64,000 nucleotides of DNA, taken from positions 310,001-374,000 of the forward strand of contig NZ_CP036246.2 of the NCBI RefSeq assembly GCF_004299785.2, given 5' to 3'. The stretch comes from Arcobacter porcinus (GTDB lineage Bacteria > Campylobacterota > Campylobacteria > Campylobacterales > Arcobacteraceae). This document shows positions 1-64,000 of this stretch, piece by piece (within the stretch, counting starts at the first letter, position 1; each line of letters opens with the position of its first letter). A program made the position numbers and the translations under genes. The notes under the pieces were generated by a model that was not told the DNA's origin, ran no database searches, and saw nothing but the letters and a program-made list of their open reading frames with translations.

Positions 1-8
1 GGAAAGAA

Positions 9-392
9 ATGCCTACAATTAATCAGCTTATTAGAAAAGAGCGAAAAAAAGTGATTGAAAATTCTAAATCACCAGCACTTAAAAGTTGTCCTCAAAGAAG
101 AGGAGTATGTACTAGAGTTTATACAACAACTCCAAAAAAACCTAACTCGGCTTTAAGAAAAGTTGCAAAAGTTAGATTAACTACTGGAATCGAAGTTATT
201 TCATACATCGGTGGAGAAGGACATAACCTTCAAGAGCACTCAATCGTGCTAGTAAGAGGGGGAAGAGTTAAGGATTTACCTGGGGTTAAATACCACATTG
301 TAAGAGGTGCTTTAGATAGTGCTGGAGTAAATAACAGAACAGTCTCTAGATCTAAATATGGTACAAAAAGACCAAAAGCAGCAAAAAAATAA
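9..392 (+). CDS. rpsL: 30S ribosomal protein S12
   Basis: Small-subunit ribosomal protein S12, which lines the decoding centre of the 30S subunit. The 127-residue protein has the usual family length and contains the invariant [13 protein letters not shown] loop. Lys43 (in TPKKPNSA) and Lys88-Asp89 (in GRVKDLPG) are the common wild-type residues at sites where, in other bacteria, streptomycin-resistance changes (the lysines) and RimO methylthiolation (the aspartate) occur. The ATG follows GGAAAG at the very edge of the window. It begins a tight rpsL-rpsG-fusA unit with gaps of 15 and 11 nt; its promoter lies outside the window. Confidence 0.98.
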
Positions 393-404
393 GTAGAAGG
401 ATAG

Positions 405-875
<471 letters not shown>

Positions 876-886
876 GAAAATAAATT

Positions 887-2995
887 ATGGCAAGAAAAAT
901 ACCACTAAATAGAGTTAGAAACATAGGAATTGCTGCTCATATTGATGCAGGAAAAACAACAAGTACAGAAAGAATTCTTTTCTATACAGGAATTTCTCAT
1001 AAAATAGGTGAAACTCACGAAGGTACAGCAACAATGGACTGGATGGAGCAAGAGCAAGAAAGAGGTATCACAATTACTTCTGCTGCTACAACTTGTTTCT
1101 GGAATCACCCAAAAACTAATGAGCAATTACAAATAAATATCATTGACACTCCAGGTCACGTTGACTTTACTATTGAAGTTGAAAGATCAATGAGAGTACT
1201 TGATGGTGCTGTTGCAGTATTCTGTTCAGTTGGTGGAGTTCAGCCTCAGTCTGAAACTGTTTGGAGACAAGCAAATAAATATGGAGTTCCTAGAATTATC
1301 TATGTAAATAAAATGGATAGAACAGGTGCAAACTTTTTAAATGTTATGAACCAAGTAAGAGATAGATTAAAAGCTAATCCAGTTCCACTTCAAATTCCAA
1401 TTGGTGCAGAAGACCAATTCAGAGGAATGATCGATTTAGTAAAAATGAAAGCTTATACATACACTCTTGATGCACAAGCAGGTGAAATGTATAAAATCGA
1501 AGATATTCCAGCTGATTTAACTGATCTTGCTGCTGAATATAGAGAAAAACTTGTTGAAGCTGCTGCTGAATCAAGTGAAGATTTAATGGATAAATATCTT
1601 GGTGGTGAAGAACTAAGCGAAGAAGAGATTATATCAGGAATTAAAAAAAGATGTTTAGCTATGGAGATTACTCCAATGGTTTGTGGAACATCTTTCAAAA
1701 ATAAAGGTATTCAACCACTTCTTGATGCAGTTGCTATGTATTTACCAGCTCCAACAGAAGTTGCTGATATGAATGGTGAAACTCAAGATGGAGATGCTGT
1801 AACAGTTGCTTCAAGTGATAAAGGTGAAGTTGCGGCTTTAGCATTTAAAGTTATGACTGACCCATTTGTTGGACAATTAACATTTACAAGAGTATATAGA
1901 GGAGTTCTAGAGTCTGGAACTTATGTTATGAACTCTACAAAAATGAAAAAAGAGAGAATCGGAAGACTTCTTAAAATGCATGCAAACTCAAGAGAAGAGA
2001 TTAAAGAGTTATATGCTGGAGAAATTGGAGCTGTTGTTGGTCTTAAAGATACAATTACAGGAGATACACTAGCAAGTGAAAAAGATCCAGTAATTTTAGA
2101 AAGAATGGATTTCCCAGATCCAGTTATCTCTGTTGCAGTTGAGCCAAAAACAAAAGCTGACCAAGAAAAAATGGGTATTGCTTTAGGAAAACTAGCAGAA
2201 GAAGATCCATCATTTAGAGTTACAACAGATGAAGAATCAGGACAAACTATTATTTCAGGAATGGGTGAATTACACCTTGAAATTCTTGTAGATAGAATGA
2301 AAAGAGAGTTCAAAGTTGAAGCAGAAGTTGGTGCTCCACAAGTTGCTTATAGAGAAACTATTAGAAATGCTGTTAAGCAAGAGTACAAATATGCAAAACA
2401 ATCTGGAGGTAAAGGACAATATGGTCACGTTTACTTAGAGATTAAACCAATGGAAGCTGGAAGTGAGCCTACATTCAAATTCAAAAACGAAATTAAAGGT
2501 GGGGTTGTTCCAAAAGAGTATGTTCCTGCTGTTGAAAAAGGTTGTTTTGAAGCAATGCAAGGTGGTATTTTAGCTGGTTACCCAATGGTTGATATTGAAG
2601 TTACACTTTATGATGGAAGCTACCACGAAGTGGATTCATCTGAAATGGCGTTTAAATTAGCTGCTTCAATGGGATTCAAACAAGGTTGTAGAAGTGCAGC
2701 TGCAGGTGCTGTATTACTTGAGCCAATTATGAAAGTTGAAATTGAAACTCCAGAAGAGTACATGGGAGACGTTATTGGTGATTGTAATAAAAGAAGAGGA
2801 CAAGTTCAATCTATGGATGACAGAGCAGGTATCAAACTGGTTACTGCTATGATTCCACTTTCTGAACTATTTGGATACTCAACAGATTTAAGATCTATGT
2901 CTCAAGGTAGAGCAACATACTCAATGTTATTTGATGCTTACCAAGAAGTACCAAGAAACGTATCTGAAGAGATTATGAAAAAAAGAAACGGATAA
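887..2995 (+). CDS. fusA: Elongation factor G
   Basis: Translational GTPase EF-G, which drives translocation of the ribosome and takes part in ribosome recycling. The 702 residues match full-length EF-G. The GTP-binding motifs are in order: AHIDAGKTT (about 17-25), the RGITITSA effector region, DTPGHVDF (about 87) and NKMD (about 141). The later domains include the GMGELHLE and GKGQYGHV signatures. It closes the rpsL-rpsG-fusA unit and is followed within 25 nt by a strong Rho-independent terminator. No second copy is seen in the window. Confidence 0.98.
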
Positions 2996-3015
2996 TTTAA
3001 TATCTGATTTTTTAG

Positions 3016-3049
3016 AAAAGGGGATGTGCTTTGCATATTCCCTTTTTTT
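3016..3049 (+). terminator. Rho-independent terminator of the rpsL-rpsG-fusA operon
   Basis: A 14-bp stem (3016-3029 with 3033-3046, two G-U pairs) closes a TTT loop and runs into seven T residues (3043-3049). It lies 20 nt after the fusA stop and before the nadK promoter region. This is the clearest intrinsic terminator in the window. Confidence 0.93.
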
Positions 3050-3073
3050 ATTAGATTTATATAAGATATTCTA

Positions 3074-3079
3074 TACAAT
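3074..3079 (+). promoter_or_regulatory. Candidate -10 element for nadK-recN
   Basis: TACAAT lies 33 nt before the TTG start of nadK and just after the fusA terminator, so a promoter is expected here. No -35 hexamer is evident, which is common for Campylobacterota sigma70 promoters. The assignment rests on the hexamer and its position alone. Confidence 0.4.
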
Positions 3080-3111
3080 ATATTTTATACAAGTTTACAA
3101 AAAGAGGAAAT

Positions 3112-3981
3112 TTGAGAGTAGAAAGAAGTTGCAAACAACTAGAAAAAATTGAAAATATAGGAATAGTACTAAAACCTGATAGTCCAGAATTAAAGAATAC
3201 TTTTCTGGATATAAAAAAACTATTTTCAAAAAATAGTATAAATATTATATTAGAAAAAAAATCTGCAAATATGATAGGTGAAATTGGAAAAGATTTTGAT
3301 GAACTATGTAAAGAGGTTGATTTTATAATAAGTGTTGGTGGAGATGGTACACTTTTAGGTGTTGCAAGAAAAGCATTTTTATATGATTTACCAGTTTTAG
3401 GTATAAATTTAGGTACTTTAGGATTTCTAACAGATCTAAATTTTGATGATTTAGAAGAGTTTATAAAAGATTTACTAGTAAAAGATTATAAAATAAGTCC
3501 TAGAATGATAATTGAAGGTAAGATAGAAGATAAAAATTTTATAGCTTTTAATGATATTGTAATTTCAAGAAAAAACCTTTCAAGTATGCTTGAGATAAGT
3601 GCCAAAATAGATAAAAAACCATTTAATAAATATTTTGGAGATGGATTAATTGTTTGTACTCCAAGTGGTTCAACAGCATATAATTTATCTGTTGGAGGAC
3701 CAATAGTTTATCCTCTTACAAATGCTTTTATAATAACTCCTATTGCACCTCATTCATTAACTCAAAGACCAATAGTTGTACCAGCTGATTTTGAAATTGA
3801 GTTTAAAGTTCCATATGATGAAGCAACAATCATAGTTGATGGACAAGAGTTTTATGAATTAAAAAAAGGTGAATTTATAAGTATAAAAATTGCAAAAGAA
3901 CAAGCAAAAATGCTTCATAGAACAAGTAGAGATTTCTTTGAAGTATTAAGTGAAAAATTAAGATGGGGTAATTTAACTTGA
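3112..3981 (+). CDS. nadK: NAD kinase
   Basis: ATP-dependent NAD kinase, which phosphorylates NAD to NADP in the cytoplasm. The 289-residue protein has the catalytic GGDGTLLG motif (about 76-83), the NLGTLGFLTD stretch, and the NAD-binding GSTAYNLSVGGPI segment in the second half. The start is a TTG preceded by AGAGG; no in-frame ATG gives a full-length N terminus. Its stop overlaps the TTG start of recN (TTGA), so the two are probably translationally coupled. Confidence 0.95.
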   Translation: MRVERSCKQLEKIENIGIVLKPDSPELKNTFLDIKKLFSKNSINIILEKKSANMIGEIGKDFDELCKEVDFIISVGGDGTLLGVARKAFLYDLPVLGINLGTLGFLTDLNFDDLEEFIKDLLVKDYKISPRMIIEGKIEDKNFIAFNDIVISRKNLSSMLEISAKIDKKPFNKYFGDGLIVCTPSGSTAYNLSVGGPIVYPLTNAFIITPIAPHSLTQRPIVVPADFEIEFKVPYDEATIIVDGQEFYELKKGEFISIKIAKEQAKMLHRTSRDFFEVLSEKLRWGNLT

Positions 3982-5510
3982 TAAATAGAATATATATTAA
4001 AAATTGTTTAAGTTTTAAGGAAGTTGAACTAGAGTTTAATAGAGGATTAAATATTTTTACAGGACCAAGTGGAGCTGGAAAATCTATATTAATGCAAGAG
4101 TTTTTAGCACTTTTTGGTTTAAATGAGATAAAAAGTGAAATGGCTGAACTAACAATCAATAATTCAAAAATAAAGAATGAAGAGTTTGATATTAGTTTTG
4201 AAGAAGATATTACTTTAAAGAGTATTAAAAAAGATAAAACAAGATATTTTCTAAATAGTCAAACAATATCAAAAAAATCTTTAGCAGATATATCAAATTC
4301 ACTTATAAAATATTTAAGTTTAAAAGATACAAGTGATTTCAAAAGTGAAGTATTAATTGAATTTATGGATAGATATGCAAGTAAAAACTTTACAGGATTT
4401 ACTAGTTTAAAAAATGATTTTGATACAAAATATCAAGAGTTTGTAGAAGTAAAAAAAAGATTAGAGAAATTAAGAGAAGATGAAAAGAATCTTGAAGATT
4501 TAAAAGAGTTTGCCAAATTTGAGATATCAAAGATTGAAGAAGTTAATCCAAAACTTGGAGAGTATGAAGAATTAAATAATTTGAAAAAAGCTCTTGCAAA
4601 AAAAGAAAAAATAGAACAAGCAAGTAAAAAGGCATCACAAATTTTTGAAAGTACAAGTGCTGTAAATGAGTTATTAGAAGTGTTAGAACAAGATAGTAGT
4701 TTTTTTGATGAAGCGATTAATGAATTAAATAATATTTTAGAAAAATCAAATGATACATTAAGTGAATTAGAAGATATAAATATAGAAGAGACTTTGACAA
4801 GAATTGAGCAAATATCAGCTTTGATAAAGAAATTTGGTTCAATAGAAGAGACAATTTTATATAAAGAACAAAAGCAAAAAGAGCTAGATTCATACAATAA
4901 TATTAGTTTTGAAAAAGATGATTTAGAAAAGAGATACAAAGAGCTTTTTGAACATGTAAATAATCTAGCTAATATGCTTACAAAATTTAGGAATCAAAGT
5001 CGAATAACTCTTGAAAAAGGTGTAAATGAGTATTTGGAATTTTTATATTTAAATAGTGCAACTATTGATTTAGGAATAAAAGATTTAGATTCTCAAGGAT
5101 TAGATTATATAGATTTTAAATTAAATGGTGTCTCTTTACAAACAATTAGCTCAGGTGAATACAATAGATTAAGATTAGCACTTTTAAGTGCAATAGCAAA
5201 ACTAGATATTGATGAAAATGGAATACTTTTTTTAGATGAAATTGATGCAAATTTAAGTGGAAAAGAGAGTGAAGCAATAGCAAAAGTTTTAATAAGTTTA
5301 AGCAAAAACTATCAGATATTTGCAATATCTCATCAAATACAGCTAACTTCAAGTGCAGATCAGCACTTTTTAGTAGAGAAAAACAATGATATATCAACTG
5401 TAAGAGAGTTGCAAAAAAATGAAAAAATAGTTGAAATTGCAAGAATGATAAGTGGTGAAAATGTTACAAATGAGGCACTTAATTTTGCTAAAAATTTAAT
5501 AAAAGAATAA
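3978..5510 (+). CDS. recN: DNA repair protein RecN
   Basis: SMC-like ATPase RecN, which acts in double-strand break repair by holding broken ends. The 510 residues show a Walker A motif (GPSGAGKS, about 29-37), a long central coiled coil rich in Lys and Glu (about 160-350), then ISSGEYNRLRLAL (ABC signature), LFLDEIDANLSG (Walker B) and a late His switch in ISHQIQL. It starts with TTG, overlapping the nadK stop by 4 nt. The nadK-recN pairing occurs widely in bacteria, which supports both calls. Confidence 0.93.
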   Translation: MINRIYIKNCLSFKEVELEFNRGLNIFTGPSGAGKSILMQEFLALFGLNEIKSEMAELTINNSKIKNEEFDISFEEDITLKSIKKDKTRYFLNSQTISKKSLADISNSLIKYLSLKDTSDFKSEVLIEFMDRYASKNFTGFTSLKNDFDTKYQEFVEVKKRLEKLREDEKNLEDLKEFAKFEISKIEEVNPKLGEYEELNNLKKALAKKEKIEQASKKASQIFESTSAVNELLEVLEQDSSFFDEAINELNNILEKSNDTLSELEDINIEETLTRIEQISALIKKFGSIEETILYKEQKQKELDSYNNISFEKDDLEKRYKELFEHVNNLANMLTKFRNQSRITLEKGVNEYLEFLYLNSATIDLGIKDLDSQGLDYIDFKLNGVSLQTISSGEYNRLRLALLSAIAKLDIDENGILFLDEIDANLSGKESEAIAKVLISLSKNYQIFAISHQIQLTSSADQHFLVEKNNDISTVRELQKNEKIVEIARMISGENVTNEALNFAKNLIKE

Positions 5511-5535
5511 AAACTATTTTTATCCTATTTTAAAA

Positions 5536-5544
5536 TGATATAAT
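5536..5544 (+). promoter_or_regulatory. Extended -10 promoter of the chemoreceptor gene
   Basis: TGATATAAT, a perfect TATAAT with the extended TGn upstream, lies 29 nt before the ATG of the chemoreceptor gene in the 63-nt gap after recN. No convincing -35 hexamer is seen. An AAGGAGAGGG ribosome-binding site follows at 5561-5570. Confidence 0.65.
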
Positions 5545-5573
5545 TAATCTTCGTTTGATTAAGGAGAGGGATT

Positions 5574-8477
5574 ATGTCAAATAAATTATCGATTAAAGTT
5601 AAAATATTAATTTTATCTATTTTAACTATAGTATTAATATCAATTGCAGTTGCTTTTGATTCTATAAACTCTATGAAAGAGTACTCAAATGAGAATATTG
5701 AGAACTATAAAAAAGAGGCTTATGACAGAAAAGAGCAAGAGTTAAAAAACTATGTTTCGCTTGCTATGAAAACAGTTGAAGCTTATTATGAGCGAACAAA
5801 TATAGAAAAAATTAAAATAGAATTGGAAGATGATTTATATAAGCAAACAATGTTTCTATTCTCTATTTTAGAAGGAGAGTATGATAAGTATAAAGATTCT
5901 TTATCAAAAAGTGCTTTAGAAGAGAGATTAAAGAATATTGTAAACTCTACAAGATATGGTAAAACAGGATATTTTTGGATAAATGATTTAGATGCAAAAG
6001 TTATAATTCATCCAATAAGTCCAAATTTGAATAATCAAAATATGCATAATTATAAAGATCCAAATGGAAAACAGATATTTAAAGAATTTGCAGAAATTGC
6101 AAAGAAGAAAGGTGAAGGATATATAGATTATGTATGGCCAAAACCTGGTTTTGATAAACCTCAAGCAAAAGCATCATTTGTAAAACTATTTAAACCATAT
6201 AATTGGGTAATTGGAACAGGTGAATATATCGAGAATGCTACTGAGAGAATACAAAAAGAAGCACTAAAAACAATCTCAGATATGAGATATGCAAATGATG
6301 ATTATTTTTGGATAAATGATTCTCATCCATATATGATTCATCATCCAAATACAAAATTAATTGCTACTGATTTAAATAGTTATAAAGACCCATTTGGTAC
6401 AAAACTTTTTGTTGAAATGTCAAAAGTTACAAATGAAAATAAGGCTGGAGGACTTGTAAAATACTATTGGGACAAACCAAATATTCCAAATGATCCAAAA
6501 GCAAAATTCTCATATGTACAAAGATTTGCACCTTGGGATTGGATTATTGGAACAGGTGCATATGTAGATGATATTGAAGATGAAGTTGCTTTAATGCAAG
6601 CAAATACAAATAGCAAAATAAATAGTGTTATATTTAGCATTACAATTTTTGCTTTTATTGCAATGATAATAGCAATTGCCATTTTTAATTACTTTATTAA
6701 TTTAGCAATAATCAAACCTTTGGGTGAGTTAGATGATGCGATTAAAGATGTTATAAATGGAGATGGAAATACTGATAGAATAGTAAATAAATCTGATGAT
6801 GAGATAGGAAAAATTGTAAATAGCTTTAATACATATATAGATAAATTAAAAGAAGCATATATTGAAGATGGAAAAGTTATTCAAAATGTTGATGAAGTAA
6901 TCGATAAAGTTTCTCAAGGTTTTTATGTTTATAAAATTGAGCAAACATCATCTAATCCACAAATTAGAAGATTAAGAGATTCTATAAATCAAATGATTGA
7001 AAGAACAAATGAAAACTTAGTAAATCTAAATAATATTTTAATAGAGTATGGAAACTCAAGATTTGTACAAAATGATTCTAAAATTGATACTACAAAAGTA
7101 AATGGAGTTATGTCATCTTTAGCAACAAGTACACTACTAATAGGACATACAGTTTCAGAATTTTTATCTATGATTATTTCAACAGGTACAAAACTGAATA
7201 ATGATACAGCTGTATTATCAAAATCAGCTCAAGAGCTATCAACATCTGCAAATGAACAAGCCGCATCGCTTGAACAAACAGCAGCAGCAATTGAAGAGAT
7301 AACGGCAATTATTAAACAGAGTGTTCAAAAAACATCTCAAATGTCTATTTTGGCAAATGAACTTCAAAAATCTTCAAAAAGTGGTGAAACTTTAGCTAAT
7401 CAGACAAATGAAGCTATGGATCAAATAAATAAAGAAGTAAGTTCAATAAATGAAGCTATTGAAGTGATTGACCAAATAGCATTCCAAACAAATATTTTAA
7501 GTTTAAATGCAGCTGTTGAAGCAGCAACTGCTGGAGAAGCTGGAAAAGGATTTGCAGTTGTAGCACAAGAAGTAAGAAATCTTGCAAATAGAAGTGCAGA
7601 AGCTGCTAAAGAGATTAAAAATATTGTAGAAATTGCAACTTCAAAAGCAAATGAAGGTAAAAATATTGCAAGTAGTATGAAACTTGGTTACTCAGAACTT
7701 AATAAAAGAATAGATGAAACAATAGTATTAATAGAAGATGTTTCAAGAGGAACAAAAGAAGAAGAGATAGGAATTCTTCAAATTAATGACACTATAAATG
7801 TACTTGATAGAGTTACTCAAGTAAATGCTGGTTCTGCAAGAACAATAAGCACATTGGCTCATGAAGCTTCAAGCTTATCTGATAATTTACTAAAAATTGC
7901 AGATAGAGCAAAATTCAAGCAAGTTGATCCAAAAAGTATAGATGATATAGATTTAGTTTTCAAAATATCTAAATTAAAAAATGATCATATTAAATTTAAG
8001 TTAGAAAATTTTGATAAAGTAGGTCAAACAAAAACAGCTTGGCAGGTTCAAAGTGATTTAGAGTGTGATTTAGGAAAATGGATTAATGAACAAGAACAAA
8101 AATCTATGAATTTTGTTAAAAAAGATTACTGGAAAGAGCTAAAAAAACATCATGAGTTAGTTCATAAAAATGTTCAAGAGTATATAAATGAAGATTGTAA
8201 ACAAAAACCAGATAGTGAAAAATTAAAAACATTTTCTATTCAATTAGATGCTTCAACTGTTGAAGTTTTTAAAGCTTTAGATAGAGTAAAAGTTGATAAT
8301 ATTGGAAAAAATGAAGGTTTAAATACAAAAGAGATAGAAAAAGCTGAAGTTAAAAAAAATAAGCAAAATTTCGAGTCTATAAAAACAGATGTAAAAGATG
8401 TGAAAATTCTTGAGAAAACTGAAAAAAAACAAGAGTTTAAGTCAAATTCAAATGATGATGAGTGGGAGAGCTTTTAA
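5574..8477 (+). CDS. Methyl-accepting chemotaxis protein, tandem Cache sensor, HAMP, signalling domain and CZB domain
   Basis: Transmembrane chemoreceptor of 967 residues. It has a membrane anchor at about 10-28 and two similar periplasmic Cache-type repeats (about 125-220 and 237-335), each containing YFWIND, a HP pair, YKDP and IGTG(E/A)Y. A second membrane helix lies at about 350-372, followed by HAMP. The methyl-accepting domain is at about 540-790, with the conserved hairpin tip around [14 protein letters not shown] and [12 protein letters not shown]. The C terminus carries a chemoreceptor zinc-binding (CZB)-like module: His at about 802, Cys in CDLGKW (about 829) and HHELVH (about 859), followed by a charged tail of about 90 residues. 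The ligand cannot be told from sequence. It is a single gene between nadK-recN and the U32 gene, with its own promoter. Confidence 0.93.
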
Positions 8478-8486
8478 GAGCTCTTC
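8465..8486 (+). terminator. Possible weak terminator hairpin at the chemoreceptor stop
   Basis: An 8-bp stem (8465-8472 with 8479-8486, one G-U pair) has the stop codon in its loop. The following bases are mixed rather than a clean T run, so termination here is uncertain. Confidence 0.35.
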
Positions 8487-8530
8487 TATCTTAATAAACT
8501 TGCAAACTTATTCTTTATCAAAAAGAAGAT

Positions 8531-8536
8531 ACAATA
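8531..8536 (+). promoter_or_regulatory. Candidate -10 element for the U32 gene
   Basis: TACAAT lies 50 nt before the start of the U32-family gene in the 109-nt gap after the chemoreceptor gene. A loose TTATTC lies 17 nt upstream. This is weak evidence; it is the best -10-like hexamer I see in the gap. Confidence 0.35.
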
Positions 8537-8586
8537 TCCCCTTAAAATAAATTAATATTCTATAAAAATAATCAAAGGAATCTTAT

Positions 8587-9876
8587 ATGAATAAGCAAAA
8601 AGTAGAATTGCTTAGCCCAGCTGGGAATTTAGAAAAATTAAAAATTGCTATAAATTATGGTGCAGATGCTGTTTATGGTGGAGTTAGTCACTTTAGTTTA
8701 AGAATTAGAGCAGGAAAAGAGTTTACATTTGAAACATTTAAAGAAGGTATTGAGTATGCACATGCAAGAGGTAAAAAAGTATATGCAACAATAAATGGCT
8801 TTCCTTTTAATTCACAAATAGAGCTTCTTAAAAAACATATTATAAATATGGCAGAAGTAAAACCAGATGCATTTATTGTGGCAGCTCCTGGAGTTATTAA
8901 ACTTTGTAGAGAGTTAGCTCCTCAAATACCGATTCACGTATCAACTCAAGCAAATGTTTTGAACTATCTTGATGCTCAAGTTTATTGGGATATGGGTGTT
9001 AAAAGAATAATTGCAGCAAGAGAGATATCATTAAAAGATATAAAAGAGATAAAAAAACATCTACCAGAGATGGAGATAGAGATTTTTGTACATGGTTCAA
9101 TGTGTTTTGCATATAGTGGACGATGTTTAATAAGTGCTGTTCAAATGGGAAGAGTTCCAAATAGAGGTTCATGTGCAAATGATTGCAGATTTGAATATAC
9201 ATTATATGCAGGAAATGAAGAGCATGGAAGCTTGTTTAGACTTGAAGAAGAACCTGGAGTTGGAACATATATTTTCAATTCAAAAGATATGAATCTTGCA
9301 AGTCATATAAAAGAGATTTTAGATACAGGTGCAGTTGATAGTTTAAAAATTGAAGGAAGAACAAAATCTCCATATTATGCAGCTGTAACAGCAAAAGCAT
9401 ATAGAGAAGCTATTGATGACTATTTTGCAGATAATTTTGATGCAGATAAATATCAAAGAGAGTTACATACTACAAAAAATAGAGGATTTACAGATGCTTA
9501 TTTGGTTCATAGACCATTTGAAAAAACAGATTCTCAAAATCATGCATATGCTTTAAGTAAAGGAAGTTATGAAGTAACAGGACTTGTAAGTGAAGATGAA
9601 GAACATTTTTACTGTAAATACAAAGTTTATCCAAATGAGGATATTGAAATATTTACTCCACATAATACAGTTTTAGATACTTGTGATAATGAAATTGGAA
9701 AAGTATTTAAAAAAGATGATGGTTTATACTATATAAATTTCAAAAAGATTTTAACAGATACTAATAAAGAGCTTGAAAGTGTTCATAGTGGAAATGTAAA
9801 CAAAATACAACTTCCTTGTAAGTTACCATATTTAACAATGTTTAGAATAAAAAATGAAGAAGCAAATATAGAATAA
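8587..9876 (+). CDS. trhP: U32-family protein, probable tRNA hydroxylation factor TrhP
   Basis: Member of the peptidase U32 family, often annotated as a collagenase-like protease. E. coli YegQ/TrhP of this family is needed for 5-hydroxyuridine formation at the tRNA wobble position. The 429 residues begin with ELLSPAGNLEKLK and GADAVYGG, typical of the TIM-barrel half. A Cys-rich block follows at about 175-202 (GRCLISAVQMGRVPNRG, then Cys-Ala-Asn-Asp-Cys), and DSLKIEGRTKSPYY follows later. The single-barrel length with a short C-terminal beta domain fits TrhP better than the larger RlhA. Protease activity is not shown by the sequence. Confidence 0.82.
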   Translation: MNKQKVELLSPAGNLEKLKIAINYGADAVYGGVSHFSLRIRAGKEFTFETFKEGIEYAHARGKKVYATINGFPFNSQIELLKKHIINMAEVKPDAFIVAAPGVIKLCRELAPQIPIHVSTQANVLNYLDAQVYWDMGVKRIIAAREISLKDIKEIKKHLPEMEIEIFVHGSMCFAYSGRCLISAVQMGRVPNRGSCANDCRFEYTLYAGNEEHGSLFRLEEEPGVGTYIFNSKDMNLASHIKEILDTGAVDSLKIEGRTKSPYYAAVTAKAYREAIDDYFADNFDADKYQRELHTTKNRGFTDAYLVHRPFEKTDSQNHAYALSKGSYEVTGLVSEDEEHFYCKYKVYPNEDIEIFTPHNTVLDTCDNEIGKVFKKDDGLYYINFKKILTDTNKELESVHSGNVNKIQLPCKLPYLTMFRIKNEEANIE

Positions 9877-9878
9877 AA

Positions 9879-11132
9879 ATGATTTTTTTTAGAGTTACAA
9901 ATAGTATAAATATAAAAATCACAGATGGAACTATTTTAAAATATGATAGATTTAAAGCACCTGTGAATATTGAAAATGAGACAGTTTATATAACAACTTA
10001 TGATGATTTTCAAGATTTAAAAGAGATTTTTTCAAAAGTAGATAAAAATAGATATAGTGCAAAAGTTGTAAATGAAGATAGTGTAAGAGATATTCAAAAC
10101 TTTCCTATTGAATTAGGAGTTAGTTTTAAAGGTGAACAAAAATTAAGATATGAAATAGGTGATATTAGTTTTTTAGAATTAAAAGAAGAAGAGTTATTAA
10201 ACAACCTTAAAAGTTTTCATAAATCTAGTATAAAAGTTGCAGTAATAGGAAGCTTAGGAGATACTATTAGTAAAATGATATCTTCAATGGCTGCACTTAG
10301 AATTTTTTATGAAAAGCTAAAAGAGATTTATAAAAATGTTGATTTAGATATTTTTATAAAAGCTTCAAATAATAGCTATTTCAATAGAGATAAAAGTATT
10401 TATAAAACACAAAAATATATCAATAATATCTATCCACTTTCAATAAATACAAAAACTTTTTGTCAATATGATTATTTTGTAGATAATAGTGTTGATATAA
10501 GTAAAATTTTAGATATAAATATTGTTGATGCATGGCTTTATAAATTTGGAATAGATTATAAAAAAGTTAATAATCTAAATAAATATTCTGAGATAAATAT
10601 TGATAATTTTGAATTAACAAAAGATTTAAAACATCAAATAGAAAAAGCAAAGAAAAAAGGTAAATTACTACTTTTTCATCCATATAGTGCAACTATAAAT
10701 AAATCAATACCACAAAATTTTGCTATTGAAATTTTAAAAACATTAATTGAAAAGTTAGATGATTATTTAATTGTTTCAACACTAATGATTGACCCAAAAA
10801 TAAAATCAGATAATTTTGTTGATTTATCAAGTTATTCAAAGACAATTGAAGATTTTATATATATTGTATCCTATATGGATAAAGTCTTAACTGCACAAAC
10901 TTCAGCACTTCATATTGCTGATTCTTTTATGATTCCAACTCTTTGTATATCAACAAATGATGATGAAAATATTATGAAGTATTATAAAAATACAAAGAAT
11001 ATAGTTGTGAAAGATAGCTCTAAAAATTTATCCAAATTCATTTATGAAAATGATCTTTTAACTATCAATAAATTTGAAGAGTGGAAAAAATTGAAGATAG
11101 AAGATATTATAAAAATATTAGAAAGTTTTTGA
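9879..11132 (+). CDS. Uncharacterised protein with a glycosyltransferase family 9-like C-terminal half
   Basis: A 417-residue protein I cannot name firmly. The N-terminal 120 residues resemble nothing I recognise. From about 125 the pattern (VAVIGSLGDTISKM, then LLLFHPYSATINKSIPQN at about 265-282, then LTAQTSALHIADSFMIPTL near 345) recalls the heptosyltransferase (GT9) fold, in which a nucleotide-sugar site is formed by the HP and late TSxLHxA segments. No signal peptide is seen. It starts 2 nt after the U32 gene. The role could be in lipopolysaccharide or protein glycosylation; this is inference. Confidence 0.6.
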   Translation: MIFFRVTNSINIKITDGTILKYDRFKAPVNIENETVYITTYDDFQDLKEIFSKVDKNRYSAKVVNEDSVRDIQNFPIELGVSFKGEQKLRYEIGDISFLELKEEELLNNLKSFHKSSIKVAVIGSLGDTISKMISSMAALRIFYEKLKEIYKNVDLDIFIKASNNSYFNRDKSIYKTQKYINNIYPLSINTKTFCQYDYFVDNSVDISKILDINIVDAWLYKFGIDYKKVNNLNKYSEINIDNFELTKDLKHQIEKAKKKGKLLLFHPYSATINKSIPQNFAIEILKTLIEKLDDYLIVSTLMIDPKIKSDNFVDLSSYSKTIEDFIYIVSYMDKVLTAQTSALHIADSFMIPTLCISTNDDENIMKYYKNTKNIVVKDSSKNLSKFIYENDLLTINKFEEWKKLKIEDIIKILESF

Positions 11133-11138
11133 TACAAT
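11130..11138 (+). promoter_or_regulatory. Extended -10 promoter of the purE operon
   Basis: TGATACAAT (extended TGn plus TACAAT) overlaps the stop codon of the preceding gene and lies 32 nt before the purE ATG. It could drive the unit purE-grx-glyQ-nif3 and onward. Confidence 0.55.
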
Positions 11139-11170
11139 AAAACTTTAAATTTTAATAAATAGGAAAAAAG

Positions 11171-11665
11171 ATGAAATTTGTATCAATAATAATGGGTAGT
11201 AAATCTGATTATGATATTATGAAAAACTGTGCTGATACTTTTGAGCAATTTAATGTAAAATATGAATTAATTATCTCTTCAGCTCATAGAAGTCCTGAAA
11301 GAACAAAAGAGTATGTAAAAGAAGCAGAGGAAAAAGGTGCTATTGCATTTATTGCTGCTGCTGGAATGGCTGCACATTTAGCTGGTGCTTTAGCTGCAAC
11401 TACAACAAAACCAATTATTGGAGTTCCTATGAAAGGTGGAGCAATGGATGGTATGGATGCTATGCTTTCAACTGTTCAAATGCCAGCTGGAATGCCTGTT
11501 GCAACTGTTGCATTAGGAAAAGCAGGAGCTATAAATGCAGCTTATTTAGCAATGCAAATTTTAGCAATTAATGATAAAGATTTAGCTGCAAAACTAAAAG
11601 AAGATAGAGTTGTAAAAGCAAAAATTGTTGAAAGCGACTCAAAAGATATAGAGGTAATTCTATAA
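11171..11665 (+). CDS. purE: N5-carboxyaminoimidazole ribonucleotide mutase
   Basis: Class I PurE, which converts N5-CAIR to CAIR in de novo purine synthesis. The 164 residues show the phosphate-binding MGSKSDYD start, the SAHRSPERT segment with the catalytic His, and a glycine- and alanine-rich core ending in GVPMKGGAMDGMDAM and QMPAGMPVATVALG. The length fits the bacterial octameric enzyme. purK is not in the window. The downstream glutaredoxin gene begins at the next base after the stop. Confidence 0.96.
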   Translation: MKFVSIIMGSKSDYDIMKNCADTFEQFNVKYELIISSAHRSPERTKEYVKEAEEKGAIAFIAAAGMAAHLAGALAATTTKPIIGVPMKGGAMDGMDAMLSTVQMPAGMPVATVALGKAGAINAAYLAMQILAINDKDLAAKLKEDRVVKAKIVESDSKDIEVIL

Positions 11666-11896
11666 TTGAAACCAGTTGCACTTTTTACTCTTCTAAATTG
11701 TAAATGGTGCAACGAGGCTATTAACTACTTAAAAAGTAAAAAAATAAAATACAATCAAATAGATTTAACAAAAGATAAAAATGCTTTAAAAGATTGTCAA
11801 AAAAGATGCAAAGGTGCTCCAGTTATTTTGATTGGAAACTCTTGGATTTGTGGTTTTGACAAAAAAAGAATAAATAAAGAACTAGGAATAAAATAA
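11666..11896 (+). CDS. Glutaredoxin-family protein
   Basis: A small thioredoxin-fold protein of 76 residues with a dithiol CKWC active site (about 11-14), the beta-strand IDLTKDKN, a GAPVILIG segment with the expected cis-Pro, and a CGFD motif near the glutathione site. It starts with TTG directly after the purE stop, so its translation probably depends on purE. The likely role is dithiol-disulfide exchange. The partner is unknown. Confidence 0.8.
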
Positions 11897-11897
11897 G

Positions 11898-12779
11898 ATG
11901 CTTACTTTTTCACAAATGTTATTAAAACTTCAAGAATATTGGGCAAATGAGGGTTGTAATATTGTTCAGCCATATGATATTCCAGCAGGTGCAGGAACTT
12001 TCCATCCAGCAACACTACTTAGAAGCTTAGATAGCACTCCTTGGAGTGTAGCTTATGTTGCACCAAGTAGAAGACCAACAGATGGAAGATATGGAGAAAA
12101 CCCAAATAGATTAGGAAGTTATTATCAGTTTCAAGTATTAATAAAACCAAGCCCTGAAAATATTCAAGATCTCTATTTAAAATCTTTAGAATATTTAGGA
12201 TTAGATTTATCAAGACATGATATCAGATTTGTAGAAGACAACTGGGAATCACCAACTTTAGGTGCTTGGGGATTAGGATGGGAAGTTTGGCTTGATGGTA
12301 TGGAAGTGACTCAATTTACATATTTCCAACAAGTTGGAGGAATATCTTGTGAGCCAGTTGCTGTTGAGATAACTTATGGAACAGAAAGATTAGCTATGTA
12401 CCTTCAAGGAGTTGATTCTATTTTTGATATTGTTTGGAATGAAAATAAATTTGGAAAAACAACTTATGCAGATGTTCACAAAGAGAGTGAATATCAATTC
12501 TCAAAATACAATTTTGAAGTAGCAAATACCGAAGTTTTATTTAGACATTTTGAAGAGTATTTTCAAGAGTGTAAATCTTGTTTAGAGGCAAAACTTCCAC
12601 TTCCAGCATATGATTATTGTATGTTAGCAAGTCATACTTTTAATACTTTAGATGCAAGAAAAGCAATAAGTGTTACTCAAAGACAAAACTATATTTTAAA
12701 AGTAAGAGAGCTATCTCAAGCTTGTGCTGTTATGTACAAAGAGCAAGAAGAAGAAAGATTAAAAAGAGTAAAATCTTAA
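11898..12779 (+). CDS. glyQ: Glycyl-tRNA synthetase alpha subunit
   Basis: Alpha subunit of the heterotetrameric (alpha2-beta2) glycyl-tRNA synthetase, a class II enzyme that charges tRNA-Gly. The 293 residues begin with [20 protein letters not shown] and include [31 protein letters not shown] and the FTYFQQVGG block, all typical of GlyQ. The beta-subunit gene glyS does not follow it and is not in the window. The stop overlaps the start of the Nif3-like gene (TAATG). Confidence 0.97.
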
Positions 12780-13531
12780 TGCAAATTAAAGATATTTATG
12801 AATATTTAAATACTATAAGTCCTTTTGAACTACAAGAAAAATGGGACAATTCAGGACTTCTTGTTGGAAATATGGAAGATAATTTTGAAAATTTATATTT
12901 AAGTATGGATTTGGATTTGGAGTTAGTAGAAACTCTAAAGCCAAACTCTTTGGTAATTACTCATCATCCACTTATTTTTTCTGGATTAAAAAGAGTAAAT
13001 TATAATACTTACTCTACAAAAATAGTAAGAGAACTTATAAAAAAAGATATTAGTCTAATATCAATGCACACAAATATTGATAAAACACATTTAAACAGAT
13101 TTGTAATAGAACGAATTTTAGATTTTAAAGTAGATAATCAAAATGAGTTTATAGCAAATTGTAGTGTTGATTTTAGTTTTGATGATCTTTTAAAGCATTT
13201 AAATAAAAAGTTAAATCTAAAAAATATTAAATATGTAAAAACAAAAGAAGAAATTAAAAAAATTGCTATTTGTACAGGATCAGCAATGAGTTTAATAGAT
13301 GAAGTTGATGCTGATTGCTTTTTGACAGGTGATATTAAATATCATGATGCAATGGAAGCAAAAGCAAGAGGAATATCTTTAATAGATATAAGACATTATG
13401 AGAGTGAAAATGCTTTTAGCCTTCTTTTGGAAGAGTTACTAAAAGATTATTTGAAAAAAAATCAATTTAAAGCTATAATATTAGCTTCAAAAAATCCATT
13501 TGAGTTTTTTAAAGGAGAAACCGTTGAATAA
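12779..13531 (+). CDS. Nif3-like dinuclear metal centre protein
   Basis: YbgI/Nif3 family, a toroidal protein with a dinuclear metal site; the cellular function remains unclear. The 250 residues contain the metal-binding ITHHPLIFSG (about 58-67), SMHTNID and the late GDIKYHDAMEAKARG and DIRHYESE segments. I chose the ATG at 12779, which overlaps the glyQ stop, because [20 protein letters not shown] is the expected family N terminus; a longer in-frame reading only adds residues from inside glyQ. Its last 8 nt overlap the next gene. Confidence 0.88.
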   Translation: MQIKDIYEYLNTISPFELQEKWDNSGLLVGNMEDNFENLYLSMDLDLELVETLKPNSLVITHHPLIFSGLKRVNYNTYSTKIVRELIKKDISLISMHTNIDKTHLNRFVIERILDFKVDNQNEFIANCSVDFSFDDLLKHLNKKLNLKNIKYVKTKEEIKKIAICTGSAMSLIDEVDADCFLTGDIKYHDAMEAKARGISLIDIRHYESENAFSLLLEELLKDYLKKNQFKAIILASKNPFEFFKGETVE

Positions 13532-14252
13532 ATATTTACAGGACTTAATTACTTTATCAAAATATGATAGAAGTATTAGTCAATTTGACCCAGAAATAGA
13601 GAAACAAAAAGCAAAATTAGCAGTTTTTGTTGAAACAGCAGAAGTATTAAAAGCTTCAATAGATAGTACATATAGAGATATTGATGAGTTAAAATCAAAA
13701 AGAACAAAAAACAATATACATCTAAGTGATTTAAAATCTAAATTAGACAATATAGCTAAAAAAAATAAAGATGTATCAAATGAAAAAGAGCTAAAAGCTT
13801 TACAACTTGAAGAAGAGATTGCAAAAGAGCAAGTTTCATTTGCAAATGAAGAGATTGAAAGATTAGATAAGCTTACAGTTGCAAAAGAAGAGAGTTTAAA
13901 AGAGTTAAAAGAGAAACTAGCAACTGAAGAAGAAGATATAAAAGAGATAAAAGTTGTAGTTGATAATGAAATAAACTCAATAAATGAAAATAGAAATGTT
14001 GTTTATGCACAAAGAAATGAACTTTTAGGAAATTTTGATAAAAAGATTTTAACTTTCTATGAAAAAATTAAAAGATGGGCAAAAGATACAGCGGTTGTTC
14101 CAGTTAAACAACAAGCTTGTTTTGGATGTTTTATGAAAATAAATGACAAAACTTATGCTGAAGTTATAAAAGGTGAAGAGATAGTAAATTGTCTTCATTG
14201 TGGAAGAATATTATATAAAGGTGAAGAAGAAGCCCAAACAATTGAGGACTAA
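13524..14252 (+). CDS. flgZ: C4-type zinc-ribbon coiled-coil protein, FlgZ (HP0958)-like
   Basis: Homologue of the H. pylori HP0958/FlgZ family, a coiled-coil protein with a C-terminal zinc ribbon linked there to RpoN stability and flagellin mRNA. A long Glu/Lys coiled coil (about 20-165) leads to YEKIKRWAKDTAVVPVKQQ, then CFGC (about 198-201) and CLHC (about 222-225), four zinc ligands. I chose the TTG at 13524 with AAAGGAG 6 nt upstream; it gives a start (MNKYLQDLITLS) that aligns with the H. pylori N terminus as I remember it. A TTG at 13500 would add 8 residues. It lies between nif3 and waaA, as in C. jejuni. Confidence 0.85.
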   Translation: MNKYLQDLITLSKYDRSISQFDPEIEKQKAKLAVFVETAEVLKASIDSTYRDIDELKSKRTKNNIHLSDLKSKLDNIAKKNKDVSNEKELKALQLEEEIAKEQVSFANEEIERLDKLTVAKEESLKELKEKLATEEEDIKEIKVVVDNEINSINENRNVVYAQRNELLGNFDKKILTFYEKIKRWAKDTAVVPVKQQACFGCFMKINDKTYAEVIKGEEIVNCLHCGRILYKGEEEAQTIED

Positions 14253-14254
14253 TC

Positions 14255-15403
14255 TTGAACTTATTTAGTATATTTTACAACATATTATTACTTTTTGTAT
14301 ATATACTAATTTTGCCTTTTTTACTTTTTAAGCTTAAAAATAAAAAGTATAAAGAGGCAATTCCTGCAAAATTCTTTTTGAAAAATAATCCAAAATTTGA
14401 TTTTAGTGGTGTTTGGTTTCACTCTTGCTCTATGGGGGAAGTAAAAGCTATAAAACCATTGATTGATGAGTTTAAAGATGAAGCAAATATAAGTGTAATT
14501 ACAAATACTGGATTTGAAGAAGCAAAGCAATATACAAAAAATGTAAGATTTTTGCCATATGAGATTTTTCTACCATTTTGGGTAAATAAACAAAAAGTTT
14601 TAGTAGTTATGGAAGCAGAACTTTGGTATATGCTTTTTTTTATGGCAAAAAGAAAAGGAGCTAAAACTATACTTATAAATGCAAGAATTTCAGATAGATC
14701 ATATAAATCATATCTAAATTTTAAATTTTTATATGCAAAAATATTTCAAAATATTGATAAAGTTTTTGCTCAAAGCGAAGTTGATAAAAAAAGACTTATG
14801 GAGCTTGGTGCTAAAAATGTTGAGGTAATTGGAAATATAAAATTAGCTCAACTTCCTAAAAAGAGAATTGAATTTGAAAAACCAAATATTAAAATGATAG
14901 TTGCAGCAAGTACACATGAAGGCGAAGAAAAACTTATATTAAGTACTTATAAAAAAGAGTATGGAAAATTAATAGTTGTACCAAGACATCCTGAAAGATT
15001 TTCAAAAGTTGATACTATGATAAGTGAATTTATTAAAAATAGAGATTTAACTTATCATAAGTTTAGCCAAAAAGAGGATTTCTCAAGTGATATTATTCTT
15101 GTAGATAAAATGGGGATTTTAAATGATATTTATGCAATTAGTGATATCACAATTTTAGGTGGAGCATTTGCAAAAGTAGGTGGACATAATCCAATAGAAC
15201 CAGCTTTCTTTGGAAGTAAAATTATAAGTGGAAAGAATATTTTTAATCAAAAATCACTTTTTTCTTGTATAAAAAACTACTATTTAATAGATGAAGAAGA
15301 GTTAGAAGATTATTTAAAAAAATCAGATACTCTTTTAAAACCAGAGCTTACGGAAGCTGGAAGCTTTGATGAGATATTTAAGGAGATAAAAAAATGGCTG
15401 TAG
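14255..15403 (+). CDS. waaA: 3-deoxy-D-manno-octulosonic acid transferase (Kdo transferase)
   Basis: WaaA/KdtA, which adds Kdo to the lipid A precursor at the inner membrane. The 382 residues have an N-terminal membrane helix (about 4-26), the catalytic-region pattern VWFHSCSMGEVKAI, MEAELWYM, NARISDRSYKSY, and the nucleotide-sugar-binding GGAFAKVGGHNPIEPAFFG in the C-terminal domain. It starts with TTG 2 nt after the flgZ-like gene. The slightly unusual HSCSMGE in place of the common HAxSVGE fits other Campylobacterota. It overlaps the next gene by 10 nt. Confidence 0.92.
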   Translation: MNLFSIFYNILLLFVYILILPFLLFKLKNKKYKEAIPAKFFLKNNPKFDFSGVWFHSCSMGEVKAIKPLIDEFKDEANISVITNTGFEEAKQYTKNVRFLPYEIFLPFWVNKQKVLVVMEAELWYMLFFMAKRKGAKTILINARISDRSYKSYLNFKFLYAKIFQNIDKVFAQSEVDKKRLMELGAKNVEVIGNIKLAQLPKKRIEFEKPNIKMIVAASTHEGEEKLILSTYKKEYGKLIVVPRHPERFSKVDTMISEFIKNRDLTYHKFSQKEDFSSDIILVDKMGILNDIYAISDITILGGAFAKVGGHNPIEPAFFGSKIISGKNIFNQKSLFSCIKNYYLIDEEELEDYLKKSDTLLKPELTEAGSFDEIFKEIKKWL

Positions 15404-16146
15404 ATTATGATAAAGCCTACAAACTTCTAGCGGCACAAGAAAGAGTATCAAACTCTAAAGCAAAAGAGCTTATAGATAAAGGTTTAGTAAGTGTTGGTGG
15501 TAAAAAACTTCTAATAGCAAGAGGTGAAATAAGAGTTGATACTAAATTTAGTGTAAAAGATATTGCAAAAATTAAAGTAATTTTTGAAGATGATGATATT
15601 TTAGTTGTTGATAAACCAGCATTTTTAACAGCAGATGAAGTTTCTAAAAAGTTTCCAAATGCAATTTTGTTAAATAGACTTGATAAAGAAACAAGCGGTG
15701 TTATGATGTTTGCAAAGAATGAAGAGTTTCAAAAAAGAGCTATTAAAGAGTTTGCACAAAACAATGTTTACAAAGAGTATGTTGCTATTGTTGAAGGAAA
15801 AGTTATTGATGAACTTATAATCGATAAACCAATTTTAACAACAAAAGATAGAGGAACAGCAAAATCTAAAATAGATAAACATGGTAAAAGTGCTAAAACT
15901 ACTCTTTATCCAATGTTAGTTGAAGGTAATAAATCAAAAGTTAAGCTTGTTATTGAAAGTGGAAGAACACATCAAATTAGAGTTCATTTAAGCTCTGTTG
16001 GCTTTCCAATAATTGGAGATAGTTTATATGGAAGGGTTGCTTCAAATGTAAATAGAGTTTTATTACATTCTAAAATTACAAGAATATTTGATTATGAGTT
16101 TATTTCAAATGAACCAAAAGAATTTAAAGTGTATGATTTTAGCTAA
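15394..16146 (+). CDS. RluA-family pseudouridine synthase
   Basis: RNA pseudouridine synthase of 250 residues with an N-terminal S4 RNA-binding domain (about 12-60; RVSNSKAKELIDKGLVSVGG) and the catalytic NRLDKETSG motif (about 94-102), in which the Asp is the nucleophile. The IESGRTHQIRVHL motif follows in the last third. The target uridine, in rRNA or tRNA, cannot be assigned from sequence. It overlaps waaA by 10 nt and ends the run that began with purE. Confidence 0.9.
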   Translation: MAVDYDKAYKLLAAQERVSNSKAKELIDKGLVSVGGKKLLIARGEIRVDTKFSVKDIAKIKVIFEDDDILVVDKPAFLTADEVSKKFPNAILLNRLDKETSGVMMFAKNEEFQKRAIKEFAQNNVYKEYVAIVEGKVIDELIIDKPILTTKDRGTAKSKIDKHGKSAKTTLYPMLVEGNKSKVKLVIESGRTHQIRVHLSSVGFPIIGDSLYGRVASNVNRVLLHSKITRIFDYEFISNEPKEFKVYDFS

Positions 16147-16167
16147 AATTAAGTTTATAAAACTACA

Positions 16168-16188
16168 AAACCCCTTAAATAAGGGTTT
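16168..16188 (+). terminator. Possible terminator hairpin after the pseudouridine synthase gene
   Basis: CCCTT (16172-16176) pairs with AAGGG (16181-16185) over an AAAT loop, and AAA/TTT extends the stem past one bulged C. It is 21 nt after the stop codon and 106 nt before ffh. The following T run is short, so its strength is doubtful. Confidence 0.45.
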
Positions 16189-16294
16189 GTAAAAAATAAT
16201 AAACTAAAAATATACTTAAGTTGCTCGTAAATTTTAAACTATATTAAAGCAAAAAAGAAGTAGTATTACAAAATTAAAAATAAGGAAGAGTATT

Positions 16295-17647
16295 TTGTTT
16301 GATTCAATTACAGGTTCGTTAAAAAGTGTAATAAATAAAATAAGACATCATGATGATGCAGCATCATTATCAAGAGCAGTTGGAGAGTTAAAAAAAGCAT
16401 TCCTAAAAGCTGATGTTCACCATAAAACTACAAAAGAACTTTTAAGTTCAATAGAGCTAGGTGTAAAAAATATTGGAATTGGACAAGATAACTTTATAAA
16501 AGTATTAAAAGAAGAATTAGAAAAAGTTTTAACTGCAAATGGAAATCAAGGTTTTGTTTTTGCAAATACACCTCCTACAATTATTCTTATGACAGGATTA
16601 CAAGGAAGTGGAAAAACTACAACAACTGGAAAACTTGCAAACTATTTAAAACTTAGAAATAAAAAAGTTTTAGTTGCAGCTTGTGACTTACAAAGACTTG
16701 CAGCTGTTGAGCAATTGAAACAAATTGCAAAACAAATTGATGTTGAGATATATTTTGATGATGTAGAAAAAAATCCTGTAAAAATTGCAAAAGCAGCAGT
16801 TGAAAAAGCAAAAAAAGAGCATTATGATGTTGTTTTAATAGATACAGCTGGAAGACTTGCTATTGATGAAGAGCTTATGGATGAGCTTAAAAATGTAAAA
16901 AATGCAATAAATCCAAGCGAAATTTTCTATGTTGCTGACTCTTTAACAGGACACGATGCTACAAAAACAGCTAGTACATTTAAAGAAAAAATTGGGATAG
17001 ATGGAGTTATATTATCAAAATATGATGGAGATACGAAAGGTGGAGTTGCTTTAAGTATTGCAGATCAAGTAGGTGTTCCACTGAGATTTATAGGTACTGG
17101 TGAAAAAATGCCAGATCTTGAGGTATTTATTCCTGATAGAATTGTTTCAAGACTTTTAGGACTTGGAGATATAGCTGGATTAGCTGAGAAAACTGCTATT
17201 ATTATTGATGAGAAAAAAGCAAAAGAAGTAAGTAGAAAGATTAAAAAAGGTGAATTTAACTTCAATGATTTCTTAGAACAACTTCAAATGTTAAGCAAAC
17301 TAGGTTCATTAAAATCTATTATGGGTATGATTCCAGGACTATCTAGTATGATGCCAGCATTAAAAGATATGGATTTTGATAATTCAAAAGAGATTGTAAG
17401 AATAAAAGCTCTAATTGGTTCTATGACTCCAAAAGAGAGAGAAAATCCAGATTTACTAAATCCAAGTAGAAGAAAAAGAATTTCTACTGGAGCAGGGCTT
17501 AGCGAAGTTCAAGTAAATAAGATTTTAAAACAGTTTAAAAGTGCTTCAAAAATGGCTAAACAGTTATCAAGCAAAGGTGGAATGAAAGGTTTTTCTAATA
17601 TGCTTTCTCAAATGCAAGCAAATGGAATGCCTAAAATTCCTAGATAA
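16295..17647 (+). CDS. ffh: Signal recognition particle protein Ffh
   Basis: SRP54 GTPase that delivers nascent membrane proteins to the SecYEG translocon through FtsY. The 450 residues have an N domain (1-90), the G domain with GLQGSGKTTTTGKLA (about 98-112), the DTAGRL and TKxD-type (SKYDGDTKGG) motifs, and a Met-rich M domain from about 325. The start is TTG with AAGGAAG upstream; no closer ATG exists. It heads ffh-rpsP-khpA-rimM. Confidence 0.97.
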   Translation: MFDSITGSLKSVINKIRHHDDAASLSRAVGELKKAFLKADVHHKTTKELLSSIELGVKNIGIGQDNFIKVLKEELEKVLTANGNQGFVFANTPPTIILMTGLQGSGKTTTTGKLANYLKLRNKKVLVAACDLQRLAAVEQLKQIAKQIDVEIYFDDVEKNPVKIAKAAVEKAKKEHYDVVLIDTAGRLAIDEELMDELKNVKNAINPSEIFYVADSLTGHDATKTASTFKEKIGIDGVILSKYDGDTKGGVALSIADQVGVPLRFIGTGEKMPDLEVFIPDRIVSRLLGLGDIAGLAEKTAIIIDEKKAKEVSRKIKKGEFNFNDFLEQLQMLSKLGSLKSIMGMIPGLSSMMPALKDMDFDNSKEIVRIKALIGSMTPKERENPDLLNPSRRKRISTGAGLSEVQVNKILKQFKSASKMAKQLSSKGGMKGFSNMLSQMQANGMPKIPR

Positions 17648-17658
17648 ATAAAATACAA

Positions 17659-17704
17659 ATAGTATTGAGTTGTGAACTTAATAGAGTTTAGAGTTCAATA
17701 CTAT
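17659..17704 (+). promoter_or_regulatory. Inverted repeat in the rpsP leader
   Basis: A perfect 10-bp inverted repeat (17659-17668 with 17695-17704) spans a 26-nt loop between ffh and rpsP. An inner GAACT can pair with AGTTC as an alternative. There is no T run, so it is not an intrinsic terminator. It may mark mRNA processing or translational control of rpsP; this is inference. Confidence 0.4.
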
Positions 17705-17725
17705 AAATAAAAAAAGGACAAAACA

Positions 17726-17953
17726 ATGACAGTAATTAGATTAACAAGAATGGGAAGAAATAAAAAACCATTTTATAGAATAGTTGTAACAGATTCAAGA
17801 AAAAGAAGAGATTCAGGATGGATTGAATCAATTGGATATTATAACCCAGTTGTTGAGCCAAATGTTTTCAAAATCGATGAAGAAAGATATAACTATTGGT
17901 TAAGTGTTGGTGCTAAACCATCTGAAAAAGTTAAAAAATTAACTACAAAATAG
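17726..17953 (+). CDS. rpsP: 30S ribosomal protein S16
   Basis: Ribosomal protein S16 of 75 residues, needed for 30S assembly. It has the family N terminus ([20 protein letters not shown], about 2-21), DSRKRRDSG and IESIGYYNP. The ATG is preceded by AAAAGGAC. The order ffh-rpsP-khpA-rimM is conserved in Campylobacterota. Confidence 0.98.
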
Positions 17954-17957
17954 TAAA

Positions 17958-18197
17958 ATGATAATAAGCTTTATAGAAAACTATGCCAAATTAATTGTTT
18001 CTATTCCTGAGGATGTTGAAGCTTTTGAAGAAAGAATTGAAGATAATTTTACTTTAATTACTTTAAAAGTAAACAATCTTGATATAGGAAAATTAATAGG
18101 TAAAAATGGAAATATGATAAATGCTCTTAAGACTATTGCAAATGGTTGCAAGGCAAAAGATGGTGTTTCTTACAAAATTCAAGTTGTATCAAAGTAG
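17958..18197 (+). CDS. khpA: KH-domain RNA-binding protein KhpA
   Basis: A single-KH-domain protein of 79 residues. The GxxG loop is present as LIGKNGNMINAL (about 48-59). In other bacteria KhpA binds RNA, often together with KhpB, and affects cell division and translation. It starts 4 nt after the rpsP stop and ends 3 nt before rimM, so the three are clearly one translational unit. Confidence 0.9.
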   Translation: MIISFIENYAKLIVSIPEDVEAFEERIEDNFTLITLKVNNLDIGKLIGKNGNMINALKTIANGCKAKDGVSYKIQVVSK

Positions 18198-18200
18198 TTT

Positions 18201-18731
18201 ATGAATAATAAAGTTTATGTTGCTAAATTAGGAAAAACAGTTGGACTACAAGGTCATTTAAGACTTTTTATAGATTCTGATTTTCCTAATCAGTTTAAAA
18301 AAGATAGAGTTTTCTTCACAAATAAAAAAATCACACTTAAAGTATTAGAGTACAATGTTAATAAAGAACTTATAAAATTTGAAGATTATGAAGATATAGA
18401 TTCTGCAAAAAAACTTACAAATATGGAACTTTTTTCAACAATAGAAGATACAAAAGAGTCTTGTATTTTAGAAGAAAATGAGCATTTCTGGTTTGATTTA
18501 ATGGATTGTGAAGTTTATGAAGATGATTTACTTTTAGGAAAAGTTAGTGATATTCATAGATTTCCTCTAAATGATTATTTACAAGTTGAAACAAGTAAAG
18601 AGCTTGTAGATAAAGAACTTCCAAAGAGTTTTTTAATTCCACATATTTTTGATAATTTTATATTAAAAGTTGATATAGAAAGTAAAAAAATCTTTGTTAA
18701 AGATGCTTATGATATTTTAGAAAACTCATAA
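18201..18731 (+). CDS. rimM: Ribosome maturation factor RimM
   Basis: RimM binds S19 and assists maturation of the 30S head. The 176 residues show the VAKLGKTVGLQGHLRLF N-terminal beta-barrel start, the FEDYEDIDSAKKL segment and the PRC-barrel region HFWFDLMDCEVYED followed by FLIPHI. The usual next genes trmD and rplS are missing; a convergent minus-strand gene begins 13 nt later, so a rearrangement breakpoint probably lies right after rimM. Confidence 0.93.
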   Translation: MNNKVYVAKLGKTVGLQGHLRLFIDSDFPNQFKKDRVFFTNKKITLKVLEYNVNKELIKFEDYEDIDSAKKLTNMELFSTIEDTKESCILEENEHFWFDLMDCEVYEDDLLLGKVSDIHRFPLNDYLQVETSKELVDKELPKSFLIPHIFDNFILKVDIESKKIFVKDAYDILENS

Positions 18732-18744
18732 ACATCTTTATAAT

Positions 18745-19725
18745 TTAATATTTACATCTTTTATTAAACTCTTCTTCACTCATTTCAAGAGAATAAGATT
18801 CTGTAAAACCAGCATTTAAAAGTTTTGAAAGTAGCTCTTTTTGAAGATTATTATTTGTAAATGGACCAAAATAAATCTCAATATTATCTTGATTGTCTCT
18901 ACATAAAAGCAAAGAGCTATCTATTTGATTTATTTTATCATAATAGCTTTTTTTAAGATTTCCTTTTATTTTTGCAACATTAATTAAATTAACTAAGTTT
19001 ATTTTAGTCTTATTATTCTCTTTAAATTCAATGTTTTCTTCTGCTTCAGAATCTTTTTTTATCTTCTCATCATTTTTATTAAGAATTAGAATAAGACCAT
19101 TATTTACCGTTATAGTAGGGTTTTTATTCTCCTCTTTTAAGCTATTCTCTTTTTCTTTATTATTAGACAAAGATTTATTTTCTTGTTCATCTTGATTATT
19201 ATTGTTATTGTCTAAATCAATATTTTCATTTTTAGCAATAATATTCTCATTATTAATAATATTTTGATTTTCTTCAATATTATTTAATTTATCATTATCT
19301 AAAAATATATCTGAAGCATCAGTTCTTTTTTTGTCAGGATTATTTATATCCTTGATCTCTTCTATCGTTTTTTGTTCCAAGCTTTTGTTTGTTAAAAGTT
19401 CAAGTTGTTCGTTTAATTTATCAGGATCAAGCTTTTTGAAGTCAAATTTAAAATCTTGTTCTTCTTCATTTATATTTTCTATAGTTTGTTCTTCAGCTTT
19501 AGCAATATTAGAACTATTGTCAATAATCTCTTCATTTGATGATTTATTTGAAAGTAGAATTATTATTAAAATTAAAAAGATAGTTAGAAGTGCTATGGCT
19601 ACAATTAAAATCTTCTTTATCAAAGTTTGTTTGTCAGAAGTTTTATGAGTTGTCTGAGTATCAGCATCATTCAAATTGTCTGAATTTTCAATATTATTTT
19701 CAGTTTTTGTTTTATTTTCAGCCAT
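18745..19725 (-). CDS. Asn-rich single-pass membrane protein with a SPOR-like C terminus
   Basis: An uncharacterised 326-residue protein: a polar N-terminal 35 residues, one membrane helix (about 37-58), a long low-complexity linker rich in Asn, Glu, Lys and Asp (about 60-235), and a folded C terminus. The last 80 residues, with EIYFGPFTNNNLQKELLSKL followed by LNAGF, resemble the SPOR pattern for binding denuded peptidoglycan, but the match is loose. The topology would put the C terminus in the periplasm. It directly follows the 123-residue charged protein with no gap and is downstream of flgG, so it may be part of a flgG transcript. Confidence 0.7.
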   Translation of the reverse strand: MAENKTKTENNIENSDNLNDADTQTTHKTSDKQTLIKKILIVAIALLTIFLILIIILLSNKSSNEEIIDNSSNIAKAEEQTIENINEEEQDFKFDFKKLDPDKLNEQLELLTNKSLEQKTIEEIKDINNPDKKRTDASDIFLDNDKLNNIEENQNIINNENIIAKNENIDLDNNNNNQDEQENKSLSNNKEKENSLKEENKNPTITVNNGLILILNKNDEKIKKDSEAEENIEFKENNKTKINLVNLINVAKIKGNLKKSYYDKINQIDSSLLLCRDNQDNIEIYFGPFTNNNLQKELLSKLLNAGFTESYSLEMSEEEFNKRCKY

Positions 19726-20097
19726 TTATTCCTCTTTTTCTTTAGATTCTTTCATCTTTTCATAATATTTTCGTCTATACTCTTTTAACTCTTCTTTTTT
19801 TCTTTCTCTGTATTCTTTGTCATAATCAAGTCTTTTCTCTTTATTCTTTTCATAATAATCTTTTTTCTTTTCTTGATACTCTTTTATTTTATTTTTTATA
19901 ATATCTTGTCTATTATCAATATACTCTTTTTGACTTTTAACGATAGACTTAATCTTTTCTAAAAAAATCTCTTCTTTTAGCTCATCATCATAATCTATCT
20001 CTTTAGAGAGTTTACTCTTTAAATAATAAGCTCTTTTTTTAAGTTTATGCTTATTTAAATTTCTCTCTCTTCTTTTTTTTAATTCTTCAAAATCCAT
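19726..20097 (-). CDS. Highly charged helical protein of unknown function
   Basis: A 123-residue protein made almost wholly of Lys, Glu, Arg, Asp and Tyr, with many repeated Tyr-Glu-Lys/Arg-Lys units in the last 60 residues. It is predicted to be a long coiled coil or single alpha helix, without membrane segments or Cys. I do not recognise a family. It lies between flgG (15 nt upstream) and the SPOR-like gene (0 nt). The composition makes spurious translation possible, but the tight spacing and intact frame support a real gene. Confidence 0.65.
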   Translation of the reverse strand: MDFEELKKRRERNLNKHKLKKRAYYLKSKLSKEIDYDDELKEEIFLEKIKSIVKSQKEYIDNRQDIIKNKIKEYQEKKKDYYEKNKEKRLDYDKEYRERKKEELKEYRRKYYEKMKESKEKEE

Positions 20098-20112
20098 AAC
20101 TATAAAAAACTA

Positions 20113-20901
20113 TTAATTCTTTAATCTATTTACAGTATCTAGCATACTATCAGCTGTTGTAATTGCTTTTGAGTTTGCTTCATAAGCTCTTTGAGCAGTA
20201 ATCAAATCAACCATTTCATTTACTAACTTAACGTTAGATGTTTCAAGCATAGCTTGTCTAAGTCCACCAAATTGATCTGTTGTTGGATTTCCTTCTTGAA
20301 CATCCCCACTAGCATCTGTTTGTAAAAATAAAGAGTCACCAAGTGGAGATAAACCAGCAGGATTTATAAAATCAGCTAAAATAATTTGACCAAGCTCAAT
20401 AGTATCACCAGTTTGTGGATCTCTTGCTGTTACATATCCATCTTTAGCTATTGATATATCTTTTGCATTTTCTGGTACTACTATTTGAGGTTCAAGCGCA
20501 TATCCATTACCATTTACAATAGTTCCATCTGCATCAAGTTTAAAATTACCATTTCTTGTAAAAGCAATTTCCCCACTTGGCATAGTTATTTGGAAAAAAC
20601 CTCTTCCAGTTATTGCTACATCAAGTGGATTTCCTGTTGGTTTTATATCACCTTCAGTAAAGTTTTTTTGAATATTTCCAAGTCTAACCCCAAGACCTAC
20701 ATCAATTCCAGTTGGATTTAAAGTATCTTGGCTTGTTTGACCAGCTGTATAATTTAAATTTTCATAAATTAAATCTTGAAACTCGGCTCTATCTTGTTTA
20801 AAACCAGTTGTGTTTACGTTTGCAATATTATTAGACGTAACATCAATTTGATGTTGCATAGCATTCATTCCTGTTGCTGCTGTGTATAGTCCTCTAATCA
20901 T
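20113..20901 (-). CDS. flgG: Flagellar distal rod protein FlgG
   Basis: Distal rod protein of the flagellar basal body, built outside the inner membrane. The 262 residues match FlgG. The N terminus (MIRGLYTAATGMNAMQHQ, then SNNIANVNTTGFKQ) is the rod signature, the central part has the GRGFFQITMPSG motif, and the C terminus ends VNEMVDLITAQRAYEANSKA followed by a coiled segment. It is transcribed away from the main flagellar block, divergent from cheY, while its usual partner flgF is on the other strand. Confidence 0.95.
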   Translation of the reverse strand: MIRGLYTAATGMNAMQHQIDVTSNNIANVNTTGFKQDRAEFQDLIYENLNYTAGQTSQDTLNPTGIDVGLGVRLGNIQKNFTEGDIKPTGNPLDVAITGRGFFQITMPSGEIAFTRNGNFKLDADGTIVNGNGYALEPQIVVPENAKDISIAKDGYVTARDPQTGDTIELGQIILADFINPAGLSPLGDSLFLQTDASGDVQEGNPTTDQFGGLRQAMLETSNVKLVNEMVDLITAQRAYEANSKAITTADSMLDTVNRLKN

Positions 20902-20930
20902 AGCTTCTCCATATTTTTGAATTAAAAATT

Positions 20931-20936
20931 ATTATA
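20931..20936 (-). promoter_or_regulatory. Candidate -10 element for flgG
   Basis: TATAAT on the minus strand lies 29 nt before the flgG start in the divergent flgG-cheY region. No good -35 is seen. Confidence 0.5.
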
Positions 20937-21004
20937 TGTAAAAATGTATTAATTTTAGATAAAGATAATAGAATATTTTAAGTAAAAATTTAAATCATTT
21001 CTAT

Positions 21005-21010
21005 TATAAT
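21005..21010 (+). promoter_or_regulatory. Candidate -10 element for cheY and the flagellar block
   Basis: TATAAT lies 42 nt before cheY in an AT-rich divergent region of 151 nt. Upstream are T-rich tracts that suit the -35-less Campylobacterota sigma70 promoter. I found no sigma54 (GG-N10-GC) or sigma28 pattern here by eye. Confidence 0.5.
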
Positions 21011-21052
21011 GCAATACTTATTGAAATATTTTAATATAAAGAGGGCATAAAT

Positions 21053-21424
21053 ATGAGAATTCTAATAGTTGATGATAGTTCAACAATGAGAAGAATTATT
21101 GGAAATGTTGTAATGCAACTAGGATTTAGTAAAGATAGTTTTGATGAAGCTGAAGATGGTTTAAAAGCTTGGAAACTACTTACAGAAGGCAATTATGACA
21201 TTATATTAACAGATTGGAATATGCCAAATATGAATGGTTTAGAACTAGTTAAGAAAATAAGAAGTGAGGGAACTCATCAAAAAACACCAATTATTATGAT
21301 TACAACTGAAGGTGGGAAAAGTGAAGTTATTACAGCTTTAAAAGCAGGGGTTAATAACTATATTGTTAAGCCATTTAATGCAGAAGTTCTAAAAGAGAAA
21401 TTAGACGGTGTTCTTAAAAAATAA
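21053..21424 (+). CDS. cheY: Chemotaxis response regulator CheY
   Basis: A single-domain receiver protein of 123 residues that binds the flagellar switch when phosphorylated by CheA. Acidic pocket Asp7-Asp8, phospho-acceptor Asp54 (LTDWNMPN), Thr84/Thr85 (MITTEGG) and Lys106 (YIVKPF) are all present. There is no output domain. It lies 18 nt before the cheZ-like gene and opens the flagellar block. Confidence 0.93.
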   Translation: MRILIVDDSSTMRRIIGNVVMQLGFSKDSFDEAEDGLKAWKLLTEGNYDIILTDWNMPNMNGLELVKKIRSEGTHQKTPIIMITTEGGKSEVITALKAGVNNYIVKPFNAEVLKEKLDGVLKK

Positions 21425-21442
21425 CATAAAAGGGTTTTTATT

Positions 21443-22279
21443 ATGGGAATGAGTCAAGAAGATATTGAAGCTTTGATGGGTGGAATTGAACTTCCACAAA
21501 ATGAATCAAAGCAGGATATAGAAGATTTAAATAAACAAGTTGATACTGATGAAATAGAAGCTTTATTAAATAATGCTCTTGATGAAGAGAAAAATACTAT
21601 GCCATCAGCAAAAGATAATAAAATCGAAGAAATCGGTACATTATTAAATGAGATTGAAAATAGTGATAATATAATTGAAAACTCTTCTAAAGAAACTATT
21701 GATAAAGATGAGATTGGTAAAGAGTGGTCTTCATCAAAGATAAATGAAGGTGTTTTCCCATTTCCAGCTGAAAATGATACAAAAGTTGTAAGTCAATTAA
21801 GTCAAGTTGCAAATGATTCTGAAGAAAAAGTATCACAAATATTTGATGTTTTAAGTTTGGCACTTGATAATAATGGTGAAATAAGAAATAGAATTAAATT
21901 ATATGATGATTATGTTGCTTCTCAAAAAACTCTACTAAATCAACTTTGTGATAAGTTTCCAAATATTTCTCAATTCAAAGAACAACTTGAAAAATCAAAT
22001 GAGTTTGAAAACTCTTTAAAAGATTTAAAAATAGTTTTAGATAATGAAGATGTACATATTTTCCAAGGTATGGAACTTATGCAATTTAATGACATAAATA
22101 GACAAAAAATCGAAAGAGTTATGTCTGTTATTAGAAAATTATCAAAATATCTAAATAATCTTTTTGAAGATGATTCTTCAAATGATATTCCTATGGCAAA
22201 ACATATTCATGGAGATCAAGATACAGAAGATTTAGTTGGAGATGATTTAGATAAATTAATTGCAGAGTTTAACAAATAA
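21443..22279 (+). CDS. cheZ: CheZ-like CheY-P phosphatase with FliM-type N-terminal motifs
   Basis: A 278-residue protein next to cheY. The long helical middle contains FNDINRQKIERV, in which Asp217 and Gln221 keep the Asp-x3-Gln catalytic spacing of CheZ. The C terminus ends in a short acidic motif (DDLDKLIAEF) like the CheY-binding tail of CheZ. Unusually, the N terminus has MSQEDIEALMGG and, 30 residues on, DTDEIEALLN, both close to the SQxEIDALL CheY-P-binding motif of FliM. The protein is very acidic between about 15 and 100. This is a remote CheZ of the Campylobacterota type; the role is likely but not certain. Confidence 0.75.
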   Translation: MGMSQEDIEALMGGIELPQNESKQDIEDLNKQVDTDEIEALLNNALDEEKNTMPSAKDNKIEEIGTLLNEIENSDNIIENSSKETIDKDEIGKEWSSSKINEGVFPFPAENDTKVVSQLSQVANDSEEKVSQIFDVLSLALDNNGEIRNRIKLYDDYVASQKTLLNQLCDKFPNISQFKEQLEKSNEFENSLKDLKIVLDNEDVHIFQGMELMQFNDINRQKIERVMSVIRKLSKYLNNLFEDDSSNDIPMAKHIHGDQDTEDLVGDDLDKLIAEFNK

Positions 22280-22291
22280 TAAGGAGCTAAT

Positions 22292-23008
22292 ATGAATCAA
22301 GGTGTTTATCCATTAGCTGCTTCTATGGTTAATCAAATCAATAGATTAGATCAAATAAGTAATAATCTTGCAAATGCTGATACGATAGGATTTAAACAAG
22401 AAGGGACAGCTGAAACTACTTTTAATTGGTATTTACAAAGAATGGAAAATAGTCCTAAAAAGAAGTTTGTAGAATCAATTACAATAAATAATATTCCAAA
22501 AATTGATACAAGATATACAGATCCTCATATGGGAGCTATTAGAACAACAGGGAATGATCTTGATTTTGCACTAAATTCATATGATACATTTTTTAAGATA
22601 CAAGATGAAAATGGTGATATTTTATATACAAGAAATGGTGCATTTAAAAATCAAGATGGATTTTTAGTAGATGGAAATGGAAATAATGTATTAAATCAGG
22701 ATAATGAAGCAATAATTATTGAAGATAATTTTCAATTGCAAATTGGTATTGCACAAACTGGTTTTAAAAACTTAGAGAAAGTTGGAGATAATAATTATAG
22801 AGCACTTAATCTTGATTTAGTTGAAAATCTTGAAAACAATGATAATCAAATTATTCTTGGAGCAGTTGAACAATCGAATGTTAATAGAGTAACAACTATG
22901 GTTGAATTAATTGATGCACACAGAAGATTTGATCAATCACAAAAAGCAATTAAAACAATAGATGATTTGAATGCAGGTCTTATAGAAAAAATAGGAAATA
23001 CTAGATAA
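22292..23008 (+). CDS. flgF: Flagellar rod protein, FlgF-like
   Basis: A proximal rod-type protein of 238 residues. It has the rod/hook N terminus (about 16-35, QINRLDQISNNLANADTIGF), a central TRNGAFKNQDGFLVDGNGN motif and the C-terminal coiled segment MVELIDAHRRFDQSQKAIKT. It lacks the characteristic FlgG N terminus and length and is shorter than FlgG, so FlgF is the best call. It starts 12 nt after cheZ and overlaps flgB by 1 nt (TAATG). Confidence 0.82.
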   Translation: MNQGVYPLAASMVNQINRLDQISNNLANADTIGFKQEGTAETTFNWYLQRMENSPKKKFVESITINNIPKIDTRYTDPHMGAIRTTGNDLDFALNSYDTFFKIQDENGDILYTRNGAFKNQDGFLVDGNGNNVLNQDNEAIIIEDNFQLQIGIAQTGFKNLEKVGDNNYRALNLDLVENLENNDNQIILGAVEQSNVNRVTTMVELIDAHRRFDQSQKAIKTIDDLNAGLIEKIGNTR

Positions 23009-23403
23009 TGAACGCAAGTAAAGTTTCACAAACACTTTTTGAACAGTTGAATTTCAGGGGTGAAAGACAAAAAGTAATATCGAGTAATATTGCAAATATA
23101 AATACTCCAAAATATAAAACAAAAGATTTGGTTTTTGAACAAGAGTTAAAACAAGAACAAATTTTACAAATGACAAGAACAACAACATCTCATATGCATA
23201 ATATTGATTATAGAGCAAGTAATAATCCAAGATTAATTAAAGTTCCAAATTTGATTGAGCAAAATGATGGAAATAATGTGAATTTAGATAGTCAAATGAG
23301 TGAACAAGCAAAAAACAAGGTTATATTTGATGCTATTCAAACATCTATTAAAAGAGATTCAAAACTATTCAGATCTGTTATTGATGCATCTGGTAAAAAT
23401 TAA
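23008..23403 (+). CDS. flgB: Flagellar basal-body rod protein FlgB
   Basis: A proximal rod protein of 131 residues, with the N-terminal heptad region LNFRGERQKVISSNIANINT (about 14-33) and a C-terminal QTSIKRDSKLFRSVI helix. The length is that of FlgB. In many bacteria flgB is followed by flgC and fliE; here those genes lie 17 kb away in the same block. It is read with flgF and is followed 12 nt later by fliF. Confidence 0.92.
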   Translation: MNASKVSQTLFEQLNFRGERQKVISSNIANINTPKYKTKDLVFEQELKQEQILQMTRTTTSHMHNIDYRASNNPRLIKVPNLIEQNDGNNVNLDSQMSEQAKNKVIFDAIQTSIKRDSKLFRSVIDASGKN

Positions 23404-23415
23404 TTAGGATAAATA

Positions 23416-25134
23416 TTGCTAGAACAGATAACAAAATTCATAAACAATCTAAATAAAGTTCAGAAAATTGCAGTTTTTGGTGGAATAGGATTATTAGCAG
23501 CAATTATAATAGGTTTTTTACTTTTTACAACTTTAAAGAGTGAAGATAAAAAATTAAATTTTATAATAGCTTCAAATCTTACACAAGCTGATGTTATGAG
23601 AGCTACTGAAGAGTTAGAATCCGCTGGAATAGAATTTATTGTTACAGGAAGTGGAAGCAATCTTACTCTTAAAACTTCACAAGAGTTTGTCAATATTGCA
23701 AAGATAAAACTTGTAACAAGTGAAGCTTCTACAAATAAACATGTGGGTTGGGAGATTTTTGAGAAATCTACTATTGGAACAACAAATTTTGAGAACAAAG
23801 TTAAATATTTAAGAGCACTAGAAGGAGAACTTAGTAAAAGTTTAGAAGCACTTTCTAGTGTTTTAAAAGCGAATGTTAAAATTGCTATTCCAAAAGAGAC
23901 TATCTTTACAGAAAAAAAAGCTGATACAACTGCATCTGCTGTTATTACACTAAAACAAGGATTATATTTAACTCAAAAACAAATTGATGGTATTAAAAAT
24001 TTTATTGCATCAGCTGTTTCTGAATTGAAAGTTGAAAATATTCAACTAATAGATAGTGATGGTAATTTATTAGAGTTAAATGCAGATGATATAAATAATC
24101 AAAGATCAACAATTCAAACAAAATATAAAGAGAAATTTGAAGAAGATTATGAGAAAAAAATAATAACTTTACTTGAACCAGTTGTTGGTTATGGAAGAGT
24201 TGTTGCAAAAGTAAATGTAAACTTAGACTTTGTAAGAAAAGATATAGAAGAAGAGATTTTTGCACCACAAGGAACAGTAAGATCTCAGCAAGTTATTGAA
24301 AGTTCAAATAGTGCAACAGGAATGCCAGATGAGATAGAAGTTGTTGGAGTTGATAATAATATTCAACCACCACAAGTCGCAAATGAAGGAAATAAAATAT
24401 CTTCAGAAGCTGAAAGTTCTAATACAGTTACAAATTATGAGATATCAAGAAAATTGATATCTCAAAAAGATGCAAACTTTACAAATATAAGAAGAGTTAC
24501 AGCATCTGTTTCATTTGATTCTATGGTTTTAAAAGATCACCCAAATAAAGAAGAGTTTTTAGCAAGTCTTGAATCATTGGTTGAAGATGCTATAGGATAT
24601 GATAAAAATAGAGGAGATAAAGTCTCTGTAAAAGATTTCAAATTTGTTGGATTAAAATCATATAATGAAAATGGTGAGTTAGTTGATGAATTTGGAAATA
24701 TTATTTCATCTGGTTCAAAAAATTATTTAAGTGCATCAAATATTAAAGAAGTTTTAGATGAGTATAAAGATTATATACAATACTTAATTGTTGGATTAAT
24801 TCTTTTTATATTTTATAGAAGATTTGTTTCAAACAGTGAATTAGTAATTTTAGGAGAAGGTAAAAAAGAGGAATTAACTGTTGATGATGATGATTTAGTT
24901 AAAGATATGTTAGCAGGACTTGAAAATGAATTAGATCAAAACACTGCTCAAGGAAGATTGAAAACTAAGGTAAAAAGTCAGATTTTAAATAATATTGATG
25001 GATTAGATGAAGAGTCAGCAGCAAAATATGAAGTATTCATTGAAGAACTAGATAGAGAAATAAATAACAACCCAGCCGATATAGCAAGAATGATTGAGCT
25101 ATTATTGAGTGAGGGAAATGTTAATTTTAAATAA
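23416..25134 (+). CDS. fliF: Flagellar MS-ring protein FliF
   Basis: The MS ring, on which the export gate, rod and C ring assemble. The 572 residues have a first membrane helix at about 17-42, a periplasmic region with ring-building motifs (for example the ASAVITLKQG strand) and a second helix at about 453-472 (YIQYLIVGLILFIFY). The cytoplasmic tail that binds FliG follows. It starts with TTG, which gives the expected N terminus (MLEQITKFINNLNKVQK). It is followed closely by fliG. Confidence 0.96.
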   Translation: MLEQITKFINNLNKVQKIAVFGGIGLLAAIIIGFLLFTTLKSEDKKLNFIIASNLTQADVMRATEELESAGIEFIVTGSGSNLTLKTSQEFVNIAKIKLVTSEASTNKHVGWEIFEKSTIGTTNFENKVKYLRALEGELSKSLEALSSVLKANVKIAIPKETIFTEKKADTTASAVITLKQGLYLTQKQIDGIKNFIASAVSELKVENIQLIDSDGNLLELNADDINNQRSTIQTKYKEKFEEDYEKKIITLLEPVVGYGRVVAKVNVNLDFVRKDIEEEIFAPQGTVRSQQVIESSNSATGMPDEIEVVGVDNNIQPPQVANEGNKISSEAESSNTVTNYEISRKLISQKDANFTNIRRVTASVSFDSMVLKDHPNKEEFLASLESLVEDAIGYDKNRGDKVSVKDFKFVGLKSYNENGELVDEFGNIISSGSKNYLSASNIKEVLDEYKDYIQYLIVGLILFIFYRRFVSNSELVILGEGKKEELTVDDDDLVKDMLAGLENELDQNTAQGRLKTKVKSQILNNIDGLDEESAAKYEVFIEELDREINNNPADIARMIELLLSEGNVNFK

Positions 25135-25143
25135 GGATAAGGT

Positions 25144-26154
25144 ATGGCAATAAACGCATATAATGATATTGATATATTAAAAGGTATGTCAATGATAGAA
25201 AAAGTTGCTAGATTTTTTGTCCTTATTGGAGAAGAGTCAACGGTAAAAATTTTCCAATATTTAGATCAAGAGTATGTTGAACAAATTTCAACAGCAATTA
25301 CTCAAATACAATCAATAAATAAAGAAGTTTCTTTAGCAATTTTAGAAGAGTTTCATTTATATACAAGAACAAAAGGATTTATTAGTTCAGGTGGTTATGA
25401 TTTTGCTAAAGAGATTTTATATAAATCGATTGGTCAAGAAGCTGCTGATGAAGTTTTAGAAAAACTTTCAAGAATGAAACTAGCAAATCAAGCATTTTCT
25501 TATCTTGATGGTGTAAATCCAAAACAGTTAAGTGATTTTATTAAAGATGAATCTCCTCATACAATAGCTGTTATTTTATCTCATATGGATCCTTCAAAAT
25601 CAGCTGATGTTTTAATGGAGTTAGATGAAGAGACTAGAGTAAAAGTAAGTATTCAAATAGCAACTATTAAAGACGTTTCTCCTGATGTTGTAAGAACTAT
25701 ATCAGCTGTTTTAGAAAGAAAACTAGAATCATTATTATCATCTATTGTTGATGTTGGTGGAGTTAAAGTTGTTGCTGATATGCTTAATAAAATGGGACCA
25801 AAAGCTATTGATATTCTTAAAAATATTAATGGAATTGATACTTCACTTGCAAATAGAATTAAAGATAATATGTTTGTATTTGAAGATTTATTAGAGCTAG
25901 ATACAGAGTATATTATGAAGATTATTCAAGGAGTTGAATCAGCTGATATAGTTGTTGCTATGAAAAATTCAACTGAAGAGCAGATTGAAAAAGTTACAAG
26001 TGCTATGTCGCAAAGGGTTAGAGATAGATTTAATGAAGAGTCTGAAATGCTTACAAAAGTTAAAATTAAAGATATTGAAGCAGCACAAAGAAGAATGTTG
26101 GCTGTTGCTCAGAAGATGATAGATGATGGAGTTATAGAAAGGGAGAATGGTTAA
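25144..26154 (+). CDS. fliG: Flagellar motor switch protein FliG
   Basis: C-ring protein coupling stator force to rotation. The 336 residues have three armadillo-like domains. The middle domain carries DESPHTIAVILSHMDP (about 133-148), equivalent to the EHPQT motif, and the C-terminal domain contains the charged helix region (LEDLLELDTEYIMKII-type) used for torque. The start lies 9 nt after fliF and the stop overlaps fliH by 1 nt. Confidence 0.96.
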   Translation: MAINAYNDIDILKGMSMIEKVARFFVLIGEESTVKIFQYLDQEYVEQISTAITQIQSINKEVSLAILEEFHLYTRTKGFISSGGYDFAKEILYKSIGQEAADEVLEKLSRMKLANQAFSYLDGVNPKQLSDFIKDESPHTIAVILSHMDPSKSADVLMELDEETRVKVSIQIATIKDVSPDVVRTISAVLERKLESLLSSIVDVGGVKVVADMLNKMGPKAIDILKNINGIDTSLANRIKDNMFVFEDLLELDTEYIMKIIQGVESADIVVAMKNSTEEQIEKVTSAMSQRVRDRFNEESEMLTKVKIKDIEAAQRRMLAVAQKMIDDGVIERENG

Positions 26155-26888
26155 TGGCAGAAAGTATTTTTGCTAGTGCTAAGATATTAAGTAATAGTGA
26201 TAATGTTTCAAAATATGAACTTAGTAATTTTTCTAAGAAATTAAAATATGAAGATAAAAAATTAGAAGAAAACCATGAAAACATCAATGAAATAGAGAAT
26301 CCACAAGAAGAGATAAAAGTAAATGAAATAGTTGTGCCTCCTGTGCCAATTATTGATAATAGTGAAGTTTTAAATAAAATTGAACCAATATTTTCAGAGT
26401 TTTCAAGTTTAGCTATAAAAATGGAACAAATCTCTCAAAAAATATTATCAATAGAAGGTGATATTGTCTCAAAAAATAAAGAATTAGATTCTCAAGTAGT
26501 TAAAGCTATAAAAGATTTACAACAAAGTGCAGAATTTTTCGAAAAAACAGCTACACAAGTAGAGAGTAGAATGTTAAAAACAGCAATAGGAATTGCGAAA
26601 AAAATTATTGCTATTGAACTTGGAGAAAATTCTACAAAAATTGCTAAACAGACTATAAAACAGCTTTTAGATAAAGTGAAAAATGCAACAAAAGTAAGAA
26701 TTCATCTAAATCCAAAAGATTATATAGTTTTAAAAAAAGAGCTTGAATTAGAGAATCATATTGAGTTAATTGAAGATATAAATGTTGTTGCAGGTGGTGT
26801 AGTAATTGCTAGTAATATTGGAAATTATGATGGAAATATTGAAGCAAAAATATCAACAATGCTTGAGTCTTTGGATTTAATTATATAA
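26154..26888 (+). CDS. fliH: Flagellar assembly protein FliH
   Basis: Regulator of the FliI ATPase and part of the export stator. The 244 residues have a variable charged N-terminal part, a coiled-coil middle (about 75-140) and a conserved C-terminal domain (IGIAKKIIAIELGENSTKIA, then VRIHLNPKDYIVLKKEL) typical of FliH/YscL. The ATG overlaps the fliG stop (TAATG). fliI is not next to it but 20 kb downstream in the same block. Confidence 0.9.
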   Translation: MAESIFASAKILSNSDNVSKYELSNFSKKLKYEDKKLEENHENINEIENPQEEIKVNEIVVPPVPIIDNSEVLNKIEPIFSEFSSLAIKMEQISQKILSIEGDIVSKNKELDSQVVKAIKDLQQSAEFFEKTATQVESRMLKTAIGIAKKIIAIELGENSTKIAKQTIKQLLDKVKNATKVRIHLNPKDYIVLKKELELENHIELIEDINVVAGGVVIASNIGNYDGNIEAKISTMLESLDLII

Positions 26889-26899
26889 AAAAGTTTTTG

Positions 26900-26908
26900 T
26901 GATATAAT
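26900..26908 (+). promoter_or_regulatory. Extended -10 promoter before fliN
   Basis: TGATATAAT, an extended -10 with a perfect TATAAT, lies 29 nt before the fliN ATG in the 49-nt gap after fliH. It may give an internal start for fliN-flgD-flgE. No -35 hexamer is evident. Confidence 0.6.
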
Positions 26909-26937
26909 AATTTGAAATTTTTTAACAAAGAATAAAA

Positions 26938-27225
26938 ATGGAAATTAGTGAAAGAGTTTATGATTTATTAGTAGATACAGAAATTGTTGTTGATGTAATG
27001 CTAGGATATACAAATATCTCAGTTGGAGAGTTTTTAAAACTAAACGAAGGAGATATTATATCACTTCACAAACCAGCAGGTAGTGGTGGAGAAATATATG
27101 TAAACTCTAGGATCATTGGAACAGGTGATATTATAGTTATTGATGAAAAATTAGCAGTTAGAGTTCAAGATGCTATGGATTCAGATAATGTTGTAAGATA
27201 CTTTTTCGATGAACACATGATTTAA
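26938..27225 (+). CDS. fliN: Flagellar motor switch protein FliN
   Basis: A C-ring SpoA-domain protein of 95 residues, with TEIVVDVMLGYTNISVGEFL followed by LNEGDIISLHKPAG and the EIYVNSRIIGTGDIIVIDE strand pair. FliN forms the base of the C ring with FliY/FliM and binds FliH. A second SpoA protein, fliY, is 9 kb downstream; a true fliM is not in the window. It is followed 10 nt later by flgD. Confidence 0.93.
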   Translation: MEISERVYDLLVDTEIVVDVMLGYTNISVGEFLKLNEGDIISLHKPAGSGGEIYVNSRIIGTGDIIVIDEKLAVRVQDAMDSDNVVRYFFDEHMI

Positions 27226-27235
27226 GGAGCAAATT

Positions 27236-27913
27236 ATGGCTGACGGACTATCAATAAACACAGGAACAGATAAATATGGAAATCAATATACGCAAAGTAT
27301 AAGTAATGATCAACTAACAACAAATGATTTCTTAAAATTGATGATTGAAGAGTTGAAACTTCAAGATCCAACAAAACCTATGGACTCTGCAAAAATGCTT
27401 TCAACACAGATGCAAATGAGCACATTAAATGCAAATATGGAGATGATAAAATCTTTACAAGCTATTCAAACAGCATTTACTCAATCATCGCTTTCAACAG
27501 CTGTTGGAATTATTGGAAAAGATGTTGAAAATGGTTCTACAAATGCTGATGGAGCTTTAAAAGCATTTACAATTGAATCTATTGAGATGGTAGATGGTGA
27601 AGTTATGGCAATAGGAAGAGAGTGGCTATATTTACATCAAGGAATTGTACTTGAAGATGGTGAAGGTGGATATAAAGCTGCAAACTATGATGAAACTGGA
27701 AATCTTTATAATGAAAAAGGTGAAAAAACTGGACAAACAATTGTTTTGGATAAGCTAGGAACACCAGCTGTTAAAGATGGAAAATTAGTTGTAAAAGATG
27801 TTGATGGAAATGAAGTTGTAAATCATAACTATGTACCAAGTGGTAAAAATACAATAATACTTTCGCAAGAGAAAGTTAGTATGCCATTCTCTTCAATTAC
27901 GAGAATTTTTTAA
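27236..27913 (+). CDS. flgD: Hook assembly scaffold protein FlgD
   Basis: Hook-capping scaffold protein of 225 residues, exported to guide FlgE polymerisation. The N-terminal third has the diagnostic segment LTTNDFLKLMIEELKLQDPT with STQMQMSTLNANMEMI (about 28-75), then a beta-rich middle. The C terminus is short, ending in an ILSQEKVSMPFSSI strand. It precedes the two hook genes by 15 nt, which fits its role. Confidence 0.92.
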   Translation: MADGLSINTGTDKYGNQYTQSISNDQLTTNDFLKLMIEELKLQDPTKPMDSAKMLSTQMQMSTLNANMEMIKSLQAIQTAFTQSSLSTAVGIIGKDVENGSTNADGALKAFTIESIEMVDGEVMAIGREWLYLHQGIVLEDGEGGYKAANYDETGNLYNEKGEKTGQTIVLDKLGTPAVKDGKLVVKDVDGNEVVNHNYVPSGKNTIILSQEKVSMPFSSITRIF

Positions 27914-27928
27914 TCAAAAAGGATTAAC

Positions 27929-30004
27929 ATGATAGGAGCTTTATGGAACGGAGTATCAGGAATTTATCAGCAAGATAAAGGAATCTCAACAGAAGCTAAT
28001 AATATAAGTAATTCAAGTACAATAGGGCATAAAAAAGATGAAATACATTTTTCAGATTTAATGTATTCTCAAGCTGGTATTGGAAAAGGTTCTCAAACTC
28101 AAACTGTATCTAAGGTTTTTACTCAAGGGCAAATTGTAGGAACTGGTTCAGGAATTGATGTAGCTATTGAAGGTAAAGGGTTTTTTATAGTAAGAAATAG
28201 GGAAGATGACTCTATTGCTTATACAAGAGCTGGAAATTTAGTTCAAGCAAAAGATGGATTCCTAGTAACTCAAGATGATTTTAAAATTCAAGGCTTAGTA
28301 CCGCAAAATAGAGTTATAAACTCTTCAGATCCAACAAAACAAATATTTACTGATAATTATTCTAAAAATATGCTATCAACTTCTATTGTAATTGATGGAG
28401 TTATTCATAATATTAATACAAAAACTACTGATTATAGATATAGTTCAAAAACAGATAGTGATGATAAAAAAGGTGATAACTATAAAACTTCAGTTTCAAA
28501 AGGAAATGATGTAGATAAATTACAAAATAATTATCAAAATATAGTTCAAGATTATGTAAATAATAAAGATAAACCATCTCAAAAAAGAAAAATTTCTGAA
28601 ATAGATTTAAGTACAAATTTGAATAATTTAAATCCAACAGGAAATGAAATAAGTATAAACCTTGATGGTAAAAATTACACTGTTATTTTTGATGAAGATA
28701 ATAAGGAAGATGCACTAAAAGAACTTAGTTATAAAATTTCTCAAGCAAGTGGATTCTCATCAACTTATAAAGAAGGAATATTAACAATTGAGCAAAGTGA
28801 AGCTTTAGGGAAAGAGTTTAAAGTAGAAGAGATTAAATTAAATAACTCAAGTGTTGATTTTACTTCAAATGATTATGAAGTATTAAATAGTGATAATCCA
28901 GTTCCAAGTTCACAAAATAGTAAGATAGATTTCTCTAAAAAGTTTGATAATATAAATAGTGAAGGAAATAAATTAACTATCACAATAGATGGAAAAACTT
29001 TTAGTGTAGAGTTTGATGCTAAGACAGAAATTAGTGAAGATGAAATGAGTAAACTTTATGAGTTTTTATCTGAAGAAGGAAGATCAAAATATGGATTAGT
29101 AGATCCAAATACAATTCCAACTAAGCAAGAACTAGATGATATGTTTGCAAACATTCCAGATCAAGCTGTTATAGATGCTATGCCTTCAACAACACAAGCT
29201 GAGATATTAGCAAAAAATCAAGCTCAAGCAGATAAAGATTCAAAAGAGTTGGCATATAATGAAGCAAGAAATAGAAAAAAAGAACAAACTTTAAATTATT
29301 TAAAAGCAGATACTATAGTTTCAGCATTAAAAGACTTAAGCGATAAAGTATCAAATTCTGCTGGATTTACAGCAAGTGTTAAAGATGGTGTTTTGGATGT
29401 ATCAAGTTTAATTCCTGGAAAAGAGTTTAGTGTTTCTGAAGTTAGTGTAAATAAAGAGCAAGTTTTTAATATAGATACTATAAGTGCAAATAAAGGTTGG
29501 GGAATAGATACAGTTTATGCTGCAAGAGATGCTTTAAAAAGTGCAGTTGAAGTAGCAGAGGCTGAGTTCTTAGAGATTACAAATATCTTAGATTATAGTG
29601 ATTTAGGAACTTATGGAGAGAGTGATATAAATATAAGATTAGATGTTTTAGGAATAGCTGATAAAAGTTTAGCAGATGTTACTATTAGTGATGATGGTTT
29701 TGTATATGTTACAAGTGGTACGAATAAATTTTTAGTTGGAAGATTAAGCACAGTTGGTTTTAGGAATGAACAAGGACTTGAAGCAATCGGTGGAAATCTT
29801 TATAAAAAAACAGAGTATAGCGGAGAAGCTTTTAATGCAGATAGTATGAATACAATAAGAGGTGGTTCTCTTGAAAGAGCGAATATCGATTATGGTACAG
29901 CTTTAACTCAACTTATGGTTTATCAAAAAGCTTTTGAGGCTAGTTCAAAATCTATTACAACATCAGATGAGTTTTTACAAACAGCAATTGAGATGAAAAG
30001 ATAG
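27929..30004 (+). CDS. flgE: Flagellar hook protein FlgE paralogue 1
   Basis: Hook protein of 691 residues. The N terminus (MIGALWNGVSGIYQQDKG) and C terminus (MVYQKAFEASSKSITTSDEF) are hook type. The interior contains two copies of a beta unit: one begins near 229 (NEISINLDGKNYTVIFDE), the other near 346 (NKLTITIDGKTFSVEFDA). The second is split by a helical insertion (about 372-465) that includes AVIDAMPSTTQAEI. A similar insertion occurs in the next gene. It follows flgD and is followed by a 90-nt gap with three hairpins. Two hook paralogues in tandem are unusual. Confidence 0.9.
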   Translation: MIGALWNGVSGIYQQDKGISTEANNISNSSTIGHKKDEIHFSDLMYSQAGIGKGSQTQTVSKVFTQGQIVGTGSGIDVAIEGKGFFIVRNREDDSIAYTRAGNLVQAKDGFLVTQDDFKIQGLVPQNRVINSSDPTKQIFTDNYSKNMLSTSIVIDGVIHNINTKTTDYRYSSKTDSDDKKGDNYKTSVSKGNDVDKLQNNYQNIVQDYVNNKDKPSQKRKISEIDLSTNLNNLNPTGNEISINLDGKNYTVIFDEDNKEDALKELSYKISQASGFSSTYKEGILTIEQSEALGKEFKVEEIKLNNSSVDFTSNDYEVLNSDNPVPSSQNSKIDFSKKFDNINSEGNKLTITIDGKTFSVEFDAKTEISEDEMSKLYEFLSEEGRSKYGLVDPNTIPTKQELDDMFANIPDQAVIDAMPSTTQAEILAKNQAQADKDSKELAYNEARNRKKEQTLNYLKADTIVSALKDLSDKVSNSAGFTASVKDGVLDVSSLIPGKEFSVSEVSVNKEQVFNIDTISANKGWGIDTVYAARDALKSAVEVAEAEFLEITNILDYSDLGTYGESDINIRLDVLGIADKSLADVTISDDGFVYVTSGTNKFLVGRLSTVGFRNEQGLEAIGGNLYKKTEYSGEAFNADSMNTIRGGSLERANIDYGTALTQLMVYQKAFEASSKSITTSDEFLQTAIEMKR

Positions 30005-30030
30005 AGTATAAACAAATTGTTTATACTTTT
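30005..30030 (+). terminator. Hairpin 1 after flgE paralogue 1, terminator-like
   Basis: A perfect 10-bp stem (30005-30014 with 30018-30027, loop AAT) starts at the base after the stop codon and runs into TTTT (30027-30030). It may act as a partial terminator that lowers expression of downstream genes; the T run is short. Confidence 0.55.
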
Positions 30031-30050
30031 GTACAAAAAATTGTATAGAA
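30027..30050 (+). promoter_or_regulatory. Hairpin 2 between the hook genes, competing with hairpin 1
   Basis: A 10-bp stem (30027-30036 with 30041-30050, two G-U pairs, loop AAAA) uses the T run of hairpin 1 as its left arm. The two structures are therefore partly exclusive, as in an attenuator or processing site. The function is inferred. Confidence 0.4.
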
Positions 30051-30052
30051 GT

Positions 30053-30070
30053 ATGAACATTTATGTTCAT
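30053..30070 (+). promoter_or_regulatory. Near-perfect palindrome before flgE paralogue 2
   Basis: ATGAACAT (30053-30060) pairs with ATGTTCAT (30063-30070); as a hairpin it would be 7 bp with a 4-nt loop. It lies 24 nt before the start of the second hook gene and could be an operator or an mRNA hairpin. Confidence 0.4.
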
Positions 30071-30094
30071 TTACCTTAAAACAAAGGATAGGAT

Positions 30095-33000
30095 ATGATA
30101 GGTGCATTATGGACTGGAATATCAGGATTATCAGCACATCAAACTGCTTTAGACAATGAGTCAAATAATATTGCAAACGTAAATACGATTGGATATAAAG
30201 CTAGTAGAATCTCATTTGCAGATCAAATTTACCAAGGAAAGATTGGTAAAGGATCATATGTGCAAGATGCAGAGAAAGTATTTGTAACTGGTGGTTCAAA
30301 AATCACAGGTGTAGAATATGATGTGGCACTTCAAGGTGATGGATTTTTTACTGTTATTAATAAAAACACTCTAGGAACAGCTGAAACTTTTTATACAAGA
30401 GCTGGAAATCTTAGAATGGGACAAAGTGGAACATTACAAAATGCAGATGGTTATGAAGTTCAAGGTTGGGCAATGAGTTCAATTGATCAAAAAAATGATG
30501 TAAAAACAACAAACCAAAATGCAAGTAGATTTACAGATGTATATGTTAAAAATCTTGGTAATGGAATTATAAGACATAAAGATTATATTGAAACAATTGC
30601 AGCAAAAGCTACAAATTATAATGAAACTGCAAAATCAGATCCAGTTAGTGTATTTAGTGGAGCTGGTGGAAAAACAAAAGCAGCGAAATTAAAAGATATT
30701 GATTTAGCTTTATCAAACTATAATGAGTGGTTACAAAAATATAAAGATGATCCAAGTCTTCCATCAAAAGGATCAACTTCTCAAGTTTCACAAGCAAACT
30801 TTAAAACAGGAGTTCCACCAACTTCAATTATTGGAAAAGAGGGTGACTCTATTGAAATGGTTGTAAATGGAAACAGCTATACTCAAAAGTTTGTTGTTAC
30901 AAAAACAACTCCTGCATGGAGAGATGAACTTTGGGATGCACTACCAATGACACCTGTTGATGAAAGAGCTTTATATAATTTAAAAGATCCAGCATTAATA
31001 GAGATTATGCCAACTTCAACTGAAGCAGAAAGATCTCTTAAAGATCAAGAAATAGCAAAATATGATAAATTAGCAGGAAAGATAAATACATATAAAGCAT
31101 TAGCAGATACTATTTCTAATAAGGAAGCAGGAGTTGTTGCATATATGGCAAAGGATAGAACAAATCCTACAAGTGATGTGTTAAATCCAAATGGAATGTA
31201 TGAACAAACAACAAATCTTGCTGATATGTTAAGAGGTGTTATTCAAATTAAATCATTAGTTCCAGGAAAAGAGTTTAAAATTACTCAAGTTGCTGAATAT
31301 TCAGGAGAAAATGAAAAATTCTCTGTAAAAGGAACATTCCAATCAACAGCAGTAGCAAGTTTAGGATCTGGAAAACAAGCTCTTGAAGAAGCAAGAGATG
31401 CATTATCAAGATTAGTAAATGGTAACCAAAGAAGTGTTTATACAACTCAAGATCTATATGGTGCAGCAAATAATAAAACTTTCTCATTTAGTATAAATGT
31501 ATTTGATAAAGATTTAGGATATGTGATTCCTGTTCCAAATGATGGTGCAGTTCCTCCAAAAGCAGTACCAATTGAAATTGGAAATGTAAATACAGGAGAT
31601 ATTAATACAATAGTTGATGCTATTAACAATACAAGAACTTCTTCAGGACCACAACTTGGAGATTATATTGTTGCAAAAAATATAAATGGAAATCTGGTTC
31701 TTGAAACAAATGAAGCAAATTATGATATAGAGTTTGATGCAAAACTTGAAACAGATCCAACAGTAGATTTAAATGAGTTAGTAAATAATGCAGGATATAC
31801 ATATGATATAAAAGTAGGAAGTAACACTATTTCTACTACATTTGCAACAACAACTCCAGTTGATAAAAATGCAATATATACAGCAATATCTACAAATGTT
31901 TCAGCATATAATGCGGCAAATCCAGGAAGAGAATTAGTTGTAAGTCCAATAAATAATGGAGTATTTACAATTAGCTCAGCAGATGGTGAGAGAATCGAAG
32001 GAGATTTAAGAATAAATGTTGCTCCAACTCAGCCAAATTTAGCAAATAATGTAAATAATGCTGGAACAAGTACAGTTATGGAACAAGGTGTTTATACTAT
32101 TACTGCACCAGTTACAGATAATACAACTTATGGTGTTACTATAAATGGAACAACTTATTCATTTACAACAGGTACTGGATATACAGGAACAGAATCTGAT
32201 GTTAGAAATAATATTTTAGCTCAAATCAAAAATGATCCAGCTTTAAAAGATATAGTAAATGCAACTGCAAATGGAACAGGTGGAATTAGTATAAATCAAA
32301 CAAGAGTGGTTGATAGTAGTAATACAGCAACATCTTTAAATATAACACAAACAGGTGGAGCATATAATCAAACTCAAGCATATAATGCAGGTAATCCAGA
32401 AGTTCAAGTGTTTACAGTTGATTTTACAGGTGCTTCTAGATCTGAAATAATTTTAACTCTTGCAGGTTCAAATATTTCAATAAAAACAGAAGAGAATGAG
32501 ACTCCAGCAACAGCTGCTACAAAACTTCAAGATGAAATAAACAAAAATCCAAATCTAAGAAATAGATATGAGGTAGTTGTAAATGGTGCAGATATTGAAG
32601 TTAGAGAAAAAGCAGGAGTTACAGGATATACAGGATTTGGTGGAAATGTTCCAAGTATTACATTTAAGGACCTTGAAGTTCCTGTTTGGGATTTAAAAGA
32701 AGGATTTATTGAAGTAAATAGTGAATATTCTGGAAGAAGAGGAGCTGGTGGGGAGTTTATGGAAATTACAACTAGAGTTGATCAATCTTCTACACAAGCT
32801 AGCCTTCAATTAAGATTAGATGTTTTAAATATCTCTGATAGCAAATTTGGAGCATTTAAAGTTGATGATACAGGACTTGTAACAATCACTGAAGGTGGAG
32901 TTGAGTACGCTGTAGGTCAAGTTTCAATTGCAAGATTTACAAATAATAGAGGACTTGAAGCTGTTGGTAATAATAACTTTAGAGCAACTCAAGATTCTGG

Positions 33001-33190
33001 AAATGTTATTTATAGTACAAACAATAACAATACAAATGGTGTAAAAGGTCAAGCTCTTGAACTTAGTAAAGCAGATTTAAGTGAAAGCTTAGTAAATCTT
33101 ATGGTATTCCAAAGAGCCTTTGAAGCAAATGCGAAGTCAATTACAACTTCTGATGAGCTTTTAAGTACATTAATTAATTTAAAAAGATAG
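30095..33190 (+). CDS. flgE: Flagellar hook protein FlgE paralogue 2, large
   Basis: A 1031-residue hook protein, longer than the first paralogue and than most FlgE. Its N terminus (MIGALWTGISGLSAHQTA) and C terminus (LMVFQRAFEANAKSITTSDE) are hook type, and a conserved region before the end (LRLDVLNISDSKFGAFKVDD) matches paralogue 1. It shares the split beta domain with the insertion motif ALIEIMPTSTEAE (about 306). It then has extra repeated beta modules of about 90 residues between roughly 560 and 860. It is probably the main hook subunit; the division of labour with paralogue 1 cannot be told. The start follows AAAGGATAGG. Confidence 0.9.
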   Translation: MIGALWTGISGLSAHQTALDNESNNIANVNTIGYKASRISFADQIYQGKIGKGSYVQDAEKVFVTGGSKITGVEYDVALQGDGFFTVINKNTLGTAETFYTRAGNLRMGQSGTLQNADGYEVQGWAMSSIDQKNDVKTTNQNASRFTDVYVKNLGNGIIRHKDYIETIAAKATNYNETAKSDPVSVFSGAGGKTKAAKLKDIDLALSNYNEWLQKYKDDPSLPSKGSTSQVSQANFKTGVPPTSIIGKEGDSIEMVVNGNSYTQKFVVTKTTPAWRDELWDALPMTPVDERALYNLKDPALIEIMPTSTEAERSLKDQEIAKYDKLAGKINTYKALADTISNKEAGVVAYMAKDRTNPTSDVLNPNGMYEQTTNLADMLRGVIQIKSLVPGKEFKITQVAEYSGENEKFSVKGTFQSTAVASLGSGKQALEEARDALSRLVNGNQRSVYTTQDLYGAANNKTFSFSINVFDKDLGYVIPVPNDGAVPPKAVPIEIGNVNTGDINTIVDAINNTRTSSGPQLGDYIVAKNINGNLVLETNEANYDIEFDAKLETDPTVDLNELVNNAGYTYDIKVGSNTISTTFATTTPVDKNAIYTAISTNVSAYNAANPGRELVVSPINNGVFTISSADGERIEGDLRINVAPTQPNLANNVNNAGTSTVMEQGVYTITAPVTDNTTYGVTINGTTYSFTTGTGYTGTESDVRNNILAQIKNDPALKDIVNATANGTGGISINQTRVVDSSNTATSLNITQTGGAYNQTQAYNAGNPEVQVFTVDFTGASRSEIILTLAGSNISIKTEENETPATAATKLQDEINKNPNLRNRYEVVVNGADIEVREKAGVTGYTGFGGNVPSITFKDLEVPVWDLKEGFIEVNSEYSGRRGAGGEFMEITTRVDQSSTQASLQLRLDVLNISDSKFGAFKVDDTGLVTITEGGVEYAVGQVSIARFTNNRGLEAVGNNNFRATQDSGNVIYSTNNNNTNGVKGQALELSKADLSESLVNLMVFQRAFEANAKSITTSDELLSTLINLKR

Positions 33191-33197
33191 GTAAATA

Positions 33198-33226
33198 TTT
33201 AAGCTAAGAGTAATTCTTAGCTTAAA
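33198..33226 (+). promoter_or_regulatory. Stem-loop after flgE paralogue 2
   Basis: A perfect 12-bp stem (33198-33209 with 33215-33226, loop GTAAT) lies 7 nt after the stop codon. No T run follows, so it is more likely an mRNA-stability or processing hairpin than a full terminator. Confidence 0.45.
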
Positions 33227-33246
33227 ATTATAAATAGGATGAAATT

Positions 33247-33573
33247 GTGAGTTTAATTATAATTGCTGTTTTGATAATTGTTTTGTTATATTTTTTAACT
33301 ACTTCTCACACATATAAAGTTATGTACTTCAAAATTAAAGAAGAAAAAGCTTTAAGTGAAGATGAGATTTTGAAATTAGAAGCTTTGATTAAAAGATATG
33401 AGAAACAGGTAAAAATTGGTACAAAAAGTTTACAAAACAACCAAGGTAATCTTCAAATAGCAAGAGATGATCTTCAACAATTAAGAATGGAAAATATTAC
33501 ATTAAAAAATAGAATAAATGACCTTCAAAGAAGAAATGAAGAGTTATATGCTCAAGTAAATGCTATTATATAA
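33247..33573 (+). CDS. Small membrane-anchored coiled-coil protein
   Basis: A 108-residue protein of unknown function, with an N-terminal membrane helix (about 2-18, LIIIAVLIIVLLYFL) followed by a cytoplasmic coiled coil (about 28-104) rich in Leu, Glu and Gln. The start is GTG, with TAGGATG upstream. Its position between the hook genes and a secreted TPR protein, in the flagellar block, suggests a motor or assembly role, but nothing in the sequence proves it. Confidence 0.7.
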   Translation: MSLIIIAVLIIVLLYFLTTSHTYKVMYFKIKEEKALSEDEILKLEALIKRYEKQVKIGTKSLQNNQGNLQIARDDLQQLRMENITLKNRINDLQRRNEELYAQVNAII

Positions 33574-33582
33574 AGGTATGAG

Positions 33583-35598
33583 TTGAAGTTTATATATAAA
33601 ATAGTATCTATATTTTTACTACTTAACACTATTTTATATGCAAATGATATATTAAAATCTCAACCTCAAATCATTTTTGAATTAGATAAATTTGATGAAT
33701 TAGAGATATCAAATGAGTTTAATAAAGCTGTACTACTTTTTAATAAAGGAAAGTACTTAGACGCTTATGCAATATTTAATAAAACAAAAGTAGCTTATGA
33801 AGCACCATCATTATTGAATATGGCAATTATTTTATTAAATGAAAATCAAAAAGAGAAATCTATTGAACTATTTTCAAAAATATATTCAAAAAAATCAAAT
33901 TTATTAAATGAGCCATATGCTTTTATTGCATCTTGTTACTATTTGTTTTTCCTTACATCAGATGATAAATATATGATAGATTTAGTAACTATTTTTCAAA
34001 ATAGTGATAAATTAAAAAATCAAAGTGAAATAATAAAAAACATAAAAGATATTATATTAAAAGAGTTGGCTAATAGATATCTACTTGTAAAAGATTATGA
34101 AAATGCATTGGGTGCTTTAAATGCTATGAGCTACTCTTTAGATTTAAAGAAAGCAATGATATATATAAAGCAAAATAATTTTTTAAGAGCTGATAAAGTT
34201 CTAAATAAACTACTTAAAGAAGATTTTGAACAAGAAGAATTAGATGAGATTTATTGGATAGCACTTTTTGTTGATTTAAAATTAAATAAATTAGATGATG
34301 CAAAAGAGACATTAGAATTAATTTCAAAAAGAAAAGATAATTATAAAACTCATTTAAAACTTCCATTTGAAATCTATTTCCAAAAAGATTTATATTCTGA
34401 GAGTGATTATTTAAAATCAGTTTTAAAATTTGATGATAATAGAAAAATAGATTATCTTTACTATTTTGTACCTTTTGTTTTTTCTGATACAAAAGAGCTA
34501 ATGTATGATACTGTAAAAGGAATGGTTACAAAAGATAAAAGTAGTCTTGAAAATTTAGAAGCTATGTTTAATTACAATATCAAGTTTATAAAAGCTATAA
34601 GATTGGATCCTATTTTAAGAATAAAAGAGTTAAAAAAAGAGATAAATGAAAATTCAAAGGCATATACTTTTTATAATTTAGCTTTAGCTTATGGTCAAAT
34701 TCAAGATTTTACAAATGCATATAAATATTTTGAAAAAGCATATAAACTTAGCCCAGGAAATAAACTTTATGCAATTATGTATCTTATTACTTCTAATAAA
34801 ATTAAACAAGGTATGGATAATAAACAAAAAGAGTTGATAAAAAGTAGAATAAAAGATGAAAAAGGGATGTATAGTTACTTTGCAAAAGAGTTATACTCTT
34901 TATATGTTGATATCTCTTTTGAAAATGATGAAGAACCATATTTAGAAGAAACAATCTTTTTTAAAGCATTAGATTTTTTAAAGAAATTAGAAAATAATGA
35001 ATATATGGCAAATCATATTTTATTAAAAGAGTGGGATAAAGATCCTTTTGTATATTTGTTAAAATTAGTACAACAAAAACATAGAGAAAGTGATTATGAA
35101 TATTTCTCAAGAATGCAAGATACAATTCCAACAAAAGCAAATAATAATTTTTTGAATAGCTCAATTTTAACCTCTATGTATTATATAGATATCTTAAAAT
35201 CTTTAGGTATTTTTGAAAGAGTAGATTACCAAATATATGGTGATGAGTCTCCTATTTATCTACTTACAAAAGCATACGCAAATTTATACTTAGGAAAAAC
35301 AGAAGAGTCTATAAAAATATTAAATATATTAAAAAATAACTATAAATTTGAAAATCGATTCACTATGTATCTTTTTGTATCATCTTACTTAGAATCAGGA
35401 AGAAGAGAAGAAGCATCTATTCAAATTTCATTAATTAAAGCTTTTTATAAAGATACAGATACAGATTTTTTAACAGCAATTCAACTAATTCAGCAACTAA
35501 ATATAAATGCAGCAAAACAGTTTTTAGATAGAGCATATGATAATCCATATATAAGTTTTGATATAGTGGATTTTGATGAATTTATGCTCTCTTTATAA
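33583..35598 (+). CDS. Secreted TPR-repeat protein of the flagellar block
   Basis: A 671-residue helical repeat protein with an N-terminal signal-like segment (MKFIYKIVSIFLLLNTILYA, about 1-20). TPR-like helices run through most of the protein; one clear unit is YNLALAYGQIQDFTNAYKYF followed by EKAYKLSPGN (about 363-392). It starts with TTG; the upstream ATG is closed by an in-frame stop after two codons. Campylobacterota motors carry periplasmic TPR scaffold proteins (PflA, PflB); this could be such a protein, but I cannot tell which. A second one of similar length lies at 44544. Confidence 0.75.
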   Translation: MKFIYKIVSIFLLLNTILYANDILKSQPQIIFELDKFDELEISNEFNKAVLLFNKGKYLDAYAIFNKTKVAYEAPSLLNMAIILLNENQKEKSIELFSKIYSKKSNLLNEPYAFIASCYYLFFLTSDDKYMIDLVTIFQNSDKLKNQSEIIKNIKDIILKELANRYLLVKDYENALGALNAMSYSLDLKKAMIYIKQNNFLRADKVLNKLLKEDFEQEELDEIYWIALFVDLKLNKLDDAKETLELISKRKDNYKTHLKLPFEIYFQKDLYSESDYLKSVLKFDDNRKIDYLYYFVPFVFSDTKELMYDTVKGMVTKDKSSLENLEAMFNYNIKFIKAIRLDPILRIKELKKEINENSKAYTFYNLALAYGQIQDFTNAYKYFEKAYKLSPGNKLYAIMYLITSNKIKQGMDNKQKELIKSRIKDEKGMYSYFAKELYSLYVDISFENDEEPYLEETIFFKALDFLKKLENNEYMANHILLKEWDKDPFVYLLKLVQQKHRESDYEYFSRMQDTIPTKANNNFLNSSILTSMYYIDILKSLGIFERVDYQIYGDESPIYLLTKAYANLYLGKTEESIKILNILKNNYKFENRFTMYLFVSSYLESGRREEASIQISLIKAFYKDTDTDFLTAIQLIQQLNINAAKQFLDRAYDNPYISFDIVDFDEFMLSL

Positions 35599-35615
35599 TA
35601 CTATTCAACTTTTTT

Positions 35616-35624
35616 TGTTATAAT
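35616..35624 (+). promoter_or_regulatory. Extended -10 promoter before fliY
   Basis: TGTTATAAT (extended TGn plus perfect TATAAT) lies 37 nt before the fliY TTG start in the 63-nt gap. It suggests an internal transcription start for fliY-flgJ-flgN-flhF. Confidence 0.6.
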
Positions 35625-35661
35625 AATTACAGTTTTATATAATCAATGAAAAGGCATAAAA

Positions 35662-36522
35662 TTGGTATCAGATTTATCACAACTATTTAAAAATGAACTT
35701 GCAAATACATTAGAACAGCTATTAGGGAAAAAATCACAAGTAAAAGAGATAAAAAAACTAGAAAATAGTTTTGAATCAGAAAAATTTATAGAGTGTGATG
35801 TAAAAATAGAGTTTAAAGATATAAAAAGTAGCTTTATATTTTTTATACCAACAAAAAGTGCTGTAAATTTTGAGTACTTAATGCTTGGTGGAATGGGTGA
35901 TATAAAAGAAGATATAGATGATGAAACAACAGATGCTATAAATGAAATTATTTCAAATATTTGTGGAGCTTTTTCTACATCAGTAAATGCTCAAGGATTA
36001 GCAGATGTTAGTGGAGTAAAAACTGAAGTTAAAAGTGTAAATATAATAGATAAGTCTAAATTAAAAACTGGAGATATATTTAGATTTGATATATTATTAG
36101 ATAGTGAAGTAAATCCAATTGTTTTATATTTTGATAAAGTAATAACACCTTTCTTCTCTTCAATAACTGGTTATAAAGAGGCTATAAAAGCAACTACAAA
36201 TGAAGTTGCTTTACCTCTACAAACTTCTAATAAAAGTATTGTAGGAGTTGCAAATCCTTCAAAAAATCTTGAACTTTTATATCATGTTAAATTAAAATTA
36301 AGTGTTAGATTAGGATCTAAAATTGTTTTATTAAAAGATATTTTAAGATGGGATGTTGGAGAGATAATTGAACTTGAACAGATGGTAAATGAGCCTTTAG
36401 AAATCTTAATAAATGGTGTTAAAATTGGAGAGGGAGAGGCTGTTATAGTTGAAGGTAAATTTGGAATAAAAATTCGAAGAATTATAAATGAAGATTTACA
36501 ATTAGATAAAATAGGATTATAA
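35662..36522 (+). CDS. fliY: Flagellar motor switch phosphatase-type protein FliY
   Basis: A C-ring protein of 286 residues. The N-terminal two thirds is CheC-like, including DETTDAINEIISNICGAF (about 92-109), the region that in CheC-type phosphatases holds the active-site Glu and Asn. The C-terminal SpoA domain has KLKLSVRLGSKIVLLKDILR and INGVKIGEGEAVIVEGKFGI. It has no N-terminal EIDALL CheY-binding peptide, so it is not FliM. The start is TTG with AAAAGG upstream. FliY and FliN coexist in Campylobacterota. Confidence 0.85.
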   Translation: MVSDLSQLFKNELANTLEQLLGKKSQVKEIKKLENSFESEKFIECDVKIEFKDIKSSFIFFIPTKSAVNFEYLMLGGMGDIKEDIDDETTDAINEIISNICGAFSTSVNAQGLADVSGVKTEVKSVNIIDKSKLKTGDIFRFDILLDSEVNPIVLYFDKVITPFFSSITGYKEAIKATTNEVALPLQTSNKSIVGVANPSKNLELLYHVKLKLSVRLGSKIVLLKDILRWDVGEIIELEQMVNEPLEILINGVKIGEGEAVIVEGKFGIKIRRIINEDLQLDKIGL

Positions 36523-36523
36523 G

Positions 36524-36838
36524 ATGGAAATCAATAGTTCAAATCTTTATAATAAAGATATATTACAAACAGATAAATTTGATAAAATAGATACAAGTAA
36601 TTTATCAAATTTAGAAGATAAAAAATTAAGAGAAGTGAGTAATGATTTTGAATCATTTTTTATTAATCAAATATTATCAACTTCTTTAGAATCAAATAGT
36701 ACAGTTTCTGGAACAGGTGCTGGAAGTGATATTATTAAATCAATGTATTTAGAATCAATAGCAAATCAAAGTAGTGGTACATTTGGAATAAGTGATATGC
36801 TTTATAATTTTTTATCACAAAATAATAAAAAAGAGTAG
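36524..36838 (+). CDS. flgJ: Rod-binding protein, FlgJ N-terminal domain type
   Basis: A short FlgJ-type rod-capping protein of 104 residues. It matches only the rod-binding domain: LREVSNDFESFFINQILSTS (about 37-56) and YLESIANQSSGTFGISDML. The C-terminal peptidoglycan hydrolase of enterobacterial FlgJ is absent, as in many non-enteric bacteria, so a separate hydrolase must open the wall. It begins 1 nt after the fliY stop. Confidence 0.82.
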   Translation: MEINSSNLYNKDILQTDKFDKIDTSNLSNLEDKKLREVSNDFESFFINQILSTSLESNSTVSGTGAGSDIIKSMYLESIANQSSGTFGISDMLYNFLSQNNKKE

Positions 36839-36846
36839 GTGAAAAT

Positions 36847-37224
36847 ATGATAGATAATATTTTAAATAGCATGAATACTGAAATAGAGACTTTAAAAGAG
36901 GCAATAAATTTAGATATCCTAGATATAAAAGCTGGTAGAAATGAAGAACTTTTTCAAAGAAATGATATGAAATATGAAAATATAAACTCTATCATGGAAA
37001 AAAAAGCACAATTAAATAATGAATTAGCAAATCTCTTAAAAAACAATGTAGATGTAAATATATATAGAGAAAAAGTTGATTACTTAGAACAGAATTTAAA
37101 AGAGCTATATGAATTAAATAAAAAACTAGCAAATATTGTTTTACCAATTAAGCAGATGTATAAAGAACTTGTAGAAGAAGTTAGTGAAAAAGTTGGAGGA
37201 CATGTTTTTGATATTAAGGCTTAG
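36847..37224 (+). CDS. flgN: FlgN-like flagellar chaperone
   Basis: A 125-residue all-helical protein with heptad-like patterns and no membrane segment or Cys. It lies directly after flgJ, where many genomes have flgN, the chaperone for hook-filament junction proteins FlgK and FlgL. Only general features (helical, acidic, about 125 residues) support the name, so it is tentative. Its 3' end overlaps the next gene. Confidence 0.5.
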   Translation: MIDNILNSMNTEIETLKEAINLDILDIKAGRNEELFQRNDMKYENINSIMEKKAQLNNELANLLKNNVDVNIYREKVDYLEQNLKELYELNKKLANIVLPIKQMYKELVEEVSEKVGGHVFDIKA

Positions 37225-37603
37225 TTTTATAAGTTTTATACTATTTTCTCCACTATTTTCTATAAATGTTTTAGTAACAAAAGAAGCGATAAAACTTGAA
37301 GAGAAGATAAATATATCAAAACTTGAAGAGCAAGATGTAAATAGTGTTGCTAGAAGCTGTAAGCCACTTAAAAAAGATGATATTTTAAATAGTGAATATA
37401 TAGCAAATCATCATATAAACAAAGGAACTATTCTTTGCGAAAAGAGTGTTAAACTCTTTGATGATCATACAATAGTTTTTAATTTTGGTGGATTAAAAGT
37501 TGTGAAAAAAGGCAAAATAATATATGAAAATGATGAGTTTATAAGATTTAAGAACCTTGATGGAGAAGTTGAAAAGATTTATAAAGATGGAAGAATAAGA
37601 TGA
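37208..37603 (+). CDS. Small secreted protein, possibly FlgA-like
   Basis: A protein of about 131 residues with a signal peptide (LRLSFISFILFSPLFS) and a C-terminal beta-rich domain. The middle (CKPLKKDDILNSEYI, then HINKGTILCEKSVK) recalls the SAF-like fold of FlgA, the P-ring chaperone, but I see no firm signature. I chose the TTG at 37208 with GGAGGA 7 nt upstream. The ATG at 37202 would sit only 2 nt from that site, and a GTG at 37184 would give a longer reading. It overlaps the flgN-like gene; its stop overlaps flhF (ATGA). Confidence 0.6.
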   Translation: MILRLSFISFILFSPLFSINVLVTKEAIKLEEKINISKLEEQDVNSVARSCKPLKKDDILNSEYIANHHINKGTILCEKSVKLFDDHTIVFNFGGLKVVKKGKIIYENDEFIRFKNLDGEVEKIYKDGRIR

Positions 37604-38754
37604 AAAAATACTCATTTCTAGGAGAAACTCCTGCAGAAGCATTAAGAGAAGCTCAAAAACAGTGTGGAGAAGATGCTATTGTAATTTCTACAAAAAAAGT
37701 TGCTGGGAAAACTGCTTATGATAAAGGAATGTATGAAGTTGTTGTAATGGTTGAAGATGATGAACTTGCTAAAAATAAAGAGTTTACAAAAGTAGCAATA
37801 ACAAAAGCAAGTAGTGAAGATAAAAATCCAATTGTAGCGCAAGTATATGACTATAAAGAAGAGATTTTAAAGATGCAATCTTTATTAGAACAAGTACAAA
37901 AAACTCTTTGGAATCCAAAAAGTCAACTATTTGATTTAACAATACCACCTGAATTTATTGATATATATACAATTTTTGAGAAAAATGAATTTGATAGCGA
38001 AATGACATATTCAATTATGAAAAAAACTATTAAAGAGTTACCAGTTTCATTAAAGGTAAATTACAAAAAAGTAAATGACTTTTTCAGGCTAATTTTAAGA
38101 AAGGTAATTCCTATAAAAATGGAAATTCCTTTAAGAAAAGAGCAAAGAAAAATTATTATGATGGTTGGTCCAACAGGAGTTGGAAAAACTACAACAATTT
38201 CTAAATTAGCTGCTAGATTTGCTTATAAAATGGAACAAAATTATAAAGTTGGAATTATAACTTTAGATACATTTAGAGTTGGAGCAATCGAACAATTACA
38301 AGCTTATACAAATATTATGAGAATACCGTTTGAAGTTGTAAAAAGGCCAGAAGATTTAAGTGAAGCTTTATTTAGATTAAAAAATTGTAGCTATATTTTT
38401 ATAGATACAGCAGGTTCAAGTCAATATGATATAGATAAAATAGAACTTGTAAATGAGTATAGAAAACAAGTAAATGATCTTCCTATTGAAAAAACTCTTG
38501 TTCTTCCTTCAAATGTAAAAAGTAGTGATTTACTAGAAATATATAAAAATTACTCTATTTTAGATATTGATAATCTAATATTTACAAAATTAGATGAAAC
38601 TAGAAGTTTTGGAAATATTATAACTTTTGCACACAAAACAAAAAAACCTATAACATACTTTTCAATAGGTCAAAATGTTCCAGATGATTTAATAGCAGCA
38701 GATGCATCATTTTTAATAGATTGTTTTATGAATCAATCTATTAATAGGAGTTAA
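37600..38754 (+). CDS. flhF: Flagellar GTPase FlhF
   Basis: SRP-type GTPase that sets flagellar position and number. The 384 residues have a B domain with SFLGETPAEALREAQKQCGE at the start, an N domain, and the G domain with GPTGVGKTTTISKLA (about 189-203), DTFRVGAIEQL and FTKLDETRSFG. It is followed 2 nt later by its partner flhG. The ATG overlaps the preceding stop by 4 nt. Confidence 0.95.
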   Translation: MKKYSFLGETPAEALREAQKQCGEDAIVISTKKVAGKTAYDKGMYEVVVMVEDDELAKNKEFTKVAITKASSEDKNPIVAQVYDYKEEILKMQSLLEQVQKTLWNPKSQLFDLTIPPEFIDIYTIFEKNEFDSEMTYSIMKKTIKELPVSLKVNYKKVNDFFRLILRKVIPIKMEIPLRKEQRKIIMMVGPTGVGKTTTISKLAARFAYKMEQNYKVGIITLDTFRVGAIEQLQAYTNIMRIPFEVVKRPEDLSEALFRLKNCSYIFIDTAGSSQYDIDKIELVNEYRKQVNDLPIEKTLVLPSNVKSSDLLEIYKNYSILDIDNLIFTKLDETRSFGNIITFAHKTKKPITYFSIGQNVPDDLIAADASFLIDCFMNQSINRS

Positions 38755-38756
38755 AA

Positions 38757-39575
38757 ATGCTAGATGAGAAAATTTCACAAGCAAGAGATCTTATTAAGCT
38801 TACAAGAAATATTGATGATGAAATAATTACAAAAACAAAACTTCTTACAATAACTTCAGGAAAAGGTGGAGTGGGAAAAAGTACTTTTAGTGCAAATTTA
38901 GCTTATTTTTATGCTATGAATGGATATAAAACTATTGTATTAGATGCAGATATTGGACTTGCTAATATGCAAGTTTTACTTGATATAAGACCTAGTTCTA
39001 CAATATTTGATTATATAAATGGTAAAAAAAATCTTGATGAGATAATTTTAAATACAGCATATCCTAACCTTTATTTAATAGCTGGTAAAAGTGGTTACCA
39101 ATACAGTAAAACTGGTAGTTTTTTATTTTCAAGATTAGTAAATGAAATTCTTTTAAAAGATGAATTCGATATTTTAATAATTGATACAGGTGCTGGATTA
39201 AATGATTATGTAAAAGAGTTTTTAACTATATCTCCAAATATTGTTGCAATAACATCAACAGATCCAAGTGCTCTTACTGATGTTTACTCATTGCTTAAAC
39301 TTCTTTCACTTGAAAAAGATGAGCTGATGTTGTGTTTTAATCATACAAGAACAAATAGTACAGGAGAAAAGGTAACAGACTCTTTAACTAAACTTGCTAA
39401 AAAAAATAGACTAAAAGAGAATTTTATGATAAAATATATAGGAAGTATTCCAAATAGTATTAGAGTTTCATCTGTTGCTAGAGCTAGAAAACTATTTTTA
39501 AGAGAGTTTCCAAATGATGAAGTTAGCCAAAGATTCATAGAAGTTGGAAAAAATATATTGAGAAATTTAAAATAA
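38757..39575 (+). CDS. flhG: MinD-like ATPase FlhG (YlxH)
   Basis: ParA/MinD-family ATPase that with FlhF limits flagellar number. The 272 residues have the deviant Walker A motif SGKGGVGKSTFSANLA (about 31-46), VLDADIGLANMQVLL and the DTGAGLND segment. The ATG follows AGGAG. In C. jejuni flhF-flhG is followed by a small membrane protein and then fliA; here the membrane protein is present but fliA is not. Confidence 0.94.
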   Translation: MLDEKISQARDLIKLTRNIDDEIITKTKLLTITSGKGGVGKSTFSANLAYFYAMNGYKTIVLDADIGLANMQVLLDIRPSSTIFDYINGKKNLDEIILNTAYPNLYLIAGKSGYQYSKTGSFLFSRLVNEILLKDEFDILIIDTGAGLNDYVKEFLTISPNIVAITSTDPSALTDVYSLLKLLSLEKDELMLCFNHTRTNSTGEKVTDSLTKLAKKNRLKENFMIKYIGSIPNSIRVSSVARARKLFLREFPNDEVSQRFIEVGKNILRNLK

Positions 39576-39585
39576 GGAGACTGTT

Positions 39586-39987
39586 TTGATAGTTGAAAAA
39601 TTTTCACAAAATTTAATAAATAGTGGTATTTTTAAACTTTATGTTGCTATTGGTTTTTGTGCAACTTTAATATTCTTTGTTTTAAATAGTGATATTTTTT
39701 CACCACTTGAGATGGTTTTTGGAGCAGTATTTGTTACAATGATTTTAAAAGGTGCAAGTAATGTAGTTTTTTCATTTATAATGAAACATTTTACTTTGGA
39801 TAGAAGAGTTGATGATTTTAATCAAAAATATAATGAGGAAAAAGTTAGTTTTCTTTTAAATCAATTTAGAAGTGAAGATTATATTGATGAAGAAGATGTA
39901 GAAAATAACTTGAGTGAAGATATTTCACAAGAAGAATTAGCTATAAATAAAGAAATAGAAGTTTCTCAAGAAGAGAAAACTGCATAA
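39586..39987 (+). CDS. Small two-helix membrane protein after flhG
   Basis: A protein of 133 residues with two membrane helices (about 15-33 and 43-62) and an acidic cytoplasmic tail with many Glu and Asp. It starts with TTG, with AAGGAG upstream. It occupies the place of C. jejuni Cj0062c, between flhG and fliA, but fliA is replaced here by fliE. I do not know its function. Confidence 0.72.
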   Translation: MIVEKFSQNLINSGIFKLYVAIGFCATLIFFVLNSDIFSPLEMVFGAVFVTMILKGASNVVFSFIMKHFTLDRRVDDFNQKYNEEKVSFLLNQFRSEDYIDEEDVENNLSEDISQEELAINKEIEVSQEEKTA

Positions 39988-39997
39988 AGGATAAGAG

Positions 39998-40318
39998 ATG
40001 CAAATTGGTTCTATAAACTTTTTAGACTCTTTAGAGCAAATAAAAGGTGATAAAGTACAAAATAGTACACAAAAGATTGATGAGAGTAATTATGCAAATA
40101 AATCATTCAAAGATATGTTAAACAGTGCTGTAAATGATGTAAATGATGCACAAATCACTGGATATAATTCGATGAGAGATATTGCAACTGGAAAAGTAGA
40201 AAATCTTCAAGAAGCTGTTCAAAGAATTGAAGAAGCTGAGCTTAGTTTAAAATTAGGATTAGAAGTTAAAAATAAAGCAATAAATGCTTATAGAGAAATT
40301 ATGAGAATGCAAATTTAG
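39998..40318 (+). CDS. fliE: Flagellar MS ring-rod junction protein FliE
   Basis: FliE joins the MS ring to the rod. The 106 residues contain the SFKDMLNSAVNDVNDAQITG segment (about 35-54) and the C-terminal VQRIEEAELSLKLGLEVKNK with AYREIMRMQI, the conserved end of the family. It is 10 nt after the membrane protein gene and 21 nt before flgC; the flgC-fliE order is reversed relative to enterics. Confidence 0.94.
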   Translation: MQIGSINFLDSLEQIKGDKVQNSTQKIDESNYANKSFKDMLNSAVNDVNDAQITGYNSMRDIATGKVENLQEAVQRIEEAELSLKLGLEVKNKAINAYREIMRMQI

Positions 40319-40339
40319 TGTAAGTTTTAGGAGTTTATT

Positions 40340-40810
40340 ATGGGATTTTTTGATGGATATAATGTAGCAACTTCAGGAATGAGTGCTCAAAGAACTAGAA
40401 TAAATGTAACAAGTGCAAATATTGCAAATGCAAAAACAACACACACAGCAGAAGGTGGACCATACAAAAAGCAAGTTGTACTTTTTGAAGATGTTTTATT
40501 AGCAAATAATAAGAAAAAAACAAATGCAAGTGATATTGAACAAGCAAATTCAAATAGTTCATCAGATTTATCTTTAAGAGCAGTTGGAGTTAAAAAAATT
40601 ATAAAATCTGATGCACCACCTGTTTTAAGATATGATCCAACTCATCCAGATGCAAATGAAAAAGGTTATGTAGCTTATCCAGACATCAATCCAGTTATTG
40701 AAATGGTTGATTTAATCGAAGCTATGAGATCGTATGAGGCAAATGTTACATCTTTTAATACTCATAAAGGAATAGATAACAAAACATTGGATATTTTATC
40801 AGGAAACTAA
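40340..40810 (+). CDS. flgC: Flagellar basal-body rod protein FlgC
   Basis: A proximal rod protein of 156 residues, with the N terminus FFDGYNVATSGMSAQRTRIN and NVTSANIANAKTT and the C-terminal PDINPVIEMVDLIEAMRSYE with ANVTSFN. Length and motifs are diagnostic. It lies with fliE, while flgB is 17 kb upstream, in contrast with the common flgB-flgC-fliE unit. Confidence 0.95.
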   Translation: MGFFDGYNVATSGMSAQRTRINVTSANIANAKTTHTAEGGPYKKQVVLFEDVLLANNKKKTNASDIEQANSNSSSDLSLRAVGVKKIIKSDAPPVLRYDPTHPDANEKGYVAYPDINPVIEMVDLIEAMRSYEANVTSFNTHKGIDNKTLDILSGN

Positions 40811-40815
40811 TCTAA

Positions 40816-42735
40816 ATGGAAACTTTACTAGATATATCAACACAAACACAAGATAAAAGTAGTAAAACAAAAACTATACTTTCAGCTGGAACTGAAAAAA
40901 CAACTCCTAGTTTATTTGATTCTATTCTACAATCGTTTAGTAATAGTGAAGTAGAAAACAACTTAGATAGAAAAGCTGATTCACAAAATATAAAACAAGA
41001 TAGTTCTAAAATTCAAGTAGAACAAGTAAAAAGTGAATTAAAACTAGATGAAAATAATCAAAATATAGTTGAATTAGATTTAGATGATAATATAGATTTA
41101 AAATCTAAAAAAGAGAATATAAATTTAGATGAAAATAGTTTATTAAAAACTGAAGATGAAAAAGAGATTATCTCAAATAATAAAAAATCTGAAACAGATA
41201 ATGCAAAAGAACAAAATAAAAATGGTAATTATAAAAACAAAGGAAATTTCTTAGATAGAATAGTTTTTGAGATAAAAAATAGCTCTTTTGTAGAAGAAAA
41301 TATTGATAATAATTTAGAAGTAAAACAGAGTGATAAAATAGAATTAAACTTAAATAGTAGTGATAAAATAGTAGAAAATATAAAAAGTGATGAGTCAATA
41401 GAGACTGTTATAAAAATAGAAGATAAAGATACTCAGAACAAAGATTTAAATAAGCTTATAAAAGAAAATATTGAAAATAGTAATAATAAAAATTTAAATA
41501 ATATAAAAATAGAAAATATAGATAGTAATTTAGAAAAAATAGAAATACTTGATAATAAAAATCAACTTATAAATGATATAGAAAATAGTGAAAAAATTAA
41601 AGTAGATAAAAAAACAATTGATAATAGTAATTTAGATAAAGAGATATCTCTTATGGATAGATTAATCCAAAAGAATAGTAATAATAGTGAAAATATAATA
41701 AATAAAGAGCTTGTACAAGAAGAAATAGTACCAAATAAAACAGATATTACTAGTTCAAAACAAGATACAAATTTACTTAATAATTTCCAAAAAACAGATT
41801 CAAATAGTGAGCCAAAAAAACAAAGTTTGATGGATAGTTTAATTTCTCAAAGCTTGAATAATAGAGAAGAACTTGAAGTAATTGAAGAAAATCATATTGA
41901 TGAAAATAGTTCTAAAATCAAAACAAATTCATTTTTAAATGAGCAAGAAACAAGAGTGAACAAACAGCTATTATTTAATAAAAATGAAGCAATGAGTATT
42001 TTAGAAAATGCAAAAAGCATTGAAGATATTAAACATAGTGCAACAATTTTGGATTTAGAAGCAAATGAGATGAATATTTCAAAAGAGATAGAAAAAAATA
42101 GTCTTAAATCTCTTATAGTAGAAAAAGAAAACCTTGATAAAAAAGCTATTTTAGATACATTATTAAATGAAAAAAATATTAGAAGTATGGATGTTAGAAA
42201 TTTAATTACAAACTCTATTGAAGCATCAAAAGCACTTATTGATGGTAGTTTAAACTTTAAAGATGATACAACAATAGATTTTACTCATAATATTACAAAT
42301 CAATTTGCAACAAAAATTGTTGCAGCAAAACAACAAGTAAATTCTATGATGTCAGATATAGCAAGACAGATGTATGAAAACTATAAACCACCCGTTACAG
42401 CATTTAGAATGAATATAAATCCTGAAAATTTAGGAACTATTTCTGTATTAATGAAGAGTGATAGGTCAAGTGGACTTACTATTAGTCTTAGTGTATCAAG
42501 CTTAGCAACTTTAGAATTATTAATGGAAAATCAAAATATTTTAAGAAACTCTTTGGCAAAAACTTTCAATGATTCTTCATCTTTTAATTTGGATTTTAAA
42601 CAAGGTGGAGATAGTAATTCTCAAAGTAATAACTCATCAAAAGAGCAAAATAAAAAGAACTATAAAAGTAGTGAAGATATTTTAAAAATACAAGAGACAA
42701 ATAGAGATTTAGAAGATAAAAACGACTATATGTAA
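40816..42735 (+). CDS. fliK: Flagellar hook-length control protein FliK
   Basis: A protein of 639 residues. The first 500 residues are low-complexity, rich in Asn, Asp, Glu, Lys and Ser, as expected of the ruler part. The C-terminal domain (about 505-595) has the FliK pattern TAFRMNINPENLGTISVLMK (about 527-546) and then LELLMENQNILRNSLAKTF. It starts 5 nt after flgC and overlaps fliR by 1 nt. The C-terminal match is good; the N terminus evolves fast, so its exact length is of no diagnostic value. Confidence 0.88.
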   Translation: METLLDISTQTQDKSSKTKTILSAGTEKTTPSLFDSILQSFSNSEVENNLDRKADSQNIKQDSSKIQVEQVKSELKLDENNQNIVELDLDDNIDLKSKKENINLDENSLLKTEDEKEIISNNKKSETDNAKEQNKNGNYKNKGNFLDRIVFEIKNSSFVEENIDNNLEVKQSDKIELNLNSSDKIVENIKSDESIETVIKIEDKDTQNKDLNKLIKENIENSNNKNLNNIKIENIDSNLEKIEILDNKNQLINDIENSEKIKVDKKTIDNSNLDKEISLMDRLIQKNSNNSENIINKELVQEEIVPNKTDITSSKQDTNLLNNFQKTDSNSEPKKQSLMDSLISQSLNNREELEVIEENHIDENSSKIKTNSFLNEQETRVNKQLLFNKNEAMSILENAKSIEDIKHSATILDLEANEMNISKEIEKNSLKSLIVEKENLDKKAILDTLLNEKNIRSMDVRNLITNSIEASKALIDGSLNFKDDTTIDFTHNITNQFATKIVAAKQQVNSMMSDIARQMYENYKPPVTAFRMNINPENLGTISVLMKSDRSSGLTISLSVSSLATLELLMENQNILRNSLAKTFNDSSSFNLDFKQGGDSNSQSNNSSKEQNKKNYKSSEDILKIQETNRDLEDKNDYM

Positions 42736-43484
42736 TGGAAGCATTTTTATCTCTTTTAAATTCAGATGTAGTTCTGAAATTCTCTTTACTTTTTGCTAGA
42801 GTTGCATCTTTTGTAGCTTTTATGCCAGTTTTTGGACATACAGGAATAAGCCCTACAATAAGAGTTGCTTTTGCTTTTTATTTGGTTATTTTTCTTTTTC
42901 CTTTTGTTGGAGATATAAAATATGTAAGTGATGTTCATTTCTTAAAATCAATTTTAGCTGAGATAAGTTTAGGTCTTGTTGCTGCAATGCTTTTTAATGT
43001 AATTTTATCAAGTGTTAGGGTAATTGGAGAACTAATAGAGTATTCAACAGCTTTATCAATGGCAATGATGTTTGATCCAGCAACAGGTTCTCAACAAGGT
43101 TTAATATCAAAACTTCTATATTGGATAGCATTAGTTTTATTTTTTCAATCAGGATTATATGAAACAACATTAGTAATGCTTGCAAAAAGTTTTTCAATGG
43201 TACATTTAGGAGCTTTTGATCTATTTAGTTTTGATGGAATAACAATGGCAATAGGTGAAGTAAATAGAATGTTTGCATTTGCATTTACATTTGCTTTGCC
43301 ACTATTTTTTATAGGATTTATAATGGATGTTTATTATGGATATGGTACAAAATCAATGCCAGCATTTTCACCATTTATAATCACTTTTCAATTAAAAATT
43401 ATATTGATTTTCTCATTCTTGATTTTTGGATTAGAAGTTTTAAATGAATCTCTTGTAAATTATTTTATAAATAGTTTTGAGTAA
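42735..43484 (+). CDS. fliR: Flagellar biosynthesis protein FliR
   Basis: Export-gate membrane protein of 249 residues with about five to six hydrophobic helices. It has the family features LLFARVASFVAFMPVFGH near the start and ALSMAMMFDPATGSQQ. It partners with FlhB, FliP and FliQ; fliP and fliQ are not in the window. The ATG overlaps the fliK stop (TAATG) and flhB follows 9 nt later. Confidence 0.95.
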   Translation: MEAFLSLLNSDVVLKFSLLFARVASFVAFMPVFGHTGISPTIRVAFAFYLVIFLFPFVGDIKYVSDVHFLKSILAEISLGLVAAMLFNVILSSVRVIGELIEYSTALSMAMMFDPATGSQQGLISKLLYWIALVLFFQSGLYETTLVMLAKSFSMVHLGAFDLFSFDGITMAIGEVNRMFAFAFTFALPLFFIGFIMDVYYGYGTKSMPAFSPFIITFQLKIILIFSFLIFGLEVLNESLVNYFINSFE

Positions 43485-43493
43485 GGAATAAAT

Positions 43494-44540
43494 ATGGCTG
43501 ATGATGAAAAAACAGAAGAACCTACATCCAAGAAGCTTGAAGATGCAAAGAATGAAGGAAATGTTGGTAAGAGTGTAGAAGTAGTTGGAGCTGCTGTTTT
43601 AACTTTTGGATCAATATATATACTCTTCTTTTCTGGTTTTACTCTTATGGAGATAAAAAAAGCTATACTATTTATTTATGGTTTTATTGGGCATGAGCTA
43701 AATGGTGCAGCATACTATTCAATAAGTTATACAGTTGTTATGACTTTGATAAAAGCTCTAATGCCACTTTTTATCTTGGTATTTGTAATGGCACTTGCAA
43801 CAAATTGGTTACAATTTGGTTTTGTATCTGTTCCTTTAAAAATTGATATAAAAAAGATTGATCCTATAAAAGGGTTTAAAAATATTTTTAGTATAAAAAA
43901 AGCCATTGAAGCACTTAAATTAACTGCAAAACTTGCTGTTATTGTTATTGTTATGTTTGTTATATTTTCTCTTACTTTTAATGATTATTTAGAAATGATG
44001 GATAAAGAACTTCCAGCAACACTATATACAATGTATGAATTAGTAGTTATATTTATTTTTACAATACTTTTTATAATTATAATTTTTGCAATATTTGATT
44101 TTTACTTTTCAAAGCATTATTATATTAAGTCTTTAAGAATGAGTAAGCAAGATATTAAAGATGAATATAAGAATATGGAAGGAGATCCTTTAGTAAAAGG
44201 AAGAATTAGAAGAATTCAGATGCAAATGGCACAAAAAAGGATGATGAGCAGTGTTCCTGAAGCTGATGTTGTAATAACAAATCCAACTCACTATGCAGTT
44301 GCTTTAAAATATGATAGTTCTGTAAATCAAGCTCCAGTTGTTATTGCAAAAGGTATAGATTTTCTTGCTACAAGAATTAAAGAAGTAGCAAAGGAAAATA
44401 ATATTACAATAGTTGAAAATCCAGCTTTAGCAAGAGCTTTATATGAACAAATAGAATTAGATAGAGAGGTTCCATCAGAGTTCTATAAAGCTATTGCAGA
44501 GATATTTACATATATTTATGAACTTAAGAAAAAAAGGTAA
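43494..44540 (+). CDS. flhB: Flagellar export switch protein FlhB
   Basis: Export-gate substrate-specificity switch of 348 residues. The N terminus (DDEKTEEPTSKKLEDAKNEG) and four membrane helices lead to a cytoplasmic domain with the self-cleaving NPTH motif at about 263-266 (ITNPTHYAVALKYD). This is the expected size for FlhB. It follows fliR and precedes a secreted TPR protein by 3 nt. Confidence 0.97.
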   Translation: MADDEKTEEPTSKKLEDAKNEGNVGKSVEVVGAAVLTFGSIYILFFSGFTLMEIKKAILFIYGFIGHELNGAAYYSISYTVVMTLIKALMPLFILVFVMALATNWLQFGFVSVPLKIDIKKIDPIKGFKNIFSIKKAIEALKLTAKLAVIVIVMFVIFSLTFNDYLEMMDKELPATLYTMYELVVIFIFTILFIIIIFAIFDFYFSKHYYIKSLRMSKQDIKDEYKNMEGDPLVKGRIRRIQMQMAQKRMMSSVPEADVVITNPTHYAVALKYDSSVNQAPVVIAKGIDFLATRIKEVAKENNITIVENPALARALYEQIELDREVPSEFYKAIAEIFTYIYELKKKR

Positions 44541-44543
44541 GCT

Positions 44544-46541
44544 TTGAGAACTATTTTTATTTGTTTAATATTAATCTCTTTTTTAAATGCCCAAACGAAA
44601 GAGTTTTATTATAGTTTTATAGGTTCTGAAGGGAAACAGATACCTGAAAAGACTCAAAAACAGATAATTGAAACTTTGCAAGAGATTGATAGTGTAAGAG
44701 AGCTTTATTATGAAGGTTACCCAAAAGAAGCATTTGAAAAAATAGAGAAAATTAAAAATAGTAATAAATTATCTATCTTAAAATCAGATATCTTGCTTTT
44801 ATATGCAGAATTAACTCTTAAATTTAATACAAAGAAGTTGTTGTTTGAAGTAACAAATGAGCTAGAAAGAGCTGTAAATGAAGGCTCTATAAATCAAGAA
44901 GATTTACTTCAAGCTTATTTACTTTTGGTTGAATTAAAATTATCAATAAATAAAATTGACGAAGCAAAATACTACTCTGAAACTTTAATTAATATTTTTG
45001 AAGGTGAAAAAGCAAAAATTAGAGGTAAAATATCTTTATCAAAAATATATAGATATCAAAAGAATTATAGTTCTTCTATCAAAGTTTTATATGAAGCACT
45101 TGCTTTGACAAGTGATAGAAATGAAGCATCAAATATTGCAAATGAACTTTTTGATGTATATTTATTGGATGGTAGAAAAGAAGAAGCAAAAGATGTTATG
45201 ACTCAGATTCTTTTCCTTACACCATCATTTTATTCAAATGATTTTTTATTAGCAAACAAAAAAGTTGATACTCTTTTAAAATTAAATATAAATGATTTAG
45301 CAATAAAAATATTAAAAGATTTAATTCTTCAATCGAAAAAAGCTGATCTGTCTTCAAAAAGTAAGTTTAAACTTGCAAATATATATATGAATCTTTATAA
45401 AGGTGAAAAAGAGTATTTAATGAATGCTAAAATTCTTTATAAAAATATAATTGATAATTATCCAAATAGTGAACTTCAAAGTGATTCTAAAATGTATTAT
45501 GATGAGATTAGAATGAGACAAAAAGAGATTACTCCTTCTAAAGTTTCTGAAGATTATATAGAAAATGAAGATATGCAAAATAAAGCAATTTTACAAGAGC
45601 TTTTAAATAACTATACAGATTTAAAATATGAAGATATAGTGAGATTAAGAAAAATATATGAAAAAATACCAAGAAAAGTATTAAATAGATTTAATATAGA
45701 AAATACAGAATTTTATATAGATAGCTCTTTTTATGAACTTATAAAACATTATATAAAAGAGAATGAATGTTTAAAATTAAGAGTTCTACTAAAAGATGTA
45801 AAACAAAAAATATTGGAAAATATACTTGAAGAAGATATATTAAAAGATGGTTTGATAAGTTGTATTAAAGAGGAACCAAGTAAAGATAATTATGAACAAT
45901 TAAGAGAGATTTTAAAAGATACTAAAGATGAAAATATATATTTAGTTTTGGAAAATATCGCTTTTGGAATAGAGAATATTGATGATGCTGTTTATTACTC
46001 TTCAAAAATTGCTGGAAGTAAAAATAAAAAACTATTAGAAGAAGAGTTCTTACTTAAATATCAAGTATTAAAACAGAAAAATGATAGTGTACTTTTTGAT
46101 AGATTTTTAAAAGATAGTTTTGCAGACAAAAATATTATTTTAAATAATAGTAACCATCCAATGATTATAGATTTTTATTATGATTTATATATGTATTTTG
46201 TAAAAAATGAAGATGAACCAAATGCTAAACAAACTATAAAAGATTTGGATATGTTTCAGAATAATTTTAAAGTATTTATATACTCTCCTTTAGTTGAATT
46301 TGAATTGTCAAAAATAAATAAAGATGAAAAAGAGTATAAAAAAGCTATTGAAAACTTATTAAATGCTTTAGAAAATACAAGAAATATAAAGAGCTCAGAT
46401 GAGGTAAAAATCTATTATGAGCTTGTAAATCTATATATACAAACAGAAAATAAAGATAAAAAATCTGAATATTTACAAAAATGTAAAGATATTAAAATAG
46501 AAGATAATCTATATAAAACAATGTGTGAGAGTATGAAGTGA
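44544..46541 (+). CDS. Second secreted TPR-repeat protein of the flagellar block
   Basis: A 665-residue helical repeat protein with a signal peptide (MRTIFICLILISFLNA, about 1-16) and then a mature part starting QTKEFYYSF. TPR-like pairs fill the rest, for example ISLSKIYRYQKNYSSSIKVL and NELFDVYLLDGRKEEAKDVM. It is flanked by flhB and fliI; its stop overlaps the fliI start (GTGA). This may be a periplasmic motor scaffold of the PflA kind, but the assignment is by position and repeat type only. Confidence 0.75.
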   Translation: MRTIFICLILISFLNAQTKEFYYSFIGSEGKQIPEKTQKQIIETLQEIDSVRELYYEGYPKEAFEKIEKIKNSNKLSILKSDILLLYAELTLKFNTKKLLFEVTNELERAVNEGSINQEDLLQAYLLLVELKLSINKIDEAKYYSETLINIFEGEKAKIRGKISLSKIYRYQKNYSSSIKVLYEALALTSDRNEASNIANELFDVYLLDGRKEEAKDVMTQILFLTPSFYSNDFLLANKKVDTLLKLNINDLAIKILKDLILQSKKADLSSKSKFKLANIYMNLYKGEKEYLMNAKILYKNIIDNYPNSELQSDSKMYYDEIRMRQKEITPSKVSEDYIENEDMQNKAILQELLNNYTDLKYEDIVRLRKIYEKIPRKVLNRFNIENTEFYIDSSFYELIKHYIKENECLKLRVLLKDVKQKILENILEEDILKDGLISCIKEEPSKDNYEQLREILKDTKDENIYLVLENIAFGIENIDDAVYYSSKIAGSKNKKLLEEEFLLKYQVLKQKNDSVLFDRFLKDSFADKNIILNNSNHPMIIDFYYDLYMYFVKNEDEPNAKQTIKDLDMFQNNFKVFIYSPLVEFELSKINKDEKEYKKAIENLLNALENTRNIKSSDEVKIYYELVNLYIQTENKDKKSEYLQKCKDIKIEDNLYKTMCESMK

Positions 46542-47845
46542 TAGATTTAGATGAGGTTTTAAATACTCTTGATTCTTCAAATTTAAATGTAGCTTTTGGA
46601 AGAATAAAAAATATATCTGCAATTACTTTAAGTGCAACAGGGCTTGATGTGGCTGTTGGAGATATAGTAAGAATTGAATCAGAACAAAAGCTTTATAGTG
46701 TTTTAGGAATGGTTACTGTTTTAAATAATGACTCTTTTATAATAGTTCCATTTTCTTTTATTGAGGGTTTTAAAATTGATGATAAAGTATATTTACAAAG
46801 AGATGGATTAACTATTAAGTGTGGAGATGGGCTTCTTGGAAGGGTTGTAAATGCTTTAGGAGAACCAATTGATAGTAAAGGAAAAATAAGAGATATTGAT
46901 ACAAATTCTTCAATAAATAAAGAGTCTATCTCTCCTTTGGAAAGAGGAATAATTGATCAAAAATTTTCAACAGGAGTAAAAGCAATAGATTCAATGTTAA
47001 CTTGTGGAAAAGGTCAAAAAGTTGGTATTTTTGCTGGAAGTGGAGTTGGAAAATCTACACTTATGGGAATGATTGTAAAAGGATGCCAAGCTACAATAAA
47101 AGTAATTGCACTTATTGGTGAAAGAGGAAGAGAGATACCTGAGTTTATTCATTATAATTTAGATAATGATTTAGAAAATACTGTTATTGTAACTGCAACT
47201 TCTGATGAATCAGCTTTAATGAGAAAATATGGAGCATTTACAGCAATGGCAATTGCTGAATATTTTAGGGATAAAGGGCATGATGTACTACTTATGATGG
47301 ATAGCGTTACAAGATTTGCAATGGCACAAAGAGAGATAGGATTAAGTACAGGAGAACCACCTGTGAGTAGAGGTTATCCACCATCAGTTTTTTCACTTTT
47401 ACCACAGCTTATGGAGAGAGCTGGAAATAGTAAACAAGGTTCAATTACTGCTTTTTTTACAGTTTTAGTTGATGGAGATGATATGAATGATCCAATTGCA
47501 GATCAAAGTAGATCTATTCTTGATGGTCATATTGTACTAACTAGAGATTTAACTGAACAAGGTTTTTATCCTCCAATAAATATATTAAAATCAGCATCAA
47601 GAGTAATAGATAAGGTAGTTACAAAAGAGCATTATAATGATTTTTTAAAGTTAAAAAGGATATTATCACTAATAAAAGAGAATGAAGTTTTAATAAGAGT
47701 TGGTGCATACAAAAAAGGTGCAGATTTAGAACTTGACAATGCTATATCAAAAAGAGAAAAAGCAAGAGCATTCCTTACTCAAGGAACTTTAGAAAAATAT
47801 AATTTTGATGAGATTGTCGCAAATTTAAAAAAGGTTTTACAATGA
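46538..47845 (+). CDS. fliI: Flagellar export ATPase FliI
   Basis: F1-beta-like hexameric ATPase of the flagellar type III export apparatus. The 435 residues have the Walker A motif AGSGVGKSTLMG (about 166-177), the catalytic Glu in LIGERGREIPEF, the VTRFAMAQREIGL segment and the conserved GEPPVSRGYPPSVFSLLPQL region. The start is GTG, overlapping the previous stop; this fits the family N terminus. Its stop overlaps flgL (ATGA). Confidence 0.97.
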   Translation: MIDLDEVLNTLDSSNLNVAFGRIKNISAITLSATGLDVAVGDIVRIESEQKLYSVLGMVTVLNNDSFIIVPFSFIEGFKIDDKVYLQRDGLTIKCGDGLLGRVVNALGEPIDSKGKIRDIDTNSSINKESISPLERGIIDQKFSTGVKAIDSMLTCGKGQKVGIFAGSGVGKSTLMGMIVKGCQATIKVIALIGERGREIPEFIHYNLDNDLENTVIVTATSDESALMRKYGAFTAMAIAEYFRDKGHDVLLMMDSVTRFAMAQREIGLSTGEPPVSRGYPPSVFSLLPQLMERAGNSKQGSITAFFTVLVDGDDMNDPIADQSRSILDGHIVLTRDLTEQGFYPPINILKSASRVIDKVVTKEHYNDFLKLKRILSLIKENEVLIRVGAYKKGADLELDNAISKREKARAFLTQGTLEKYNFDEIVANLKKVLQ

Positions 47846-48987
47846 TATCTTTAGATAGTACAATGTATAGATTAGGGAATCTGAATAAATATCAAGCAAA
47901 ATTAAGCTTTCAAATGGGTGGTAGTAAACTTCAATATGGAAGTGATGATTCAGTTACATTTGGAAGAATAGTTCATACTGAAGATCAAATGAGATTAAAC
48001 AAAGGAATAGTTGCTCAAATAGATAGAGCAAATGTTTTAAATAAATCATCAGATGCAGCTATTAATGAGATGAAAAAAATTATGGATAGTATAACTCAAC
48101 AACTTATCCAAGCAAATACTTCAACAACAGGTGTTGAAGGATTAGCAGCTATTGCTCAACAGCTGGAAGGACTAAAACAAAATCTTTTTGATTTAGGAAA
48201 TACACAAACAGAAGGGCAGTTTGTTTTTGCAGGAAGTGATGCTTCTGTTAAGCCATTTTCTATGGATACAAATGGAAAAGTTACATATAATGGAGATTCA
48301 AATTTAAGAAAAATTGCTGTTGATGATGGTTCTTATAGAGAAAGAGGAGTAAATGGAATTGATGTTTTAACTTTTGTTGCTGAATCAGCATATAAAGGTG
48401 GAACACTAAATTTCCAAGCTGGAGATAAAATTACAGATCAAGATGGGAATGAGTGGGTTTTAAATGCAGCAACAAACGAACTAGAAAAAACAAATTGGGA
48501 TGGTTCAAAAGATATTATTGCTGTTGTTCCTCCAATTGCTCCTGATAATAACTATACAGCAGCATTACCAAATACAGATGGAATAAAATTTGAAGCAAGA
48601 AGAAGTACTTTTGATATGCTAGATGATGCTATTAGAAGTTTAAAAGGGCTTGATGAATTTGGAAATCCAGCTTTTCCAGGAGATGATGCAGCAAATTATG
48701 CATTTAGAAGAGAGGGAATCTCACAAGCAGTTGATGATATTAAAAAAGTTTATGATGCAGCTGTTATTGCTCATGCTGATCTTGGGGGAAGAAATAAAAC
48801 TTTTGAAGTGACACATGAAAGATTGAGTGCAAAAATTACTCAATTAGATATACTAGATAAAGCTTTAGGTTCTACTGATCATACAGAAGTTACTATGAAT
48901 TTAAAAGCATTAGATATCTCTTTTGCAGCAATATCTTTTACTATTAATAAAACATTTGAACTATCTTTAGTTAATTTTATGAGATAA
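47842..48987 (+). CDS. flgL: Flagellar hook-filament junction protein FlgL
   Basis: Hook-associated protein 3 of 381 residues, related to flagellin. The N terminus has the helical region with SSDAAINEMKKIMDSITQQL and GVEGLAAIAQQLEGLKQNL, followed by TEGQFVFAGSD. The C terminus is a coiled helix (KITQLDILDKALGSTDHTEV, then LSLVNFM). It overlaps the fliI stop by 4 nt and precedes flhA by 20 nt. flgK is not in the window. Confidence 0.88.
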   Translation: MISLDSTMYRLGNLNKYQAKLSFQMGGSKLQYGSDDSVTFGRIVHTEDQMRLNKGIVAQIDRANVLNKSSDAAINEMKKIMDSITQQLIQANTSTTGVEGLAAIAQQLEGLKQNLFDLGNTQTEGQFVFAGSDASVKPFSMDTNGKVTYNGDSNLRKIAVDDGSYRERGVNGIDVLTFVAESAYKGGTLNFQAGDKITDQDGNEWVLNAATNELEKTNWDGSKDIIAVVPPIAPDNNYTAALPNTDGIKFEARRSTFDMLDDAIRSLKGLDEFGNPAFPGDDAANYAFRREGISQAVDDIKKVYDAAVIAHADLGGRNKTFEVTHERLSAKITQLDILDKALGSTDHTEVTMNLKALDISFAAISFTINKTFELSLVNFMR

Positions 48988-49007
48988 TTTAAATTATTTA
49001 GCAATAT

Positions 49008-51119
49008 ATGAAATTTAGTTTTAAAGATATTTTTTCAAGGGATTTAATAGCAGTAGCGCTATTTTTAGCTATGCTTGCTATTATTATAATCCCTTTGAAT
49101 CAAACTGCAATAGATTTTTTTATATCTATTTCACTTGCTTTATCGTTTTTAATACTATTAATTTCATTATATATACAAAAACCAGCTGATTTAACAACTT
49201 TTCCAACACTACTTTTGATTTTAGTAATCTTTAGACTTGCTTTAAGTATTGCAACAACAAGATCAATTTTAAGTGAAGGTCATAATGGACCAGATGCAGT
49301 AAGTACAATCATAACATCTTTTGGAGAGTTTGTTGTTGGTGGTAATATGGTTATTGGGGTTGTTATTTTCATAATTTTAGTTTTAATTAACTTTATGGTT
49401 GTAACAAAAGGTGCTACAAGGGTTGCAGAAGTAACTGCAAGATTTACACTTGATTCAATGCCTGGAAAGCAAATGGCTATTGATGCTGATTTAAATGCTG
49501 GTTTTATAGATGATAAAGAAGCACAAGAAAGAAGAAAAGCACTTATAACTGAAGCAAACTTCTATGGGGCAATGGATGGATCATCAAAGTTCGTAAAAGG
49601 TGATGCTATTGCTGGAATTATAATTACGGTTGTAAATATCATAGGTGGACTTTTAGTTGGTATTTTTCAACATGGTTTAAGTGCAGGAGAAGCTGCTAAT
49701 ATATATACAATTCTAACAATTGGTGATGGACTTGTTACACAAATTCCAGCACTTTTAACATCAACTGCAACAGCAATTATAATAACTCGTTCAAACACAG
49801 ATGAAGAGAGATTTGCAACAAGAGCTGTAAATCAATTAATAAAAGATAGTAAATCACTTATTTTAGTTGGAATAGGGCTTGTTCTTTTTGCTTTAGTTCC
49901 AGGTTTTCCTACTGGAATTCTATCTTCTATGGGTATTTTACTTATAGCTTTAGGTTATACAATTGTTATGATTGAAAGAGGTGATGATAACTTTGTAACA
50001 AGAATGTTTAAGCCACCTGTTGTTAAAAAGATAGAAAAACCAAGTGAACTAAAAGAACAAAAAAGAAAAGAAGCTGCTGTTGATGAAAATCAAAGTATAG
50101 AAACAGTTATGAAGCTTGAAGTTCTTGAGCTGAAACTTGGAATTAGACTTTTACAATTAGTTCAAGGAAACTCTGAATTACTTGATAAAATTAAAGCTAT
50201 TAGAAAAAATATAGCTGGAGAATTAGGATTTATAATTCCACAAATAAGAATTTCTGATGATACAAGTTTAGCTCCAAATGAGTATCAATTTTATTTAAAA
50301 AGAATTCCGCTTGTAAAAGGAAGAATTGAAGTAGATAAATATCTTGCTATGGGTGGATTATCTAGTGAAAAATTAGTTGGATTAAAAGTTAAAGAGCCTG
50401 TATTTAATCTTGATGCAATTTGGATAACAAAAGAGCTAAGAGAAGAAGCTTTAATGAAAGGATTTACAGTTGTTGATGCTCCAACAATTATATCAACACA
50501 TATTTCAGAAATTATAAGAAGACATGCTGAAGATATTATTACAAGACAAGATATTGTTGATATTATTGATAGATTGAAAAAAGATTTCCCAATTGTTGTA
50601 GAAGAAGCTATGAAAGTTGCTTCTTATGGAAGTTTATTAAAAGTATGTAAAGATTTATTACATGAAAAAATACCAATTATTGATATGCTAACAATAATTG
50701 AAGCAATTGCAGATATTGCTGAGTTTACAAAAGCACCTGAAATTTTACTTGAGCATGTAAGAGCAAAACTTTATAGACTTATAACTCAAAAATATAAAGA
50801 TAGCGATGGTATTTTGCATATTGTTACAATTAAACCAGAGTTAGAACAACACTTTATTAGTAAACTTCAAGATAATCATGGAGCTAGTCAATTAATGTTA
50901 AGTATTGCAGAGATTAATAATCTTGTAACAAAAACAAAACAACTAATTGATACTGTTGAGAAAAAAGGATTCTCAAAAATAGCTATGGTTGTAGATCCTG
51001 TTCTAAGAAAAAGAATATCTGAAATTTATGAGAAATTTGGTATGATTATCCCTGTTTTATCTCACGCAGAATTAGATTCAAAAGCAAATTTTGCTATTGA
51101 AGGTACTTTAGAGTTTTAA
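49008..51119 (+). CDS. flhA: Flagellar export gate protein FlhA
   Basis: Export-gate protein of 703 residues with about eight N-terminal membrane helices (to about 340) and a C-terminal cytoplasmic ring domain. The FHIPEP signature is clear (TARFTLDSMPGKQMAIDADL, about 143-162), as is the late EIIRRHAEDIITRQD segment. It closes the flagellar block. No clear terminator follows, only AT-rich sequence before the MFS gene. Confidence 0.97.
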   Translation: MKFSFKDIFSRDLIAVALFLAMLAIIIIPLNQTAIDFFISISLALSFLILLISLYIQKPADLTTFPTLLLILVIFRLALSIATTRSILSEGHNGPDAVSTIITSFGEFVVGGNMVIGVVIFIILVLINFMVVTKGATRVAEVTARFTLDSMPGKQMAIDADLNAGFIDDKEAQERRKALITEANFYGAMDGSSKFVKGDAIAGIIITVVNIIGGLLVGIFQHGLSAGEAANIYTILTIGDGLVTQIPALLTSTATAIIITRSNTDEERFATRAVNQLIKDSKSLILVGIGLVLFALVPGFPTGILSSMGILLIALGYTIVMIERGDDNFVTRMFKPPVVKKIEKPSELKEQKRKEAAVDENQSIETVMKLEVLELKLGIRLLQLVQGNSELLDKIKAIRKNIAGELGFIIPQIRISDDTSLAPNEYQFYLKRIPLVKGRIEVDKYLAMGGLSSEKLVGLKVKEPVFNLDAIWITKELREEALMKGFTVVDAPTIISTHISEIIRRHAEDIITRQDIVDIIDRLKKDFPIVVEEAMKVASYGSLLKVCKDLLHEKIPIIDMLTIIEAIADIAEFTKAPEILLEHVRAKLYRLITQKYKDSDGILHIVTIKPELEQHFISKLQDNHGASQLMLSIAEINNLVTKTKQLIDTVEKKGFSKIAMVVDPVLRKRISEIYEKFGMIIPVLSHAELDSKANFAIEGTLEF

Positions 51120-51168
51120 TTTTTAAATTATTTAACACTTTATTTTTATACATTTTTTAAGGATTTTT

Positions 51169-52353
51169 TTGAAATATTATTATAATTTTCTAAAAGGAAA
51201 TCCAACTATTCGAGGATTGTCTCTAGTAAATCTTATTGCATCATTTGGTGCATGGTTTTCTACTGTTGCTATTTATACTATGGTTGTTGATTTCGGTTCA
51301 AATGAATTAGTTATTGCATTGGTTACAGCAATGCACTTTATACCTGCTATTATTATTGCACCATTTAGTGGTAGTTTGATTGATAGATCTAAAATAAAAA
51401 TACTTATGGTTTCAGTTCTTTTTATTGAACTTTTAATGACAGCTTGTTTTTTACTTATATCATCAGCTTCTGATATGTGGTTATTATTGATTCTTATATT
51501 TATAAGAATGAGTGCAGCTTCAATATTCTTTTCAAGTGAAATGTCCCTTTTAGCTAAGCTTCTAAGTGGAAAAGATCTTCAAACTGCAAATGAGATTCAA
51601 TCTATTATCTGGTCATTTTCATATGCAGTTGGAATGGCAACAAGTGGAATTGTTGTAAATATTTATAATCCAAAAACTGCAATTATGATTGATGTTGTTA
51701 TTTTTATTGTAGCATTTATAATATTTTCTAGAATACAAATTAATATTAAGTATAAGAAAGTTGAAGAGAAAATATTTGAACTTATGATAGATGGATTAAG
51801 GTATATAAAAAACAATAAAATCATTATTCATCTTATAATACTACATGCTAGTGTAGGACTTACATCTTATGATGCACTTATTACAATTTTGGCTAAGAAT
51901 GAATATAAAGAGCTAATTGCTGTTCCTTTAGCTATTGGATTATCAAATGCAGTTAGAGCTATTGCGCTTATGATTGGACCAATATTTTTAAATAAGATTA
52001 TTAAAAAAAGTAATTTACATTATCTATTGTTTTTTCAAGGACTTACAATAATATTTTGGGCATTTACTCAATTTAATTTTTATTTATCATTAATCGCACT
52101 ATTCTTTGTAGGTTTTAGTACAGCATTTTTATGGTCATATACATACTCTTTATTACAGGATAGATGTGATAATAAATATATAGGAAGAGTTATTTCATAT
52201 AATGATATGGTTTTTATGATGGCAAATGTTTTAACAACTTTCTTTATTGGATCTATGGCTCATATTACTACAACAACAATAATTACGATTTGTTTGGGAG
52301 TGGCATTTATATTTTATGCTATATATTATATACAAATATATAAAGATATATAA
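51169..52353 (+). CDS. Major facilitator superfamily transporter
   Basis: A 394-residue transporter with about 12 hydrophobic helices, beginning FLKGNPTIRGLSLVNLIA. The loop between helices 2 and 3 has GSLIDRSKIKILM, like the MFS motif A region. The type resembles the DHA3 (macrolide-efflux-like) group, but the substrate cannot be told from sequence. The start is TTG with AAGGA upstream; it gives a normal N terminus. It is the first non-flagellar gene after flhA and is followed by a hairpin. Confidence 0.85.
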   Translation: MKYYYNFLKGNPTIRGLSLVNLIASFGAWFSTVAIYTMVVDFGSNELVIALVTAMHFIPAIIIAPFSGSLIDRSKIKILMVSVLFIELLMTACFLLISSASDMWLLLILIFIRMSAASIFFSSEMSLLAKLLSGKDLQTANEIQSIIWSFSYAVGMATSGIVVNIYNPKTAIMIDVVIFIVAFIIFSRIQINIKYKKVEEKIFELMIDGLRYIKNNKIIIHLIILHASVGLTSYDALITILAKNEYKELIAVPLAIGLSNAVRAIALMIGPIFLNKIIKKSNLHYLLFFQGLTIIFWAFTQFNFYLSLIALFFVGFSTAFLWSYTYSLLQDRCDNKYIGRVISYNDMVFMMANVLTTFFIGSMAHITTTTIITICLGVAFIFYAIYYIQIYKDI

Positions 52354-52354
52354 A

Positions 52355-52382
52355 AAAAGCTTTATGGTACAATCAAGCTTTT
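52355..52382 (+). terminator. Terminator hairpin after the MFS gene, with a promoter -10 in its loop
   Basis: AAAAGCTT (52355-52362) pairs with AAGCTTTT (52375-52382) over a 12-nt loop, with the T residues supplied by the right arm. The loop contains TGGTACAAT (52365-52373), an extended -10 for the next gene. The hairpin starts directly after the MFS stop. Confidence 0.55.
52365..52373 (+). promoter_or_regulatory. Extended -10 promoter of the flavin reductase-like gene
   Basis: TGGTACAAT lies 26 nt before the ATG, inside the loop of the hairpin that follows the MFS gene. The AAAAAGGAGAG ribosome-binding site follows at 52387-52397. Confidence 0.55.
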
Positions 52383-52399
52383 AAATAAAAAGGAGAGAT

Positions 52400-52963
52400 A
52401 TGATTTTAAATTATGAAGAGATAAATGATTTAAATAGATATAAAATTATGTCAGGAACTATTGTTCCACGACCAATTGCTTGGATTGTAACAGAAGATAA
52501 TGGAGTTTTAAATGCTGCACCTTTTTCTTACTTTATACCAATTTCAACTAATCCAGCGCTTGTAATTGTAGCAATTGGAAAAAAAGATGATGGAAGCCCA
52601 AAAGATAGTTTAGCAAATATTTTAAAGAGTAAAAAAGCAACTATCTGTTTTCCAAATAAAGATAATTATGAAGAAGTTCAAAAATGTGCTACACAACTTT
52701 GTAAAAGTGAGAGTGAAATAGAGAAATATGAGATTGAAGTTCAAAAAGAGTTAGATGATTATCCTCCAATGATATCTTCAACACAAACAGCACTTTTTTG
52801 TGAGTATTTTGATACATATAAAATTGATGGAGATACAACACCTGTTATATTAAAGATAAACTATCAATATATTGAAGATGATAGGATAAATGAAAGAAAT
52901 CATACAAAAATTGAGAGTTTAGGAAGAGTTGGAATTACTTTTAAAGCTATGGTTGAAATATAG
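52400..52963 (+). CDS. Flavin reductase-like FMN-binding protein
   Basis: A 187-residue member of the flavin reductase-like split-barrel family. It shows the family segment GTIVPRPIAWIVTEDNG (about 19-35) followed by NAAPFSYFIPISTNPALV and DSLANILKSKKATICF, where FMN is usually bound. Such proteins reduce or carry flavin, but the partner and substrate are unknown. It has its own promoter and is convergent with mnmA, with a bidirectional terminator between. Confidence 0.85.
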   Translation: MILNYEEINDLNRYKIMSGTIVPRPIAWIVTEDNGVLNAAPFSYFIPISTNPALVIVAIGKKDDGSPKDSLANILKSKKATICFPNKDNYEEVQKCATQLCKSESEIEKYEIEVQKELDDYPPMISSTQTALFCEYFDTYKIDGDTTPVILKINYQYIEDDRINERNHTKIESLGRVGITFKAMVEI

Positions 52964-52972
52964 TTTAATTTA

Positions 52973-52999
52973 AATAAATCTGCTTTTAGCAGATTTATT
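52973..52999. terminator. Bidirectional terminator between the flavin reductase-like gene and mnmA
   Basis: A perfect 11-bp stem (52973-52983 with 52989-52999, loop TTTTA) lies 10 nt after the plus-strand stop and 3 nt after the mnmA stop on the other strand. Both flanks are AT-rich, so it can serve both convergent genes. Confidence 0.75.
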
Positions 53000-53001
53000 A
53001 A

Positions 53002-54036
53002 TTAATTTGCACTTTTTATAAAAGCACTTCCTATTACTTTATCATTATCATAAAATACAGCTAATTGACCACTAGCAACTCCAAATGCAGGCTCTTTTAA
53101 ATGAATAATTGCTTGATTATCAATAATTTCAACATCACAAGGAGTAGAATTACTTCTATATCTTAATTTTACACCACAAGAGAATTTTGTATCATTAATA
53201 TACATATTCAAATTTTCACATAAAACTTCATTTACTTCAAGAGCTGGTTTTTTACCAACAACAATAGTATTATCTTTTGGATTAAGTTTTGTTACAAAAT
53301 GAGGTTCGTGAGCACCATTTACAGTAAAACCTTTTCTTTTCCCTATTGTGTAGTGAGCATATCCTTTATGCTTTCCTACCACATTTCCAGCTTCATCTAA
53401 GACATCTCCTTCAACATCAATATTTTGATGTTTTTTAATAACATCTGTATAAACTGTTTCTACAAAACATATCTCTTGAGATTCATTTTTTTCTGTTATT
53501 CTTTTATATGCTACATCAATTTGTGCACCCATTTTTACAATATCCTCTTTTTTATAAGAGTTTAAAGGAAATATCATAAAAGGAAGAGCTTCTTTTGGAA
53601 TTTGTGATAAGAAGTAGCTTTGATCTTTTGATAAATCATCAGCAACATAGAAAAACTTACCATCTGTTTTTGCATAGTGACCAGTTGCTAAAAGAGAAGC
53701 TCCTTGTTCTTTTGCAAAATCAAGCATTGCACCAAATTTAATATTTCTATTACATTTAACACATGGATTAGGTGTTGTTCCTTCTAAATAAGAGTTTACA
53801 AAATAGTCATAAACCTCTTCACTAAATTTTTTTGATAGGTCTAGTATATGATATTTTATATCAAGAAATTTTGCTACATCATCAATATATTTTAAATTTG
53901 ATTCATGGTAACCATCAGTTCTATTATGAAGTTTTAAATATATTCCTTCTACTTCATATCCATCTTTTTGTAACATATATGCTGTAACTGAAGAGTCAAT
54001 TCCACCACTCATTCCAACCATTACTTTTTTTGCCAT
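53002..54036 (-). CDS. mnmA: tRNA-specific 2-thiouridylase MnmA
   Basis: Makes 2-thiouridine at position 34 of tRNA-Lys, Glu and Gln with IscS-derived sulfur. The 344 residues have the PP-loop SGGIDSSVTA (about 10-19), the catalytic Cys in TPNPCVKCNRNIKF, LATGHYAKT, DQSYFL and the second Cys in SQEICFV. The C-terminal beta domain ends normally. The start ATG follows AAGGAAAA; a 7-bp stem-loop (54055-54071) lies in its leader. Confidence 0.96.
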   Translation of the reverse strand: MAKKVMVGMSGGIDSSVTAYMLQKDGYEVEGIYLKLHNRTDGYHESNLKYIDDVAKFLDIKYHILDLSKKFSEEVYDYFVNSYLEGTTPNPCVKCNRNIKFGAMLDFAKEQGASLLATGHYAKTDGKFFYVADDLSKDQSYFLSQIPKEALPFMIFPLNSYKKEDIVKMGAQIDVAYKRITEKNESQEICFVETVYTDVIKKHQNIDVEGDVLDEAGNVVGKHKGYAHYTIGKRKGFTVNGAHEPHFVTKLNPKDNTIVVGKKPALEVNEVLCENLNMYINDTKFSCGVKLRYRSNSTPCDVEIIDNQAIIHLKEPAFGVASGQLAVFYDNDKVIGSAFIKSAN

Positions 54037-54054
54037 TATTTTTTCCTTTTTGAA

Positions 54055-54071
54055 TAGCTCAAAATGAGCTA
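54055..54071 (-). promoter_or_regulatory. Stem-loop in the mnmA leader
   Basis: TAGCTCA (54055-54061) pairs with TGAGCTA (54065-54071) over AAA, 18 nt before the mnmA start and 61 nt after the folK stop. There is no clean T run, so it is only a possible processing or control element. Confidence 0.3.
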
Positions 54072-54132
54072 AATTATTTATACTACTTAATAGAAATTTT
54101 ATTAGACTAAAAAGTAGAAAACTAAATTAAAC

Positions 54133-54615
54133 TTATTTAGAAAGTTTACTCAAAGGAATAGTCACAGATTCTCTACTTGCCCAATTTTTGTGAGGGATAA
54201 TTAATTTTTTTGTATCTATTTTTTTATTATCAAAAAATATAATATCAATATCCAGAGTTCTAGGCGCATCTTGAAAGGATCGCTTTCTTCCAAATTTATT
54301 TTCATATCTTTGCATTGCTTTTAAAAAGTCATTAGGACAAAGATTAGTTTTGAGCAAAATTATACCATTTAAAAAGTCATTTTGTTCAAGAAAACCAAAG
54401 GGTGGATTCTTCAAAAGAGGTGAAGTCATAAGTAAAGTAAATCTTGTGTCTTTTCTTAAACATAAGATTAATTTATCAAAAATAAGTTTCGTATTTCCAA
54501 TATTTCCGCCAATTCCAATAGTTACAAGATGTTTCATCAAAGAACTATTATTGAATTTTTTTGGAAAATTGGAATTATAAAAAAGTGTTAATTCAGGGCT
54601 CAAAGTTTTTCTCAA
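54133..54615 (-). CDS. folK: 2-amino-4-hydroxy-6-hydroxymethyldihydropteridine pyrophosphokinase
   Basis: HPPK of folate synthesis, which transfers pyrophosphate from ATP to the pterin. The 160 residues contain IGIGGNIGNTK near 33, NPPFGFLEQNDFLNG and the diagnostic DAPRTLDIDIIFFDNKKI (about 120-137). The start is TTG at 54615 with a GAGAG-like site upstream; it gives the 26-residue N-terminal extension (LSPELTLFYNSNFPKKF) that other Campylobacterota FolK also seem to have. An ATG at 54537 would start at MKHLVTIG and is an alternative. It lies between mnmA and pepQ on the same strand. Confidence 0.88.
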   Translation of the reverse strand: MRKTLSPELTLFYNSNFPKKFNNSSLMKHLVTIGIGGNIGNTKLIFDKLILCLRKDTRFTLLMTSPLLKNPPFGFLEQNDFLNGIILLKTNLCPNDFLKAMQRYENKFGRKRSFQDAPRTLDIDIIFFDNKKIDTKKLIIPHKNWASRESVTIPLSKLSK

Positions 54616-54699
54616 ATTTCTCTCTTTTTTTGCAAAAAAACTAAAACTTAGTAAAAAAGTATGGATTTATTTTTTGCAAATTTTAAATATCTTCATATT

Positions 54700-55722
54700 T
54701 TATAATATTTTTGCTTTACCATTTTGTATGCAAACTGTATCTTCTATTCTAACTCCAAACTCATTTGGTAAATAAATACCAGGTTCTATCGTAAATACCA
54801 TATTTTCTTCTATAATTTGTTCATTTTTACTATTTATATTTGGGAACTCATGAATATCAAGTCCAACTCCATGACCTGTACTATGAACAAAATATTTTCC
54901 ATAACCAGCTTGAGTAATATAATCTCTAGCAATTTTATCAACTTCAAAAGCCTTCATTCCAGCTCTTGTCTCTTTTATAGCTTTTTCTTGAGCATTTAGT
55001 ACAATGTCATAGATTTTTTGATATTTGCTATTTTTAAATTTTTGTTCTCTTTTAAAAGAGAAACTTGAAGAATTCATATTGCTTGTACAAGTTCTATCAG
55101 AACAATATCTTCTAAATTCAATCCCAGCATCAACTAATAATATATCGTTTTTTTGTAGAGTTTTTTTTGTAGGAAGTGCATGAGGTTTTGCTGCATTTTC
55201 ATTTATTGCAACTATTGCATCAAAAGAGACATCATATTTTGCTTTTTTACTCATTGCTTTATAGCACTCAAAACTAAGTGCTTGTTCACTCTTATTTATA
55301 CCATTTTTAGATATATATTTTGCAAAAGAGTTAAATCCATCTCTTCCTAATTGAGAAGCTTTTTTTAAAAGTTTTAATTCATAATCACTTTTTATTACTC
55401 TTTTATTTTTAGAAAAATTTATTTTTTCTTCAATATTAATCTCAAGATTTGATAGAAGTTTTCTATACTCTAAAATTGTAAAATCAATTGGATCTAAAAT
55501 AAGAGTTTTTATATTATTCTTTTTTAAAATATCACTAGCACTACTTATTAAATCGCTACTTTCAATAACTTCACAATTTTTACTATACTCTTTTGCTTCA
55601 ATTGTATATCTTGCATCTGTAATAAAAAACTTTTCACTTCCAAGATTTAAAAAGATTGCATTATCACAAGAAAAATTTGCTTCATAATATATAGCATTTT
55701 CATTTTTTAAAATATAATTCAT
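54700..55722 (-). CDS. pepQ: Xaa-Pro aminopeptidase/dipeptidase (M24 family)
   Basis: A metallopeptidase of 340 residues that removes N-terminal residues next to proline. The C-terminal pita-bread domain has all five metal ligands: Asp in LLVDAGIEF, Asp in CSDRTCT, His in HSTGHGVGLDIHEFP, Glu in FTIEPGIYLP and Glu in VRIEDTV. The N-terminal domain is short. Its upstream region is now joined to the left end of an IS110 element about 70 nt from the start. It is followed by folK. Confidence 0.92.
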   Translation of the reverse strand: MNYILKNENAIYYEANFSCDNAIFLNLGSEKFFITDARYTIEAKEYSKNCEVIESSDLISSASDILKKNNIKTLILDPIDFTILEYRKLLSNLEINIEEKINFSKNKRVIKSDYELKLLKKASQLGRDGFNSFAKYISKNGINKSEQALSFECYKAMSKKAKYDVSFDAIVAINENAAKPHALPTKKTLQKNDILLVDAGIEFRRYCSDRTCTSNMNSSSFSFKREQKFKNSKYQKIYDIVLNAQEKAIKETRAGMKAFEVDKIARDYITQAGYGKYFVHSTGHGVGLDIHEFPNINSKNEQIIEENMVFTIEPGIYLPNEFGVRIEDTVCIQNGKAKIL

Positions 55723-55789
55723 AGAACTTCCCTCGTATAATAAATTTATGAATATATAACCTAGCTTTTAGCTAAAAAATATATTCTTT
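55723..55789. other. pepQ upstream region, left flank of the IS element
   Basis: This 67-nt stretch lies between the pepQ start and the IS. It holds the pepQ ribosome-binding site (GAGGGAAG on the minus strand) and a small stem-loop of TAGCT (55762-55772 region) with AGCTA near 55770-55774. The pepQ promoter should be here or was disrupted by the insertion; I see only a loose TATTAT on the minus strand close to the start. Confidence 0.5.
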
Positions 55790-55844
55790 TAAGATTGAAG
55801 TACTAACTTCAAATCTTTTACTTTTTACAGTCTATGACTTTAGA
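55790..55844 (+). repeat. Left terminal inverted repeat of the IS110 element
   Basis: It pairs with 57279-57333. The outer part is itself a near-perfect hairpin (AAGATTGAAGT at 55791-55801, loop ACTA, then ACTTCAAATCTT with one bulge). T-rich sequence follows. Confidence 0.75.
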
Positions 55845-55924
55845 TATAACAACATTTTTTTCCTTGTAGCAATGATGGAATTGAATTTATATTTATTCTA
55901 GCAAACTACATTATATAAGCCTGT

Positions 55925-56040
55925 TGATATCTTTAGTTGTTAATCATTTATTAAAAGCTGTGGAGGTAGCTGTATAGCACTTACTACATATAGATTAACG
56001 AGGCTGTGAATCTAGCTTAGGCTAGGCAACTAAAGATTAT
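55925..56040 (+). ncRNA. Candidate bridge RNA in the IS110 left end
   Basis: A nested structure can be drawn directly from the sequence. An 11-bp closing helix pairs 55929-55939 with 56027-56037. Inside it, a 6-bp helix pairs TTAATC (55940-55945) with GATTAA (55993-55998) and encloses a 47-nt loop that could carry guide segments. A third hairpin (CTAGC at 56012-56016, loop TTAG, GCTAG at 56021-56025) precedes the closing strand. A TATATA (55912-55917) lies where a -10 would place the transcript start just before the first helix. IS110-family elements are known to encode such RNAs in this position. Transcription and guide pairing are inferred. Confidence 0.5.
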
Positions 56041-56060
56041 TATAAACGAGGTATAAAAAA

Positions 56061-57290
56061 ATGTATTATGTTGGAATTGATATTGCTAAAAGCTTTCATG
56101 TTGTTACTATCATTGATGAGAATGAAGTAAAAGTTACACAAAAACCTATAAGAGTTACAAACTGTATTGATGGATTTTCAAAGTTTATTACTAAACTTGA
56201 AACTATTTCATCAAATACAAATGATTTTATAATTGGTCTTGAAGCAACTGGTATTTATGGTGAAAACCTTTGGGAGTTTTTAAATTCTCATGGGTTTAAT
56301 GTTAAACTATTAAATCCATTTCAAACAACTAGATATAGAGAACAACACACAATGAAGAAAGTAAAAAACGACAACATAGATTCTTGGATCATAGCTTTAT
56401 TTTTAAAAGATGGTAAATATAGTTCAGGTTATGTAACTGATGACGAATATCAGAGTTTAAGAACTTTATATCGTAATCGTGCTTCTATACAATCAGACAT
56501 GAAAGAAGTAAAGAAGAGAATACTTACTCAAGTAACAGTTACATTTCCAGAACTTGAAAATTTTATTGATATATTTAGCATCACAGGGCTTGCACTTTTA
56601 GATAAATATCCAACTGCACACCACTATAAACATAGTAGTGTTGACAGGATACTTAAAATTTTTAGACATATTCAAGGAAATAGTTTTAATAACCAAAAGG
56701 CTATAGAGGTTTTAGAGTTAGCAAAAAACTCTATTTATTCAGGTAAAGCCAAAGATGCAAGAGCTATTGCTATTAAAAGTTCTATTAGACTTCTTAAAAT
56801 ATATCAAGAAGAACTATCTATATTAGAAGAAGAGATATTAGCACTTCTTGAAAAAAATGGTATTAAAGAGGAAAAAGATGTTCCAACTAATTCATTGATT
56901 GAGAACTTAAAAACTATTCCTGGAGTTTCATCTAAAACTATTGCTGCAGTTATTAGTGAATGTGGAGATCTATCAAGATTTAAAACACCTATTAAATTTA
57001 TTGGTTATCTTGGATTATTTCCAACAGAAAATAGCTCAGGTAATTCCAAATCTACAGGTCATTTAAGCAAAAGAGGTTCTTCTTTAGCTAAACATGCTTT
57101 ATATATGGCAAGTGTTAGTTGTTTATTACACAACAAAGAACTAAAACAATATTATGATACAAAAAAGTCTCAAGGTAAATCCAAACAGGAGGGAATTATT
57201 GCTGTTGCTAGAAAACTTGCAACCATAATTTACTCTATATTTAGATACAACACTCCATATGATCCATCTCGTGTATTTTCTAAGTCATAA
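56061..57290 (+). CDS. IS110-family transposase (DEDD recombinase)
   Basis: A 409-residue recombinase. The N-terminal RuvC-like domain has Asp7 (GIDIAK), Glu61 (GLEATG), and Asp104 and Asp107 (NDNIDSW), the DEDD set. The C-terminal domain has IPGVSSKTIAAVISECGDLS, FIGYLGLFPTENSSG (with Ser about 325-326 as the likely nucleophile) and HLSKRGSSLAKHALYMAS, typical of IS110 enzymes. The coding frame is intact, so it is probably functional. An AACGAGG lies upstream of the ATG at 56044-56050. Confidence 0.93.
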   Translation: MYYVGIDIAKSFHVVTIIDENEVKVTQKPIRVTNCIDGFSKFITKLETISSNTNDFIIGLEATGIYGENLWEFLNSHGFNVKLLNPFQTTRYREQHTMKKVKNDNIDSWIIALFLKDGKYSSGYVTDDEYQSLRTLYRNRASIQSDMKEVKKRILTQVTVTFPELENFIDIFSITGLALLDKYPTAHHYKHSSVDRILKIFRHIQGNSFNNQKAIEVLELAKNSIYSGKAKDARAIAIKSSIRLLKIYQEELSILEEEILALLEKNGIKEEKDVPTNSLIENLKTIPGVSSKTIAAVISECGDLSRFKTPIKFIGYLGLFPTENSSGNSKSTGHLSKRGSSLAKHALYMASVSCLLHNKELKQYYDTKKSQGKSKQEGIIAVARKLATIIYSIFRYNTPYDPSRVFSKS

Positions 57291-57333
57291 ACAGTAAATT
57301 GTAAAAAGATCACAAGTTAGTACTTAAATCTAA
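57279..57333 (+). repeat. Right terminal inverted repeat of the IS110 element
   Basis: It pairs with the left repeat 55790-55844 and contains the last 12 nt of the transposase gene. Its outer part (AGAT, AAGT, TAGT loop, ACTT, ATCT) folds into a broken hairpin that mirrors the left end. Confidence 0.75.
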
Positions 57334-57439
57334 AAGATAGCATTAAAAAAAGCTATCACTTTACTAAATTGTTTAACCAAACATTACTGTTTGATTATCA
57401 AAATACTATTTGCAAAATTCTAGATAATTGCATTAAAAA

Positions 57440-57450
57440 TAGTACTTCAA
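57440..57450 (-). repeat. Extra inverted copy of the IS end motif
   Basis: TAGTACTTCAA matches the reverse complement of 55795-55805, inside the left IS end, over 11 bp. It may mark an alternative right end, an old IS end, or the target-site sequence; chance is also possible in AT-rich DNA. Confidence 0.4.
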
Positions 57451-57594
57451 AAATCAAACATCAGCAAGAAATATTTACTTGCAAATGTTCTTTAAAAATA
57501 TATTGTTAATAAAATATTGCCTTTTTTAATTTTCTCTTCATTTTAAGTTATTCTTTATAAAAAGGCTTTATAGTAGCTTTAACAAAAATTTAAA

Positions 57595-57600
57595 TATAAT
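57595..57600 (+). promoter_or_regulatory. Candidate -10 element for aroQ
   Basis: TATAAT lies 30 nt before the aroQ ATG, preceded by an A/T tract and no evident -35. An AAAAGGAAAA site follows at 57617-57626. Confidence 0.5.
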
Positions 57601-57630
57601 CTTACCTAAAATTAATAAAAGGAAAATAAT

Positions 57631-58107
57631 ATGAAAATAGCAGTTATTCAAGGACCAAACTTAAATATGTTGGGTGTTAGAGAACAACATATTTATGGTG
57701 CTATGACTTTAGAACAAGTTCACAATAATTTAGATGCAGCAGCAAAACAAAATGGTGTAGAATTGGAGTTTTTTCAATCTAATTTAGAAGGTGAAATAGT
57801 TGATAGAATTCAAGAATGTTTAGGAACTGTTGATGCTATTATGATAAATCCAGCTGCATATTCTCATACTTCAATAGCAATAAAAGATGCTTTAAGTGCT
57901 GTAAATATGCCAGTTGTAGAAGTACATATTTCAAATATTTATAGAAGAGAAGAGTTTAGACAAAAAAGTATTACAGCTAGTTCAAGTGCAGGAATTATTT
58001 CAGGATTTGGAACATTTGGTTACCACTTAGGATTAATCTCTTTAATTCAAATTGTAAATGAAGTAAAAGCTATAAATGAAGCTAGAGCAAAAGAAGAGAA
58101 TAAATAG
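57631..58107 (+). CDS. aroQ: 3-dehydroquinate dehydratase, type II
   Basis: Third step of the shikimate pathway. The 158 residues have [16 protein letters not shown], with the catalytic Tyr and Arg, then [17 protein letters not shown] (with the catalytic His) and [14 protein letters not shown]. The length is that of the small dodecameric type II enzyme. It is followed 5 nt later by the deaminase gene; aroQ-deaminase-sppA is the order in C. jejuni. Confidence 0.97.
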
Positions 58108-58112
58108 TTATT

Positions 58113-59351
58113 ATGAAAATTATAAGAGCAAAATATCTTTTAACTTTTGATAATGATTTTAGAATAATAAAAGATGGAGCAGTTGTTTTTGATGATAAAA
58201 TTATTGAAGTAGCAAGTTATAATTTTATTAAAAGAAAGTATCCACACTTAGAAACAATTTCTCTTGAAAAAAATTCAGTTCTAATGCCAGGTTTAATAAA
58301 TTCACATATTCATTTGGAGTTTTCTGCAAATAAAACTACATTAAAATATGGTAATTTTTACTCTTGGCTAAACTCAGTTATAAAGTTTAGAGAGAATCTA
58401 ATAAACAAAGCAAAAACACCTTTGATTAAAAAAGAGCTAGATAATCTTATAAAAACAGGAACAACAACAATCGGTGCAATATCTTCATACTCTTTTGATT
58501 TAGAGGCTTTAGTAAAAAGTCCTATAAATAAACTATTTTTTTGTGAAGTTATAGGCTCTAAGCCTGATATGATAGATACTTTATTTGCTGATTTTAAATC
58601 AAGATTAGAAGAGGCAAAAAAACATAATAGTAATAATTTTGAAGCTGGAATTGCTATTCATTCACCATATTCGGTGCATCCATTTTTGACAAGAGAGGTT
58701 TTAAATATTGCAAAAAGAGATAATCTTGTTGTAAGTTCACATTTTCTTGAATCAAAAGAGGAAAAAAAATGGCTTAGAAAAGATAGAGGAAGTTTTCTTG
58801 AATTTTTTAAAAACTTTTTAAATCAAACAAAAGCAACAAATAAACCTTTGGAGTTTTTAGAACTTTTTAAAGGTGTACAAAAATTATCTTTTACACATTG
58901 TGTTGAAGCAAAAAAAGATGAGTTAGAAAAGATAAAAGAACTAAATGCAACAATAAATCATTGTGCAGTTTCTAATAGATTTTTAAATAATACTAGGCTT
59001 GAAATAGAGAAAATAGAAGATATAAATTTTTCTATTGGAACAGATGGGCTTAGTTCAAATAGTTCATTGTCTATGTTTGATGAATTAAGAGCAGCTTTAA
59101 ATATACATTTTGAAAAAGATATTATAAAGTTTTCAAGAACTTTGTTAAATGCTGCAACAAATGGAGGAGCCAAAGCTCTTGGATATGAAGGAAAAAAAGG
59201 GAAGATTGAGATTGATTATGATGCTGATATGATTGCTCTTTCTTTACCAAATGATATTGTAGAAATAGAAGATATATATATGCACATAATTTTACATACA
59301 AAAAATGTAAGCAAAACTATTATAAAAGGAGAGATAATTGACATTTCTTAA
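58113..59351 (+). CDS. mqnX: Amidohydrolase, probable aminofutalosine deaminase (MqnX type)
   Basis: A metal-dependent deaminase of 412 residues. The metal-binding motifs are in order: SHIHLEF (about 64-70), AIHSPYSVHPF, SSHFLESKEE, FTHCVEAKKDE, ATINHCAVSNRFLN and IGTDGLSSNSSLSMFDELRA. Relatives next to aroQ in Campylobacterota deaminate aminodeoxyfutalosine in the futalosine route to menaquinone; this assignment is by synteny and family, not proof. Other routes of the S-adenosylhomocysteine deaminase type cannot be excluded. Its 3' end overlaps sppA by 14 nt. Confidence 0.8.
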   Translation: MKIIRAKYLLTFDNDFRIIKDGAVVFDDKIIEVASYNFIKRKYPHLETISLEKNSVLMPGLINSHIHLEFSANKTTLKYGNFYSWLNSVIKFRENLINKAKTPLIKKELDNLIKTGTTTIGAISSYSFDLEALVKSPINKLFFCEVIGSKPDMIDTLFADFKSRLEEAKKHNSNNFEAGIAIHSPYSVHPFLTREVLNIAKRDNLVVSSHFLESKEEKKWLRKDRGSFLEFFKNFLNQTKATNKPLEFLELFKGVQKLSFTHCVEAKKDELEKIKELNATINHCAVSNRFLNNTRLEIEKIEDINFSIGTDGLSSNSSLSMFDELRAALNIHFEKDIIKFSRTLLNAATNGGAKALGYEGKKGKIEIDYDADMIALSLPNDIVEIEDIYMHIILHTKNVSKTIIKGEIIDIS

Positions 59352-60219
59352 AAAACTTTTTTCACCAATTATTATGGTGTTAGATTTTATTACAAAATAT
59401 TTTAAAACAATTGTTTTTTTAACAATTTTATTTATACTTTTTTCAAATTCTAGTGATGATGAATATCCAAATAATGCTTTTGCAAATTTACAAAAAATAG
59501 ATTTAGTAGGACAAATTGTTGATCCATCAAAAGTTCTTGAAAATATAGAAAAAGCCAAAAAAGACAATAATATAAAAGGAGTACTACTTTTTGTAGATAG
59601 TCCAGGTGGTTCAGTTGCACCTTCTGTTGAGATTGCTTATGCTATTAAAGAGTTAAATAATATAAAACCAGTTGTTGTATATGCAAGTGGAACAATAGCA
59701 AGTGGAAGTTATTATGCTTCAATTTGGGCAGAAAAGATATTTGCAAACCCTGGAAGTATTGTTGGATCTATTGGAGTTATAATGCAAGGGTTTGAAGCAA
59801 GTAAACTTTTAGATAATATTGGAGTTTCTACACAAACTATAAAAGCAGGTAAATATAAAGAATCTGGAACATTTGCTAGAAAATGGACTAAAGATGAAGA
59901 AGAAGAGTTACAAAAAGTTATCAATAGTACATATAGTATGTTTGTAAGTGATGTTTCAAATGCAAGAAACTTAAATCCAAAAAATCATAATATCTTTGCA
60001 GATGCAAAAATATTTACAGCATTTATGGCAAAAGATGTTGGGCTTGTAGATGAAGTTACAAATATAACTTATGCAAAAAAATATTTACAAGATATTTCAA
60101 AAGTTGAAAAAGCTATTTGGAAAAAAGAGGATAAATTTGATAAATTTATGGATAAAGTTTTAAGTGAAACTGTATCAAAAATATTAATAAATTTTTCTAG
60201 TACTTTAAAAGCATATTAA
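59338..60219 (+). CDS. sppA: Signal peptide peptidase SppA, short form
   Basis: A membrane-bound serine protease of 293 residues that degrades cleaved signal peptides. An N-terminal membrane helix lies at about 20-38, then DSPGGSVAPSVEIAYA, the Ser nucleophile in SGTIASGSYYAS (about 118-129) and the general-base Lys in IKAGKYKESGTF (about 168-179). This is the short (about 36 kDa) form. It starts with TTG inside the end of the deaminase gene. A shared terminator separates it from ackA. Confidence 0.93.
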   Translation: MTFLKKLFSPIIMVLDFITKYFKTIVFLTILFILFSNSSDDEYPNNAFANLQKIDLVGQIVDPSKVLENIEKAKKDNNIKGVLLFVDSPGGSVAPSVEIAYAIKELNNIKPVVVYASGTIASGSYYASIWAEKIFANPGSIVGSIGVIMQGFEASKLLDNIGVSTQTIKAGKYKESGTFARKWTKDEEEELQKVINSTYSMFVSDVSNARNLNPKNHNIFADAKIFTAFMAKDVGLVDEVTNITYAKKYLQDISKVEKAIWKKEDKFDKFMDKVLSETVSKILINFSSTLKAY

Positions 60220-60246
60220 TAAAGAGGTAAAATCCTCTTTATTAAT
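60215..60246. terminator. Bidirectional terminator between sppA and ackA1
   Basis: A 13-bp stem (60215-60227 with 60234-60246, loop TAAAAT) contains the sppA stop codon. AT-rich arms on both sides provide T runs for the convergent genes. Confidence 0.8.
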
Positions 60247-60248
60247 AG

Positions 60249-61457
60249 TTATTTTCTTCTTGAACCACCAGAAACTATATTGAATGTATCATTTGCAATT
60301 ACATACTCTTCTTGAGTTGGGATTACAAATATTCTTGCAGGAGATGCATTTGTAGAGATATCTCTAGCTTCACTTGATCTTACATTATTTTTAGTTGGAT
60401 CCATAACTATTCCCATAGCATCAAGACCAGCACAAACTTTTTCTCTGATTAAAGAAGCGTTTTCTCCAATTCCACCTGTAAAACATAGAGCATCAATACC
60501 ATTTAGTGCAGCAACATAAGAACCAACATAAGATTTGATTTTATAAGCAACCATATCAACTGCAAGTCTACATCTATCATCACCTTGATTCATACCATCT
60601 AAAACTTCTCTTAAATCAGATGATTTTCCAGAAATACCTAATATTCCAGATTTTTTATTCATAATATCAAGAGCATCATCAATAGTAATATCTTCTTGTT
60701 TCATCATAAATTGAATAGCTCCAGCACCTATATCCCCAACTCTTGTTCCCATCATTAAACCTTGAACAGGAGTTAATCCCATTGAAGTATCAATACATTT
60801 TCCATCAAAAACAGCTGATACAGAAGAACCATTTCCTAAATGACAAACAATAATTCTAGTGTTGTGTTTTTTCTCAAGCATTGCTCTTGCTTCATTTGAA
60901 ACAAAATAGTGGCTTGTTCCATGGAAACCATATTTTCTAATCCCATGTTTTACATATTGATCATATGGAAGAGCATACATATATGCATAATCAGGCATAG
61001 TTTGATGGAAAGCTGTATCAAATACACCAACATTTGGTTTACCTGGCATAAGTTTTTGACAAATCTCAATACCTGTAATATTTGCAGGATTATGTAAAGG
61101 AGCCAAAGGAGATAACCTTTTCATAGCATCAATTACTTCAGGTGTGATAAGAACTGAACTTGCAAACTCTTCTCCACCATGAACTGTTCTATGTCCAATA
61201 GCTTCAATATCATTAATAGAATCAATAACTTTTCCTTCACCACTTGTAAGTGTAGTAAGAATTGCTTCAATAGCCTCTTTATGAGATGGCATTGGAATAT
61301 TCATTACAAGCTTCTTACCATCGCCATACTCATGTTTTAAAATACCATCAATACCTATTCTTTCACAAAGACCAGAAGCAAAAACTTTTTTGATTACTGG
61401 ATTCATCAACTGATACTTAACTGAAGAACTTCCAGCATTTAATACAAAAACTAACAT
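60249..61457 (-). CDS. ackA: Acetate kinase 1
   Basis: Converts acetyl phosphate and ADP to acetate and ATP. The 402 residues have FVLNAGSSSVKYQLM at the start, GHRTVHGGEEF, FDTAFHQTMPDYAYM, RKYGFHGTSHYF, CHLGNGSSVSAV and GTRVGDIGAG, all standard. It lies 15 nt downstream of pta on the same strand, the classic pta-ackA pair. A second acetate kinase lies just upstream of pta. Confidence 0.96.
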   Translation of the reverse strand: MLVFVLNAGSSSVKYQLMNPVIKKVFASGLCERIGIDGILKHEYGDGKKLVMNIPMPSHKEAIEAILTTLTSGEGKVIDSINDIEAIGHRTVHGGEEFASSVLITPEVIDAMKRLSPLAPLHNPANITGIEICQKLMPGKPNVGVFDTAFHQTMPDYAYMYALPYDQYVKHGIRKYGFHGTSHYFVSNEARAMLEKKHNTRIIVCHLGNGSSVSAVFDGKCIDTSMGLTPVQGLMMGTRVGDIGAGAIQFMMKQEDITIDDALDIMNKKSGILGISGKSSDLREVLDGMNQGDDRCRLAVDMVAYKIKSYVGSYVAALNGIDALCFTGGIGENASLIREKVCAGLDAMGIVMDPTKNNVRSSEARDISTNASPARIFVIPTQEEYVIANDTFNIVSGGSRRK

Positions 61458-61472
61458 TTTTAACTCCTATAA

Positions 61473-62468
61473 TTATTTAACTTGAGTTGCAGTTATAGCA
61501 ACTAAGTTTGATATGTCTTCTACAGAACAACCTCTTGATAAATCATTTACAGGTTTTGCTAAACCTTGAATAATTGGACCATGAGCCTCAGCATTAGCAA
61601 ATCTTTGAACAAGTTTATATCCTATATTTCCAGATTGTAAATCAGGGAAAACTAAAACATTTGCAGTACCAGCTACTTTTGAGTTAGGAGCTTTTTTTAG
61701 ACCAACAGATTCAACTATTGCAGCATCAGCTTGAAGCTCTCCATCAAATGCAAAATTTACTTTCCTATCTTCTAAAATTTTACAAGCATTTGTTACTTTA
61801 TCTACCATTGGATGACTTGCACTTCCTTTTGTAGAAAAAGATAGCATAGCAACTCTTGGAGTTAAACCTACAACATTTTCAGCAGTTGCTGCTGTTGCAC
61901 TTGCAATATCTGCTAATTGTTCTGTTGTTGGATCTGGAATAACTGCACAATCTGCAAATAAAATTAAACCATTGTCTCCAAATTTACCATCAGCTGTTTC
62001 CATAACAAATGAAGATGAAACAGTATTTATACCAGGTGCTGTTTTGATTACTTGAATAGCAGCTTTTAATACATCAGCTGTTGTTGAGTTTGAACCAGCA
62101 ACTAAACCATCTGCATCTCCAAGTCTTACCATCATACAACCAAAAAATCTAGATTCATTTAGCATTAAATTAGTAGCATCTTCTCTCGAAAGATTTTTAC
62201 TTTTTCTAAGCTCAACTAACTCATCAATATATGACTCTATTTTGTCAAAATTTTTTGGATTTACAATTTTTGCACCTGAAATATCTACACCATATTTTTT
62301 TGCATCCGCATTTATATTGTTTTCATCTCCAATTAAAACAATATTTGCAGTTTTTGCTTCTAAAACTTGAGCAGTAGCTCTTAAAACTCTTTCGTCTTCT
62401 GTTTCAGGAAGAACAATAGTTCTTAATTTTTGTTTTGCCTTAGTTTTTATTTGATCTATTAATCCCAT
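61473..62468 (-). CDS. pta: Phosphate acetyltransferase
   Basis: Makes acetyl phosphate from acetyl-CoA. The 331 residues are only the catalytic PTA domain, with LRTIVLPETEDERVLRA near the start, VRLGDADGLVAGSNSTTADV, FADCAVIPDPT and NIGYKLVQRFANAEAHGP. I chose the ATG at 62468 with AAGGATAG upstream; an ATG further upstream (62540) would add a 24-residue stretch that reads through the leader hairpin region and is not family-like. A sigma70-type TATAAT precedes it. Confidence 0.95.
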   Translation of the reverse strand: MGLIDQIKTKAKQKLRTIVLPETEDERVLRATAQVLEAKTANIVLIGDENNINADAKKYGVDISGAKIVNPKNFDKIESYIDELVELRKSKNLSREDATNLMLNESRFFGCMMVRLGDADGLVAGSNSTTADVLKAAIQVIKTAPGINTVSSSFVMETADGKFGDNGLILFADCAVIPDPTTEQLADIASATAATAENVVGLTPRVAMLSFSTKGSASHPMVDKVTNACKILEDRKVNFAFDGELQADAAIVESVGLKKAPNSKVAGTANVLVFPDLQSGNIGYKLVQRFANAEAHGPIIQGLAKPVNDLSRGCSVEDISNLVAITATQVK

Positions 62469-62498
62469 ATCTATCCTTTGAAATGAACTTTGGAATAG

Positions 62499-62504
62499 AT
62501 TATA
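62499..62504 (-). promoter_or_regulatory. Candidate -10 element for pta-ackA1
   Basis: TATAAT on the minus strand lies 31 nt before the chosen pta start. It suggests that pta-ackA1 has its own promoter apart from ackA2. Confidence 0.5.
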
Positions 62505-62530
62505 AATCAAAAATATAGCAAGAGAGTAGC

Positions 62531-62564
62531 AAATTATCATATTCTATAAAGAATATGATAATTT
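62531..62564 (-). promoter_or_regulatory. Perfect 14-bp palindrome between ackA2 and pta
   Basis: The arms 62531-62544 and 62551-62564 are perfectly complementary over a 6-nt loop (TATAAA). It lies upstream of the pta -10. It could be an operator or a hairpin closing the ackA2 transcript; no strong T run follows. Confidence 0.5.
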
Positions 62565-62583
62565 ACAAAAATGTGGTTTTTGT
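62565..62583 (-). terminator. Terminator-like hairpin after ackA2
   Basis: On the minus strand ACAAAAA pairs with TTTTTGT over CCACA (7 bp), 8 nt after the ackA2 stop, so the T residues lie in the right arm. It is directly followed by the 14-bp palindrome. Confidence 0.45.
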
Positions 62584-62591
62584 GATAGATA

Positions 62592-63785
62592 TTAGATGTT
62601 TTTTACAAGATTATAAGTATCATTCGCAATTACTAACTCTTCATTTGTAGGAATTATATAGATTTTAGTTTTAGAGCTTTTAGTACTAATTTCTCTATTA
62701 CCTTTTTCTCTTTTAGAATTTTTCTCTTTATCGATTTCTATACCCATAAATTCTAAACCTTCGCAAACTTTTTCTCTAATTAAATCAGAGTTTTCTCCAA
62801 TACCAGCTGTGAAACAAATAGCATCAACTCCATGCATTAATCCAGCATAAGAGCATAGATATTTTTTAATTCTTTCACAAAGCATTGTAATAGCTATTTT
62901 AGATCTTTTATCTCCATCATTTGCAGCTTTTATAACTTCTCTTAAATCTGAACTAACTCCTGAAACTCCCAAAATACCTGATTTTTTATTTAAGTAATCA
63001 ACTATTTGATCAGGTGTTAGATTTTTTCTTTTCATTAAATATGGAATAACACCAGCATCAATATCTCCACTTCTTGTACCCATTACTAAACCTTCAAGAG
63101 GAGTTAAGCCCATAGAAGTACTAATTGATTTTCCATCTTTAACGGCACAAACAGAAGAACCATTTCCAAGGTGACAAACAATAATTTTGCTATCTTTTTT
63201 CTTTAAAATATTAACTGCTTCATTTGAAACATAATAGTGGCTTGTTCCATGAAAACCATATTTTCTTAAGTGATGTTCTGAATAATCAGCATAAGGAACA
63301 GCATATAAAAAGTTTTCCATTGGCATTGTTTGGTGAAATGCTGTATCAAATGTTACAACATTTGGAACTTTTGGCATTAACTCTTTACAGATTTTAACTC
63401 CCATAATATTTGCAGGATTATGTAAAGGAGCAAGAGGAATTAGCTCTTCGATTTTTTTAATAACTTCTTCATCAACAATAACTGATTCTTTAAAATATTC
63501 TCCACCATGAACAACTCTGTGACCAATTGCTTTTATCTCACCAATAGAGTTTATAACTTTTGTTTCGTCATTTGTAAGAATTCTAAGAACTAGTTCAATA
63601 GCTTCTTTATGAGTTGGAATAGGAAGTTCAAAAGTTATTTTTTTATCTTCCCCTATCTCATGTTTTAAAATACCATCAATTCCTATTCTTTCTACCAAAC
63701 CACTTGCTTTTAGCTCTTTAGACTTTGTATCAATTAATTGATACTTTAAAGAAGAAGAGCCTGCATTTAATACAAAAACCAACAT
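62592..63785 (-). CDS. ackA: Acetate kinase 2
   Basis: A second acetate kinase of 397 residues with all family motifs (VLNAGSSSLKYQLID, GHRVVHGGEYF, FDTAFHQTMPMENFL, RKYGFHGTSHYY, CHLGNGSSVCAV, GTRSGDIDAG). It differs from copy 1 at many positions and keeps SGDIDAG in place of VGDIGAG, so it is an old paralogue or a transferred gene rather than a recent duplication. It precedes pta on the same strand, separated by hairpins and a promoter. A different acyl-phosphate substrate is possible. Confidence 0.94.
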   Translation of the reverse strand: MLVFVLNAGSSSLKYQLIDTKSKELKASGLVERIGIDGILKHEIGEDKKITFELPIPTHKEAIELVLRILTNDETKVINSIGEIKAIGHRVVHGGEYFKESVIVDEEVIKKIEELIPLAPLHNPANIMGVKICKELMPKVPNVVTFDTAFHQTMPMENFLYAVPYADYSEHHLRKYGFHGTSHYYVSNEAVNILKKKDSKIIVCHLGNGSSVCAVKDGKSISTSMGLTPLEGLVMGTRSGDIDAGVIPYLMKRKNLTPDQIVDYLNKKSGILGVSGVSSDLREVIKAANDGDKRSKIAITMLCERIKKYLCSYAGLMHGVDAICFTAGIGENSDLIREKVCEGLEFMGIEIDKEKNSKREKGNREISTKSSKTKIYIIPTNEELVIANDTYNLVKNI

Positions 63786-63835
63786 TTAAATCCTTTATCT
63801 TAATTTAATATTAAAAATTTTAATTAGTTTTAAAA

Positions 63836-63851
63836 TAATAGCAAACTATTA
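63836..63851 (-). terminator. Terminator of the exonuclease gene
   Basis: TAATAG (63836-63841) pairs with CTATTA (63846-63851) over a 4-nt loop, 9 nt after the stop codon of the minus-strand exonuclease gene. Four T residues follow on that strand. Confidence 0.5.
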
Positions 63852-63860
63852 CTTAAGAGA

Positions 63861-64000
63861 TTAATTAATTTTTACATTAGCACAATTTTTTAATTTTATA
63901 AAAATTAAAGCTGTCATTAGTGCATCATTGTATGAGTCATGAGTTCCAAAATTTGGTAGGTCTAGCTCTTCTAGAATTGATTTAAATCTTAAATCAACAA
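63861..64000 (-). CDS. 3'-5' exonuclease domain protein, C-terminal end only
   Basis: Only the last 46 codons are inside the window, so this is a partial gene running off the right edge. They contain ILEELDLPNFGTHDSYNDAL followed by MTALIFIKL; His and Asp in HDSYND match the exoIII motif of the DnaQ/RNase T superfamily. It could be a DNA polymerase III epsilon-like exonuclease or a related enzyme. The stop is at 63861-63863. Confidence 0.7.
   Translation of the reverse strand, partial: VDLRFKSILEELDLPNFGTHDSYNDALMTALIFIKLKNCANVKIN

What the first reader, a model, noticed from the sequence alone, without database searches (positions are those of the whole stretch)
55845..56060. Structured left end of an IS110 element: candidate bridge RNA
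Between the inverted left end and the transposase ATG lies about 216 nt without coding capacity. It contains an 11-bp long-range helix (55929-55939 with 56027-56037) that encloses a 6-bp helix with a 47-nt loop and a separate 5-bp tetraloop hairpin. A -10-like TATATA lies just upstream of the first helix. IS110-family recombinases are known to use a non-coding bridge RNA with two guide loops encoded in a non-coding end, so this layout is what one would expect. I could not identify guide segments that pair with the IS ends or target.
Basis: partly seen in the sequence, partly recalled or inferred. Interest (0 to 1): 0.75.

Follow-up and report, generated by a model that had tools for sequence, protein, structure and literature searches.

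The report
Transposon guide RNA targeting ribosome-binding sites
A small jumping gene in an Arcobacter-type bacterium carries a guide (bridge) RNA that most likely steers it into the ribosome-binding sites in front of other genes by copying the ribosome's own recognition sequence, and its left tip then rebuilds the site it has split; the RNA type is known, but the guides, the target and the rebuilding could be read directly from the sequence.

Summary
The left end of this IS110-family element encodes a bridge RNA; every decisive sequence-level test supports this. First-reader corrections: the element is 55732-57567 (14 copies; exact empty site with one CT core in a sister genome), so the left end is at 55732, not 55845, and guide segments do exist. 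Scans of 19 relatives recover a left donor guide (55953-57) and right donor guide (55998-56002) that co-vary with the element tips at 96% and 100%. A matrix of 13 own insertion sites picks the left target guide AUUUUUUUCCUU (55854-65) from 1120 positions (15.4 bits; next 6.2). Four helices co-vary (93.6% of cells paired, 14 of 18 pairs with double changes, score 0/500 shuffles). The 11-bp helix is real and closes the donor loop; the 6-bp helix is at best an alternative. The target guide resembles the 16S anti-Shine-Dalgarno tail: 35 of 38 insertions lie 8-10 nt from a start codon, and the left tip (CTCG) restores the Shine-Dalgarno sequence (-5.5 kcal/mol before, -5.8 after, -1.9 for random junctions). 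IS900 is a known precedent for such targets. Transcript, binding and transposition are untested. A structured right end and subterminal inverted repeats remain unexplained.

The parts
55732..57567 (+). whole IS110-family element, including a CT core at each end
   Evidence: 14 copies in the genome; empty site ...ACTTCC-CT-TTATAG... in sister genome G026
55732..55733 (.). left copy of the CT core dinucleotide
   Evidence: empty-site comparison; core is TT in the G005 subfamily and the guide changes with it
55734..55741 (+). left tip CGTATAAT: right donor sequence, -10-like TATAAT, and (antisense) ..CGAG that rebuilds the host gene's Shine-Dalgarno sequence
   Evidence: conserved in all relatives with a complete left end, apart from single covarying bases; SD energy before and after insertion
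55790..55850 (.). subterminal segment (hairpins) that is an imperfect inverted copy of 57260-57340; probably a 5' domain of the RNA or a protein site; function unknown
55850..55854 (+). target-loop closing stem, 5' strand (pairs with 55922-55926)
   Evidence: covarying helix 1
55854..55865 (+). left target guide AUUUUUUUCCUU, anti-Shine-Dalgarno-like (core CU at 55863-55864)
   Evidence: best match to the matrix of own insertion sites: 15.4 bits, next 6.2; guide CTC/TTC variant tracks target CTC
55866..55909 (+). target-loop upper stem-loop (55866-69 / 55906-09 outermost)
   Evidence: covarying helix 2
55912..55919 (+). right target guide UAUAUAAG (core AG at 55918-55919), followed by putative handshake CC 55920-55921
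   Evidence: best match in the loop to the reverse complement of right target flanks, 5.2 bits vs -1.1
55929..55939 (+). 5' strand of the 11-bp helix that closes the donor loop
   Evidence: analogous 6-9 bp helix with compensatory changes in other families; family permutation inconclusive (84/720)
55944..55947 (+). inner donor-loop stem UCAU (pairs with 56006-56009 GUGA)
   Evidence: 79 of 80 cells paired, two positions with double-sided changes
55951..55959 (+). left donor guide UUAAAAGCU (matches right tip ATAAAAAGGCT, one G skipped)
   Evidence: top covarying diagonal, 96% match, 4 extra covarying states in 18 elements
55960..55988 (+). donor-loop upper stem-loop
   Evidence: covarying helix 4, all 6 counted pairs with double-sided changes
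55998..56002 (+). right donor guide ACGAG (complement of left tip CTCGT); G56003 is a putative handshake base
   Evidence: top covarying diagonal, 100% match, 3 extra covarying states in 16 elements
56012..56025 (+). small CUAGC/GCUAG tetraloop hairpin, present only in the window's subfamily (stem varies)
   Evidence: alignments
56027..56037 (+). 3' strand of the 11-bp helix
56061..57290 (+). IS110-family DEDD recombinase (409 aa), residues D7, E61, D104/D107, S326
   Evidence: Pfam PF01548 and PF02371; NCBIfam NF033542, 220.8 bits against cut-off 140; IS621 8wt6 alignment; positions of D and E, S326 counted from the alignment
57388..57457 (-). conserved palindromic stem in the right end, better supported as RNA on the minus strand; function unknown
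57554..57567 (+). right tip TTTATAAAAAGG plus core CT: left donor sequence

Best explanation
The left end (about 55748/55845 to 56040) encodes a bridge RNA of the IS110 kind. Its first loop carries a left target guide (AUUUUUUUCC-UU) that pairs with the bottom strand of a Shine-Dalgarno sequence, and a short A/U-rich right target guide (UAUAUA-AG). Its second loop carries guides for the element's own ends (AAAAG..CU for the right tip, ACG-AG for the left tip). With the recombinase, the RNA aligns the CT core of the excised circle with the CT of a gene's Shine-Dalgarno sequence (AAAGGAA read on the gene's strand). The element therefore lands 8-10 nt before the start codon, in one orientation. 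Because the left tip begins CTCG, the host gene keeps a Shine-Dalgarno sequence (CGAG-GA...), so insertion need not stop its translation. Shown by sequence: ends, empty site, core, guides, covariation, site preference, predicted SD restoration. Inferred: that the RNA is made, binds the recombinase and directs transposition, and that the host gene stays translated.
For: Exact ends and empty site. Donor guides recovered as the best diagonals in the orientation expected from IS621. Target guide is the top match to own sites among 1120 positions in both ends and strands; only 5 of 127,978 window positions score as high. Guide CTC vs TTC tracks targets (9/10 vs 3/22, Fisher 7e-5). Structure covariation 0/500 shuffles for the score and collapse on sliding; RNAalifold found helices 1, 2 and 4 unprompted. 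35 of 38 evaluable sites have ATG 8-10 nt from the core, against 19-23% in a wider 3-12 nt window for background CT motifs. 16S tail CACCTCCTTTC. SD preserved. Recombinase family and catalytic residues.
Against: No transcript data, and no Rfam match. The scan found no sigma-70 promoter in the left end; only the conserved TATAAT at the tip is seen. The right target guide is short and matches weakly. Handshake pairing at the second position holds in only 3 of 6 families. Permuting target guides among elements gives a modest result (118/5000) because all guides are similar. Some targets match the guide poorly (e.g. ATGTATTCA-CT) yet still sit before a start codon, so selection may contribute to the site pattern.
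Confidence: 0.92

Rival explanations
1. The left end is only a structured 5' untranslated leader that controls recombinase translation, as described for the ISPpu9 tnp mRNA.
For: It lies directly upstream of the recombinase ATG, and the ISPpu9 leader folds and hides its ribosome-binding site (PMC8450116).
Against: A leader need not co-vary base by base with the element tips or match the insertion sites. It may be a second role of the same RNA.
Confidence: 0.04
2. The guide RNA is in the right end, as in IS1111-type elements, and the left-end structure has another role.
For: The right end is long (277 nt), conserved and structured.
Against: The target matrix finds its best match in the left end (15.4 bits) and only 6.2 bits in the right end. 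Both donor guides lie in the left end (the covariation scan itself covered only the left-end alignment).
Confidence: 0.02
3. The Shine-Dalgarno site pattern is due to selection: insertions elsewhere are lost, and the guide only reflects a weak T-rich preference.
For: Some sites match the guide poorly but still sit before a start codon; TCCT motifs are common and only 9% lie before an ORF start in the window.
Against: Guide variants track target variants, the core shifts with the guide in the G005 subfamily, and the 8-10 nt spacing recurs in many independent insertions.
Confidence: 0.15
4. The helices and guide matches are chance in A+T-rich DNA shared by descent.
Against: Helices and guides vary between subfamilies and the partner changes each time.
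Confidence: 0.01

Closest known systems
IS621 bridge RNA (IS110 group; PMC11208160, PMC11208158)
   Same: RNA in the left end; target loop then donor loop; left guide on the 5' side in top-strand sense, right guide on the 3' side complementary to the top strand; CT core; DEDD plus serine recombinase; a handshake-like base next to each core guide
   Different: Targets Shine-Dalgarno sequences, not REP elements; longer left end (329 nt) with a long 5' domain; long structured right end; subterminal inverted repeats; recombinase 409 aa, longer than IS621's (PDB chain of 328 residues)
IS900 of Mycobacterium avium subsp. paratuberculosis (IS110 family; PMC8141618)
   Same: Target motif CATGNNNNNNTCTCCTT, i.e. 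a start codon and Shine-Dalgarno sequence read on the opposite strand; Doran 1997 is titled as targeting translation initiation signals
   Different: I found no published link between that target and a bridge-RNA guide (limited library); IS900 sequence was not compared here; its hed gene idea has no counterpart tested here
seekRNA of IS1111/IS110 elements (PMC11187229)
   Same: RNA from the long non-coding region with short matches to both target strands; 26 of over 350 ISfinder elements have two longer non-coding regions
   Different: IS1111 RNAs come from the right end and those elements have short terminal sTIRs; neither holds here
ISPpu9 (PMC8450116)
   Same: IS110-family element with RNA features at both ends and a structured leader
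   Different: Targets REPs; its two small RNAs are a left antisense and a right sense RNA; here the right-end stem looks better as minus-strand RNA

Membership tests
IS110-family element with a bridge RNA | DEDD RuvC-like recombinase with conserved C-terminal serine | tested here: met
   PF01548, PF02371, NF033542 220.8 bits, cut-off 140; D7, E61, D104/D107, S326 by alignment with IS621
IS110-family element with a bridge RNA | scarless insertion at a short core shared by target and donor | tested here: met
   empty site with one CT; filled site with CT at both ends
IS110-family element with a bridge RNA | two-loop RNA (target loop, donor loop) in the longer left end | tested here: met
   covarying helices 1-4; left end 329 nt, right end 277 nt
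IS110-family element with a bridge RNA | donor guides matching the element ends | tested here: met
   96% and 100% with covariation
IS110-family element with a bridge RNA | target guides matching the insertion site | tested here: met
   left guide strong; right guide weak
IS110-family element with a bridge RNA | handshake guide bases | tested here: inconclusive
   first positions consistent but invariant; second position matches in 3 of 6 families
IS110-family element with a bridge RNA | promoter formed across the RE-LE junction of the circle | tested here: inconclusive
   TATAAT conserved at the left tip in all relatives with a complete left end; no clear -35; scan negative in integrated form
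IS110-family element with a bridge RNA | expressed RNA bound by the recombinase | not testable with these tools
   needs RNA-seq and pull-down
IS1111 group | terminal sTIRs of 7-17 bp and RNA in the right end | tested here: not met
   inverted repeats lie ~60-120 nt from the left end and next to the CDS on the right; guides are in the left end
IS900-type target (start codon plus Shine-Dalgarno) | CAT-spacer-TCCT insertion site in one orientation | tested here: met
   35 of 38 evaluable sites; target property only, sequence kinship to IS900 not tested
TIGR-Tas | Tas protein with TIGR array | tested here: not met
   protein model only: NF052498 33.5 bits, cut-off 100; array not searched for

The most novel reading that the evidence does not exclude
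A broad clade of IS110 elements (Campylobacterota, with hints in Treponema, Aerophobetes, Izemoplasmatales and mycobacterial IS900) has settled on the Shine-Dalgarno sequence as a universal safe harbour. Its bridge RNAs copy the 16S anti-Shine-Dalgarno sequence, its tips rebuild the site after insertion, and in this subgroup the right end encodes a second, minus-strand structured RNA related to the bridge RNA's 5' domain.
Probability: 0.3. Interest if true: 0.75.

Novelty: new member of a known kind. Interest (0 to 1): 0.6.

Why it matters
IS110 recombinases are being developed as RNA-programmable DNA-insertion tools. This one comes with all four guides, a core variant and a multi-copy set of natural insertions that test them. 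It suggests an RNA reason for an old observation, that some IS110 elements insert at translation-initiation signals: the guide resembles the ribosome's own anti-Shine-Dalgarno sequence, giving sites before most genes in any host. The repaired Shine-Dalgarno sequence suggests how 14 copies can be tolerated in a 2-Mb genome.

Tried and rejected
Rfam at gathering and at E<=5: nothing credible. A left end at 55845: rejected by copy comparison. My earlier idea that the right target guide was AUUAAAAG near 55950: rejected, that segment is the left donor guide. The 6-bp helix 55940-45/55993-98 as the donor-loop stem: replaced by 55944-47/56006-09. Family permutation for the 11-bp closing helix: inconclusive (84/720). 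A duplex between the left-end RNA and the recombinase mRNA 3' end through the inverted repeats: wobble direction opposes it (14 vs 38). Hairpin terminators at the ends: none found by the scan.

Full report
WHAT IS THERE. The window holds one of 14 copies of an IS110-family element in a 2.02-Mb genome; a same-genus relative is titled Aliarcobacter sp.. Comparing copies puts the ends at 55732 (CTCGTATAAT...) and 57567 (...TTTATAAAAAGGCT); the right end of one copy, L009, was not fetched. A sister genome, G026, has the same neighbourhood without the element...CATAGAACTTCC-CT-TTATAGTAGC..., and no relative of the recombinase was found there. The CT core is therefore present once before insertion and at both ends afterwards. 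The 409-aa protein is an IS110 recombinase (PF01548, PF02371, NF033542), and its catalytic D/E/D/D and serine align with IS621.

STRUCTURE. Energy alone does not separate 55845-56060 from shuffles, although 55745-56060 is separated. Relatives decide the matter. A blind MAFFT alignment of 20 left ends (A1), from elements with recombinase identity to the window's down to about 46%, gave an RNAalifold consensus that includes three helices, with 12 of its 14 pairs having double-sided changes. Adding the inner donor-loop stem (79 of 80 cells paired) gives 18 pairs. Of the cells, 93.6% are paired; 14 pairs have changes on both sides; the covariation score is 0.676 against 0.274 in shuffles (0/500), and it falls to 0.09-0.18 when the partners are slid. 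The layout is: target-loop stem 55850-54/55922-26; target guides around the stem-loop 55866-55909; donor-loop outer helix 55929-39/56027-37; inner stem 55944-47/56006-09; donor guides around the stem-loop 55960-88. The 11-bp helix is almost invariant within the window's subfamily. Other subfamilies have an analogous 6-9 bp helix with compensatory changes (GTTTAAC/GTTAAAC, GTTTAAT/ATTAAAC, GTTTAGT/ACTAAAC), but a permutation test across families was inconclusive.

GUIDES. I scanned every left-end column against every donor column, in both senses, across 19 elements. The best diagonals were AAAAG (55953-57), in the same sense as the right tip (96% match, four extra covarying states: the variants are AAAAG, AAACG, GGAAG, GGATG), and ACGAG (55998-56002), complementary to the left tip (100% match, three extra states: CTCGT, CTCCT, CTCAT, TTCGT). 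These are the senses and sides reported for IS621 (PMC11208160). The core changes from CT to TT in the G005 subfamily and the right donor guide follows. A matrix built from 13 of the element's own insertion sites scored 15.4 bits at 55854-55865 (ATTTTTTTCCTT); the next best of 1120 positions in both ends and both strands scored 6.2, and only 5 of 127,978 window positions score as high. The right target guide UAUAUAAG (55912-19) is the best match in the loop but is short. Elements whose guide reads CTCC have CTC|CT targets in 9 of 10 cases, against 3 of 22 for TTCC guides (Fisher 7e-5). The base after each core guide could act as an IS621-type handshake guide (PMC11208158), but it does not vary and so cannot be tested by covariation.

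TARGET. The left target guide resembles the end of 16S rRNA (CACCTCCTTTC in this genome), that is, the anti-Shine-Dalgarno sequence; several relatives carry CUCCUU exactly. Of 40 sites examined, two had flanks too short to judge; 35 of the remaining 38 have an ATG on the opposite strand 8-10 nt from the core, and 34 pass the ORF check (at least 40 codons, or open to the end of the flank). Background CT-type motifs show 19-23% within a wider 3-12 nt window, 4-12% with an ORF. One further site has GTG at 8 nt. The exceptions are own copy L020 and G005d. The duplex energy of the host gene's leader with the anti-Shine-Dalgarno tail averages -5.5 kcal/mol before insertion, -5.8 after, and -1.9 with random junctions (12 sites), because the left tip supplies ..CGAG.

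MECHANISM. The bridge RNA pairs one loop with the joined element ends in the circle and the other with a Shine-Dalgarno sequence, and the recombinase exchanges strands at CT. Ends, core, guides and site preference are shown by sequence; transcription, binding and catalysis are inferred from the family. The RNA start is uncertain: the conserved TATAAT at the left tip suggests about 55748, which would give an RNA near 300 nt with a long 5' domain, but a start nearer 55845 cannot be excluded. The scan found no sigma-70 promoter in the left end. Selection may sharpen the site pattern, since some sites match the guide poorly.

COMPARISON. IS900 has the target motif CATGNNNNNNTCTCCTT (PMC8141618), and a paper cited there (Doran 1997, seen only as a reference) is titled as targeting translation initiation signals. 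Shine-Dalgarno targeting is therefore not new; what appears new is reading it as an anti-Shine-Dalgarno guide in a bridge RNA, and the repair of the site. My literature search was limited: papers with bridge RNA and Shine-Dalgarno together were unrelated, and the main text of Durrant et al. mentions neither IS900 nor ribosomes.

OPEN POINTS. The right end carries a conserved palindrome in every subfamily, with wobble pairs favouring the minus strand (20 against 2 in shared pairs). Left-end 55790-55850 and the CDS end plus right end 57260-57340 are inverted copies within each subfamily although sequences differ between them (the margin over shuffles is clear in four of seven elements and small in the other three, the window's own among them). 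Their function is unknown. More distant relatives also appear to sit before start codons, which would make Shine-Dalgarno targeting wider than this subgroup.

Noticed in passing
57388-57457 (minus strand), and right ends of all relatives: Conserved palindromic stem GTTTGAT..AAACACT../..AGTGCTTCAAAAATCAAAC in the right end; wobble pairs favour an RNA on the minus strand (20 vs 2 in shared pairs). Possible second structured RNA.
   Followed up: partly
55790-55850 vs 57260-57340: Subterminal inverted copies (67 of 91 columns identical in the window, score only slightly above shuffles there) that co-evolve within each subfamily; unlike IS1111 sTIRs they are far from the tips.
   Followed up: partly
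L068, L069, L071, and the second IS110 family of G083 (L038, L043, L046, L049, L052): Distant IS110 relatives (about 30-35% protein identity) also appear to lie about 5-11 nt from an ATG on the other strand; some carry AAGGAG in the left end, as if the Shine-Dalgarno match were on the other side of the target.
   Followed up: partly
L059 (G016) 1006-2234 and its left end: Relative with a ~25-nt insertion next to the left donor guide and a TAG inside the recombinase frame; probably a dead copy.
   Followed up: no
G000:C1 1260931-1264642: Two copies of the element lie about 2.5 kb apart in the same orientation.
   Followed up: no
L057: Relative whose left tip has been replaced by other sequence while the guide loops and right end remain.
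   Followed up: no
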